Origin: Terebella lapidaria
Lineage: Eukaryota > Annelida > Polychaeta > Terebellida > Terebellidae
DNA: 64,000 bases
Reading direction: 5' to 3'
Assembly (NCBI GenBank): GCA_949152475.1
Contig: OX424569.1
Coordinates: 31,913,950 to 31,977,949, forward strand
Shown: positions 1 to 64,000 of the stretch, piece after piece
Position numbering within the stretch: position 1 is the first letter of the stretch
How the letters are laid out: each line of letters opens with the position of its first letter
The notes under the pieces: generated by a model
Database searches by the model: none
The model's input: only the letters and a program-made list of their open reading frames with translations
Told to the model about the DNA's origin: nothing
Made by a program: the position numbers and the translations under genes

Positions 1-1183
1 TCCATTTACGAAAGAATAGAAATCAGCTGTCAGGAATTTACATAGTTGAGCACAAATGGATACCGACAAACAGACAAATTCAAATTCCAAGACCGAATCC
101 ATGGAGGAAGTGTACAAGTTCAGTACAAGCAGTCAAATTCGAGGGATACTATCAGTATCATAGTCAGAGCCATGTGAATATCGCAGACACCCAGCCAGCT
201 GAGTCTGAGATCAGGTGCTCCGGAAAATTTAGCATCTCCCACGCCGCCAGGAACATAATGTGACTTTATTTAAAAACAAAAAGAACAACTTATCTTATAT
301 TGGCCGGAAAATTTCTGTGTACAAATATCCATAATCAGTAAAACATAATCAGTTACTACTTAGATGTACATGAACGTTGAAATATCTAACAAAAATAATA
401 TTAAACAATATAGCAATAATATTGTTCAAAAGTGTTTACACGTGTTTATATGACTCTAGAAGGTGTAAGAACAAACTAATTAACGGGTTAATTCAAACCC
501 TGTTAAGCGCAATACATCCAACGTTTCATGTCAAACACGAAACAGATATGAAGCACCACGTTTGGAATCACGTTTCCCATATTTACACTGCAATGAGAAC
601 GTGCTGGACATCGCCTGGACACAAATCATTAGTAATATTCCTGCACCTGGAATATGTCCTCATGTGGACAATATTTACTTGAGAAAATCGATTTACCTCG
701 TCCACAGAAGTGCCATGATTGCGATTCTTACTTTTAGTTGGAGGTTAGAGACAGAGTTGATGTGTTGACAGTTCCTATGCAAACATCGATCGACGATTGC
801 TGATAATTTACTGAGCAAATTTATTCCAGATGGTCCAGTATGGTTGATCAATGTATAAATATATGAAAATTGATGCTATCTAATGAAACATCTCACACAA
901 TATATAAACAGTCATGTTCTTACAGAAAACCCCGATTGTTGCTTGAGTTTATCCAATCTTCTTACAAGGATCTACTCTGCAACGGCTATGTAATTTGAAT
1001 CGTATTTTGTGATCATGAAGTAGGTCGAAAATCGACAAAATTTGTATTCTCATATCTTCGAAGTCAGTCAGTGCCAATGTAAGTATCAATCTGTTACCAC
1101 CAATACAGCCAATTTTTGATGATCGCACTAACAAACGTGAATAAATCTTATTGTGAGTTTGAACATACCTTGTGTGGTATTGT

Positions 1184-2296
1184 TAGCTCATCGGCTGAAA
1201 GCCATGGAGCAATTGGGGTTGATTGACACAGTGTCGGTGTCTGTCGCTCCCTGTTTTCCTGACTCATATCTTTCAGAAACTTCTCCGCCGAAAGCAGTTT
1301 TCCTATAGTCCCAAAACTTGGGATAGTGCTCAGTTATATTGTGGTCACCAAAAATGGTTAAAGATTTGCAAAAGTTCCAAGGCTTTCTAATGAAATTTAA
1401 CAAATGAATATCAGTTTCCTCATACTCGTGTGTATATACATACGGCTTGCGGGTGGAAAATCAGCGCATGCGCAGAGGGGATATTACGATTGCAAATGGT
1501 GATTGTTTACCATTGCATTTCGACCAGGAGACGGGATTTTTTGGATAACGGACCCTGTTTTGTTCGCTCGAAATACTTAATACTGGGTATTGATTATACG
1601 TCTATTATCAGGTCATAGCATTTTTGAAAGATACTCCTGTGTTTGGGGAATCATTTGTTATTACCTCCGATCTTATGTATTTGGAATTCTTGGGCAAGTC
1701 GGTTTGCGCAAGACAATCTTGGAATACGAAAGGTCAGAATGTGCACATTTTTGGAATGACCAAGTTTGCCCTGGACCTCCTCGAGATCGTCCTAATTTCC
1801 AAGAATGAAAATACAGCAATCAAATCAAATGTAACAATAACCAATATGTCACTAAAAAAAATATATTAGCTCATCGAATTGCCGCAAATTATATGTAAAC
1901 AATTTATAAAGTACAATTTATGGATTAAAATAACAATATTTAAAACACACAGGAGGTGGGGGTGATATTATGAGGTAATATATGTAGGATGCATCCCGTA
2001 CATGGTGACCTTCACGAAATTTGTAAATATTGGTCTTTGAATACAATTTTTAAAATTAGTGTAGCAAGGATATGAGGAATCATTATGGTGGCCTACATCT
2101 CTTGCTGACCCTGAACCTGACCCAAGATATTATTTGAAGAAGATCAAAATTAATTCTACCTCAAATGTGGGAATCGGTCTGTTAGTATTGTATTATAAGC
2201 ATATGTACATGATATAGGAGATGATATATGCACAACATATAATTGGGTGAAATATTATGGTCGTCTTCCGATGAGCTACATGACCCTTGGCCCTAT
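1184..2296. repeat. 1.1-kb insertion present in copy A only, with inverted TAGCTCATCGG motifs
   Basis: Copy B runs directly from GTGGTATTG into TTTTTACTATTGG (about 29790). In copy A these flanks are separated by about 1.1 kb. TAGCTCATCGG (1184-1194) is mirrored by CCGATGAGCTA (2268-2278), but about 18 further inserted bases follow the right motif, so a clean transposon end is not shown. Part of the insert (about 1550-1600, TTTTGTTCGCTCG) resembles 14830 and 39365, so it may be a composite rearrangement rather than one transposon. A perfect NRF1-type box GCGCATGCGCA lies near 1464-1474. No gene recognised. Confidence 0.45.
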
Positions 2297-2891
2297 GTTT
2301 TTTACTATTGGTATTGGAACACACAGGTGTTGGGATTATTGAGGGTGAATATTTTGATACAGTTGGGACTTAAACGCTGCTTTTGTACACGGTAAACTAA
2401 CAACTGAATATGCAGCCGGTTTGGACGAAATGTGCAAAAAAATTTATGCAAACCTTTTTCTGTAATGTTCCAATATAAATTATGTATATTCTCGAGCAAG
2501 ACTAAGTGAAGTGTAATATAATGCTGTTAAGAGATGCTACACATCACACAGATTATTGTTAGGACGGGCACTTGTTTGGTGTTCCTAAAAACATAAACAC
2601 TGTCTCATAACTTCATCGAGTAGCTGAACTTTTCTTGTCCAAGGAAATAGATTCCTAACAAAACATATCGCTTTTCTGAATGATTCTTCTGTTGTGTTGG
2701 CCCCTTTTTTCCCTCAAAGCCTAATAATCATCCACTATCTTCAAGATAATCTCCAAGACTGAAGATCAATAAGCAACGGAAATAGAACTGACCAGTGGGG
2801 TTAGCAAACTGAATGTTCATGTGTTTTTTATGCGGTGACGCTGGAAAGAAACATGCTTTCTAAAAATGTTCCCCCAATTACTACTCAATTA

Positions 2892-3250
2892 GGCCGTGTT
2901 TTTTTTTTCTTTGTTTCCCGTCATCGGGCGGGTGAAAATAGCAATTATTTTGAGAAAAAAAACACAAACTTTTTTGTTTTTTTCCCCCTCAAAAATGATG
3001 TTTTTCTAGCCCCAAAAACACAGAACTTCGTGAAGGATAGTAAATGGTTTCCATTTGCTGTTTCCTCTCTGTTATTATCAATAAAGTATTTAATAGTTCA
3101 GCAAATGGTCAAATGCAATTTATTTTACATTTTTGGCATGAGTTACTTTGTGAACAAAGATGGTATCGTGATGATAAACGTCTATGTTTTTTTTCTGTGT
3201 TCGTTTTTTTTTCCTGGCTGGCGGGTACAAAGAAAAAACACAACATGGCC
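2892..3250. mobile_element. Harbinger-like MITE with TTA target duplication
   Basis: A 359-bp insertion is absent from copy B, which reads straight through at about 34003-34020. Its ends are imperfect inverted repeats: GGCCGTGTTTTTTTTTTCTT at the left, and the complement of GGCCATGTTGTGTTTTTTCT at the right, followed inward by CCCG on both sides. The element is flanked by TTA (2889-2891 and 3251-3253). A 3-bp TTA/TWA duplication with GG-starting TIRs is the signature of PIF/Harbinger elements. It carries no transposase, so it is non-autonomous. A T-rich 181-codon open frame running through it is a by-product of the T-runs. Confidence 0.6.
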
Positions 3251-3883
3251 TTACGTGCAAAATACATGTTTTGTCAAGATTGAAAATTTCACTTTGTTGT
3301 TTCCTCATTTGTTGGAGCATGAGCTTCAACGCTTATGGTTCACAATTAGAATGTTCAGAATGCTAGTCCATTTTTGCTGATGAATAAACGCTATTTGCTC
3401 TTACCCCCGCCTGCCTGAATATATCATACTCTACGTTAACCAGTGCAGTACATGCCAGGCCCGGAAAATATGAGAATTTTTTTTGTGCTTACATTTCAGA
3501 TAGTCCTTTGTGTTCCATTGTTCAGTCTTGCCTAATGATACAATGTATCTTTCAGACTGAAGGTCATCTGTCGGATTACTGGTCAATCGTCCATACAAAT
3601 ATATCCATCCCGAATGACCAATGGGTTCATAGGTTTCAATGCTCATGTATATTAATGCAGTTGTGATGCGTCAGTGTTTGCGAGGGATGGGTTTATGTGG
3701 GAATTAGTGCAGACAATATCTTGTGAATACCAAGACTCAGAGTACCAACATTCAGGCTCTTTGATGACAACCATGAACATATATTTAATAATTTTGTCAT
3801 CACAGGTCTCAATGAATTTTGTTATCAGCTCATTTATAGTAGATATTGAGGAAGTTTGTCAATACTACTCTTCTTATTTTATG

Positions 3884-4546
3884 CTCTTGGATATTGAGGT
3901 AGAAGATGGCGGCCACACAAACCCACAGCAACACATTTGATCTGCAGTTTTCCATAGATATCATCACATTCTAGTCTCGCAGGATAGTTGAAACTAGCAA
4001 AATGGACATATTGACTTACCTGGATAATAAGGTGGTATCTGGTGTATTGCCTGGACTCATAATTCATGTATGGGTGGACCCTATCATCTGAATATACTAC
4101 ATTATCGCCCACTTTGAGAATGTTCTGTTTACATATTGCCAATGACAGTTTACTGCCAATTTAACAAACAAAATTTCGTCACGCATGAACAATTCCATCT
4201 TTGTCTGGCCTCCAAGTGCAATTTGTTGGTCCAACACCTCCCAGAACCAGCTCTTGCCGGTCACTACTGATCCTACTCCATTAGTCCTCGTGAGTAATGG
4301 ATTAAGCAACTATAATCTACGTCTCACTGTGGTCCTTTGAAGCGTTGAAGCACTAAGAGAAAAGTGACTCAACCCATCATCCATCGACTACAACTTCGTC
4401 CAAGGGGATTAGAGCTAGCGACCCACACAACATGGTTATGTATCAGTGAATTGTGATAATCCACTCTCCAATCCATGGCGTGACTGTGGTACATATGATG
4501 TTCGTAGCTTATCATCTGTCATCAAGCCTGCACAGACAATCAAAAA
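3884..4546 (+). promoter_or_regulatory. LINE 5' UTR with YY1-like box at its start
   Basis: This 663-bp stretch lies between the inferred LINE 5' end and the ORF1 ATG and is absent from the paralogous empty site in copy B. AAGATGGCGGCC at 3903-3914 begins about 20 nt inside the element and matches the YY1 core (AAGATGGCGGC). In mammalian L1, a YY1 site at a comparable position fixes the transcription start. No TATA box is apparent. An internal promoter here is inference. Confidence 0.55.
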
Positions 4547-6022
4547 ATGGGCAAAAGAAAGGGGAAAAAATCCCCTGAATCAAAAGGTGGAAAATTCAAA
4601 CTATATGCTGTGGCAAAAGGCAATGACAAGTGGGGTATATTTACTCAATGGAGTGCCTGTTCCAAACAAGTGACAAATGTCAGTGGTGGTGTGTTTAAAG
4701 GTTTTCAGACCTTATCAGAGTGTGTTGACTTTCTAATCTTCAACAACAGCGAATGTAAATCGGATGGTGACATTACAGTTTATGGGCCTAGGTACTCTGA
4801 ATGGTCACTCATTGAGTATATCACCCACATACAGAACACGGACATTGACGTAATCGGACCAGAGCTAGTGGGGAAATACAAGGTTGACATCCAGATCAAC
4901 GAGAGCAACAGCGATGATGATGATGTTCCTAGGGACATCACTGACATCCTCACAAATGGAGCCCTGAACGACAAAATTGACGACACCATTGACAAATCTA
5001 CAACTAATGACACCTTGAACGACAGCTTAAATCACGTGATGATGTGTTTGACACCTCCCGAGACCTCAGTCCCAGCTGAAGCAGCAAGAAAAAAATCCAC
5101 ATCCTCCAACATAGGTACCCAAACTGACCTATTCTCACATGATAAATTGGCCGCAGCTATATTCGAAATCGAGAACCAAATGACTCTCCTGACGTCAACA
5201 AACTCCGGCCTACTATCTGTTATGAAAGAACAGTATGAATCCAAAATTGCACAACTGGAGAATGAGCTGCGAGAGACGAAACAAGGTTATGAAGCCATAT
5301 CAAATCAGAATGACCTGACACGCTACGAAGACTATTCTGAACGAATGTCCATTATGGAGCATAAACTCGTAGCTCTTGAATCCAAGTTGGCCAATGTATC
5401 CACGGAGCTGAAAACAACAGAAGAAGTCTTGGCTGTCAAAGTAACAGAGATAAACTTCTTGAGGTCTGAACTGCAACAAATAAGTCTCAGAACGAATGCT
5501 TTAGACGTTAAAACGGAGTTTGTGAAACAGCTCATCAACCAACAGCTCTACTCGGAAGCAGTGAAAAAAGACCAAGGTCAATGCTCTGACATGATCAAAG
5601 GTCATCACTACCCAGGACCTGAACAGCATCCTAAACCATCAACAGAGACTCGACACAACCACCCACGAGTGTTGCCATTCCAGGGAGCTGGGTCTCCACT
5701 CTCCAATTTCTATGGAATAAAAAGTGGATTACATATCTTCAACGAAATCTTCGACTGTGCTGAAAAAGCATACCAGTTCGCGAAGGCTCGATATCTGGGA
5801 GCAAATGAAGATCATCTCCGCATGATCAAGGAAGCTGATCACCCAGCGCAAGCTAAACACCTGGGTGATGAAGTCCGTTCCAATCAGGGCTGGGAATCTG
5901 AGAAGGTTGCTTACATGGGGAGAATTCTCGATGCCAAAGTTGAAGCCTGTCCAGAATTCCGAAGAACTCTCATTGATAGTGGCAACGCCATATTAGCGGA
6001 AGCTACGTTTAACTCTTTCTGA
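4547..6022 (+). CDS. LINE ORF1, upstream part: hybrid-binding domain, coiled coil, NADAR domain (ends at in-frame TGA)
   Basis: The frame gives 491 aa from an ATG in good context (A at -3, G at +4). Residues 15-63 match the N-terminal RNA:DNA hybrid-binding domain of RNase H1, also known from caulimovirus viroplasmin: FKLYAVAKG, GIF, a W-x2-C spacing (W35, C38), V42 and FKGF (50-53). An acidic linker follows (SDDDD, 122-126). Residues about 200-320 are Leu/Glu/Lys-rich and probably form a coiled coil used for multimerisation. From residue 374 the sequence matches NADAR/YbiA: RVLPFQGAGSPLSNFYG (374-390), the Glu-containing CAEKAYQFAKA (404-414), then HPAQAKHLG and R444. Family members cleave N-glycosidic bonds, including ADP-ribosyl-guanine. 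The stop at 6020-6022 falls inside the NADAR domain, which continues in the same frame downstream, so this is probably one ORF broken by a nonsense change. Its role in the LINE is unknown. Confidence 0.88.
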   Translation: MGKRKGKKSPESKGGKFKLYAVAKGNDKWGIFTQWSACSKQVTNVSGGVFKGFQTLSECVDFLIFNNSECKSDGDITVYGPRYSEWSLIEYITHIQNTDIDVIGPELVGKYKVDIQINESNSDDDDVPRDITDILTNGALNDKIDDTIDKSTTNDTLNDSLNHVMMCLTPPETSVPAEAARKKSTSSNIGTQTDLFSHDKLAAAIFEIENQMTLLTSTNSGLLSVMKEQYESKIAQLENELRETKQGYEAISNQNDLTRYEDYSERMSIMEHKLVALESKLANVSTELKTTEEVLAVKVTEINFLRSELQQISLRTNALDVKTEFVKQLINQQLYSEAVKKDQGQCSDMIKGHHYPGPEQHPKPSTETRHNHPRVLPFQGAGSPLSNFYGIKSGLHIFNEIFDCAEKAYQFAKARYLGANEDHLRMIKEADHPAQAKHLGDEVRSNQGWESEKVAYMGRILDAKVEACPEFRRTLIDSGNAILAEATFNSF

Positions 6023-6733
6023 GGAACCGGGCTATCTGTGGTGGATACTCGAAATCGTCATCCAGACCAATGGCCTGGGGCAAACACACTAGGTTTGCTG
6101 CTGATGTCCTTGCGCAAGAAGCTCACCCAAAATCATACTTACCACACCAACCATCACTCTCCACCCTCCCCCAGTTCCCATGCTGACACTGTACACCGGA
6201 ACACACCAACACCACGTGTCTTGATCTTGGGAGGATCCAATACCAGAAACATATCCAGCGAGAAATTTGCCACCAAACTCCATGCGACCATTAACTGTAC
6301 AGCCTACACATGCAACGATGCGGATGGTCTCCTGGCGAAGTACCAAAACTCGCAACCTGACGCCATTGTCCTACATCTTGGCACGAACGATGCAAAAAGA
6401 GACAATAACCCCAGCTATGTATGCGCCGACATGATCGTCTCTGTGGTGAACAAGGCCCTGAGACTTTTCCCGAGAACAAAGGTTATTCTCTCTCCCATAC
6501 TGCCTATACAGGACAGGAGGCTGGACATCAAGCGAAAAGATATAAACAGTTTCGTAAAAGAAAAGCTTCCTAACTCACCGAGACTATCATTAGTTCAGTG
6601 TTATAACATATCTTCTATCAGCAATGGCATGTACAGACATCTGACTGATGATATACATTTAACTACAGGTGGTACCAAAATGTTAGCGGCAGCATTTAAA
6701 CGAGCCGTGCACCGTTCCATCTACAACTACTGA
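6023..6733 (+). CDS. LINE ORF1, downstream part: end of NADAR plus SGNH esterase-like domain
   Basis: This is the same reading frame as the upstream part, open from just after the TGA to TGA at 6731-6733; there is no ATG near its start. The first residues carry the C-terminal NADAR pattern: GTGL directly after the stop, then W-x-G-x-N (W509, G511, N513) and LGLLLMSLRKKL. A Ser/His/Pro-rich linker leads to an SGNH hydrolase fold. Block I is LILGGSN (Ser564; GGS replaces the usual GDS), block III is GTND (Asn614), and block V is DDIH (Asp701, His704), numbered as one continuous ORF1. Esterase domains are known in ORF1 proteins of CR1 and L2 LINEs, where they have been linked to membrane or RNP association. 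All catalytic residues appear present. In this copy it could be made only by readthrough or internal initiation. Confidence 0.82.
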   Translation, partial: GTGLSVVDTRNRHPDQWPGANTLGLLLMSLRKKLTQNHTYHTNHHSPPSPSSHADTVHRNTPTPRVLILGGSNTRNISSEKFATKLHATINCTAYTCNDADGLLAKYQNSQPDAIVLHLGTNDAKRDNNPSYVCADMIVSVVNKALRLFPRTKVILSPILPIQDRRLDIKRKDINSFVKEKLPNSPRLSLVQCYNISSISNGMYRHLTDDIHLTTGGTKMLAAAFKRAVHRSIYNY

Positions 6734-6771
6734 TATGTTGCAGACCGTTTAACGAATCACGTAAATTATGC

Positions 6772-9700
6772 ATGGAAATGGCTGATCATACTAATATGAA
6801 TTGCATGTATATATGTGGTATCTGTGCACGTCATATTGAAACACACATGTTGACATGTACTCAATGTGATACTCATTTTCATAAAGTTTGCTCAAATACT
6901 GATGTTGTCGACAATGATGAGTGGGTCTGTTTAGACTGTGAGTGTGACATTTTACAATCTTCCGACGAAAGCGAGGACCATACTTATAGCTCTGATGACT
7001 CTGACTTTATTACCAATAAAGGTCTGACACTGAATTTCGAGCCGTTCGCTCATACAGAGGTCAGAGATCACACTTGGGGTGCTGATATAGATCCTGACAA
7101 CAATTGGTACAAAGATTTGCAAGTTGATAGCTTATATTACGATTGCAATCAACTGAAAGAACTGTCAGCTGAGCCTGGCGAATCGAAAGATGCATTTTCT
7201 ATCATACATTTCAATTGTCGAAGTATATATAGTAACTTCGAAAAGATGAAAAATATATTAAATTTATATCCCCAAAATTTCAGCGTCGTCGCAGTGACTG
7301 AGACTTGGTTACATGAGGAAGATTGTGATTTGTTCCAATTACCTGGATACTCGGCATCATATAATTGTCGTGAGAATAAGAGAGGTGGTGGTACTGCCAT
7401 TTTTGTTCGCTACGATTTGCCCTTTGAATTAATATTGGATGTAAATAGTTTTGATAGTCATGGAGTGGAGATGACGATGGTGGATTTATCATTGTCTAAC
7501 CACAAGCGCATCGCGATCGCCTGTATTTATAGATCACCTGGGATGCAAATGGTTGCTTTTAACGAGATGTTCAGATTATTTCTAAAAAAGTACAACAAAC
7601 GTCGACACAGTTTATACATATGCGGTGATTTTAATATCAATTTACTACAGTACGAATCACATGCAGATACGAACGATTTTGTCAACAATTTATACAGTGA
7701 AGGATTTTATCCTACGATAACAAGACCGACGCGAATAACACATCATAGTAACACATTGATTGATAATATATTTACAAATGAACGAAACTCGTGCCTAAAA
7801 AGCGCCGTCCTAATGTGTGACATAAGCGATCACCTACCAATTTTACTCTTTGTTGATTATGGGTTGATGAAATCGAAAACAGCTAAAGAATATATATATA
7901 CCAGAGAAGTGAGTGAGCACAACATTGCAATTTTAAACAACAATTTGAAATCTACTGATTGGGCAGAAGTTTATTATGAAAATGATGTAAATAGTGCTTT
8001 CTGTAAATTTAGCAAACTTTTCGGAGAAATGTATGATAAATGTTGCCCCGTCACGGTTAAAACTAAATATAGTAAAAAACGAGATAACAAACCTTGGATA
8101 ACACCCTCGCTCATCAATGCATGCAAAAAGAAAAATGCACTTTATAAGCAGTTCTTGAAGTGCAGAACTAAAGAATCAGAAGATAGGTACAAGCGATACA
8201 AAAATAAATTGACACATATATTAAGACGTTGTGAAAGGGATTATTATTCTGATAAACTTGAGGAATGTAAGTGTGACATTAAAAAAATGTGGAAAACACT
8301 CAATTCAATAACAGGGAGGAGGGGCGTGTCAGCGAGTTATCCTTCTGAATTTATTTCGGATGGAACTAGGGTATCCGAAAGCAAAGAAATTTCAAATGGT
8401 TTTAACGATTTTTTTGTTAATATTGGGCCGAATTTAGCGAACAATATATCAAATTGTGACACGAGCAATTTCACTACATATCTAGATGAGAAAGATAAAA
8501 ACAAAAACACAATGTTTCTTGAACCTTGTAGTGAAACAGAAATTCTAAATATAATAAAAAGATTCAAAAGTAAAAGCTCTAAGGGGTATGATGGTATTGA
8601 CATGACATTAGTGAAGAAAACAAGCTACTCGATAGTCGGCCCTTTAACTTATTTAATCAACAAATCGTTTGAAATGGGAATCTTCCCTGATAATTTTAAA
8701 ACTGCGCGAGTAATCCCATTATTCAAGTCTGGAAATCCAAGCTCGTTTACCAATTACCGCCCAATCTCCTTATTGACACAATTTTCAAAAATTATCGAAA
8801 AAGCCTTTAATTTAAAGCTTGTCGCATTTCTGGATTCTAAACAAATATTGAAATCATGTCAGTACGGCTTCCGAAAACAGCACTCAACTTCCATGGCATT
8901 AATTGACCTGGTTGAAGAAATAACCAACGCGCTTGACAAATCTAGAATAAGTGTGGGAATTTTCATAGATTTAAAAAAGGCCTTTGACACCATAGATCAC
9001 GATATACTTATACAGAAACTACATTATTACGGGATACGGGGTAAAGTGAACGATTGGATAGCAAGTTATCTAACAAACAGAAAACAATTTGTGTCCTTTA
9101 AAAATACAAACTCTGATTTGCAAAATATCAAATGCGGGGTTCCGCAAGGATCAATATTGGGACCCACTTTATTTCTCATTTACATTAATGATCTAGCCAA
9201 TGCATCAAAATTACTTAAATTTGTTCTGTTTGCTGACGACACTAACCTACTTTATTCAGGAGAAAACGTTGTCGACACAAACCGTGAAATTTCTAGTGAA
9301 ATGTCAAAATTGAATAAATGGTTCAAAAGTAACAAACTATCATTAAATTTATCTAAAACCAATTACATGGTGTTCGGAACCAGAAAAGATACAGAAACCA
9401 TTCGCATTAACATAGATGGATGTAATATTGATAGGGTAAACTCAACAAAATTTCTCGGCGTGCACATAGACAGCAAAATAACCTGGAAAGTTCATATAAA
9501 GAACCTAATGAATAAAGTCTCGAAAAACATAGGTATTATTTATAGAACCAAACATTTATTAAACAAACATGCATTACGAACCTTATATAATACACTCATT
9601 ATGCCGTACCTAACATACTGCTGTGAAATTTGGGGCAACAATTACCACTCAGGACTTACACCTTTAACAATACTGCAAAAAAAAGCTATCAGAATTATTA

Positions 9701-10059
9701 GCAGATCAAACTTCCTAGATCACACTCAACCGATATTTTCTCAGTACAAGGCCTTGAAACTAGATGATTTAATAAAACTTAAAACTATGGAAATTATTTA
9801 CAGAGCTCTCAAAGATGAATTGCCAAATAGATTACAAGAAATAGTAACTAATCAACAACGCAATCATGAATACAATACCAGAGGAAAACATACTCTCAAA
9901 AGTTACCTCTGTAGAACAAATTACAAAAGAATGACAACTATAAATGTGGGATTGCTAGGGTGGGGCAGTTTACCGAAAGACATTATAAATAGTGAACATT
10001 TGCTCAAATTCAAACGTACCTACAAGAAAACATTAATTGAGCAATATCATTGTAACTAA
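6772..10059 (+). CDS. LINE ORF2: PHD finger, APE endonuclease, reverse transcriptase
   Basis: Intact 1095-aa protein that starts 38 nt after ORF1, in a different frame. Residues 15-56 form a PHD finger with Cys4-His-Cys3 ligands (C15, C18, C29, C32, H37, C40, C53, C56; W51 before the last pair). An acidic Ser/Asp/Glu stretch (62-79) follows. The APE-type endonuclease spans about 142-360, with HFNCRS (146-151), TETWL (Glu177), YRSP, GDFNIN (Asp286, Asn288) and SDH (Asp353, His354) all intact. The reverse transcriptase covers about 640-900: YRPISLL, FIDLKKAFDTIDH (Asp733), GVPQGSILGP and the catalytic FADD (822-823). The thumb and C-terminal region follow to 1095. The protein would nick target DNA and copy the LINE RNA by target-primed reverse transcription. 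No stop or frameshift is seen, so it could be active. A PHD finger could read histone tails and guide insertion, which is inference. Confidence 0.97.
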   Translation: MEMADHTNMNCMYICGICARHIETHMLTCTQCDTHFHKVCSNTDVVDNDEWVCLDCECDILQSSDESEDHTYSSDDSDFITNKGLTLNFEPFAHTEVRDHTWGADIDPDNNWYKDLQVDSLYYDCNQLKELSAEPGESKDAFSIIHFNCRSIYSNFEKMKNILNLYPQNFSVVAVTETWLHEEDCDLFQLPGYSASYNCRENKRGGGTAIFVRYDLPFELILDVNSFDSHGVEMTMVDLSLSNHKRIAIACIYRSPGMQMVAFNEMFRLFLKKYNKRRHSLYICGDFNINLLQYESHADTNDFVNNLYSEGFYPTITRPTRITHHSNTLIDNIFTNERNSCLKSAVLMCDISDHLPILLFVDYGLMKSKTAKEYIYTREVSEHNIAILNNNLKSTDWAEVYYENDVNSAFCKFSKLFGEMYDKCCPVTVKTKYSKKRDNKPWITPSLINACKKKNALYKQFLKCRTKESEDRYKRYKNKLTHILRRCERDYYSDKLEECKCDIKKMWKTLNSITGRRGVSASYPSEFISDGTRVSESKEISNGFNDFFVNIGPNLANNISNCDTSNFTTYLDEKDKNKNTMFLEPCSETEILNIIKRFKSKSSKGYDGIDMTLVKKTSYSIVGPLTYLINKSFEMGIFPDNFKTARVIPLFKSGNPSSFTNYRPISLLTQFSKIIEKAFNLKLVAFLDSKQILKSCQYGFRKQHSTSMALIDLVEEITNALDKSRISVGIFIDLKKAFDTIDHDILIQKLHYYGIRGKVNDWIASYLTNRKQFVSFKNTNSDLQNIKCGVPQGSILGPTLFLIYINDLANASKLLKFVLFADDTNLLYSGENVVDTNREISSEMSKLNKWFKSNKLSLNLSKTNYMVFGTRKDTETIRINIDGCNIDRVNSTKFLGVHIDSKITWKVHIKNLMNKVSKNIGIIYRTKHLLNKHALRTLYNTLIMPYLTYCCEIWGNNYHSGLTPLTILQKKAIRIISRSNFLDHTQPIFSQYKALKLDDLIKLKTMEIIYRALKDELPNRLQEIVTNQQRNHEYNTRGKHTLKSYLCRTNYKRMTTINVGLLGWGSLPKDIINSEHLLKFKRTYKKTLIEQYHCN

Positions 10060-10697
10060 TATAGTATTCATACTCGTATCCGCGTGTGATTCATATGATT
10101 CATTTAATATTATTTATCGATTGTCAAGCTAGCTAATGTATTGTTAAGTAGGTATTTATTACATGACATATGTATGTGTGTGTGTGTCAAGTTGTCAAGT
10201 TAGTTATATGTTAAGTATGTATTTATTACATGACATATGTATGTGTGTGTGTGTGGGGGGGGGGGTAGTTTGGTGTGGAGGTATGTGTGTGGGTGTCTGT
10301 GGATATGGGAGGGAAGATGTGAATGGGTGGGTGGTGCAGGTGTAGGTGAATATATGTGTGTGTAGGTGGGTGTGGGTGTATGGGTGAACCTGCGCATTGG
10401 GTGTATGGAAGAAAGGGTAGTCAATTATATGTTGAATTGGTGAGTTAGGTGTTGTTGCTGTGTTTTTTTTTTTTTTTTTTTTTTTTTTTCTCAATTAAAT
10501 CTGTGTTGTATTTGAATTGTGGTGGTGGTGTTGGGGCTTTGGGATGGGAAACTTTATGTCTTAGTGGGAAAGGTCAGGGAATACCATGTACATAAGTTTT
10601 GCAAACTTCAGGTATTCACCTTTCAACATGTACACTTATATATTGTCTTAATTGTTATTGTTGAATAAACTGATTGATTGATTGATTGATTGATTGA
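10060..10697 (+). other. LINE 3' UTR with low-complexity tracts and polyadenylation signal
   Basis: The stretch runs from the ORF2 stop to the insertion border. It holds a 67-bp direct repeat (about 10144-10210 and 10211-10276) containing TTATTACATGACATATGTATG and a (TG)n run, a G10-type run, a T27 tract (10463-10489), AATAAA at 10664-10669 and the (TGAT)n tail. Short open frames on both strands here come from the TG/CA microsatellite and are not genes. Confidence 0.8.
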
Positions 10698-10699
10698 TG
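10671..10699 (+). repeat. (TGAT)n microsatellite tail of the LINE
   Basis: About seven TGAT units follow AATAAAC directly and abut host sequence CCTAGTGATCC. Microsatellite 3' tails in place of poly(A) are typical of CR1/L2-group LINEs and are used in priming during integration. Confidence 0.85.
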
Positions 10700-13600
10700 C
10701 CTAGTGATCCTCAACATACATGTACAGGTGTGTTGTTTTGGGCGAACAAAGATTCTGTTTTGGACTCTGAAATTCTGCAACGTTACATAAGCTGTTACAA
10801 GATGCCTGATATTGTAATAATCACAAGAAAGCAGAAGGGAATATAAATACATGACAGTCGGTACAATTAGCACAATTGCCTATTTGGGAACGCTATTATG
10901 AAGTGTTGAGTAATGGAAGGCTGGTTAAAATGGATGCATAATTATATTTTACTATTGTTTCGTCCATGTTAGGTTATACGGAATATAGTTAATAACATTT
11001 TGATTTCATTGTCATATATTTATTGACGCGTAATACATATACCTGTATTAGTATATGGTTCGATCAATTAATCAATCAATCAACCAATCAATCAATCAGT
11101 CAATAGTATATGTTGTGAATGTTTACTATGCACCTCGTGACATGCTGTTCAGTATCACATTGAGAAGTGACGTGGTGATGGGCCACTGTCTATATCACAC
11201 CTACCATGGGTGCTTCCAGAGAATTCAATTTAATTTTTCCGAACTACTCAGTAGCAGCATGTGGTCATCATAAAGTGACAGGTTCTCAATACATCCAAGA
11301 CAGAATACTTACCCCATCCCTCGTCGCTCTAGATGGCACGATTCAATCCATCACACAGGGTATTGTATACTCCAACTCGATATTCTTACACGTGTAAAGA
11401 AGTGCAATTTAATTGAATCTATTCAAAGCCTCTCTTGAGATCAGCTCTCCGATCAGTGTATTGTAACAAGGAATGCCTGAAATATTTCATCATGTGTGGT
11501 CGGTGTTCAAGAAACAAAATATCCATGATATTTCTTATAATATCATGTAAATCTGCTGCGTGATTTAAGGAACACCCCAAGATCAGCTTGACAACACATG
11601 ACTTTGTATGATATATGTCACAGTTGGAAAGTCACCAAACGCAGGTAGGATAAGCGACAATTATCTCAAGAATGTACTGTCGCTTTTAGTTTGAATGAGG
11701 CTATGAAACGATGTGTTATTTTGCTCTCGAAATATCATTACTCCAGTGATTCTGATATTTAATGACTGCTGACAATTACACTAACCTTTCTAACCATAAA
11801 TAAATCGCACGGAATAAAGTAATATCATTCAGATTCACCCTGTACACTCGTTCATGCACACGTTGAATTATGACAATCATGCCAAGTTAAATTATCAGTA
11901 ATGTTCCCGCACCTGGACATGTCCTTGTATTGATAATATTTACTCAGAAGAATCAATATTACATTCAAATAAGTGTGGTTTGAATATGAACATTCTGGCA
12001 AGGTAGAGTGAGTGAGAGGTGACATGTATTTAACAGTGTATATGCTAACATCGAGGAACTCTCATGTGCTAGCTTCTTAATATAGGCGGATAAGGGCATC
12101 CTAGTAATGTATAATGGGCATGATTAAGTATAATGTTATTCGTTATTTTGTATGACCCACCTTGCATTTAAAGTGTTATTGATCAGTCTTTTTACGACAA
12201 TCTTCTTGGGTCATGTATAATATCATTTTATCATTTGTAACTTCTTTTTCAGTCTTTCGGTCTTCATTGGAATTAATCGATCATGCGAGATCGCCATGAT
12301 CTATTACTGTTATGAATGGATGCGAATTCAGTATGCTATGTCATCGTTAGGAAGCGGACATGTACAGTTGTCCGACTTCCAAACCTAATGGTTTTGGAAT
12401 GAACAACATTTGTAGCAAAATATCATCATATTGTAGTTTATACGTGCGAGTAAGTAATCTTAACTAAAAAATGAAAAGCAAACATATACAGCCTCTTTCT
12501 TCTCATGTTGCAATATGACTTATGTATAACCCCACAGTACAAACCAATGGAGTGGAAAATTGTCCCTCTAGTCAGAGTGTTATCTTGCATTATATATGAT
12601 ACACTTTCCGGTAACACCAATTTTATTGTTATGTCAGTATTGTTCAGAAGAGTGGTCAGGCGTCAAATTTTAATACTGACACGAGAATGCCCTACTCATT
12701 TATTTTTATTGTGCACGTGGACATTTCGAGTCCACCATCCAACGTAAATAATGACAGTATTAGGAAACGTTTTTTTTTTTCTTCTATGACCCCTGTCCTG
12801 TGTTTCGCTCTTCAATAGTTTCTGATTGTCCTGAATGTCCTATTCTTCATTATAGGTCCATTTGCCATATGAAGATACCGCTCCGCTCTAATCAGTGGCG
12901 ATATTAGAGTTTATATGGATATGTGTTATGCATCGTCTATATCATGTACGAATGCTATGTTTGTAAGGTTTCCTGTTGTTAAGACTAGTAACTGACTGAT
13001 GAAGCTCTAACGATGAATATTTCACGGAACTCATTATTTTGTTCATATATTGAGGAAGTTGACACCACTGTGTAATGCATTTACATCTCCCAGACCTAAC
13101 AGTAATTTGCAATAGTTTTATTTATCATCAACTTTACTTGGTTTAGCTCCAACCTTTAAAATCTCAACACGACGGCGGAGAACTGAAATGTATTAAGTGT
13201 CACTATAATCCGTTACAATTTTAGCACATATGCAGGCACTGGAACTACGGTTGTATGATATAACTACATAATATACAATGATTACACCATTATTGTTATA
13301 TTCCAGGCATTGAGGTGATTTTACTACATTTTCTGATCGATTCATGGCTGATTCTAAAATTGGTTTGTGATAGGGAAAGATCATATATGTCCAATTCCAC
13401 GATCCTCATAATCATTATAATACACCATGTACATGACACGGTATGCAAAAATCTGGTATTATCTTGGGAGCGACACTCCAACGCCGACAATTAGAAAATG
13501 AAATGCATATTATCATGCCTGCTTTGACAGCAATAACACCCGGAAATCGACAATTATAGAACAAAGTTCACATTACTCACAATCCAAAACCCGGACTGAT

Positions 13601-15724
13601 GCTGATGTTATCATGTGTATTTCATTTCCTAATTGTCAACGTTGAGGTGTCGTTTCCACGGCAAGCCCATATTTCTCGGACATACTGTTTATACGCATGA
13701 TGTATAATGATGATTATGATGAGCGTGTACATTTATCTGATCTTTTCGTATCACACATCAAATTCGCAATCAGTCAGGATATCGGTTAGAAAACGTACTC
13801 AGTAAAGTCGTCTCAGTGACTGGAACGAGGGATACAATTGAGCGATAAGGTAACATTGATAAATTACAGTGATACCTGGATAACCATCACGTATTACAAA
13901 ACTATTGTCATTATGGTGCAAATAGTATCATTACCCTTATTTGTTATCACCTAATCCCTCAAATTACAGGTGTGTATCGATCAACAACTGGTATGTTTTG
14001 GAGACATGGGGTGAAAGGGGATGACTATGTCCTGTTGCATGGATATTACCTGATGTGCAATCTACGATAACGATATGATAAAAACAGGATTGGAGAAATA
14101 TTCACGCCAGCCCAGACCAAGTCGGGAATACAATGGTGTAATGTTGAATAATTGAAGAATAGCAGGCGGGTTTTTGTTCACACTATGCCCCTGGTTCTCA
14201 GTTTTACATGTACATTCCTGGAACTGTTGTCATCACTATTGCAATGCTTTCCCGAGCAACACATATACTTCACACGCTTCTCGTACTTTGGTCCAGTATC
14301 GTCAGAAAAGGTGACATTTCCATACACATGTATATGATAGGTTAGCTGCTAGTACTGATGCACCAAGGTTTTTTCTTGATATAACAGAAAACACAGTTAT
14401 TGGGTAAATTGAGGTTGTGTACACATTTAATCAGTCTTTGTGATGGCACGATATGTGTCGCCAATTACATCAGCCAATATTGCATAACATTATGATGGAC
14501 ACAATAAAACCCAAGTGAATTTGTCTATACTATTACTTTGTCTGAAATGAAGATAATTTGAGTTCGTATATACATCAGATGGGAACATTCATCCAATAAC
14601 CATTCAAATATTTATGAAGTCCAAACCAAACCCCTTAATATTTTGTACCTTCAACAACTTTCACTGTAACCAACATGTCAGTAACCGTCCATATACGATG
14701 TTTTCATACAGTTAATATACTGACACTGATATGTATTGTTAGTTAGTATACAATTAGTATACTGCTAGTATAAGTATACATTTATCGATTTTGCCTGACA
14801 CTGGACTTTATGATTTGAAAATGGACTCGGTTTTGTTCGCTCGGAATACTTTGTACTTGTGAATTGGTTCCATGTTTTTTCTATGTTTTCAATGATATGA
14901 AAGAAACTGCTACATATTATTCCTTTTCGAAATTTCGAGTTCAGGATGCATACTTGTCATGACAGTATTTTGCACGTATTCCGTGCTTCAGGGGCGACAA
15001 GTACATCTATCAACCTGTGATAAACAAAGCTCAAACATCCCCGTGGTCAGTCGATATCGACAAGTTTGCTCAATAAATAATGCTATGTGTACCTTATTGT
15101 TAAAACGTGGACATTTCCACAACACATGCATTCCCTTTTCATAGTCCAGATGGCCACCCTTCAATTTTACTCACCATTTCACAACTTTGTTTGCATGCCA
15201 AAGAATACCCAAATTACAGCATTCAATATATTACATATAATATGTGTCAAATTTGCCGAAAATAAAACCTATTTCAGGTTAGCAACAGAAACCTTCAATA
15301 ACATTATATAGTTACATGTACAACATTCATAATTAAATATTATATCCGAATCATAATCATGATATATCATAGTACAAACGGCTTTTATTATGAATCGTCA
15401 AACCCCTCTGGAATAGCAATACAATCTATAACAACCATCGAGATATTTCACCGTGAGTTCAAGATCGAACCTGAGACAATAAGCGACATCAATAATGTGC
15501 AGCACATGTATAAATGTTTGTTTGTACCTGTCCATGCATTGCTTCATACTCAGGACGAGTTCTCGGTGTGGCCAGAACGTGGGCGTTGCTGATATATCAA
15601 AGTCTTTGGATTATTTTAGGAAATTTGATTTGGTGTGTAATCATGATCTATGCAGCTTTCAATAGATTTCCCGACCAATGTTTCCATAAATTGGTTCATC
15701 ATCAGATAATATTACTTGCTTAAA
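10698..15724 (+). repeat. Segmental duplicate copy A, part right of the LINE
   Basis: Colinear with copy B from about 34650 to 40241, sharing CCTAGTGATCC at the start and ACTTGCTTAA at the end. B has a 535-bp TTAA-flanked insertion (37018-37552) whose empty site is here at 12979-12982, and a small extra segment at about 36030-36110. No gene is supported; open frames are short and interrupted in one or other copy. A (TCAA)n tract at about 11063-11103 is expanded relative to B. Confidence 0.75.
11063..11103. repeat. (ATCA)n simple repeat
   Basis: Repeats of ATCA/CAAT lie within copy A. The matching position in copy B (about 35005-35025) has only a short degenerate version. Probably a microsatellite expansion; there is no LINE 3' UTR next to it. 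Confidence 0.7.
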
Positions 15725-15742
15725 CAATATGGTTATGAGCTA

Positions 15743-17146
15743 TATAAATTATCGCCTTCATCTTCAAACAAGTTGTATGAATGTAAGTCAGTTCAGCCTT
15801 CTATAGTTACGTGCATATTTGTTTGCGCATGACTTGTTTGAAAAAGGGAGAACATATCCCATCAGATTTCTTCGTCTGACAGACACATCTTGAACAAAAG
15901 CTAGAGGCAAGATTATCCGGAAGAAGAGAGGCGATAAGGTTGGAAATCATAACCAGGACTTGCCAAAATCTTGAGGTTTATCTGAAATATCATCCCACTG
16001 CGGGATCAATCTGTCTGGGCGACTTCTGTGGAAATCAATTATCACTCAAGAAACAAGAAATCAGAGGCTTCATGCAATTGATCTGGAATCATGAGATGAG
16101 AGGCAGCCCTGCTGGTTCCAGTTGCGGAAAGAATTTTGATTGATTTCCTCTTCTGTATTGCATCCCCAACTTACTAGATCGGTGATAATCTGCTGGATGT
16201 TGTTTCTGAACAAACACTCAATTACTCCTCGTATGAGACACTCTTGTCAATAATGAAACAGTTCTGTCTTGAAAGAGGGACACTTTTGAGGGCAGTCTGC
16301 ATAGTAACAACTAATCGACTCAAGGTAATATATACGTTTTACATACAAATTAACACATATGGTCACTTTAGGCTTGATCGGCACATAAAGCTGATTTATC
16401 ATTAGATTTAATGGACACTGAGCGGATTGAAATCTGTCACTGACAACGTTTATTCTAGAATGACCACAGCGTTATCAACAGGGACCAGACGCTCAAAGTG
16501 AATGTGTTTGTGACCACCCGGAGAGAGGATAATGATGATAACCAACTCAACCACGTCAGGACGTTTGAATGGCACGTAAACCAAGCCAACAAGAACATGA
16601 AAATATTGCTCTCAACGTCACACAAATAGACCTATGTGATCAATGCTCATCACAACTGAGAGATACATACAAGGCATTTGGTGGGGTATACCCCCACCAC
16701 CACAACTACATTGTACTGGATAAGCGTCAACTGCACGATCATAATCACCTGCCAATTGAAAATATTTTTTAAATTACGTATATCACGGAGGTGCAGAAAG
16801 CAACAACCTAATATTGGGATATTTTGTATATATGTGGAACAATATGACGAAAAATATTATAAGAATGTTAATGAGTAAAGTATGCAGTGATAAACATATC
16901 CAGACCTTGAGATATCTATATCCTGGGCTCCTTATCCCCAGTGTCTATTACCCTACCACAGCCAACAAAACATTTCCGACCACACATGTTATCGTACCAA
17001 GACTTGATAAGTTGGCCGTGGATGAATTCCCTGTGGAAACTGCTCGCATGATTATCAATATTACCAAAGATATGTTGCAACATATCATCCGGATTCAGGA
17101 AAAAATGTTGCTCGTGCTTGGCACAGATTATATACGATTGTAATAG
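15743..17146 (+). pseudogene. Decayed spliced gene of unrecognised family
   Basis: Several blocks read like real protein and have fitting splice signals. A TATA box (TATAAA, 15743-15748) precedes ATGAAT followed by GTAAGTCA (15783). A TTCTTCGTCTGACAG acceptor opens a frame from 15883 that runs to TGA at 16141. A strong acceptor (CTTACTAG, ends 16177) opens a 49-codon block 16178-16324 ending AAG before GTAATA. The next acceptor (ATTCTAG, ends 16458) opens a further block in matching phase 0. The frame then breaks near 16605 in an A-run, continues in another frame to 16772 (with a C-x2-C, a PHHH and an HDHN motif), and a final block in a third frame ends at TAA about 17143. No usable phase-0 donor links the second and third blocks. 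I do not recognise the family. Frameshifts suggest a pseudogene, or possibly homopolymer sequencing errors. Confidence 0.5.
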
Positions 17147-18320
17147 TCATTGAGCGTGATTTGGAATTATTTATCAGGATAGAAAGCTCTGTTTTCTAAG
17201 TCTGTTTTTCTAATTGCTGTTTCTTGCCGCATTATTTACCACTGTTTGACATTGTACCAGATGACTCGGCCATACTGTAAACGCTCTGCACTTTCTTCTC
17301 ACTTATACACACCAAAAACATTCTCGCTATATCAACAAGAAGATATTCGATGAATATTCCTTTATATCATTCTTTCATTGAATACAAAGGTAAAGAAAAT
17401 TAAGTGTAATTATACCACAATATTCATGATTACATTTCAATAACAATAATTAATGGTATACCTTGCTCAGATGGTTTCCCTCACGGCTATTGCTCCAACT
17501 GCAACCAATCTTGTTTGTGGTGACTTACTATAAACACATGGCACATATTTTCAAATCACTTTCTGTGCCAATCAGGAACCCGTGCTTATTAAATAAGGAA
17601 AGCCACAAACTAGTTCTCTGTTATCATGGAGAATCTTCTATGTGCTTGGTGGAAAGTTTAGTGATAAACCTGTGAAAGCAATCGAATCTGGTTGGATCGT
17701 TTCACTGGGATAACATCACTGGATCAGGATTTTACGATTCTAATCCCGTGACATTTCCTTCCTGAGAGGAACCACACCTGGTAACAGGTAAATGGATATA
17801 ATCAGACACAACTTCTTACACTCTTCTCTGCCATTTGGGTATTAGGGAATAATTGTCCGCTTAAGGTGTGTAGATTCACTTCATTTTGGTTTCAGAATTT
17901 CAAGAAACGATTCTGAAATTATACATGTACAGTAAAACAGGAAATATATCACCACTGGTAGAATATGTACGTGTAAATTTACAACGTACCATTGTTTTCC
18001 ATTTCAGGACACATGCATTCTCAATAAGTAAATGAGTAATTGTGTAACATTAATAAAGATTAAAGTTTGTGAATGAATTTGAAAATGCATTCGTTTAATA
18101 TGTGTTAACTATCAAACATCATCATCTCGGTAAGGACACATAAACTTGGGAGCAGGTGTTGTACATCGAAGGCAGTAGGGTGAAGGATATCTCGACCAGG
18201 CACAGATGGGTTCTTACTTGACATTAGCTACTGGTCCCATTGTTCCCCAGAGGTTGATAACTAACTTATACACCCGCTAGCAGGTATATAACTAACAACA
18301 ATAGAGCCAGTAGCTAAGTC
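17147..18320. other. No recognisable feature
   Basis: A+T-rich sequence after the decayed gene. The longest open frame (70 codons from 17463) has no supporting motif or splice context. No match to the segmental repeats on either side was noticed. Confidence 0.5.
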
Positions 18321-18423
18321 AGATATACACTTCGCGCTTCGGTGAATTAGAATATTATGAAACCTCGCAGCTTCACCGCTCGGTCCATAATATTCTAATT
18401 CACCTCGCGCTCAGTGTATATCT
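18321..18423. repeat. Hairpin-forming inverted repeat (MITE-like)
   Basis: AGATATACAC at 18321 is mirrored by GTGTATATCT ending at 18423. Inside, GGTGAATTAGAATATTATG is mirrored by CATAATATTCTAATTCACC, with GCGC in both arms. The arms are about 40 bp with a short central loop. The target duplication is unclear. No coding content. Confidence 0.6.
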
Positions 18424-18509
18424 ATTACTTAAATCTATATCGGACTGCCAGACGTGCACTGGGATGTATGTATATTGCACCAGTGTAACTTAGTGCGCCT
18501 GAATTGTTA

Positions 18510-19420
18510 GTTTTTTTTCACCCTCGAATAGCATTCTCACACATTTCCCGATTGGTGAAATATTATTTTTTGTTATTTTTGTAAGTGTGCATCTAACTTT
18601 CGGATGCGCCTACCTAATAACGTACCATAATTGTCTAAATAGTTATTCCTGCTCAGTTCAGTTTTATACACCCTAATTAATCAAGGTTGATTCAGGTACT
18701 CGGTTGTTTACTATAATCACACGATTACTCATGCACAGGTACATAACCTATTTTATAACGTCGCTGAATTATTGCATTCAGTCCCCGTTGATACATTTGT
18801 ATGATGATTTGTTCCCGATGTTATTAGCCAACAGAGTAGGCATACATATGGTGCTTGGCATTTGGAGCGGTTGGTGGTCATGGACCATCATATGATCATG
18901 ATCATAAAAACCAGCAGGGTCAATGGAGAGAGTCCAGCGTGGAAGGAACAATGAGTATGCGCACATGCTAATGGCCATACAATATCACAGATAATGGCCT
19001 GTCCATTCCACCTAAGCTGTGAAGCAGGGTATGAATGCTACTATAGGTAGGTCCAGTGCATACAATGAGCGTAGTAGAAGCCTTTCTGTGCATTTATTAG
19101 AGGGTTAATGACCTATTTATATAGACATCCAGAAGTATCACTGCATTATCAATAGGTCGTCATATCATACATATGACATATAGAACTGTAATTCTAATGT
19201 TGATGACAATAACGCCCCTCTCCTGAACATAATGGAACCCAATGTATGGACTCCGTGTATAATTCACGTTGGTAACAGCCTGGTCGTGTCATAGCGTGAT
19301 TCTTTCCTCTTAGCGCCAGACTGAGCTGTTGATTCGAAGTCAGCTTTTATGAAAGTTGTGATCTAAGACTTCCAATGTGAATACATAACCCTGCATTTCT
19401 CGACCCGCAGATTCGACCAT
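18510..19420 (+). repeat. X unit, first copy of the middle tandem array
   Basis: Aligns with 21440-22370 and 25255-26190. Shared landmarks include CACCATAATTGTCTAAATAG-like sequence, a TTCCCGA...TTATTAGCCA block, and GTTGATGACAATAACGCC. It is the most diverged of the three copies. No gene supported. Confidence 0.65.
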
Positions 19421-20543
19421 TATCTCTCTAAATTCAGTGTAAGGTGTCAATTTATGATTAAAATATAACAATCGGCTATCGGGATCTGACGCAATGCCAG
19501 GTGATTCCTTAAAAAGAAAGAAATAAAACGAGTGATGTGTGGAGTTTCAAGGGATGCCTAACCTGAACCCTAATACTTATCTTATTTTAACCTGAAAATG
19601 GCATTGTCAAAAAAATCTTCGATAATTGAAAAAACATATATATACTTGTATATCCATGAAAGTTAAAATATCTCAAAAACAATATATTACACAGATATGA
19701 CTTTTTTTATAGAAAATCCTATATTAACAGGTGTTTGCATTTCGTTGTAGTGAAGGTGGGAGGTCTAATAACATACCGATTTACGGGTCAATTCACACAC
19801 CATTATACACAATGCATCCCAATCTCACACCAACCACGGAACAGATATCGAGAACCACGTTTCATATCACGTCTCCAACATCACACCACAATGAGAACGT
19901 GCTGAGCATCTCCTGGGAAAAAATTATCAGTAATATTCCTGCACTTGTCCTCATATGGACATTATTTACTTGGGGAAATCTATCTTACTTCGTCCGCGTA
20001 AGTGCCAGGTGATTCTTACCTTTTGTTGGATGTTAGAGACAGAGATGATTTGTTGACAGTTCCTATGCAAACATCAAGCAACCATCGCTGATAATTTACT
20101 GAGCAAATTTACTCCAGATGGCCTGGCATGGTTGACCGATGGAGATAAAAATGAATACTATCCAATGAAACATTTATCCAACGTTATAAAAAAAATGTTT
20201 AACATGTCATAAAACTATATAAATAAGCATGATCTTACCAAAAAAAACCCTGATATTTCCTGCAGTTTATCCAATGAGTTTCCAATGATCTAGTTCGCAA
20301 TCAGGTGTGTCCGATTTGAATTGAATTTCGTGATTTTCAGTACATCGATGGTCGAGGACATGTTTAGACTCATGTCTCAGAAGGTAGTTGGTGCAAACAC
20401 AGTGTCTTTTCACGAATGTTTTAGAAAAGATGGTTCAGAAAAGATAATATATTATAATTTGCGAGTTTGGATACGTCCTTTATAACAATGCTTGTATTTT
20501 TCAAGAGTAATATGTTATCAGGATTATTGACCATAATAATTTC

Positions 20544-20668
20544 GGCCCAAGTATTATACACTGCGCCTTAATACTACTCGTCCACTAAATGCATGCCATT
20601 TAATCCGTCTGTCACCTTTTTAATCCTTATTGAAAATAGAGGGAGGCGCAGTGTATGATACTTGGGCC
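20544..20668. mobile_element. 125-bp MITE with 8-bp target duplication (hAT-like)
   Basis: The left end GGCCCAAGTATTATACACTG and the right end CAGTGTATGATACTTGGGCC are inverted repeats of about 25 bp with one mismatch. The flanks are ATAATTTC on both sides (20536-20543 and 20669-20676). The sister unit at 24472-24500 lacks the element and has a single ATAATTTC. An 8-bp duplication suggests a hAT- or P-type mobiliser. Its absence from the sister copy suggests insertion after the tandem duplication. Confidence 0.8.
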
Positions 20669-20938
20669 ATAATTTCAATGTTGATGTGAAATAGACGCTG
20701 TTTTTAAACACGGTGAAGTAACAACTTGATATGCAGGCGGTTTGTACGAAATGTGCAAAACTTATACAAACCTTTTTAGGTAATGTTCCAATATAAATTA
20801 TGTAGTATTCTTGAGCACCTGCAATTGCACATGCAGTGCAATATAATGTTGTTAAGAGCTATTACACAGCACACTGACTATTGGTAGCGATAGCACTTGT
20901 TTCGTGTGTATTTAGCAAGAGCACTCCCTCATCACTTC

Positions 20939-21066
20939 GACCCATGTAGCGCAGCTTACTATTTCTTCTAAATTCGATGAAGATTAAAAATGTGCCAGAC
21001 GGATTAAATATGGTATACATTCAGTGGGTGAGTAGTATTAACAGAGTAAGGTGCGCTACCTGGGCC
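20939..21066. mobile_element. Related 128-bp MITE, opposite orientation
   Basis: The ends GACCCATGTAGCGCAGCTTA and TAAGGTGCGCTACCTGGGCC are imperfect inverted repeats of the same family as the 20544 element. The flanks ATCACTTC (20931-20938) and ATAACTTC (21067-21074) fit a diverged 8-bp duplication; A and B carry uninterrupted CTCATAACTTCATCG at this point. The internal sequence is diverged and inverted relative to the 20544 copy. Confidence 0.7.
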
Positions 21067-22963
21067 ATAACTTCTTCGAGTGGCTACACTTCAGCTACTG
21101 TTTCCTGCTCGTGTTTGTCCATTGAAGCAAAGTAACAACTTATTAGGCAGGCGGTTTCTTCGAAATGTGCAAAACTTACGCAAACTTCTTTTGGTAATGT
21201 CCCAATATAAATTATGTACTATTCTTGAGCATCTCTAATTGTAGTGCGATATAATGTTGTTAAGAGTTGTTACACAGCACATAGACTATTGGTAGCGACA
21301 GCACTTGTTTTGTGTAGTCCTTAGGTTTCGTGTAGCTACTTCAGTAGCTGAAGTTTTTCATTTACACGAATATAAATTCCTTAAAGAACAAAAAACCTAC
21401 TAACTGAATAATTCCTCTGTTGTTTTGACCCTTTTTTCACCACCGCTGGAGTAGCATTCGCACACATTCAGTGAAATATTTCACTTCTTATTATTGCACG
21501 TGTGCGTTCAACTGTTACAGATGCGCCTAGCTAATAACTCACCATAATTGTCTAAATAGTCTCTCCTGCTCGATTCAGTCTTATACACCCTAATGAATCA
21601 TTGTTGATTCAGCTACTCGGCTGTTTACTTTATATCACATGATTACTCAAGCACTTATTACATGTATATGACCTATGTAACGTCGCTGAATTATTGCTAT
21701 CAGTCCCTATTAAAGCATTTTATGATGATTTGTTCCCGACGATGCTATTAGCCAGCCGAGTAGGCACTACTGTGGTGCCTGGCGTTTGGGGGTGGTCAGT
21801 GATAATAGACCAGTCATAACAACTTGCAGGGTCAATGGGAGCACAGCGTAGAGAGTACAGCATGAGTGGAATGGTGAGTGTGTGCACATGCTAATGTCTA
21901 AACAATATCACAGATAATGGTCTATCCATTCTCCGAAAGCTATAAAACGTGCCTCGGTGTCAGACGACAGCCATTTGTCCCCACTCCCCACTGGTAAAGG
22001 GTATACATGCTACTATAGGTATGTAGTTCAGTGCATGCATTGAGCGTAATCAGGTAGATAACAGAAGCCTTATTGTACATTTATTAGGGAGTTAATGACC
22101 TATTTATATAGACGTCCAGCAGTGCCACTACGTTATCAACAGGTCGTCATGTCATACAGAACTACTGGTACTCTACTGTTGATGACAATAACGCCATTCT
22201 CTTTGACATAATGGAACACCGTGTATGTACTTCATGTATAATTCACGTTGATAACAGCCTGTTTATGTCATAGCGTAAAGAGATGTTGTTCTCTACGCGA
22301 GGTCCAAGCCGTTAATTCGATATCAGGTTTTATGGAATTGTATGTATCAACCTATTTCGGAAGTCCTATGATATGGCATTACTTATCTGTTCAGTTATCA
22401 ACTTTCTTAAAGGCGATCTACAAGAAAACACTGATCCAAGGAGTGTCTGATGCAAAGAATGTTGTTTCTCGCCTAGTGACGAAATTATCAGTAATATTCC
22501 TGCACCTGTCCTCATATGGACATTATTTACTTGGGGAAATCTATTGTAACGGTTTTAGGGCGTACCCAAAAGTTTCCCCTAGGTAATTCTGTTAGTGTTT
22601 TGTGATATTATGGTTAAATAACCGTTTATTAAAATGTATATGTGTTTAAAGGTTCATACGGTTCCGTATTGTTAATGTTTTAAAGGTTATCCGTCTCAGA
22701 ACTTGGTATATTTATGATGTTGGTAAAGCCGGAGACGGAGCCGGAACCGGAGACGGAACCGGACACGGAGCCAGAACAATGGAGTACAAAAACGTAATGA
22801 CGTTATTTCCGGAAGGTCATGTGATCAGCCTCGTTTTCGGTTTAAAAGGTGACGTGTCAGCCACTGATTGGTTCTAGAGTGTTTTTAGAAATCCGGAAAA
22901 TATCAGTGTTTTGGCGGACTATGACGTCACAATAGGTTGGTCACGTGACATGGGTCTCAGGTC

Positions 22964-22970
22964 TATAAAA
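22964..22970 (+). promoter_or_regulatory. TATA box of the LTR-like element
   Basis: TATAAAA in a strong context, downstream of TGACGTCA and a TCACGTGAC E-box, and about 145 bp upstream of AATAAA. Confidence 0.6.
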
Positions 22971-23284
22971 GCCCCCGCTTCACAGCGGACGGCGGAGTTG
23001 GTGTCCTGACGTCGACCTGTGCAGACCCCTTCTCCCATAGCAGAGTACTCCCTTGTTCCGGATAGAGTCATCCAGATGATAGCAGTTAAGTCTTCCGACT
23101 GTGCAATTGGAAAATAAACATTAAAACTTCAACCGAGTTGTTTTTCCGTGTTCGTTAGGGAACTGGAATTTATAATAAAGTTAGTTCACCGGAAAAGAAA
23201 GTAACACGGAGTAAAGGGAGATAAGACCACAGTCGGTTAAGACCAAGTTGTAACGACGTCTTAGGGTGATCTAAGAACCCAGAT

Positions 23285-23735
23285 CACCGAGGAAGGAGAC
23301 GGAGACGGAGGTGGAATTCAACGGAGCAACTACGGAGGTGGTATAGGACGGAGCAGTTGCAGAGACGGGAACGACGAAGCAGTTGCAGAGGCGGTACCGG
23401 ACGACGGAGTTGCAGAGGCAGTACCTGACGGAGCGGTTGCGGTAACCGGAAGTGGGAACACTTCCGAGATACTCCATTTCAGGTGCAGTCGCAGGTTGCG
23501 GTGAGGCGGAGCCAACCGGAGCAGTTTGCAGTGAGGCGGAACCTGGCAGAGCGGTTGCAGTATTCGGAAACGGCAACGTTCCCGGATTCTTATTCCAGGT
23601 GCAGTCGCAGTTGCAGTAAGGCGGAAAACGACGGAGCTGTTGCAGTAAAGCGGTATCCCGACGGAGCAGTTGCAGTACCCGGAGACGGAAACGCCTCCGG
23701 ATTCTTACGTTACAGGTGCAGTTGCAGATTAGCAG
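23285..23735. repeat. Minisatellite of about 115 bp inside the LTR-like element
   Basis: CAGGTGCAGT recurs at about 23481, 23596 and 23713 with CGGAGCAGTTGCAG-type spacers. The same periodicity (about 113 bp) recurs in reverse complement at about 41490, 41603 and 41717. Long open frames on both strands (about 23271-23777 and 23483-23818) result from this repeat. Confidence 0.65.
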
Positions 23736-24749
23736 TCGGACAACGGTTAAGAGGTCCATTCCAGACCACGCTACCAACCTTAGAGACTTCTAGCCGGAGT
23801 TCAACCGTACAGCAGTAGCAGTTTCCCGGAGTTTTACCGTTTCAGCTCCGGTTAAATAACAACTCACCCACCTCCCTAGAAAACCGGTTTATCAAGACGT
23901 CACAGAAGGGTGCAAACCCGTTACACTATCTTACTTCGTCCGCGTAAGTGCCAGGTGATTCTTACCTTTTGTTGGATGTTAGAGACAGAGATGATTTGTT
24001 GACAGTTCCTATGCAAACATCAAGCAACCATCGATGATAATTTACTGAGCAATTTACTCCAGATGGTCTGGTATGGTTGACCGATGGAGATAAAAATGAA
24101 TACTATCCAATGAAACATTTATCCAACGTTATAAAAAAAATGTTTAACATGTCATAAAACTATACAAATAAGCATGATCTTCCCCAAAAACCCCTGATAT
24201 TTCCTGCAGTTTATCCAATGAGTTTCCAATGATCTAGTTCGCAATCAGGTGTGTCCAATTTGAATTGAATTTCGTGATTTTCAGTACATCGATGGTCGAG
24301 GACATGTTTAGACTCATGTCTCAGAAGGTAGTTGGTGCAAACACAGTGTCTTTTCACGAATGTTTTAGAAAAGATGGTTCAGAAAAGATAATATATTATA
24401 TTTTGCGAGTTTGGATACGTCCTTTATAACAATGCTTGTATTTTTCAAGAGTAATATGTTATCAGGATTATTGACCATAATAATTTCAATGTTGATGTGA
24501 AATAGACGCTGTTTTTAAACACGGTGAAGTAACAACTTGATATGCAGGCGATTTGTACGAAATGTGCAAAACTTATACAAACCTTTTTAGGTAATGTTCC
24601 AATATAAATTATGTAGTATTCTTGAGCACCTGCAATTGCACATGCAGTGCAATATAATGTTGTTAAGAGCTATTACACAGCACACTGACTATTGGTAGCG
24701 ATAGCACTTGTTTCGTGTGTATTTAGCAAGAGCACTCCCTCATCACTTC

Positions 24750-24877
24750 GACCCATGTAGCGCAGCTTACTATTTCTTCTAAATTCGATGAAGATTAAAA
24801 ATGTGCCAGACGGATTAAATATGGTATACATTCAGTGGGTGAGTAGTATTAACAGAGTAAGGTGCGCTACCTGGGCC
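24750..24877. mobile_element. Second copy of the 128-bp MITE, carried by tandem duplication
   Basis: Practically identical to 20939-21066 and located at the same site in the sister unit, so it was inserted before the tandem duplication. Confidence 0.75.
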
Positions 24878-25254
24878 ATAACTTCTTCGAGTGGCTACAC
24901 TTCAGCTACTGTTTCCTGCTCGTGTTTGTCCATTGAAGCAAAGTAACAACTTATTAGGCAGGAGGTTTCTACGAAATGTGCAAAACTTACGCAAACTTCT
25001 TTTGGTAATGTCCCAATATAAATTATGTACTATTCTTGAGCATCTCTAATTGTAGTGCGATATAATGTTGTTAAGAGTTGTTACACAGCACATAGACTAT
25101 TGGTAGCGACAGCACTTGTTTTGTGTAGTTCTTAGGTTTCGTGTAGCTACTTCAGTAGCTGAAGTTTTTCATTTACACGAATATAAATTCCTTAAAGAAC
25201 AAAAAAACCTACTAACTGAATAATTCCTCTGTTGTTTTGACCCTTTTTTCACCA

Positions 25255-26190
25255 CCGCTGGAGTAGCATTCGCACACATTCAGTGAAATATTTCACTTCT
25301 TATTATTGCACGTGTGCGTTCAATTGTTACAGATGCGCCTAGCTAATAACTCACCATAATTGTGTAAATAGTCTCTCCTGCTCGATTTAGTCTTATACAC
25401 CCTAAAGAATCATTGTTGATTCAGCTACTCGGCTGTTTACTTTATATCACATGATTACTCAAGCACTTATTACATGTATATGACCTATGTAACGTCGCTG
25501 AATTATTGCTATCAGTCCCTATTAAAGCATTTTATGATGATTTGTTCCCGACGATGCTATTAGCCAGCCGAGTAGGCACTACTGTGGTGCCTGGCGTTTG
25601 GGGGTGGTCAGTGATAATAGACCAGTCATAACAACTTGCAGGGTCAATGGGAGCACAGCGTAGAGAGTACAGCATGAGTGGAATGGTGAGTGTGTGCACA
25701 TGCTAATGTCTAAACAATATCACAGATAATGGTCTATCCATTCTCCGAAAGCTATAAAACGTGCCTCGGTGTCAGACGACAGCCATTTGTCCCCACTCCC
25801 CACTGGTAAAGGGTATACATGCTACTATAGGTATGTAGTTCAGTGCATGCATTGAGCGTAATCAGGTAGATAACAGAAGCCTTATTGTACATTTATTAGG
25901 GAGTTAATGACCTATTTATATAGACGTCCAGCAGTGCCACTACGTTATCAACAGGTCGTCATGTCATAGAGAACTACTGGTATTCTAATGTTGATGACAA
26001 TAACGCCCTTCTCTTTGACATAATGGAACACCGTGTATGTACTTCATGTATAATTCACGTTGATAACAGCTTGTTTATGTCATAGCGTAAAGAGATGTTG
26101 TTCTCTACGCGAGGTCCAAGCCGTTAATGCGATATCAGGTTTTATGGAATTGTATGTATCAACCTATTTCGGAAGTCCTATGATATGGCA
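25255..26190 (+). repeat. X unit, third copy
   Basis: Matches 21440-22370 nearly base for base and 18510-19420 more distantly. It is part of tandem unit 2 and is listed because it sets the X/Y periodicity of the array. Confidence 0.65.
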
Positions 26191-26311
26191 TTACTTATCT
26201 GTTCAGTTATCAACTTTCTTAAAGGCGATCTACAAGAAAACACTGACCCAAGGAGTGTCTAAACAGCTGCCAATGTACAATATGATGCAAAGAATGTTGT
26301 TTCTCGCCTAG

Positions 26312-26640
26312 TGACGACTGAACGAGTTTCCACTCTCTGGCCTCACGATACCCTCGTCACCCTCCAGTCCATGATAAACATGTCTTCAGAGTGCCTTTTT
26401 CTGGCTTCGATCATAAGGCCAAAGTATTCTGGTTCTGGTTATTAGGGTCCCCGGAGAAGTGATGCAATGGTGCGATTTTACCCCCCCCCCCCCCTCTATG
26501 ATTGGCTACTGACGACTGAACCGGATGAGTACGGTTAAATTTGTCAATCATACACCTAATGTGCAATGTCAAAGACACACAGGATCATAGAAATGTTGTC
26601 TTTCTATGGTCGGGACCATACAACTCGATCATCAACTATA
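26312..26640. other. Unit junction with direct repeat and C14 tract
   Basis: TGACGACTGAAC occurs at 26312-26323 and again at 26510-26521, flanking about 190 bp of otherwise unmatched sequence with a C14 run (26481-26494). This looks like a small insertion or rearrangement scar at the end of tandem unit 2. No gene seen. Confidence 0.45.
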
Positions 26641-28580
26641 TAACTGTGTATGGGTATGGGTATTAATTCATGATAACAAATGAAAATTAGCTTTCAGGAA
26701 CTGACTCTTGTTACGTTATTTAAAAAAGAGAGTGATGCATAGGGTTTCAAGTATTACATATACCTAACCAGAACCATAATACTTATACATTTTTTTAAAA
26801 TGGCATTGTCCAAAATATACATATATTTTTTAGAAATAAATAATATACAAATAATACCTATATATATAATTTGAAACATTTAAAATAAATTATAATACAC
26901 AGATAAAACAATAGTATTGTTCAAAGATGTTCAATATTTACACGTGTTTGCATGACGATTCACACCCAGTTATGAGCATTACATCCCTCGTTTTATGTCA
27001 AACATGGAACAGGAATCAAGCACCATGTTTTATATCACGTCTCCCATATTTACACCTCAATTAGAACGTGCTGAGCATCTCCTGGGCAAATATCATCAGT
27101 AATATTCCTGCACCTGGACGTGTCCTGGTATGGACAATATTCACTTGGGAAAATCTATCTTACTTCGTCCACAGAAGTACCAGGTGATTCTTACATTCTG
27201 TTGGAGGTTAGAGACAGAGGTGGTGTGTTGACGGTTCCTATGCAAACATCGATCGACCATCACTGATAATGTACTGAGCAAATTTACTCCAGATGGTCTG
27301 GCATGGTTAATAAATGGACGAATGTATGAAAAAAAAAAATCGAAAGAAACATTCGACGTACCTTACATAAATCTGAAAATACAATCTGAAACATCATAAA
27401 ATATATAAACATCCATGATATTACAGAACTCATACATAGGTTAACCAAAGAGTTTTCAATGATCTAGTTTGCAACCACGTGTGTGTCCAATTGGAATCAC
27501 ATTTCATGACAGGTCATTTTGATAGGTCAATGTAAGTATCAATCTATTACCACCAATACAATCAGATTTTGATGATGCCAATAAGAAACGTAAAATACAA
27601 CATTTTGCAATAGAAACAAAGCCCGACCAAATAGTTTATCCAAAGACACACTGGCGTCATCAGGGGCAGACAGTGTGTTAAATGTAGTTGTTTCTACTGT
27701 ACACCTGATGGAATTAGTATACAACTGCCCAACAACCTATGAAAACAATTTAAAAATCCGAAACTAAGCCCATGGAATAGATACATGACAAGTACAAAAG
27801 TACCCAATCACAAGCCAGAAGGCTACTGAGCTGATGGTCGACGACATTGTAAGTCTCATGTCTCAGAAGTCAGTTACTAGTAGTGCACAGTGTCTTTTCA
27901 CGAATGTTTTACTTTTGTTTACAAAACAGATTAGATATTGAATTTCGCGAGTTTAGGAAGTATTCAGCGTGGTAATATTTTACAAAACACACAGGTATTA
28001 TGATTATTACCCGTAAAGAGTTTGATGATGATGGTTATTGGAAGCTGCTTTCAAACACAATCTAATATGCAGGCGGTGTGGACGAAATGTGCAAAAAAAT
28101 TATGCAAACCCTTTTAGGTAATATTCCAATATAAATTATGTATATTCTCGGGCACGACTGAGTGAAGTCCAATAAAATGTTGGTAAGAACTCTACACAAC
28201 ACGTGAAGGACATCGTTAGAGCATGCCCCGTTTGGTGTTAAAACAAATAGCACTGTCTCGAAACTTCGACGAGTAGCTGAAGTTTTCATGTCATTCCTAA
28301 CAAAGAAAATCGCTGAACTAAATGATTAGCTGTTAATGTTTTTTTTTTGGCGTTTCGTTCACCAATGCCTACTAGTCATCCACATATCTAAGACTGGGAG
28401 TCGATCTGCCTCTTAGATAGAACTGACCAGTGGGATTGGCAAACTGAATGTCCATGTGACTCTAGAGAGCAACTACATTGTCAATATGGGATGTTGAGCA
28501 CTTACGTATGCTGTAGAATAAGGCTTTCAAATGTTCTCCAAACACCATTCAACTAAGTGCAAAATACATATTTTACAACA
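26640..28580 (+). repeat. Y unit D, diverged
   Basis: Colinear with A 355-3270 and with B (for example 28400-28580 against 33834-34035, sharing AGAACTGACCAGTGGG). It carries the GACGGTTCCTATGCAAACAT and GAAATGTGCAAAAAAATTATGC landmarks. Copy B begins about 110 bp further on. No gene supported. Confidence 0.65.
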
Positions 28581-31347
28581 TGTTATGCAAGATTTTGCAA
28601 TGTCAAGACACTCGGGATCATAGGAATAGTGTACTTTTTTCTCAGGACTATATCACGCAACCATTATCTCTCAAAAATCAGTGTATGGATGTCCATTTAC
28701 GAAAGAATAGAAATCAGCTGTCAGGAATTTACGTATTTAAGCACAAATGGATACAGACAAACAGACAAATTCAAATTCCAAGGCCGAATCCATGGACGAA
28801 GTGTACAAGTTCAGAATAAACAGTCGAATCCGAGGGATACCATCAGTATCATATGCAGAGCGATGTGACTATCAGAGATGCGCAGCGAGCTGAGTGTGAG
28901 ATCAGGTGCTCCGGAAAATTGAGCTTCTCCCACGCCGTCAGCAACATGATGTGACTTAAAAACAAAAAGAACGACTTATCTTATTTTGGACTACAAATTT
29001 CTTTCTACAAATATCAGTAATCAGTAAAACATAATCAGTTACTACTTATATGTACATGAACGTCGAAATATCTGAAAAAAAAATATATTACACAATATAG
29101 CAATAATATTTTTCAATATCAGGTGTTCAATATTTACACGTGTTTATATGACTCTAGAAGGTGTAAGAACAAACTAATTAACGGGTCAATTCAAACCCTG
29201 TTAAGCGCAATACATCCAACGTTTCATGTCAAACACGAAACAGATATGAAGCACCACGTCTGAAATCATGTCTCCCATATTTACACTGCAATGAGAACGT
29301 GCTGGACATCGCCTGGACACAAATCATTAGTAATATTCCTGCACCTGGAATATGTCCTCACGTGGACAATATTTACTTGAGAAAATCAATTTTACTTCAT
29401 CCACAGAAGTGCGATGTGATTCTGACTTTTAGTGCGAGGTTAGAGACAGAGGTGGTGTGTTGACAGTTCCTATGCAAACATTATTATTATTTACTGAGCA
29501 AATTTACTCCAGATGGTCCGGTATGGTTGATCAATGTAGCAATATTTGAAAATTAATGCTATCTAAAAAAAAACATCTCTCACAATATATAAACAGTCAT
29601 GTTCTTACAGAAAACCCTGATTGTTCCTTGAGTTTATCAAATCTTCTTACAAGGATCTACTCTGCAACGACTATGTAATTTGAATCGTATTTTATTTTAT
29701 TTTGTGATCATGAAGTATGTCGATATTGGACAAAATTTGTAGTCTCATATCGTCGAATTCAGCTAGTGCAAACATAGTTTGGACATACTCTGGGTGGTAT
29801 TGTTTTTACTATTGGTATTAAAACAAACAAGTATTGAGATTGTTGAGAGTAATATTTTGATGCTGTTGTGACTTAGACGCTGGTTTTGGACAAGGTAAAC
29901 TAGCAACTGAATATGCAGCCGATTTGGACGGAATGTGCGAAAAAAAACTTATGCAAACCTTTTTTGGTAAAGTTCCAATATAAATGATGTATATTCTCGA
30001 GCACGACTAAGTGAAGTGTAATATAATGCTGTTAAGAGATGATACACAACACACAGACTATTGTTAGAACGGACACTTGTTTGGTGTTGTTAAAGTAGTA
30101 CGCGCCACAAGAAAGCGGCACCTATCGAGTATTGATTGATTTCGTTAGCACGGCTGGTCTTTACAGCGTGCTTATAGGAGCGGTCCTCGTGTGTTTTACC
30201 AATCAACGCCCCAGGTGCCAATCGATATGCCCAAATATGGCACGACGCCACAATTGGGTTTTCCATACGCGATCACTTTAGTGTTTCACTTTTGATGCAT
30301 GGATTCTATATGAAATGCGCGCATACTGAGAAAGTGCGCTTATGAGTCGAATAAAGCCGAGTGCCGTATCAAAAGCGGATGCCTGTTTTTTTCTTGCAGA
30401 ATAATCATGTGGGTCTACGTTTTGTGCAACATGTTATCTACAGTCATAATTCGCCATAATTCCACAATGACATTATCCATGCAGTTCACTGCCCTTCACA
30501 ATAAGAACGCGCACTAATTACATCAATCTCCAAAAAGTAGCGAATATAGAAATTTTATTCTACATACACCAACAACAAAATCAAAGGAACATACATTGGA
30601 CACCAGAGGAGACCATGGTGACCATGAAAGATACATATAATTACAGAACATAGATACCATTACAAACGATAAACCAAAATAAATGAAAACATGCAAAACG
30701 AGAAAAACTAGCGGCGGTTTAAACATTCGATTTACATATTATTAAATTTGGTAGTCTAGGGGTAGATATAGGTGGATCTAAAATAGTTTTAGATAAAATA
30801 TAAATATAAGGGAATCGTCTGTAAGATAATGTTCTGGAAAAAAATTGCTGAACAAATTATTTCAATCGTCCATGGGTTTTGATACGATTTTGATCTGATA
30901 TATATTCGACCGGTATGTACCCACTTTCGCGATATGCGCGGGTGCATACGCGCAAGTAACACTGCATGTATGGTGGAAATACATCAATGAGCCCTTACTA
31001 GCATGTATCATGGACCGATCCTGAGCATAACACGATGTCCACACGGACCACCCCCGTCCACCCAGGACATGAGTTATTGAGTGCCTCAGACACAACATGG
31101 ACATTCCCATACCACCCATAAATGTAAAATAGCACTGTGCCATCCCAGATGACCCCGGCAAATGTCATTCCAAAACCTTTGTACGTGACTGTGTACTGAA
31201 CCTTAACCAGTCCATTCAGGAACATCATTTACAACCACGTATCATCAAATCACCTCGGAACAATCGCGGACCTATATCAGTTACATCGAGTCATCAGTTA
31301 CATTCCTGGACTGTCATGCCGGAAAAGTATCGGACAGAACCCCCTTA

Positions 31348-32148
31348 TACCCCCGTCACACTGAGCTTGGGTTCTTACTGCGTTCTGACGGCGATCAAGG
31401 ACCCGATAGGGACGCCATAGGCGGCGTGAGGTCGTAGTGAGAATGCATAAAGTCGCCATGGGGACCCATAGAATGCTGAAGGTCGCAGAGCAGAACGCAG
31501 AGCTAGCGATTGCCACAACTTTGAGCATTTTTCAAATGAGTTTTCCGTCAAACCGGACTGGAGTTCTTACTGCGTTCCTACGGCGACCCATGACGCGATC
31601 AGGGCACCATAGACACCCGGAAGTCGTGCTGAGAATTTAGGAAGTCGCCGTGGGGAAGCACAGGATAACTAAGGTCGCAGAGAGATGGCGACTACTTTAA
31701 ACATGTTAAAAGTAAATGCCAAGGCTCGGCGTCCTGGACCTCATTTTCAGGACGTAGTGAGGTCGTCATGGGTAGCTGTGTTTGCCATAGAAACGTGGTA
31801 GGAACTCGCAGTACGCCCTATTGTCGTCGTAGAGTCGCCATGAACATGGTAAGAACGTGAACTCATGATTGCACTCACATAATTCCGGGTTCACCGGAAA
31901 TCGTCATGTGGACGTCGTGCTGACTCAGTAGACAGTTCAGAGACGCAGTAAGGTCGTGGTGCTATAGGGATGCCGTGGAGACGCCATGGGGACATTTGAC
32001 GTCATCTAAACGAAAATGTCGCAGAGCACAGGACCCTGATATGACGGGTAACTGAAAAACTATTTGGGTTTTCACGGCGACCCTCGGCGTCCTTCAAATT
32101 TTGACAGTTTAGGACACTGTAAAGACACAAGCAAGGTGTGACGGGGTA
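31348..32148. mobile_element. 0.8-kb element with CCCCGTCACAC terminal repeats
   Basis: TACCCCCGTCACAC (31348-31361) is mirrored by GTGTGACGGGGTA (32136-32148). Inside is a direct repeat of about 192 bp beginning GTTCTTACTGCGTTC (31371 and 31563) with GTCGCCATGGGGA-type words, and more degenerate versions to about 31850, some apparently inverted. It is unusually G+C-rich for this window. No coding region. The superfamily is not determined. Confidence 0.5.
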
Positions 32149-32264
32149 GACGTATTTTACGTCATGGCGTCAATTCCTTTCCCCAAATCTGGACGAAACT
32201 TGGAATGATAATGGCACCATCTACCATCGTACCACATTTCAGAATGATTGATTCTATACTAAGT

Positions 32265-33492
32265 ATTTGAGGGTGGTTTTTTCCCTTCAAAATGATGTAT
32301 TACTGACGCCGATAAAATTAATGACTGTTGGGTAATACTGTACAGAAGTGCGATATCGTTTTCACCCCAAATCGTAGATTCCAGCCAGTAAGAATGGCAA
32401 TTAGCGCAACAATTCGGACTGTGACCCCATATTTCTTTGGTTTTATTTGTAAGGGTAGTTTTTCCCCTTAAAATGGTGTATTACTCACCCCGACAAAACT
32501 GATGATGGTTGGGTAATACTGTACAGAAATGCGATATATATACTCGTTTTCCCCCTGAATCGTAGGTCCCGGTAAATAAAAATGCCAATTAGCGCAACAA
32601 TTCAGACCGTGAACCCATATTTTCTTGGTGTTATATGTAAGGGTAATTTTTCTTTTCAAAATGATGTATCACTCATCCTTATAAAACTGGTCGTTGTTGG
32701 GTGATACTGTACAGAAGTGCGATATATACTTGTACTTCCCCTAAATCATAGATTCCGGCAATTAAAATGGCAATTAGCGCAATAATTCGGGCGGTGACCC
32801 CATATTTTTTTGGTTTTATATGTAAGGGTGGTTTTTTCCCTTCCAAATGCTGTATTACTCATGCCGATAAAATTGATAACTGTCGGTAATACTGTACAGA
32901 AGTGCGATATATTCTCGTTTTTCCCCTAAATCGTAGATTTCGGCAAGTAAAAATGGCAATTAGCGCAACAATTCGGACGGTGACCCAATATTGTTTTGGT
33001 TTTATATGTAGGGGTAGTTTTCTACCTTCAAAATGATGTATTACTCATGCCGATAAAATTGATAACTGTTCGGTAATACTGTATAGAAGTGGGATATATT
33101 CTCGTTTTTCCCCTAAATCATAGATTTCTGCAAGTGAAAATGGCAATTAGCGCAACAATTCGGACGGTTACCCAATATTTTTTTGGTTTTATATGTAAGG
33201 GTAGTTTTCTACCTTCAAAATGATGTATTACTCATGGCGATAAAATTGATAACTGTTCGGTTATTCTGTACAGAAGTGCGATATATTTTTGCTTTTCCCG
33301 TAAATCGTAGATTTCTGCAAGTAAAAATGGCAATTAGCGCAACAATTCGGACGGTGACCCAAAATTTTTTTGGTTTTATATGTAAGGGTAGTTTTCTACC
33401 TTCAAAATGATGTATTACTCATGTTGATAAAATTGACGATTGTCCGGTAATACTGTATATAATTGCGATGTACTTGTATTTTCCCTATACTC
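32265..33492 (+). repeat. 186-bp tandem satellite, about 6.5 copies
   Basis: GGCAATTAGCGCAA (with minor variants) recurs at about 32396, 32584, 32769, 32955, 33142 and 33329, spaced 185-188 bp. Each unit also has AATGATGTATTACTCATG, a GTAATACTGTACAGAAGTGC block and TTTTGGTTTTATATGTAAGG. The last unit is truncated at about 33490. It lies wholly within the TTAA-flanked insertion. Confidence 0.9.
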
Positions 33493-36400
33493 TCCATTAT
33501 AAAACGGTACTCAAGGTTCGCAGCCTAAATTGTTCCATAACGGAAAAAAACGCACGGTGACCTATACTTTTCTCGGCAGTTTTGTGCTCAAATATACCAA
33601 ATGTTGACATTTGATTAATTGTTTTGAGCAAATAAACCCTTTTGCCCTTTGGAGCGAGCCACCTTAAAAACATAAACACTATCTCATAACTTCATCGAGT
33701 ATCTGAACTTTTCATGTCCAAGGAAATAGATTCCTAACAAAACATATAGCTTTTCTGAATGATTCCTCTGTTGTGTTGGTTCTTTCTTCCCTAAATGCCT
33801 AATAGACATCCACTGTCTCCGAGATAATCTCCAAGACTGAAGATCAATTTGCAGCTGAAATAGAACTGACCAGTGGGGTTGGCAAACTGAATGTCCTGTG
33901 TTGTTTTGTGGCGACGCTGGAAGACAACTACATTATTCAATATGTAATAGTGAGCACTTACGTGTGCTGCAAAATATGCTTTCTAAAATTTTCCCAATTA
34001 CTACTTAATTAAGTGCATAATACATCTTTTCACGCAGGTGACATAAGACATGACTATTGATGTTGTTCTTGTCGAGATTGACAATTTCACTTCGTTGTTT
34101 CCTCATTTGTTGGAGCATGAGCTTCAACGCTAATGGTTCAGAAATATTGTGTTCAGAATGCTAGTCCATTTTTGCTGATGACAAAACACTATTCGTTCTC
34201 AACCCCTCCTGAATATATCATACTCTATGCTAACCAATGCAGTACATGTCAGACCCGGAAAATATGAGAATATGTTTTTTGCTTAAAGTTCAAAGAGTCC
34301 TTTGTGTTCCATTGCTCAGTCTTGCCTAATGATACAATGTATCTTTCAGACTGAAGGTCATTTGTCCGATTACTGGTCAATTGCCCATGCAAAGATATCC
34401 ATCCCGAATGACCAGTGTGTTCATAGGTTTCAATGTTCATGTATATTAATGCAGATGTCATGCGTCAGTGTTTGCGCGGGATGGGTTCCTGTGGGAATTA
34501 GTGGAGACAATATCTTGTGAATTCCAAGACGCAGGCTCTTGACTACAACCATGAACATCTATTTAATATTTGTTATTGAATTTTGTTATCAGCTCATGTA
34601 TTTAGAAGATATTGGCGAAGTTTGTCAATACAGCTCCCCTCATTATGTGCCTAGTGATCCTCAGCATACATGTGTGTTGTTTTGGGTGGACAAAGATTCT
34701 GTTTTGGACTATAAAATGCTGTAACATTACATAAGCTGTTAAAAGATGCGTGATGTGGTAATGATTACAAGAAAGCGGAAGGGAATATAAATACATGACA
34801 GTCGGTACAATTAGTATGACTCCCTATCTGGGAACGCTATTATGAAGTGTAGAGTAATGAAAGGCTGGTTAAAATGGATGCATAATTATATTTTACTATT
34901 GTTTCATCCATATTAGGTTATACGGAATATAGTTAATAACATTTTGATTTCATTGCCACATATGTATTGACGTGTAATACATATACCTGTATTAGTATAT
35001 GGTTTAATCAATAAATGAATAGTATATGATGTGAATGTTTACTATGCACCTCGTGACATGCTGTTCAGTATCACATTGAGATGTGACGTGGTGATGGGCC
35101 ACCGTCTATAGCACACCCACCATGGGTACTTCCAGAGAATTCAATTTAATTTTTCAGAACTACTCAGTAGCAGCATGTGGTCATCATAAAGTGACAGGTT
35201 CTCAATACATCCAAGACAGAATACTTACCCCATCCCTCGTCGCTCTAGATGGCACGATTCAATCCATCACACGGGGATTTGCATACTCCAACTTGATATT
35301 CTTACACGTGTGAAGAAGTGCAAATTTATTGAATCTATTCAAAGCCTCTCTTGAGATCAGCTCTCCGATCAGTGTATTGTAACAGGGAATGCCTGAAATA
35401 TTTTACCATGTGTGGTCGGTGTTAAAAAAACAAAATATCCATGATGTTTCTTATGATACCATGTAAATCTGCTGCGTGATTTAGGGAACACCCATGATCA
35501 GCTTGACAATACATGGCTTTGTATGGTACATGCCACAGCTGGAAAGTGGTAATACTCACAAAGTCACAAAACGCATGTAGGATAAACAACAATTAGCTCA
35601 AGAATGTACTGTCGTTTTTAGTTTGAATGATGCTATGAAACGATGTGTTATTTTGCTCTGGGAACATCATTACTCCAGTAATTCTGATATTGACTCCTGA
35701 CAGTTAAGCTAACGTGTCTAACCATAAATAAATCACATGGAATAAAGTAATGTCATTCAGATTCACCCTGTACATTCCTTCATGCACACGTGCTGATAAT
35801 CATGCCAAGTTAAATTATCAGTAATGTTCCCGCACCTGGACATGTCCTTGTATTGATAATATTTACTCAAGGAATCAATATTACATTGAAATAAGTGTGG
35901 TTTGAAGTTGAACATTGTGGCAAGGTAGAGTGAGTGAGAGGTGGCAGAGTATTTAGCAGTGTATATGCTAACATTGAGGAACTCTCATCGATGATTTGTG
36001 TTAACTTCTTAATATAGGCGGATAAGGGCAAAAATCGTTAGTTTCGATGAGCTGACTACAAACCGGTTAGAGTTGTGACCTCAGCATCATCGTCAGCATA
36101 TAAATCATATAACATCCCCGAGTAATGTATAATGGGCATTACACTGGATAGGGTATGATTGGAGCATGATTAAGTATGAAGTTATTCGTTATTTTGTATG
36201 ACACACCTTGCATTTAAAGTGTTATTGATCAGTCTTTTTACGACAACTTACTTGGGTCATGTATAATCATTTGTAACTTCTTTTTCAGTCTTTCAGTCTT
36301 CGGTGGAATTAATCGATCATGCGAGATCGCCATTATATATTACTGTTATGAATAGATGCAAATTCATTATGCTGAAGCGGACATGTACAGTAATCAGACT

Positions 36401-37017
36401 TCTAAACCTAATGGTTTTGGAATGAACAACATTTGTAGCAAAATATCATCATACTGTAGTTTATACGTGCTAGTAAGTAATCTTAACGCAATAATGAAAA
36501 GCGAACATATGCAGCCTTTTTCTTCTCATGTTGCAACATGACTCATGTATAACCAACCCCACGGTACAAAGCAATGGAGTGGAAAATTGTCTCTTCAGTC
36601 ATAGTGTTATCTTGCATTATATATGATACACGTTCCGGTAAAACCAATTTTATTGTTATGTCAGTATTGTTTAGAAGAGTGGTCAGGCGTCAAATTTTAA
36701 TACTGACACGAGAATACCCTACTCGTTTATTTTTATTGTGCAATTGAACATTTCTAGTCCACTATCCAGTGCAAATAATGACAGTATTAGGAAACGTTTT
36801 TTTCTATTTTTTATTCTATGATCCCTGTCCTGTGTTTCACGGTTCAATAGTTTCTGATTGTCCTGAATGTCATATTCTTCCTTATAGGTCCATTTGCCTT
36901 ATGAAGATACCGCTCCGCTCTAACCAGTGGCGATGTTGGAGTTCTTATGGAGATGTGTTATGGTGCATCGTCTATATCATGTACAAATGCTATGTTTGTT
37001 AGGTTTCCTGTTGTTAA

Positions 37018-37552
37018 GGCAGCTGCCTTCGAAACCAGTCAATATTTTTTGAAAATTATATTTCATGTTAAACATGCTAAACTAACTGAATGAAACATAC
37101 ATCAAATGTAATGAAAATAACTGGTCCTCAGGGAAATTTTGCTCATTTGAACAGGCGATTCTCATGTGATAACAGGAACTGTATCCATCACACGCAGATG
37201 TAAAGAAAGCATAGAAGTGCGAGATAGACTGACAATTCCACGCACATCATGGTATATCACTGATTATTTCCTCACAACTACACCATATATGCACATGCGA
37301 ACTGGAAAATGTATTCGATGTGGACTTTTAAGCGCGATTTGAGCATTTGTTTACATTCGGGTTTGATGGGTACACTTCGTTTGTTTATTTACAAAACCGG
37401 TACGAATTGGGCACTAAAACGGATGAAAAGACAACTCGGACGGACTGTAATCGTCAAAATCATTGAGCACACCTTTTGTTATATTGCATTAGATGTGTTC
37501 AACAAAAAATTGGCTTTGAAAAAAATATTGCATACATTCGAAGGCAGCAGCT
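37018..37552. mobile_element. 535-bp piggyBac-like MITE with TTAA duplication
   Basis: Copy A has the uninterrupted site TGTTGTTAAGACTAG (TTAA at 12979-12982). In B, TTAA lies at 37014-37017 and 37553-37556. The inner ends are GGCAGCTGCCTTCGAA and TTCGAAGGCAGCAGCT, inverted with 14 of 16 matches. The TTAA target and the short TIRs fit piggyBac. An 86-codon open frame (37309-37569) shows no transposase motif. Confidence 0.75.
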
Positions 37553-39930
37553 TTAAGACTAGTAATTAACTGATGAAACTGCAACGATGAATATTTCGCG
37601 GAACTCATTATATTGCTCCTTGTGTGTATAATATATTGAAGAAGTTGACACCACTGTAATACATTTACATATTCCGGACGTAACAAATAATTTGCAATAT
37701 TTTTATTTATCGTCAACTTTACTCGGTTTTGCTCTAACCGTTGAAATCTAAACACGACGACGGAGAACTGAAATGTATCATATGTCACTCAAACCCATTA
37801 CAATTTTAGCACATATGCAGGCACTGGAACTACGGTTGTATTATATAACCACATAGTATACAATTTTGACACCATTAATGTTATGTTCCAGTCATTGAGC
37901 CGATTTTACTTAGTAAATTTTCTGATCGATTCCTGGCTGAAATTGGTTTGTGATAGGGAAAGATCAGATATGTCCAATTCCACGATCATCATAATCATTA
38001 TAATACACCATGTACATGACACTGTATGCAAAAATATGGTATTATCTTGGAAGCGACACCACAACGCCGAGCATCAGAAAATGAAATGAACATTGCCATG
38101 CCTGCTTTGATAGCGAAAACACCCGGAAATCGACAATTAGAGAACGAAGTTCACATTACTCACAATCCAAAGCCCGGACTGATGCTGATGGTATCTTGTA
38201 CATTTCTTTTCCTAATTGTCGACGTTGAGGTGTCGTTCCCACGGCAGTTCCGTATTTTTTGCGCATATTGTTTATACGCATGATGTATGATGATAATTAT
38301 GACGAACGTGTACATTCATCTGATCTTTTCCTATTACACACCAAATTCAAAATCAGTCAGGAGTCGATTAGGAAATGTACTCCATAAAATCGTCTCAGCA
38401 AATGTTACGAGGGATACAATTGCGCGATAAGGGAACATTGATAAATTACAGTGTGATAGCTGGATAACCATCACGTATTACAAAACTACTGTCATTATGG
38501 TGCAATTAATACCATTACCCTTATTTGTTATCGCCTAATCCCACAAATTACAGGTGTATTTCGGTCAACAACTGGTATGTTTAGGAGACATAGGATGAAA
38601 ACGGTTGACTAATGTCGTGTTGCATGGATATTACCTGATGTGCAATCTACGATAACGACATGATACAAAGAGGATTGTAGAAATAATCACGCCAGCCCAG
38701 GCCCAATCGGGAATACAATGGTGTAATGTTGAATAATTGAAGAATAGCGGGCGTGTTTGTGTTCACACTATGCCCCTGTTTCTCGGTATATTACATTCCT
38801 GGAACTGTTGTCATCACTATTGCAATGCTTTTCCGAGTAACACATATACTGCACACGCTTATTGCTCCATGGTCCAGTATCATTAGAACAGGTGACAGTT
38901 CCATATACATGTACATGATAGATTAGCTACTAGTATTGATGCAAAAAGTTTTTTTAGTAAAAAAAAAACACAGTTATCGGGTAAAAAATCAATGTTATGT
39001 GCACATTTAATCAGTCATTGTGATGGCAAGATATATGTCGCCAAAAACATCTGCCAATATAACACTATGATGGATTGATTTTTTGTATACTACATGTATT
39101 ACATTGTCTGCAATAAAGAACATTTGAGTTTCTATATACATCAGATGGGAACATGCATCCAATAAACATTCAAATATTTATGAAGTCCGAAACAAACCCC
39201 TTAATATTTTGTACCATCAACAAAATTCCCTGTAACCCACATATCAGTAACCGCCGATATACGATGTTCTTATACAGTTAGCATACTAACAATACTGCTA
39301 GTATACATCTCACTTTCATCGATTTTGCCTGACACTGGACTTTGAGATTGGATAATGGACTCGGTTTTTTCATTCGGAATACTTTTTACTTGGGTATTGG
39401 TTCCATGTTTTTTTTTGTGTTTTCAATGTTTTGAAAGAAACTACTACATATTATTCGTTCTAAATTTTTAGTTCAGAATACATACTTGTCATGACAATAT
39501 TCTGCATGTATTTTGTATTTCAGGGGTTTGTCGGAACTTCTCTGTGACAAGTACATCTGCCAACCTGGGATGAACAGATCTCAAACATCTATGTGGTAGG
39601 TCGATATCGACAAGTTTGCTCAGTAAATAATGCTAGGTGTACCTTATTGTTAAAAGGTGGACATTTCCACAACACATACATTTCTTTTCATATTCCAGAT
39701 GTCCACCCTTCAGTTTTACTCACCATTTTACAACTATGTTTGCATGCTAAGTAATACACAATATCATAACCATTCAATATATTACGTATGAAATGTGCCA
39801 AACTGGCCGAAAACCTATCTCAGGTTAGCAACTGACCACCTCTAATAACATTTTATAGTTACATGTACGCCATTTATAACTAAATATTATATTTGAATCA
39901 TAATCATGAAATATCATAGTACAAACGGCT

Positions 39931-41279
39931 ACTATTCTACAAAGCAGCAACCTCTCTGAAATACCAGTACATTCTGTAACAACTATCGAGATATTTCACC
40001 GTGAGTTCAAGATCGAACCTGAGACAATAAGCGACATCAATAATTATGTGCAGCACGTGTATAAATGTTTGTTTTCCCGCCCATGCATACTGAACACGAG
40101 TTCACAGAGTGGCCAGAGCGTGGGAGTTGCTAATATATCAAAGTCATTAAGATTATTTTTAAGAAATATGTTTGGTGTGTACTTTTTCCGGACAAATGCT
40201 TTCATGGTTTGTTTCATTATAAGATAGTATTACTTGCTTAACACTACCCCCAGGGATTTCGATTTGTGGCAATCATTGGATAGGGATCACCAGAAGGGTT
40301 ATTTGTTTAGCTTCATTGATGATAATATTCTGTGTAGGTTTTATATAGCTAATTTATCACATGCTATTAATTTATCTTGAACTACAAACAGTAGGAACAC
40401 AATGATTTCCGACAGTGTGATAACCTTTGCCGGAAACATCATGTTTGCACTATTTTTTTCTTCACATTTTTGCTTCACATTTCACATATTCACATGCACA
40501 TTTCTTGATGTGAAACAACAATGAAAGCACAAGTGTTCTATGACTGGACAATGTAACTTCACGCGATTCAGCCTTAGCAACATATAACCATGCAGAAACG
40601 TACAACCACTGTGACGTCATAATAGTATTTGACGACCCGCTGATCTACATTGTTTATACTGTATAAGGGGTCCTTGAGTACAATCAAAGATTGCAAGAAG
40701 TTCTTGCAATCTTTGGTACAATTTCACTTTAATTTACAGGGGGTGGGTTCTAAAATATTTCAGAATCATAAATTCATAGCATGTGATAAAAACGAACCGG
40801 TTTCGTGTATTTTCCAGCACACGGGAAAGATCTCAATTGAACTGGCGGAAGAACATCAAAAAGCACTCGACCTTCGGCCTCGTGCTCTCTTGTATTCTTC
40901 CGCCAGTTCAAACTCGATCTTTCCCGCGTGCTGGAAAACACACTCACCTAGTTTTGTCATTATATATATGATATTAGTATATTATTACCCTCTTTTAATT
41001 CACAAAATAGAATCAAAACTAGACTATGTGTAGTGTTGTGTTCATAAGTCGTTAATATATTTATACCTTTACTCTAATCTGCAATTCAATAACAAGGCTG
41101 TCAATGCCAAATACAGGTCCCAATTTCGGACGATATATACATCAATTTACATCTTTTATGTTGACAACACTGGAATAAGCCCATCAACGATATTAGTAAA
41201 TGTTAAAAAAATAGTGGTATTTTTAATAATTTATTAGTAAAACATTACACCAACCAACACATTTCATGACCTATGACAT
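39931..41279 (+). repeat. Local tandem duplication at the end of copy B, unit B1
   Basis: Starts ACTATTCTACAAAGCAGC, as does 41885, and ends TTTCATGACCTATGACAT, matching about 42625. It contains a roughly 600-bp insertion (40354-40960) that is absent from unit B2. Confidence 0.75.
40354..40960. repeat. About 600-bp insertion in B1 containing two strong hairpins
   Basis: Unit B2 runs directly from ATATAGCTAA to TATATATGATATTAG (about 42292-42315); B1 has about 600 bp in between. CAAAGATTGCAAGAA and TTCTTGCAATCTTTG form a perfect 31-nt palindrome with a 1-nt centre (40685-40715). A longer imperfect hairpin spans 40805-40943, with arms of about 50 bp containing TTTTCCAGCAC...GAACTGGCGGAAGAA. 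The 127-codon open frame over it (40650-41033) is a product of the hairpin and is not supported as a gene. Confidence 0.65.
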
Positions 41280-41884
41280 TGTAACGGGGTTTCCCCCTCT
41301 GTGACGTCCGGATAACACGGTTTCTTTGGGAGGTGGTTGAGTCTGTTTTTAGTTAACCGGAGCTGGAACGGAAAACTCCGGGGACACTGCTGCTTGCACG
41401 GCTGGATCACGGCTAGAAGTCTCTAAGGGTTGGTAGCGTGGTCTGGAATGGACCGCCAACCGTTCTCTTCCCCCGACTGCAATCCGCAACTGCACCTGAA
41501 AGTAAGAATCCGGTGGCGTTTCCGCTACCGGTACTGCAACTGCTCTGTCGGGTCACCGTTTCCGCAACTGCTCCGTTGTTTCCCGTCTCTCTAAACTGCG
41601 GCTGCACCTGAAATGAGGAATCTAGAAGCGTCTCCGCCTCCGACTCTGCAACTTTTCCGTCAGGTACTGCCTCTGCATCCGCTCCGCTGCTATTGTCTCC
41701 ACTGCAACCGCGACTGCACCTGAAATGGAGATCCTAGAAGCGTCTCCGCCTCTGGTACTGCAACTGCTCCTGTCTCTGCAACTGCGCCGTCAGGTACCGC
41801 CTCCGCAGTGGGTCCGCTGCTTCCACCTCCGTCTCCGTCTTCTTCTTAGGTGATCTGGGTTCTAGATCACTCTCAGACGTCGTC
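41280..41884 (-). mobile_element. Reverse-complement partial copy of the LTR-like element
   Basis: Begins TGTAACGGGGTTT and matches the reverse complement of about 23243-23925, including the minisatellite and the TCTAGCC/GGCTAGAAG region. It stops where the 22545 element has TGTAACGACGTC, so the TATA and AATAAA half is missing. It sits exactly between units B1 and B2. Confidence 0.7.
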
Positions 41885-42640
41885 ACTATTCTACAAAGCA
41901 GCAACCTCTCTGAAATACCAGTACATTCTGTAACAACCATCGAGATATTTCACCGTGAGTTCAAGATCGAACCTGAGACAATAAGCGACATCAATTATGT
42001 GCAGCACGTATATAAATGTTTGTTTTCCCGCCCATGCATACTGAACATGAGTTCACAGAGTGGCCAGAGCGTGGGAGTTGCTGAGATATCAAAGTCATCA
42101 AGATTATTTTTAGGAAATATGTTTGGTAGATTTTTTTCCGACAAATGTTTTCATGGTTTGTTTCATCATAAGATAATTTTACTTGCTTAACTATACCCCC
42201 AGGGATTTCGATTTGTGGCAATCATTGGATAGGGATCACCAGAAGGGTTATTTGTTTAGCTTCATTGATGATAATATTTTTTGTAGGTTTAATATAGCTA
42301 ATATATATGATATTAGTATATTAGTACCATCTTTTTATTCACAAAATAGAATCAAAACTAGAATATGTGTAATAGTGTTGTGTTCATTAATCGTTAATAT
42401 ATTTATACCTAATGATAGTCCTTCTTCAAATCTGCAATGCAATAACAAGTCTGTCAATGCCAAATACAGGTCCCAATTTCGGACGATATATACATCAATT
42501 TACATCCTATATGTTGACAACACTGGACTAAGCCCATCAACGATATTATTAAATATTCAATAAAATAGTGATATTTTTAATAAGTTATTAGTAAAACATT
42601 ACACCAATCAATATATTTCATGACCTATGATATTATCATG
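41885..42640 (+). repeat. Local tandem duplication, unit B2
   Basis: Matches B1 from ACTATTCTACAAAGCAGC and lacks the 600-bp insertion. A further diverged relative lies at about 46840-47070. Confidence 0.75.
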
Positions 42641-43046
42641 ATAACATGTCGATATAGCTACATCATCTTACAGCATGGAACGGTCAGGGATCAATAGGAA
42701 CATCTAAATTACATACATTAGTACAAGAACGATTAACATTAACAATATAAATATTATTTAAATTGAGATATCGATTTGTTGGTGTAGCAAATAAAGACAC
42801 GATAGCTTTCGATAAAACAAGAACATTCCCTTACAATGTAATATTTACATGTAACGGTTACACCCCCGGATATACACCCATTCAATCAGACATCGATTCT
42901 AAAACAAGTGTATGCCTATTACGATGTGAACTACATTGTATATTAGATATGTTGATGAATAAACATCACACACTATTAAGCAGTTTATTCATATAGGTGG
43001 ACAAAACTAGTGACCGTCTACATAGTCTACTGTATTTAGGGTTTGG
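42641..43046. other. Unassigned spacer
   Basis: A+T-rich. A 77-codon open frame from about 42763 has balanced composition but no recognised motif or splice context; it is not called as a gene. Confidence 0.4.
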
Positions 43047-46000
43047 GGTAGACATTTGGGTGTCAAAGCTGAATTTTTGCACAGTGACTCTGGAGACCAT
43101 ATAGATAACCCACAAAAAAGTCCCCATCAATCCCATTGGGGGTTTTCCTAAAAATCCAAGATGGCCATTTATACGCGAAATAGCTTAAAATTGACCTAGC
43201 GAGTTATCTACTGCACCTACGTTGGTGATTTTAGTGTCTACCCCCATGTTTTCTGACCCAAGGAATCTGATGGTAATATTGCTGAGTCTCTGTGACTGTT
43301 GGTTGTTCCAGAATCCAAAATGGCTGCCAAAACGTTTTCCAGCTAATTTTCAGCTGCTATGGCAGATAGAAGCAAAATTTGGGTGTTTAACCCCATGTTT
43401 TCTGACCCAAGGAATCTGATGGTGATATTGCTGAGACTCTGCGACTGTTGGTTATTTCATTATCCTAAATGACCACCACAAAACCCCGCGGAATTAATAA
43501 AATCACGTTTCCATCTATATTCCAGTTTCTATGGCAGATTGAGGCAACATTTTGGTGTCTACCCTTATATTTTCGGACACAAGGAATATAGTGGTGATAA
43601 TGCCGTGTCTATGGAACTGTTGGTTGCCTAAGAAATAAATATGGCTGCCATCAAAATCTGTGAAATATTTGCAAACCACGTTTCAACTTTATATCAGCGT
43701 GTGTGGCAGATAAAAGATTTTGGTGTCTATATTTATGTTTTACTCAGTGAAAGAAATACCAACACCAGTGGACCCATTTTCAACTAACGAGTTAAAACTG
43801 CCACATGATCTCTGTAATTTCATAAACTGAAGTTTGAAACCAACACAGACATTGGATTACTACAATTTATTGATGCGGCATAATGACAATCACAGTGCCG
43901 AATTGAATTTGCAGGAATGTGGAGGGACTGCATCTTAGCAGAGCCATTTGATCAAGAGAGACGACTCAGTTTTTTTCATGACTGAGAGTAGCTCTACCTC
44001 TCGAGAAATCATCTGTTCAGTTGTAGTTGGTATTAGGTCTACCATGTTGATGAATAGTTGCTGTTCACGATGCAATGGTTTTTGATTTTCAAAGATTTGC
44101 AAAGTTTTGATTTGCTTCGTTTTGAATGACAGCCTAAGCTGTGTGAATGGTGCCTGCTCAGCACAGCAAAGAGTTTTGATGAACCCTTGTCATATTTACA
44201 AACAAGGAGAGTAGAGAGAGGTTGATGCTAATTTATGAGAGGCAAAAGCATGTCAAAAATCCTGATGGAGCATGCTTACATGTACTTCTAAAGCAGATCA
44301 TTGCACGACAAGAATTCCTCCACAATGGATCTCAGCTCATCCACATCCACAACTCTCACCCACAATGGTACTGTGAACAAGAGGTTCTGCTGAGAACCCT
44401 TCAACAACCCGCGTGTTCCTGTATATTTTAAGTTTTGGCATGGCAAATATTTTTAGCCCATTGATCTCAGAGGGGAACTACGAGCTTGAAATCTCCTGAA
44501 TGTCGGCTCGGATCGTGCTGCTGTTCCACAGGGATTGCTCAAATTGATCTACTATGATTGTCAAGCAACTTGCTGGCGTAGAATGTGTGACCATGGTGGG
44601 TTTAAGCTGTACAACTGCGCCAGATGAAAACATCACAGAAGAGACAGACTGACCAACGATTCTACATGCACAAATTAACCCTTCATACTGCCATGTCATT
44701 GGTAAATAAAGCAACCTAAATATTTGATGGTGTTTTTACACACGCGATGATTATTCATATCGCAAAGCACCATGGTATTTAGAACCAGTAGTTATTATAC
44801 ATGTGTTATATATCCGATACATCATGACATATACTTCAGTTTATGGGTACATGGTAACCATATTGAATCTATATAACTTATACGTTGTACCTATATAAGG
44901 ATCCTCTGTTGCCTTTCTCGAATTCCCTGAGTCACAAAACTAGGATGTGGACACCATAATCTTATATATGTCTGTCATACATGTACATGTAGAAGTCGAC
45001 AGATCTCAATGGAGTATATTGTTGATGTAAAAGAATAACTAGTTCGTTGAATTCCACCTTCAGATATATTGTTGGTGTCATATCACGGAATAACCCTAGA
45101 TTTGGTGATTACCTATGTCAGAATATCCAGACGGATTGGAAAGCAAACAAATTATTGATTCTTCAATATCAACTTCTTACCTCGATATTTTCCTCGAAAT
45201 TGACCACAAAGGTAAAGTGTGTACAAGGTTATATGACAAACATGACGAATTTGGTTTTCCTCTTATCAATATCCTTGTCTTGAGCAGTAATATCGCAACT
45301 TCACCAGCCTACGGCTTCTAAACATACGTGTCACAGTTTTCCAGCTATGCCAGATAGTGCATATATCCTACCAGGAACTCATAGCCGGAGCACAGGTTTC
45401 GACTTCCAAACTGCTCAAACATGACTGTATATTGTTTAAACTTTAAAATGTTTTATGGGAGGCATGGTTGAAAGTTATTTGAAACCTCTCACATACATGC
45501 ACATGTATGATGGTATATATTTTCCCATCATTGTGACTTTGTGGATGTATTTGCATCTAAATTTACAAGTGTGGATAGCAGAGCGAATGCCACATGCGGG
45601 GCAAGAGATGTTTACTATTCCGGAGCACCTGATCTCACACTCAGTTGCCTGATTGTATGTGATGTTTAGGTGGCTACGACTTTGTGAAGTAGTATCATCG
45701 AGATTTTACTTTGGTCTTGGGATAGGAGTTAATGTGTTTGTTGGTATATCCATTAGTGCTCATTTAGCCAGAAACCTGATTTGAGGTTACGATCGATTGG
45801 AACTTTGAAACCACAGCGCGTCCCAGAGACTATTATCACCGTTCCAACATTACCATTGGACTCCATGGGTCAGAAAACATGGGGGTAAACACCAAAATGT
45901 TGTTTCGATCTGCCAGAGAAGGCTTTTTTAGTATAAACTTTATTCAATGATTCCCAAACAAGCAATAGCTTATGTGAATGGGTCTCAACGATCTGCCAGA

Positions 46001-46672
46001 GAAGCTTACATAAATCGAAATTTAATTTTGCGAATTTAACAGGTTTTGATGACAGCCATATTGAATTCTGAAACCACTATTAGTGACAGACTCAGCAATA
46101 TCTTTAGAATATCCTATGATCAGAACATACGGGGGTAGATACCAAAACGTATGCCAGATCATATGCCAGAAATATTGCAAGAAAACGTTATTCTGCAAAT
46201 TTCATCGGTATTGATGGCAGCCATTTTGAATTTCGAGGCAGTCAACAGTCACACAGACCCTGCATTATCACCATTGGATTCTTTTGATGAGAAAACGTGG
46301 GGGTAGACACCAAAATTTTGCCTCTACTTGCCATAGCAGCTGAAATATAGTTGGAAATGAGATTTTACGAATTTCTCGAGTTTTCGTGGCAGCCATATTG
46401 GATTTTGAAACAACCAACAGTCACAGAGACTCAGCAATATCATCATTGGTTTCCTTGGGTCAGAAAACATGGGGGTAGACACTAAAATCACCAACGTAGG
46501 TGCAGTAGATAACTCACTAGGTCAATTTTAAGTTATTTCGCGTATAATTGGCGGCCATCTTGGATTTTTGGGAAAACCCCCCATGGGATTGATGGGGACT
46601 TTTTTGTGGATTATCTATATGGTCTCCAGAGTCAATGTGCAAAAATTCAGCTTTGACACCCAAATGTCTACC
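43047..46672. mobile_element. Foldback element with long internally repeated inverted arms (3.6 kb)
   Basis: GGTAGACATTTGGGTGTCAA at 43047 is mirrored by TTGACACCCAAATGTCTACC ending at 46672. The inversion continues inward for about 700-850 bp. Each arm contains 3-4 diverged units of about 150-170 bp with TTCTGACCCAAGGAATCTGA, CTGTTGGTTG and AAAATGGCTGCC, or their complements (left near 43252, 43399, 43570; right near 45810, 46070, 46240, 46408). The core (about 43800-45800) shows no transposase; open frames of 60-80 codons are unrecognised. Long repetitive TIRs fit Foldback/Galileo-like elements. No target duplication was found. Confidence 0.75.
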
Positions 46673-46839
46673 TTATGGGCTTTTTTGACCTAATTTTGGT
46701 AGACTAACAGTGATGGGCGTTCGATAAATATATTTAGAACTATCATTTATATTCGAACAAGACCTTAACATACTCTGACGTGAACAACTATTACATGTAT
46801 TTCATGGGGAAACCATGTTATCGCCTGTAAAATACCAGC

Positions 46840-47070
46840 ATACTTGAAAACACCTATCAATATTATTCACCGTGAGTTCAAGATGAAACCTGCGACAACA
46901 ATCTCTATCAATTATTTGCATCACATGCATTACTGTTTGTTTTGTGGGCATCTCTCGCCTCGTCTCATATTAAACGTGGGTTCACAGAGTGAACGTAGCG
47001 TGGGTGTTCTCCCCATTGGCTATTATCAAGGTTTTCGTTAATAAAAAAGATTGTTCCTGAAAAGGTTAAC
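46840..47070 (+). repeat. Diverged extra copy of the B1/B2 repeat
   Basis: Shares ATTCACCGTGAGTTCAAGAT and GTTCACAGAGTG with 39990-40140 and 41950-42080, so the duplicated family extends past the foldback element. Confidence 0.6.
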
Positions 47071-47199
47071 AAGATGATCCAGCATTTCACAATGGTACCC
47101 GATGATATGTTTATGTTATCGTACCTCTTTGACCATACCTATCGCCCGATAATATTGTGTGTGACGTAGCGGCTGTCCGCGGCGTTTCCACATTTTCGA

Positions 47200-47883
47200 A
47201 TGCATTCCAAATACAACTACCGGAAGGTAAACCTCAATGAAACATCACCACTAGCTCCGTTCGGCGAGAATCAGTTCTCATTCCCGTCCTTGTATTTTGA
47301 CAACAATGTGACATTGATATGGTCGTTACTCCGAAAAAACGACCTTGATGCTCTGAAATTGAACGGAAACCATAACACTTGGACGTCATTATGGGACAGA
47401 GGTAAACAATATGGCTGGTCAAGCCGCATGCTGGCATCAATTCTGATTTGTCGATTCAGGGAATGTTTGTCTCAACGATTTTCCCTCTGGTTTTCGATTC
47501 ATTTCTACTGTCGAGTGTGGTCAATAACAAATCTAAATAAATATCCATATACAACAGTGATAGCGGCTATCTCTCTTCATAGCCTTTTAGGCGTGCACGT
47601 GAGGAAGCATATCATTGCTGAGAGATCAAAGGAAAAGCTAGCTGTAATGCTGAATACTCTGGTGCATAAGGGTGACAGAAACACACCCAATTTCCTTTGC
47701 AATATGTTATTCAGTGCTGCCTGGTTTGCTACAATGTATGTAGATGTTATGAAGTCTCAACGATTATCAGTTCAAAACAAATGCACTGTTTTGAGTGTTA
47801 AAAGATTTCAAGTTCACGATGTTAACCCTTACGAAATTACGAGTTCTTGCGTTTACACTTGGTTGTTCAAATACATTTCATGA
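47200..47883 (+). CDS. Unrecognised 227-codon open frame
   Basis: The longest open frame outside the LINE and the simple repeats, from an ATG to TGA at 47881. The sequence is hydrophobic and basic, with several Trp, an aromatic-rich middle (about 90-115) and a possibly helical charged stretch near residues 135-165. I see no signal peptide, zinc ligands or family motif. In A+T-rich DNA a run this long is uncommon by chance but not impossible over 64 kb. It could be a decayed exon, a transposon fragment or chance. Confidence 0.25.
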   Translation: MHSKYNYRKVNLNETSPLAPFGENQFSFPSLYFDNNVTLIWSLLRKNDLDALKLNGNHNTWTSLWDRGKQYGWSSRMLASILICRFRECLSQRFSLWFSIHFYCRVWSITNLNKYPYTTVIAAISLHSLLGVHVRKHIIAERSKEKLAVMLNTLVHKGDRNTPNFLCNMLFSAAWFATMYVDVMKSQRLSVQNKCTVLSVKRFQVHDVNPYEITSSCVYTWLFKYIS

Positions 47884-49190
47884 CGTTCAAGTACAATTCT
47901 ATGTAATTGATAGTTAGTATATTTTTTTCTTACGAAATAAGCCGGGTTCACATACATGTAATCAAGATGCTTAATACATTCTTCAAGATCATATTTCCTT
48001 GCTTTGGCGCTAGCCATTCCGAACACATTTAGAAGCATTTGCTATCATCATTTTCAACAGAAATTCATAAGACAAACCTGGTACTACAAACTCTCACACC
48101 AACAAACATCAATAAACATAAACTTTTTTTGGTGAAAATGAAATGTACGAACTTCAAAGAAAACATATTTAACCGAGCATTATGTATTAATAAAGTATAT
48201 CGCATCATGTAACTATCCGTAGCGATACCTCTACCATACAACATATACGAGAGATTACTAAATGATCATATCAGATATTCATAAAGCATGTTGCAAATTT
48301 TCAGAAGACAATGACTGACCTAGCAAACTTGCTATTTTGAATATCTCCATTTCAGAACATAAAGTTATAAACTAATAATGTGATTTTATGTCTTTGTTTA
48401 TAACATTGAAAAAAAATCCTTACCCAAATAAATCTCGCACGAGAATACACTGTCACTAGTCTTCGCATTACGTTCGACAGGTCATCATATGCAGACCCAG
48501 CGCGAGGACGTTATGTTTCACTGTACTGCGCAGATTTCCTCTTATCTAACGTAAAATCCTCAAGTCTACACGGTGGTGTGTTATAGATGTGATCACGGCG
48601 GCTTGAATAGTTATGATTTAATCAGTTGGAACAAATTAATTGATAAACGTCCATCGGTTTCAACGATATAATGGATATATATGGACTTTGGCATACTGAA
48701 TTTATTTGTAATAGTCCACGGTGTACTAAAAAATGTAAAAGTTTACACTCCCTAAATATATATACGATATGGCTAATATTTGAGTTGAATGTCAAAAGAT
48801 GTCATGCTAATATATAGAGAAATCACATTACTATCATCAGCTCAAAATATATCAAAATGATACAATAAGCATGTTTTGTTTAGTTGATTTGTCTGGTAGT
48901 AACTAAACATAATGCACATTACGTAACGTGCATCGTACATGTTAATCACATAATTTTAAACTGATGACATGTTCAAGGACAATAAAAGGCTAATGTTTGC
49001 ACGATTTCCAGAGAGTACATACTTGCAGGAACCGAAATTGACATCAGTGTACTGGAAGCATATTACGAATTCCTCTTCTATAAAATCATTGCCAACATTT
49101 TTGACCGAACCCGCTAAATTACGTAGATATCCGGATGTAATAGACACATTAAATATAGAAACGTTAGTTATCGCTTTCCAGGGTTACAAC
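47884..49190. other. No recognisable feature
   Basis: A+T-rich sequence without shared repeats, long frames or inverted repeats that I could find. Confidence 0.5.
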
Positions 49191-51954
49191 AAATTTGCTT
49201 CGTTCCGAGGACCCTGCACAATTTGTTGCGGTCCACCGAGCCAATTCGCCAGCCCGACATTCTCAGGTTTCATCTAGTTTTTACGCCTTCCTCGGACGCC
49301 GCCAATTTCCCGGACTAGAACAAACTTTCGGAGGGAAGTTACCGGTGCTCGGAAGCCCGATTGTGCCCATTCTCTTGAGTGAATTGGAACGAAAAATGTG
49401 CCACCAAATAATGGACTCTTCGAAGGCAGACGCCAAAACGAGAAGCTCAGCAAATCAGACCCTTAGCTTTACGCTGATGGGAAAAGGTCATATTGCAAAC
49501 AAGATCCCAACTCTTTTTTCCCTCTCAGCTCTTGACGACTTGAAAAATGTCTTGATCGAAAAGTAAAGCTTGCACGCGCTTATCAGCAGAGCAAAGTTTT
49601 CACGTAAAACTGCGGGAGAAGAAACTAAATACCCGTGTTTCTGTTTTTCTCTCGGTATGTTATGAGTAGCCACACTGTAAGGAGTATTTTGTTTTAGAGA
49701 ACATCAACGGCAGCTATCAGTGACGGCAGCAGCGGTGCCCAGTCGAGAAGCAAATGCCCTGATCCTTTCTGCATGTCAGCAGGAGCTGCACCCTGCGGCG
49801 GCAGACGAGCTCCAAACGCGTGCACTTCTACAACGATCTCCAACCCGGGTGAGTGCGAGCACCGCTGTCTACCGCGTGCGTGCTGTCTGTAGCCGACTGA
49901 TAGTGCTAGCGTCGCTCGCAACGATGGCGTGCTCTGAATGGCCCATGCAGGGTGATACATGTACGTGTTGGCGGAAATCCCGTAGCACTGATACAAGCCC
50001 ACGGTCTCCCTGGGCTTTAATGCTGGCGTTGTAGATCAGCGGTGGCGGATAGCAGGCAGGCAGGAGCAAGCACCTAAAGAGCACACGTGGCTGTCGCGGT
50101 GGAAAGGCGACGGGGGGATTCCAAGCACCGCGGAGCTGTTGCCAATCGGTTTTTACTGTCACCAGCAGCGGATTTGCACTTTATGATTTCGAGGGCATTA
50201 AACGCGTCAACGGGCTGTCGCTCCGACAGCCAGAACGAAGTTACCCGGAGTGGTCAAGCTTCGTTGCCGAGCTTAGTGGCGAAATGTGCCCCTGCAACTC
50301 GTCTGGGATGCGACAGGGAAAAGTGACGGGATATTCGGACCATTAGCCGAGATAAATGGATTTTCCCTGATCATATCCATTTCTTCTACGAACAATGTGC
50401 GCTAATGACGGGGATATGCAAAGAATATCGCTTGAGAGGAAGTAAGGATATATGTTCTTTTATTGTTTAAAACGTTAACGTCGACTGGGAAATGGTTTTA
50501 AGTGATTGGCGGTGGAGCATTTGGCTGCAGTCGATATATCGTGAGGTCGGTCGGCTGTGTTGATTCACTACCGAGCAAAGTGGGATGCTCCTTGTCCACG
50601 GAAGTACAGAGAGGCAAGCGGAAAAAGGCGTCCTAGTAAATTAATATCATATCTGGCTAGGTAACATTAAGAGATTCACCTACAAACAAAATATACACGA
50701 CCCCGGAATCATGGATATAATGTGTATACTTATATGGGCTTAGTGGACGGAACGAGTGAATTTGAAAATTCATTTCGGTCGACCACACGTCACCCGCGGA
50801 TTCATGGATTTATTCGGTTTGAATTGGATATGAGGTTATTCCAAAGGACGCCTGTATTCTTCAAGGCTGACAGTTGTCACAATGGAGATATCCCTTCAGT
50901 GTAACACCTCTTAAGAGATGATGGCCGCGCCACTAACCCTAAGCAAACAGGATACCTTGAGAGATCTGACTAACGTATTCCACAAACGGAGACGCTTCTT
51001 TTGTGCCACCTAGAAAAGAATTTACTATTAGCCCCTGACAGGCAGCCAGTGAGCATGACTCGCCCAAAGTTTTCCTGGTAAAATTATTCACTGGTTGTAC
51101 AGTATAGCCGGCCGATTCCCTTCGTTATTTCATTATTGATAGAGACGACGCGTGTTATGAACAATATACACCCCGGACCTATACCGTTATTGTGCGCGTG
51201 GCATGAAAGATGAGAAATTTATTGATTCGATCAAAAAACTATTACGTGTACCCATTCTAGCGCTGGCACGTTGATGAAGCATACCGTTCCTGGCAACCCC
51301 GCGCTAATTGTGAACGACAGCTCTAAAAACTAAACTGTGTCTCCACACCGGTATTCTCTAGGCACAAAGCGGGGTAAACACTCTACTAGACTGTACCTGC
51401 CCTGGATGTGGTCCGCATCGCGGTACACTTCACGCCTTATCGACGTACACCGTCTCAAGACAGGGTCCCCACTCGTGATCCCGGGCGTTTTTCCCCGCCG
51501 CGAACGACGACATATATTTCCCATTGCTAATTAAACCGTGCAGCCTCGCACGGGGCACAACCCGTGAATGGAACATGTAGCGACTGCTCGCGCTCTACGG
51601 GTGATTCTCAAGCGGTAGGCGACAATGGAATAGGCCATATCGACATCTTCCGCGCGACGCCGGCACCACTCGAGTAGCGGAGACCATTCCGCAGTCCAAT
51701 CTACGCCTCGGACAGGCTGGAAATCACGTGTGCACGACCCATACCGGATTACGACCGTAATAAAAGAAGGAAAAACGGAATATACAGTGCAATTTGGAAT
51801 GTTGTGTTGATTACAGTACGCGCTAGGGAGACGCCAACTGATCACGGAAGTACTCAGTGATCGCGGTCAGTCACCGGGCTTTATTATTATTGTTATACTC
51901 ATCATCGACCATTAGTCGTGTTAATGGTGTGCCCGGCAGAGAAATCGCCCGACG
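49190..51954 (+). promoter_or_regulatory. CpG-richer stretch, candidate promoter and 5' UTR region
   Basis: Base composition changes: about 49200-50350 and 51300-51850 are visibly richer in CG dinucleotides (GCGTCGCTCGC, CGCGTGCGTGC, CGCGCGACGCCGG) than the rest of the window. Open frames of 60-123 codons occur on both strands but overlap one another and show no motif, as expected when stops are rare. It lies directly upstream of the signal-peptide exon at 51955, so promoter or leader function is plausible inference. No TATA box or start site could be fixed. Confidence 0.35.
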
Positions 51955-52040
51955 ATGCGGCACAATTGTGACAAAGTCCTGCTTGCAATACTGGTGATAC
52001 TCGGCTTAGCTCGACCGGATTCCCCAGGGAACATGTCCAG
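51955..52040 (+). CDS. First coding exon of a secreted or membrane protein (signal peptide)
   Basis: The ATG (A at -3) is preceded in frame by TAG (51913) and TAA (51922), so it is the natural start. The 28 codons encode a polar start with Asp-Lys, a hydrophobic core LLAILVILGLA (residues 9-19), then a polar Arg-Pro-Asp-Ser-Pro stretch, which is the layout of a cleavable signal peptide. The exon ends CCAG before GTGCGT, a good splice donor, leaving two bases over (phase 2). The rest of the gene would lie downstream, beyond a long intron; no second exon was identified. Gene family unknown. Confidence 0.5.
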
Positions 52041-55000
52041 GTGCGTAGTGATAATATTAATAATAATGAGAATAAATAATTATATTTGTTTCTTGAGAAT
52101 GTAAATGGTAAAATATTGACATTTTGCTATAGTTTTACTCATATAAGTATCAGGACATTACACGCACATCTTCGTAGACTTATTGTTAATCGATATTTTT
52201 AATTATTTGTGACAATGTATATGCACTTGCAGCTAGGCAATATGGTAATACGATATGTTTCATCCATCGTAAGCAAACGCCCATCATTTACAATGTAGCA
52301 CACCTTGTTGGCAGCGCAGGATGTTACCCAACTAAAGCGACATTGAACGAGTGGATTCTATCGGCGAGGAAAAATTAATTGAACAGAAAATTATGAGCAT
52401 TGAAGACGAACAAAGAGCGCAGTAGAAAGGCGATTGTTCGCTTTTAACGTTTCAAATTTCAGAAACAGGTAAATCAAAAATAACAGGAAAATGAGGGGTA
52501 AACTTCGATATGGGAGTCGTAGTAAAAAACGAGAGCGATTGGCATGATGGTAAAGCGGCATCAAATCATGTGTCAAAAACCCCGTGCACAATAATTATTT
52601 CGACCAAGACCCATGGCCTCGCCTATACCTGAATGTAACTTAATTTTTAATCACGCCATGCAGTCAACAACAATGAAGGCCTGATCGATTCCACAGATTT
52701 CACATGTGCCACACCAGCACCCACGCACGCAACCCAACTCAAAAAGGGGGCGTTGATCTTCAATATTCTACGTCGGTATACTCGGTGATAAATTATTTTG
52801 GCGATCACTAGCATTCCTAAATCAAAAAAACATAGATGTACCCTAACAACGGTAGGGCTTAACCAGAGAATCATGCAAATATCTAGAATAAAAGCCCACC
52901 GTCGATCGAGTGAATTGGAAAAAAAGGCCAGCGATATAGGAGCAAGTATATCTGATTAATCAATTAATTATAGAAAACAGCGGAGAAAAAAGGCATCAAT
53001 ATTTTGTTACGTCGGCAGGCGCTAGCGGACAATGACATCGGTGAAAAGCTCACGAGCGAACGCCGTCAGCCGCCTTGTTTCCAGTTTGAAAAGACCTCTC
53101 TCTTTCACTGCTGTGATCAAAACAAGCCCTATATTATTTACGTCTCGCTCTGCATTTTTGTCACCAATGGACCTCCACACCGCCCTCAACCTCCTTGTCA
53201 CCGACCAACCACCTCCAGTTCAAGCACACACTGGACCATTCCATCACACCCTGCCCTCGCAAAGATTTGTGGCGGCTCGCCAGCCATCCGTGGCGGTAAA
53301 AAAAGGTTGTTATCATTCATTGTCCACCGATACCCGGGTCCTTTGTTCTGTTATTGATGTTCGCTTCGTATCGTTGATAGCTGAATATCGGGAGTCCGTT
53401 CTGGTTCCCAGTGGTGTCCTCTCTTGGAACATGAATCTCACTCCCCCTTTTGCTTTGACCTGCGGCTTGATGAATTTGTGTACTGGGACCCGATCTAGTC
53501 TAGGTAAAGCAAAGGGTGTTCAAGTCCAGGCTAGCTATGAAGGGCGCACTGCTCAATCTTTCACTGTGGGCATGGAGCCTGGAACCCTTTTTTTTCGTTA
53601 ACCCTATCTCCAAATATCGTGATCTGCGTGTGTCTTTGTTTCAAGGGGTTTGTCAGCATTGTTTGATCATCCGTTGATGGAAGAAAGGAAATATTTTGTT
53701 TTACCCCTTTCTTTTTTTTTTCTTTAATCACATGTGATTTTTTTGTTTGAAGGAATACATGACATGAACGTTACAATGGGTTAGATAAGATATCGAGAAA
53801 AAATCCTTTATACGATTCGCTCGATATGTTGGGTTTTTTGTGTACTTTGTAAAGAATCAGTTTTCCGCTGGTTCCAGTAATAGGATACATCGCTGTAACT
53901 CTAGCGCTGGTTATGGACCTATTTGTGAGGTTTCGATCGAATTGGACCCGAGGAGGGAAACTAGACTTGAGATGTGAAGTGGCGATTGTTTTCATAGACG
54001 TGGCTATTCACAAATCTATATAAATAAATAACATGGAAAAGTTCTCTTCTAGGTACATCTGTCTGATTTCTGGGATGGCCAGTGTAAATATACTGTACCG
54101 TTGTGTAAACGGGATCAGTTTTCATTTGTGTGCTTTGCTAAATCAAAAATATCGATATAAAAAAGGCGTGTGGAGGCATGTGAAATGATGCAAATGTATG
54201 TGAACCTATTATTGGACAGGTAGCGAGTTGTAACATTTATTCAGAAGGAAGAAAACGCATTCAATGATATTGCTCAAATTTTGAACGAGGGATGGAATGC
54301 GATTGTAATATTTTAAATATAGTCTGAATCATTCGACTATTAAAGCTAAACAATGACAATCATTTCTATTGTTTCCGCTCTAAATATTACTTGAACAAGA
54401 GACTATCAGCCTTCGGTGATAATAACGAAAACAGATCGACTGTTCAGACAAAAATTGACTCGACTATAAATGAGAATTCGCACGGGTACGATTCAATGTG
54501 GCAACGAATGTTCTGACGAACCACAAATTCCCAAGTGTACACCGCAATAGAACTGCAGCAAATCCAGTTACAAGGCACGTAAATATCTGAATTCAGATCA
54601 ATCTTCACAAAAGATTTACCACTCGCATAAAATTGTCACAACTTTCAATACTCGCAAGAATTCTGTGGTGTCAACCGTTCTGGGAAGGTTCAAATTGATC
54701 ACACTTCGTGCCGCAGTTGACAAAGTAGTTCTCTTTCTCACTTGGTGATTTCGTATTGTTTGTGTGCCGGAATAACGTCGAAAACTGTTCCCTGGATGTG
54801 ATAGGTTCAATGGTAACAAATGAGGTGGAAATTTTCGAAACCGTGCTAAGTGGTTTCTGGTAGCTTGTTTTATAATGAGCATGTCAGTCGTATTTTAAGC
54901 GGCACAATATCTCGGTTCCCATAGCCTTCCGTTGTCGGGCCATCGATAAAAGCTGCTATTCGCAATTATGAATTGAGTAATTTTGCTAGTTGTACTGGAA

Positions 55001-58000
55001 AAAAATTAGGATAATTGTCATATAATTGGAGAATATTGGCTGCGAGTCAAGTGGAATGGGTAATAATAATGTCCTAATAAATGGCGTCGTTAACAAATAA
55101 GCCCAAATGGTTCGGAAAACGACACAGCATCATTGCTATTCCACTTCATTTCCGTCGATAAATTTATGTTCGACTAACTCGATTGTTAATTCAATAGGCG
55201 ACGGTTTTTGTTGCGGCGATGATGGAGGCAAGTATATACAGGGCAGAGGCACAGTTGCAGACGAGTTGGACTCCGCTTGCTTCCTTGGCTCCAGATTTCT
55301 GTCAATGTAGTATTTAGATACGATTCTTCGATTACGCGCTTGCTTCCCGTAGACTGAGTGAGATCCATGCTGACAGATCAGACTCGGTAGCGCCTTTCTC
55401 CACGCGTGGACTGTGTTGAAAGGCGTAATGTTACCGAGTTGATGAGAACATACAATGATCATAACTTCAGTAAATACCATCCTTTCGCGTTTTGAATTTC
55501 CATGCAAATTTACAAGTGTTATTGTGTCTGGTGAGAATCCGGTCGCCTTTCTCGACTGGCAACCGTACGATCTTGTCATCAAATATGCAGCACACACAAT
55601 TCTTCCGGTGGGATCCTTGATGGCAATATCCGTGTCGCTCTGATTTCAGGTGGCAATGACACCAGAGGAGACGGAATATATAAGGGGAGGGGGGGGGGGG
55701 GAGGCTGTCTGGCATCATCAGGCGGTGACAGAACACAATATGCGCGTCTGTGTAGCACCATCAACATAAATTTATTTAACACATTCGAGATTTGTTGGCC
55801 TCTTGCTTGGATTTCCTAGTAATGAAGTGCGGTTGAGGATGGGGGTTGGGGGGTTGGAGAGAAAACAGAAAGAGAAAAAATGATAAAAGACAGAGAAACA
55901 GAGAAAAGGTAGAGGACATTTAACATTCAAATGGAGTAGTCCGGTTGCTAGGTTCGGTTGTTGTAGCCGTGAGCTTTGATTTATCGTCCATTCTCACGCG
56001 ACACTTTGTCGATGCGCGCATTTAATGAACTGATGGATGATGCAATTTAAACCTACACGGCACTACCTTAGGAAAAGAGCAAGTAAAAAAGCCCAGGCCA
56101 GTGCAGTATATCGCTATAGAAACACTGCACTGTGACAATTAAACATGATGAAGCGAAACAGCGCACGCATTGACTCTCCTACATCTTTTTGATATCTTCT
56201 CGTTTTTGCCACGTCGCCCTGTTCATATTGTCTCCATCCCCGTCGCGGGAGATTCCGGGAGACGATGTCCGTCGAAATGTGAGCAATACGGTTCGTTTGG
56301 AAAGAGTAAACGATGTCATTGTTCTTTATTACAGTCATTTATCTCGGCCCAGCCTTTCTGACCCCACAAGACATTGGACCCGGATTCTCCAAGTCCCACC
56401 TAATGGGCAGGGCCGCCGTATCATACGTGGACTCGGGTTCCACTTGTCTTTGACTAAGGGTCCAGTTCCCGGCTACACAAGCTATTTCTATGGTGGGATT
56501 GCCTTGCCTCTTGTCTTGAAGGCAATGCGCCGGCTCTCATCAGCTATCTACACACAAATCACATTTGCCTACTCCAGTGTTGTCGAAAACGTCAGAGCAG
56601 GGAATGGGACACAGAAACCATGAGAGAATGTTCCAAATGTCACCCAATCCCCTCTTCTGGGGACGCGGACGGCACTAGGTTTTTTTGGGCTTTCTGTTGA
56701 CACTGGCGGCACGATGTGATCTCCCCACGTGACTCTCTCCCGGCTGAGTGACTGACTTGCCGGCCCGTTATTCACTTTGTCATTGGGACAACATTTACTT
56801 AGATGTCTACCCGCCGCGTGCGACCTAATTCCCGACACTGCCCGCGACATAATCAAAGAACCCATATCGCGAAAGACTTCCTCGGTTCACTTTGGCCTCG
56901 GTCCTCTCCCAGGTATCTAGAATTCACCGAGAAAAGACGGGTATTTACTTTACAAGGGGCGGCTGCAGATCAATATGGCGAACATTTGGACTTTCATTTG
57001 GTGGCGTTACTTCATTGATTTTCGATTTTCGCGCTTTGCGAAGATCTTGTCAGACGGTGTGCGGGACTTGTTCTTCCCTTTTGCGCTGCCCACAAGGCGT
57101 CCATCAGCGATGTCCTACACGAGATTATCTTCTCCATGTGGCATAAATCATCTAAAACGCTCTTGAGATTGTAAAGTGTGGAATTTGACAAGGTGACCGA
57201 GCAATTGACGTAGGCGTGAAGCCTTTTAAGGTAACGGCAGAGGGCTGAACACTTAATCTGGGACAGATCATGACACGTCCCATGTGGTTTTACCAAATTG
57301 TCCGGCGATTTCTTACGAGAGAAAGAAATTCAAACCCACAAATCCCATGATACCTTGTTGAATCTTTGGAGCGATCGAATCAGCGCAGAAGAACAATTCC
57401 AACGATATAAAAAGCCGAGATGAGTCGTAGCACTGCCTACAAATCGCCTTTAATCTACCCCCAATTGGAATTATCTTGGGGTCTCTGAAAGCCTCGTACG
57501 TAAAAAAGCTAAAACCTATGGGATAAAAGTCCTCCCTCTTAAGCCCCATCCTATAATGAACTTAGACTCTCTTGACCTTCAAGGACTGGAGAAGTTGCCC
57601 CAGCGGTCAACCCGATCTCGCGGAAGTTGCTCAATATCAGCTTTATCGTCCCTCACGGAGAAAACATTGATTAATTAGGAAACCACTAAACCGACAACTG
57701 ACCTTTTTTCTTGTACATAAAATATGAATTAGGGTGGAAAATTGAACTTTTTTCTCGCGTCAGGTGGATATGAATTTCCTGTTGAGTTCCGAAGATCCAT
57801 AAATTGTGGTATGATTCACTTCCCGCTAGCTCCTTTCATTCAGGTGCAACTTATGTTTGTGTCGAGGGCGTCCATGTATGAAAAGGTCAGGAGTTAGGGG
57901 CACGGATTTCGTTTAATTGGGTACAGATTGATAGAGAGAATCGACAGCATGGGGTGGATGCCTCCACATTCGGTGGAAAAGGCTAAAATATGTTATTTTC

Positions 58001-59126
58001 TCTCGACACATCGAAAGGTTGCCCCGATCGGATTAGCGGCAAATTGTTTGTTGATGATGCCTCTTGTCGACGACTCTGCCACATAGATGCACTGGTGGAT
58101 AATTACGTGTAAATTGTTTGGGTGAAGAAGTTTATTTTCTCCGGTGCAAGATCATGTAAATCAATTCTAGAGCAACTCTCATATGTACCTATATGTACCT
58201 ACCTGGTCAATATTAGTCAGATGAAATACTTCTTGATTTCATATTAATAACTTTGCGTGCATGCGGAAATCTGATGCAGTTTTTTTTTCTATATTAGATA
58301 AAAGTCAGGCGGCAGAGAAAACAAAATCGTGGCTCATGGCTTGAAGGGAACGTGATCGCTCGCAATATTTTCTTTGGAAAATGCAATAAAGGATTCAATC
58401 AAACAGCAGAGAAAATTCTGAATCAATCATCACTCAAACGTTAAAGGAAAGAAAGAACCAGGAACCAAGAGGGTTCCTCATTTTTGCACGCCATGTAATG
58501 TCGGGCAGTTTTTCCCTGTGGAGCAGACAATTATCTGTAAAAAGCTATATCTGAGCAGCCAAAAAGACAAACCTTGATATTAGCTGCTTTCATGATCATA
58601 TTAATTTCTGTTGAGGTTTTCTGCTACTGATTGTAAAGTGAAATACGATCACCGTATGGTTGGTTGAATGAGAACTTCACAAAGTACCACTCGGAAATTG
58701 TGATGGAGAATGAGAAAAAGTGTGGCTAAAATCAATGAACCCTTTAATAGGGCAATTGTGGTTCATATTTCCCCATTAATGCTTTATATATCTATATACC
58801 GGTAAGCAGATTGTTTCCTATTTAGCATTGTGTATCTTGTTTGATGTCACGTGAGCACAAAATTATTGAGAGAAATAATGTATCAAATGGTATATTTTAT
58901 TCATTGATGACAAGAATTTATTAAATATCAATATTGGAATTATTGGTCCCATAATTTAAATGCCCAAAAGGTACATAAAAAGATGAGATGAATAACATGT
59001 TTATTGGATGAGGTTGAGAAAAAATTGTCACACCGGTATTTCTACTCTTATAGAATAGAATAAGCGTGCTTGGTCTCTATCATCATCATAAAAATACAAT
59101 CCAATTATTATTTTAATATTTTACCC
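52041..59126 (+). other. Presumed first intron or intergenic DNA without recognisable genes
   Basis: Open frames up to 189 codons (53032-53601) and 153 codons (minus strand, 55136-55597) occur, but each overlaps other frames and lacks motifs, signal peptide or splice support. A G-run at about 55687-55700 and CT-rich stretches near 53700 are low complexity. If the 51955 exon is real, this is most simply intron sequence. Confidence 0.4.
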
Positions 59127-61849
59127 AGCTAATGCTACATGACGTGTTGCGAAAAATAATCACAAGTTGAACCAAAAATCTCCATAGATGTCCGAGTACC
59201 TATATTGTGGTGTACAACTTCGACACCTGTGAATTTAATAACTTTGAGTGAATAAGTTCAATCATTTTTGTCACTCTGTCGAGTCATTTTTGAACACGAG
59301 TACAGTTCTTTTCCGAATGTATTGTTATTTAGAAACAAGTCTGCATGCGGAAATATATACAATTGTTGTACATGGACACGCATCTCGAAACGTGCGTTGT
59401 AATTGCTTTCATCATTGTCATGATGGTATCTACTTGGCAAAGTTGTGTAATGCATCAAACACTTGCCCTGACTGAGTGTATGCGCGCACATGGCGCTAGG
59501 TGGTTAGGGGAGGAAGGGGTGCACCTGAACAATATGTAATTACTTGACGGGTCACCTTCATTAGGAGCGATACAAGTTTAATTTCCCGCAGGCATGTCAT
59601 GGGAGGTGTCGCATCGTGTTGTAGGCATATCTGTGAGAGGCCGGAGTTGCCTGGGTAGGTGGCATTACACCACATGCCTAATGGGGTGCCAGAGAGGTGA
59701 TATGAAACAACTGGATGCACGACATTACTCGAGTTGGATCGTGACCTCCTAGACCCTTAGTCGAGTGCATAGTTCCATCTCGGAACATGTTCTTGTTGTC
59801 GTATATTAGCGTAATGAACGACGTATTAGTGGGTCATGCCAAGCCTTCGGTGGGAAATAATGATGGTTTCATTGGGTGGGGGTCACCCTAGAGGAATCGC
59901 ATCGCCATGCAAAACCCTGACAAGGATATTGCTAGTGGAGGCAATAATCAAAGGTCTCGGGCTATTTCTCGTTCTCGGTCGCCCCATGCCCGCATGATGT
60001 GACCTCCGGTGGTAGGTAATGTTATTTTGTGCATCCCAGTATCTGTCCCTTTGCACTGCTGTTCATAGTATATATTGGAATTGACGTGACCATCCCTGGA
60101 ATGCCTGTGGTCATGACTTCGTGGGGCATCAACTGGAAATGTAGCGTGGGAAGTATAACTTATGCGACTTTGAATACCACTCGTTTAACTAATAATGCTA
60201 CCAAATGAGGCTATTGATTTAGCTGCCACAACGTGATTGGCTATTGAATCTGTGACGTAATTCAACCATGTGTAGTCACTGAAGAGTTACGATGGGACAA
60301 TTGTAAATCAAGGAGACGGCCTTGTGTGGTTTTTATTTTGCTAGTGACACGCCTCTGAATTATTCACTAGATGGGTGTGCAAACTGTACAATCCATCTGG
60401 TGTTGAGTGATGAGCTTTCATCACATGTAGTGGCCTCTTTACAAATTTATGTTAGGATGACACAGATGCTCCAAAAACAACACCTTCTCACCAAGTGGAT
60501 GTAGTCCATAACTTGCGACCGGGATTAAATGATAACAAAGTGCCATTGAATAACCTAAATAAACCGGGCGATTCTCCCCCTCAATGATAATATTTACGTA
60601 AACCTACAAGGGGTTTTAAGTTGTCAATGTCCAATGACATAACGTGAATTATCATTCGTTGTTTTGTTTAAAGAAGGTTTGCATTAATCAATACCATTAC
60701 GGATTTCTCCTCGTATGTGTTCATCTTTGCTGTTGTCCTGTATTGATGCTTCACTAAACGTTCTCGGATGGAGCAATCGATGCCCGGATATCGCAGTCGC
60801 GCCGGTCAGGGCAGGGAATTGTGGGTAAACCGGAAGTGCTGCAGGAAACGAAAAACTCCGGATAGAACAGAAAAAACTGAATGGAAAAAGTTTTCTGAAT
60901 TAATGGTCGACACCATGGTACCAGCGGGTGTGGTAGGTCGATACAGGTGGAAATAAACGAACATATTGTTCCAGGTAGCCGATCATTACCTTGGTTTGGT
61001 AAATTAATCGATGTTTTTTGGGCCGAATAAAGCCATCGTAACTGTGCAGCTTGTCTCGACAACGTCATCAAAATTAGTTTTCGTCCTTTATTATTATGCA
61101 GTATCACAGAATTACGGATTTGATCTTGTTCATTTTGTGTGCACTTATTTTTACATTATATCAGTCTCCTCTTTTAGATGCTAGAGTCCGTGACAACACA
61201 TACAGTGGCATAGGGACCACGTGCAGGGCAAATAGCCGATGTTGCGTTTGCTTTGTCAACAAGTCATTATGTGTAGATCGATTTTCCACGTGGTTTATTG
61301 CACTTTTCATTAATGTATCCATGTTTTTATTTAGTCCTGCGTGACGTCTCTTTGCGTGTTTGTGTTATTTAAATAGTCAACACCTATGTCCCTGTTGTCT
61401 CTCTCAACATGAGGTGGCCTGAAGAGTGGTATGAATAAATATTACATACTGCGATCGAATAGGCGCATTCATGACAGCAAACAATCTACATGTATTATTT
61501 ACAGTGGCTTTGCGACATATTGCCTTGTATACATGTATTTTGTGTGACGGCGCGAGATGAATAAAGAAGAGTACAATGATATATAATAAGGTAGTATGGA
61601 GAATACAAACATATCGTTGACAGGTCCTGTCAGGTTCATTCTTTTCTCGCTGGGATTCGTTCAAAGGATTCCGACTTCTTTCTAAATAACGAACGCCCGT
61701 TCGCAGCCGACAACAGTGGGAGAAGAAAGATATTTGACTGACTTGTTTAGTTTCTACTTTTTCCATTTAAGAGTGGTTCTGCGTGTATTCTATTGCTAAT
61801 CTTACTATAGAGTAAACGTCCAAACATTTGGCTCAATTCAGGTTGTCAA
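59127..61849 (+). repeat. 2723-bp tandem duplication, unit 1
   Basis: From AGCTAATGCTACATGACG the sequence repeats at 61850 with offset 2723. By eye at least five substitutions separate the units (59230, 59259, 60236, 60612, 60684) with no indel, about 99.8 percent identity over 2.15 kb. Open frames up to 117 codons are repeated as well, but without recognisable motifs. Confidence 0.93.
61096..61344 (+). CDS. Possible small secreted protein frame (doubtful)
   Basis: 82 codons from an ATG. Residues 9-22 are hydrophobic (LILFILCALIFTLY) like a signal peptide, followed by a short stretch with five Cys (near residues 43-58) and a hydrophobic C-terminus. The frame is repeated intact in the second tandem unit from 63819 to the window edge. 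No family is recognised, and a chance frame is at least as likely. Confidence 0.12.
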   Translation: MQYHRITDLILFILCALIFTLYQSPLLDARVRDNTYSGIGTTCRANSRCCVCFVNKSLCVDRFSTWFIALFINVSMFLFSPA

Positions 61850-64000
61850 AGCTAATGCTACATGACGTGTTGCGAAAAATAATCACAAGTTGAACCAAAA
61901 ATCTCCATAGATGTCCGAGTACCTATATTGTGGTGTACAACTTCGACACCTGGGAATTTAATAACTTTGAGTGAATAAGTTGAATCATTTTTGTCACTCT
62001 GTCGAGTCATTTTTGAACACGAGTACAGTTCTTTTCCGAATGTATTGTTATTTAGAAACAAGTCTGCATGCGGAAATATATACAATTGTTGTACATGGAC
62101 ACGCATCTCGAAACGTGCGTTGTAATTGCTTTCATCATTGTCATGATGGTATCTACTTGGCAAAGTTGTGTAATGCATCAAACACTTGCCCTGACTGAGT
62201 GTATGCGCGCACATGGCGCTAGGTGGTTAGGGGAGGAAGGGGTGCACCTGAACAATATGTAATTACTTGACGGGTCACCTTCATTAGGAGCGATACAAGT
62301 TTAATTTCCCGCAGGCATGTCATGGGAGGTGTCGCATCGTGTTGTAGGCATATCTGTGAGAGGCCGGAGTTGCCTGGGTAGGTGGCATTACACCACATGC
62401 CTAATGGGGTGCCAGAGAGGTGATATGAAACAACTGGATGCACGACATTACTCGAGTTGGATCGTGACCTCCTAGACCCTTAGTCGAGTGCATAGTTCCA
62501 TCTCGGAACATGTTCTTGTTGTCGTATATTAGCGTAATGAACGACGTATTAGTGGGTCATGCCAAGCCTTCGGTGGGAAATAATGATGGTTTCATTGGGT
62601 GGGGGTCACCCTAGAGGAATCGCATCGCCATGCAAAACCCTGACAAGGATATTGCTAGTGGAGGCAATAATCAAAGGTCTCGGGCTATTTCTCGTTCTCG
62701 GTCGCCCCATGCCCGCATGATGTGACCTCCGGTGGTAGGTAATGTTATTTTGTGCATCCCAGTATCTGTCCCTTTGCACTGCTGTTCATAGTATATATTG
62801 GAATTGACGTGACCATCCCTGGAATGCCTGTGGTCATGACTTCGTGGGGCATCAACTGGAAATGTAGCGTGGGAAGTATAACTTATGCGACTTTGAATAC
62901 CACTCGTTTAACTAATAATGCTACCAAATGAGGCTATTGATTTAGCTGCCACAACGTGCTTGGCTATTGAATCTGTGACGTAATTCAACCATGTGTAGTC
63001 ACTGAAGAGTTACGATGGGACAATTGTAAATCAAGGAGACGGCCTTGTGTGGTTTTTATTTTGCTAGTGACACGCCTCTGAATTATTCACTAGATGGGTG
63101 TGCAAACTGTACAATCCATCTGGTGTTGAGTGATGAGCTTTCATCACATGTAGTGGCCTCTTTACAAATTTATGTTAGGATGACACAGATGCTCCAAAAA
63201 CAACACCTTCTCACCAAGTGGATGTAGTCCATAACTTGCGACCGGGATTAAATGATAACAAAGTGCCATTGAATAACCTAAATAAACCGGGCGATTCTCC
63301 CCCTCAATGATAATATTTACGTAAACCTACAAGGCGTTTTAAGTTGTCAATGTCCAATGACATAACGTGAATTATCATTCGTTGTTTTGTTTAAAGAAGG
63401 TTTGCACTAATCAATACCATTACGGATTTCTCCTCGTATGTGTTCATCTTTGCTGTTGTCCTGTATTGATGCTTCACTAAACGTTCTCGGATGGAGCAAT
63501 CGATGCCCGGATATCGCAGTCGCGCCGGTCAGGGCAGGGAATTGTGGGTAAACCGGAAGTGCTGCAGGAAACGAAAAACTCCGGATAGAACAGAAAAAAC
63601 TGAATGGAAAAAGTTTTCTGAATTAATGGTCGACACCATGGTACCAGCGGGTGTGGTAGGTCGATACAGGTGGAAATAAACGAACATATTGTTCCAGGTA
63701 GCCGATCATTACCTTGGTTTGGTAAATTAATCGATGTTTTTTGGGCCGAATAAAGCCATCGTAACTGTGCAGCTTGTCTCGACAACGTCATCAAAATTAG
63801 TTTTCGTCCTTTATTATTATGCAGTATCACAGAATTACGGATTTGATCTTGTTCATTTTGTGTGCACTTATTTTTACATTATATCAGTCTCCTCTTTTAG
63901 ATGCTAGAGTCCGTGACAACACATACAGTGGCATAGGGACCACGTGCAGGGCAAATAGCCGATGTTGCGTTTGCTTTGTCAACAAGTCATTATGTGTAGA
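61850..64000 (+). repeat. 2723-bp tandem duplication, unit 2 (cut by window end)
   Basis: Same sequence as 59127-61277; the window ends inside it. Either a very recent tandem duplication or an assembly duplication of two haplotypes. Confidence 0.93.

Follow-up and report, generated by a model that had tools for sequence, protein, structure and literature searches.

A mutated LINE in the window

The window, by which we mean the whole stretch of 64,000 nt analysed here (Terebella lapidaria assembly GCA_949152475.1, contig OX424569.1, positions 31,913,950-31,977,949, forward strand), contains a mutated copy of a LINE whose ORF2 is of the PHD-endonuclease-reverse transcriptase (PHD-EN-RT) kind. 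Open reading frames were listed for window positions 1-14000, and those of the LINE were scanned for Pfam domains, giving the following features.

4547..6022, + strand: first part of ORF1 (491 aa), up to an in-frame TGA
4598..4723, + strand: hybrid-binding domain (HBD; RNase H1 N-terminal, Cauli_VI, PF01693), residues 18-59, Pfam E 3.2e-12
5135..5536, + strand: putative coiled-coil-like region, residues ~197-330, suggested by weak, sub-cut-off matches to coiled-coil-type families
5696..6124, + strand: NADAR domain, of which residues 384-487 precede the stop and the rest follows it, E 9.5e-13 and 0.0017
6020..6022, + strand: in-frame TGA within NADAR, where 8BAU has its pocket residue W133
6023..6733, + strand: continuation of the ORF1 frame past the stop, 236 aa
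6212..6730, + strand: SGNH/GDSL esterase with blocks GGSN, GTND and DDIH, Lipase_GDSL_2 E 1.5e-7
6772..10059, + strand: ORF2, 1095 aa, with PHD-like finger, APE-type endonuclease and reverse transcriptase
6814..6939, + strand: N-terminal PHD finger of ORF2, E 0.00037, 20.9 bits, under the Pfam cut-off of 24
7207..7833, + strand: endonuclease domain of ORF2, Pfam E 5.8e-13
8749..9468, + strand: reverse transcriptase domain of ORF2, Pfam E 5.5e-37
10671..10698, + strand: (TTGA)n repeat (TRF) forming the 3' end of the element; the same repeat ends the sibling copy on C9

Assignment to the LINEs follows from the APE endonuclease and reverse transcriptase of ORF2 and from dispersed, 5'-truncated copies with a short 3' repeat tail. 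The PHD finger also matches PDB 2miq (E 0.0037), and together with the esterase it makes a CR1/L2-like affiliation probable by analogy with the types in the available part of PMC4120745; the reverse transcriptase is far from L1 ORF2p (E 2.6e-17).

The first-pass annotation had treated 4547-6733 as a single open frame, a reading that does not hold, as the TGA at 6020-6022 breaks NADAR off at a residue of the active site. In two sibling insertions, ~99% identical to the window copy, the frame is open at this point, and ORF1 and ORF2 travel as one unit in both. The sibling on C9 begins at the site corresponding to window position 5132, the one on C11 at that corresponding to 5200; a check of the C9 copy for a target-site duplication gave a best common word of 7 bases, at places that do not fit one.

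Domains of ORF1

The HBD, which had been placed at residues 15-63, scored 46.9 bits against a PF01693 cut-off of 21, and among solved proteins phmmer matched it to the RNase HI N-domain 1qhk (E 0.0015) and to Ribonuclease H1 3bsu (E 0.038). The Y, W and first K of the 3bsu domain, residues with a role in hybrid binding, are conserved in the window alignment; in place of the second K of the KK pair, families 1-4 have G or A. PF01693 also covers the caulimovirus P6 domain. The Pfam scan found no RNase H catalytic domain within ORF1.

NADAR, earlier recognised from motifs beginning at residue 374, was borne out by PF08719 (49.2 bits, cut-off 35.1); its last part is found past the stop in the same frame, and the whole domain, with the stop read as X, matched a profile of nine same-genome relatives with E 1.5e-48. 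The esterase also lies where it had been placed, although at 32.5 bits it falls 0.4 bit short of the Lipase_GDSL_2 cut-off of 32.9; in relatives the same model gave 41.2 bits (P0004) and 44.1 bits (P0014), both above the cut-off, and 31.9 bits (P0003), below it. The best PDB matches were 5b5l/5b5s (E ~6.5e-5), and the solved ZfL2-1 LINE esterase 4c1b was matched weakly (E 0.086). The Ser, Asn and Asp-His blocks expected of an esterase-type (type IV) ORF1 are all present in the window ORF1 and are retained, slightly changed, in families 2-4.

Related elements in the same genome

The order HBD-coiled coil-NADAR-SGNH, with EN and RT downstream, is common to diverged families of the same genome, among which NADAR identity is ~50% and most ADP-ribose-pocket residues are conserved. 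NADAR and SGNH occur together in other LINEs too, once in a different order. One additional element has the order HBD-SGNH-NADAR, some others carry NADAR but lack the HBD, and in others again the HBD is present and NADAR missing. HBD or SGNH is absent from some NADAR LINEs, and some NADAR ORF1s have a zinc knuckle, as judged by eye. That diverged relatives keep so rare a mix of HBD, NADAR and esterase suggests that it is useful to the elements. NADAR was detected with E 9.6e-21 or better in each of eight ORFs scanned by Pfam. Since the siblings also carry the domain, we conclude from these sequences that NADAR in ORF1 is not the lone chance insertion that the first-pass annotation had named as a possibility. 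The NADAR loci that were read are a sample, namely L001-L008 and about ten chosen places besides the siblings.

Conservation of the NADAR pocket and constraint

A profile built from 16 NADARs retrieved the solved NADARs 8bau (E 1.1e-31) and ybiA 2b3w (E 5.5e-25), the substrate of YbiA being riboflavin intermediates. We compared the ADP-ribose contacts of 8BAU, with roles taken from the available part of PMC11543638, in an alignment of 16 rows, four of them from HBD families. L019, whose translation contains a stop, was left out of alignment A1 and kept in the trees with the stop as X. E43, W89 and W133 (8BAU numbers) are invariant in 16/16 rows, and these three residues, as well as K50, K75 and E125, are conserved in all four HBD-family rows. 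The phosphate contact R79 is replaced by Asp in 4/4 of these rows, R93 by K or Q in the four, and D130 by N in two of them; these changes could mean weaker ADP-ribose binding or a different substrate. His replaces the E125 glutamate in the L046 and L047 NADARs.

Constraint on NADAR is indicated by some pairs: between the window and family 2, dN was 0.47 and dS ~2.0 (ratio 0.23), and the L001/L004 ratio was 0.09; dS was saturated in other deep pairs. Ratios of 0.51-0.61 were found for family 4/family 5 pairs, and values near 1 for the close pairs L012/L019 (1.14), L023/L018 (1.15) and L027/L028 (0.97). A stop inside NADAR occurred in 6 of 150 scored genome matches, a sample biased by being the best of 973 candidates. 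The NADAR pairs with high dN/dS are partly decayed copies.

Trees of NADAR and ORF2

The ORF1 and ORF2 trees are in conflict, which makes a swap of ORF1 between LINE lineages probable. The first NADAR tree was built after removal of 21 same-place or near-identical loci and of hits covering fewer than ~130 profile positions; six more near-identical rows were left out of the second. The HBD families, the NADAR-SGNH elements and those of zinc-knuckle type form one clade (17 rows, 99/97). A single capture for all sampled own-genome NADARs was considered and set aside, since one clade for them was weakly rejected (p-AU 0.014), indicating more than one capture. Three narrower groupings, picked like the other AU-test groups after the trees had been seen, were not rejected: seven L1-type rows as a single clade (p 0.08), the large clade plus L1-type rows without L042 (p 0.064), and L077 with the HBD families (p 0.25), the long branch of L077 leaving its placement unsure. 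The tree tool gave long-branch warnings for L066 with L067, L046 with L047, L077 with L046/L047, and L066, L082 and L083.

By eye, the L042 place reads as a LINE inserted within a Gypsy element; a Gypsy Pol-NADAR fusion was dismissed because Gypsy pol resumes in L069 beyond an intervening 2A-EN-RT LINE. The ORF2 of L065 has a Cys/His-rich start by eye, for which Pfam gives no PHD finger at E 0.01.

Searches for relatives and for a host transferase

Protein database searches with P0001 and with the NADAR region of P0003 gave no relatives in other organisms, and the L012 NADAR alone as query found one short NADAR protein (P0013). No relative was confirmed by a genome-contig search with P0013 or a viral-contig search with the L001 NADAR; the number of animals in the collections searched is stated for some of them. 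Matches in phage and plasmid records, found by tblastn, served as comparison rows, and no LINE was seen among those looked at. A guanine-modifying, Scabin-like transferase family (PF22596) had no match in the host and none in the control genomes either, which makes the negative uninformative.

Discussion

A NADAR in a LINE ORF1 has already been published: in its available part, PMC12477816 (2025) describes the domain in ORF1 of Crassostrea gigas Tx1 LINEs and in the Pol protein of Gypsy elements from brown algae (Ectocarpus). Like the oyster elements, the window LINE has a YbiA-class NADAR in ORF1; it also has an HBD and an SGNH esterase, which are not mentioned for either group in that part of the paper. 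The first-pass annotation knew of no description of this domain set in a LINE ORF1, a statement that needs trimming as regards NADAR; the full HBD/NADAR/esterase combination was not found in the open-licence papers searched. The elements with ORF2s L067 and L068 may be of the oyster Tx1 NADAR kind, as L067 closely matches L1 ORF2p (E 1e-71) and groups with L068 (100/100); the window RT core is 22-24% identical to these two.

With type IV esterase ORF1s of CR1/L2 LINEs such as zebrafish ZfL2-1 (PMC3905857 and PMC4120745, available parts), the window element shares an apparent coiled coil followed by an SGNH esterase and an ORF2 with APE endonuclease and RT. RepBase esterase ORF1s are described in PMC3905857 as lacking an RRM or other structural RNA-binding domain, a generalisation that does not extend to the window ORF1, with its RNase H1 HBD and NADAR. 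The window element offers an example of an esterase ORF1 that carries a domain of known nucleic-acid-binding type. PMC4120745 confines esterase ORF1s to vertebrate L2 and CR1 groups, and the words NADAR and RNase H are absent from the available texts of both papers. The NADAR itself resembles YbiA (2b3w), the Phytophthora protein (8bau) and DarT1-linked antitoxins in profile and in most pocket residues, but is fused in a LINE ORF1 and, in the HBD families, has Asp at R79. Among the functions given in available portions of other reports, NADARs, including eukaryotic ones, free guanine of ADP-ribose (PMC11543638), those of animal RNA-virus polyproteins have been proposed to reverse host ADP-ribosylation (PMC9503650), and SNA-3, an essential nematode trans-splicing protein, contains NADAR domains (PMC9303266); the roles of animal NADARs are called unclear in PMC11125620.

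The sequence comparisons establish which domains are present, that they are linked to ORF2 and recur in diverged families, that pocket residues are kept and that the trees conflict; from these we infer multimerisation, hybrid binding, NADAR activity, its substrate and an opposing host enzyme. The earlier suggestion that the element protects its RNA or hybrid intermediates from host ADP-ribosylation agrees with the domain set, the diverged siblings and most of the pocket, while its enzymatic, hybrid-binding and host-defence parts stay conjectural. We tentatively propose, at somewhat less than an even chance, that ORF1p coats the element RNA and hybrid intermediates and strips ADP-ribose-type adducts from them. 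ORF1p would be an RNA-escort protein with an extra enzyme module: the coiled coil would form a multimer, and the N-terminal HBD would keep it on double-stranded parts of the element RNA and on the RNA:DNA hybrid of target-primed reverse transcription. NADAR, as a YbiA-class N-glycosidase, would remove guanine ADP-ribose-type adducts or related damage from RNA, cDNA or hybrid, leaving template and product copyable despite host ADP-ribosyltransferases, and the esterase may have a membrane or lipid role, as proposed for other LINE esterases. If this is right, retrotransposons possess an enzyme for reversing ADP-ribosylation, and hosts would use nucleic-acid ADP-ribosylation against mobile DNA.

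NADAR might instead be a nucleic-acid or nucleotide binding module that helps ORF1p to grip RNA, its catalysis lost or irrelevant. This is a plausible if unlikely reading, in keeping with the binding-type modules that adjoin NADAR in ORF1 (HBD; zinc knuckle by eye), with Asp at R79 in the four HBD-family rows and with His at E125 in L046 and L047. The retention of E43, K50, E125 and both tryptophans in those rows, and of E43, W89 and W133 in all 16, speaks for catalysis, however, and phage NADARs also have His at E125 (PMC11543638, available part), an E. coli phage NADAR having retained activity (PMC11125620, likewise). Rather unlikely, in our judgement, is that the substrates are small derivatives of ADP-ribose or RNA ends linked to NAD, such as caps or repair products, in which case NADAR would shield the element from an NAD/ADP-ribose signal and not repair nucleic acid. 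In the parts available, PMC9503650 proposes soluble ADP-ribose derivatives or RNA-processing by-products as viral NADAR targets and PMC12477816 suggests processing of RNA intermediates for transposable-element NADARs; yet the former prefers macromolecular targets for eukaryotic RNA viruses, and fusion to a nucleic-acid-binding type domain in the window's families favours a nucleic-acid substrate.

The domain set could also be a neutral passenger, NADAR having been captured once and carried along by LINE lineages. The 17-row clade could reflect a single ancestral capture covering its members, and dN/dS is near 1 in a few close pairs, but a protein identity of ~50% at saturated or near-saturated synonymous distance, the absence of stops in 144 of the 150 best-of-973 matches, and the rejection of one clade for all sampled own-genome NADARs make this distinctly improbable. 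An assembly join or chance similarity, to which the stop within the window NADAR might point, is refuted by the siblings, which share the arrangement; its recurrence in independent insertions on other contigs and the E values of the window NADAR and the eight ORFs leave it a vanishingly small likelihood.

An extension of the adduct-removal proposal, which we regard as a long shot, is that LINE ORF1 serves as a platform for erasing ADP-ribosylation, with NADAR acting on base-linked ADP-ribose, SGNH on ester-linked marks and the HBD aiming both at the RNA:DNA hybrid, lineages trading modules because the host restrains retrotransposition by ADP-ribosylating the intermediate. SGNH was repeatedly found together with NADAR in this genome, and the several combinations of HBD, NADAR, SGNH, KH and other ORF1 modules that it contains make their roles comparable within one host.

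Domain composition of the window element

In a LINE ORF1 whose frame starts at window position 4547, an RNase H1 N-terminal hybrid-binding domain (HBD), a YbiA-class NADAR domain and an SGNH (GDSL) esterase are combined, as the first-pass annotation had read from motifs and as Pfam matches bear out, the esterase falling just under its bit cut-off. The proposed ORF1 interval holds as a single frame throughout but is not open, being interrupted by an in-frame TGA.

Features of the window element (domain scores from Pfam)
4547-6733: LINE ORF1, one frame interrupted once, by TGA at 6020-6022
ORF1 residues 18-59: HBD, E 3.2e-12
ORF1 residues 384-487: NADAR, E 9.5e-13; last part, past the stop, E 0.0017
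ORF1: SGNH esterase (Lipase_GDSL_2), E 1.5e-7, 32.5 bits (cut-off 32.9)
6772-10059: ORF2, with PHD finger, endonuclease (EN) and reverse transcriptase (RT)
ORF2: PHD finger, 20.9 bits, under the cut-off of 24
ORF2: EN, E 5.8e-13
ORF2: RT, E 5.5e-37
Near 10671-10698: (TTGA)n repeat, element 3′ end

Elsewhere in the window, 32270-33469 is a tandem array of a 187-base unit (6.5 copies, 85% matches).

Sibling copies and diverged families

In the genome (G000; 761.6 Mb, 438 contigs), whose element types suggest an animal host, the ORF1 translation (P0001) matches at least 88 places, many of them with NADAR alone. Two near copies, both 5′ truncated, lie on contigs C9 (DNA 98.9% identical to window 5132-10685) and C11 (99.6% identical over the compared part), and because both are open at the position of the window TGA, this stop, which disrupts the NADAR of the window copy, is private to the window among the three. 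Diverged copies, about 40% identical over ORF1, keep the order HBD-coiled coil-NADAR-SGNH and have EN and RT after ORF1 wherever the fetched DNA extends that far. Siblings without NADAR would have refuted the first-pass reading; the C9 and C11 copies and families fam2-4 carry the domain.

Diverged relatives in G000 (L, places in the genome)
fam2: L012, L013, L014; a 726-codon open frame in each
fam3: L015/L040 (one place, 788 codons); partial L016, L024, L045
fam4: L018; L017 and L023, which look like two halves of a single copy, ~7 kb apart
Related broken copies: L020, L021, L022, L025, L027, L028
L019/L026: related copy without SGNH

By tblastn, short pieces aside, identity between the window and fam2-4 is about 51-61% in HBD, 44-54% in NADAR and 42-49% in SGNH, and 25-27% in EN and about 28-40% in RT. 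L019 (G000:C13:29835602-29839246) is a mosaic or deleted copy: its SGNH is absent and its NADAR is several-fold more diverged from fam2 (dN 0.095) than its HBD (0.018) or RT (0.012). Several broken HBD-NADAR-SGNH copies cluster in ~60 kb at G000:C7:22690000-22752000.

Selection and pocket residues

Nei-Gojobori counts for 29 pairs, in which some places were entered twice, gave NADAR dN/dS values of 0.23 for window/L012 (dS 2.05), 0.09 for L001/L004 and 0.19, on few changes, for L040/L024; in nine further deep pairs dS was saturated and dN was 0.28-0.49. The pairs counting against constraint, fam4/fam5 (0.51-0.61), L012/L019 (1.14), L023/L018 (1.15) and L027/L028 (0.97), involve broken or very close copies. 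A stop inside NADAR was listed for 6 of 150 scored matches, a figure biased by taking the best 150 of 973 candidates.

The profile of an alignment of 16 NADARs, 15 from G000 and one (P0013) from a protein database, matches two solved structures, 8bau (E 1.1e-31) and 2b3w (E 5.5e-25), the former being a Phytophthora NADAR bound with ADP-ribose (PMC11543638). When the 8BAU contacts were mapped onto the four HBD-family rows (L041, L012, L040, L023), E43, K50, K75, W89, E125 and W133 were kept in all four, the R79 position was Asp in all four, the R93 position was K or Q, and the D130 position was D or N. E43, W89 and W133 are invariant in all 16 rows; in the window copy the W133 position is occupied by the in-frame TGA. 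L046 and L047 have His at the E125 position, as reported for phage NADARs (PMC11543638).

Published context and a possible role

Among the open-licence papers searched, one report of NADAR in retrotransposons was found, describing it in an Ectocarpus Gypsy Pol and in ORF1 of several Crassostrea gigas Tx1 LINEs and suggesting a role in RNA intermediate processing (PMC12477816); the HBD/NADAR/esterase combination was not found in that search. Schneider et al. recorded no RRM or other structural RNA-binding domain in RepBase esterase ORF1s (PMC3905857), and Metcalfe and Casane observed esterase ORF1 in vertebrate L2/CR1 groups only (PMC4120745); the words NADAR and RNase H are absent from both texts.

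ORF1p may be a multimeric RNA-escort protein, in which the HBD would hold it on hybrid or double-stranded intermediates, a catalytically active NADAR would remove ADP-ribose-type adducts from guanine, perhaps placed there by a host opponent, and the esterase could have a lipid or ester role. The sequences show the domains, their linkage and recurrence, the kept residues and the tree conflict, and the rest of the mechanism, from multimerisation to the host opponent, is inferred. Its main weaknesses are the Asp at R79 and that no host enzyme is known.

Other LINEs carrying these modules

A sample of other LINEs was surveyed by reading open frames and by Pfam, SGNH and NADAR profile searches. L046 and L047 have NADAR then SGNH, without HBD, with EN-RT ORF2s (L065, L066) downstream. 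In L043, L048 and L049 the NADAR-bearing ORF1 looks zinc-knuckle-like by eye, and the profile search found no SGNH; an L1-like ORF2 (L067, E 1e-71 to L1 ORF2p) follows L043. In L050, NADAR sits in an ORF1 of L1 type (by eye), and a separate SGNH frame (L068:3-611; P0019, E 2.2e-12) lies between this ORF1 and an EN-RT ORF2 (L068) that groups with L067 in the tree. In L001-L008, L044 and L051, NADAR lies at the C-terminus of an ORF1 judged by eye to be L1-type, although for L002 the NADAR part alone is seen; SGNH was not found in their fetched DNA, nor in L042/L069, where NADAR precedes a 2A-EN-RT ORF2. The L001 ORF2 (L064) starts with a 2A-like motif (by eye).

By eye, 2A-like motifs with HPGP/NPGP endings mark the ORF2 starts of two NADAR LINEs (L064 near 1498-1750, L042 near 1-700). 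The latter (L042 and L069, G000:C8:822600-830500) appears to have inserted into Gypsy pol, so that the two are fused by accident in one 812-codon frame.

The ORF1 at L077:244-2520 (G000:C12:17212400-17215200) has the window element's three domains in a different order (HBD E 5e-11, SGNH E 4e-11, NADAR E 9e-20), with a C-terminal zinc-knuckle-like end (by eye). That at L079:110-2014 (G000:C3:13289700-13292200) has HBD, an SGNH match of 24.0 bits that misses the cut-off, KH and a CCCH zinc finger; an EN-RT-like frame (by eye, L082) follows. HBD gave 51 matches in G000 (123 candidates scored), 13 of them at places of NADAR-bearing ORF1 elements already listed, and the NADAR profile had no match in nine further places read out of the 51 (L071-L076, L078-L080). 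Six of these nine (L073-L076, L078, L080) have in common an RRM-like C-terminal part (by eye), unnamed by Pfam in the two scanned (P0016, P0017).

Conflict between ORF1 and ORF2 trees

The NADAR tree has 38 rows. Twelve of them, from the HBD families, make up a single clade (98/97), to which the zinc-knuckle type attaches first (94/83) and L046/L047 next (99/97); L077 lies within the same larger clade (98/96) on a long branch. L1-type NADARs fall at two places in a clade of 21 rows (99/97) that also holds NADARs of phages and plasmids. AU-test groups, here and for ORF1 and ORF2 below, were picked after the trees were seen, and NADAR rows are short; one clade for all sampled own-genome NADARs had p-AU 0.014 and one for the seven L1-type rows p 0.08. 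The tree tool gave long-branch warnings for L046, L047, L066 and L077.

In ORF2 the window pairs with L065 (100/99), apart from fam2/fam3, and forcing it with them gave p-AU 0.0009; its ORF1 belongs with fam2-4, and a constraint joining it to L046 was rejected (p 1e-4 for NADAR+SGNH, 4e-5 for NADAR). L046 and L047 likewise pair in ORF1 (100/99), and pairing of their ORF2s was rejected (p 7e-11). Divergence shows the same conflict: dN between the window and fam2-4 is 0.86-1.04 in EN and 0.43-0.49 in NADAR, compared with 0.30-0.38 and 0.36-0.44 among fam2-4. These sequence comparisons suggest that ORF1 was probably exchanged between LINE lineages, which would account for the discordant trees.
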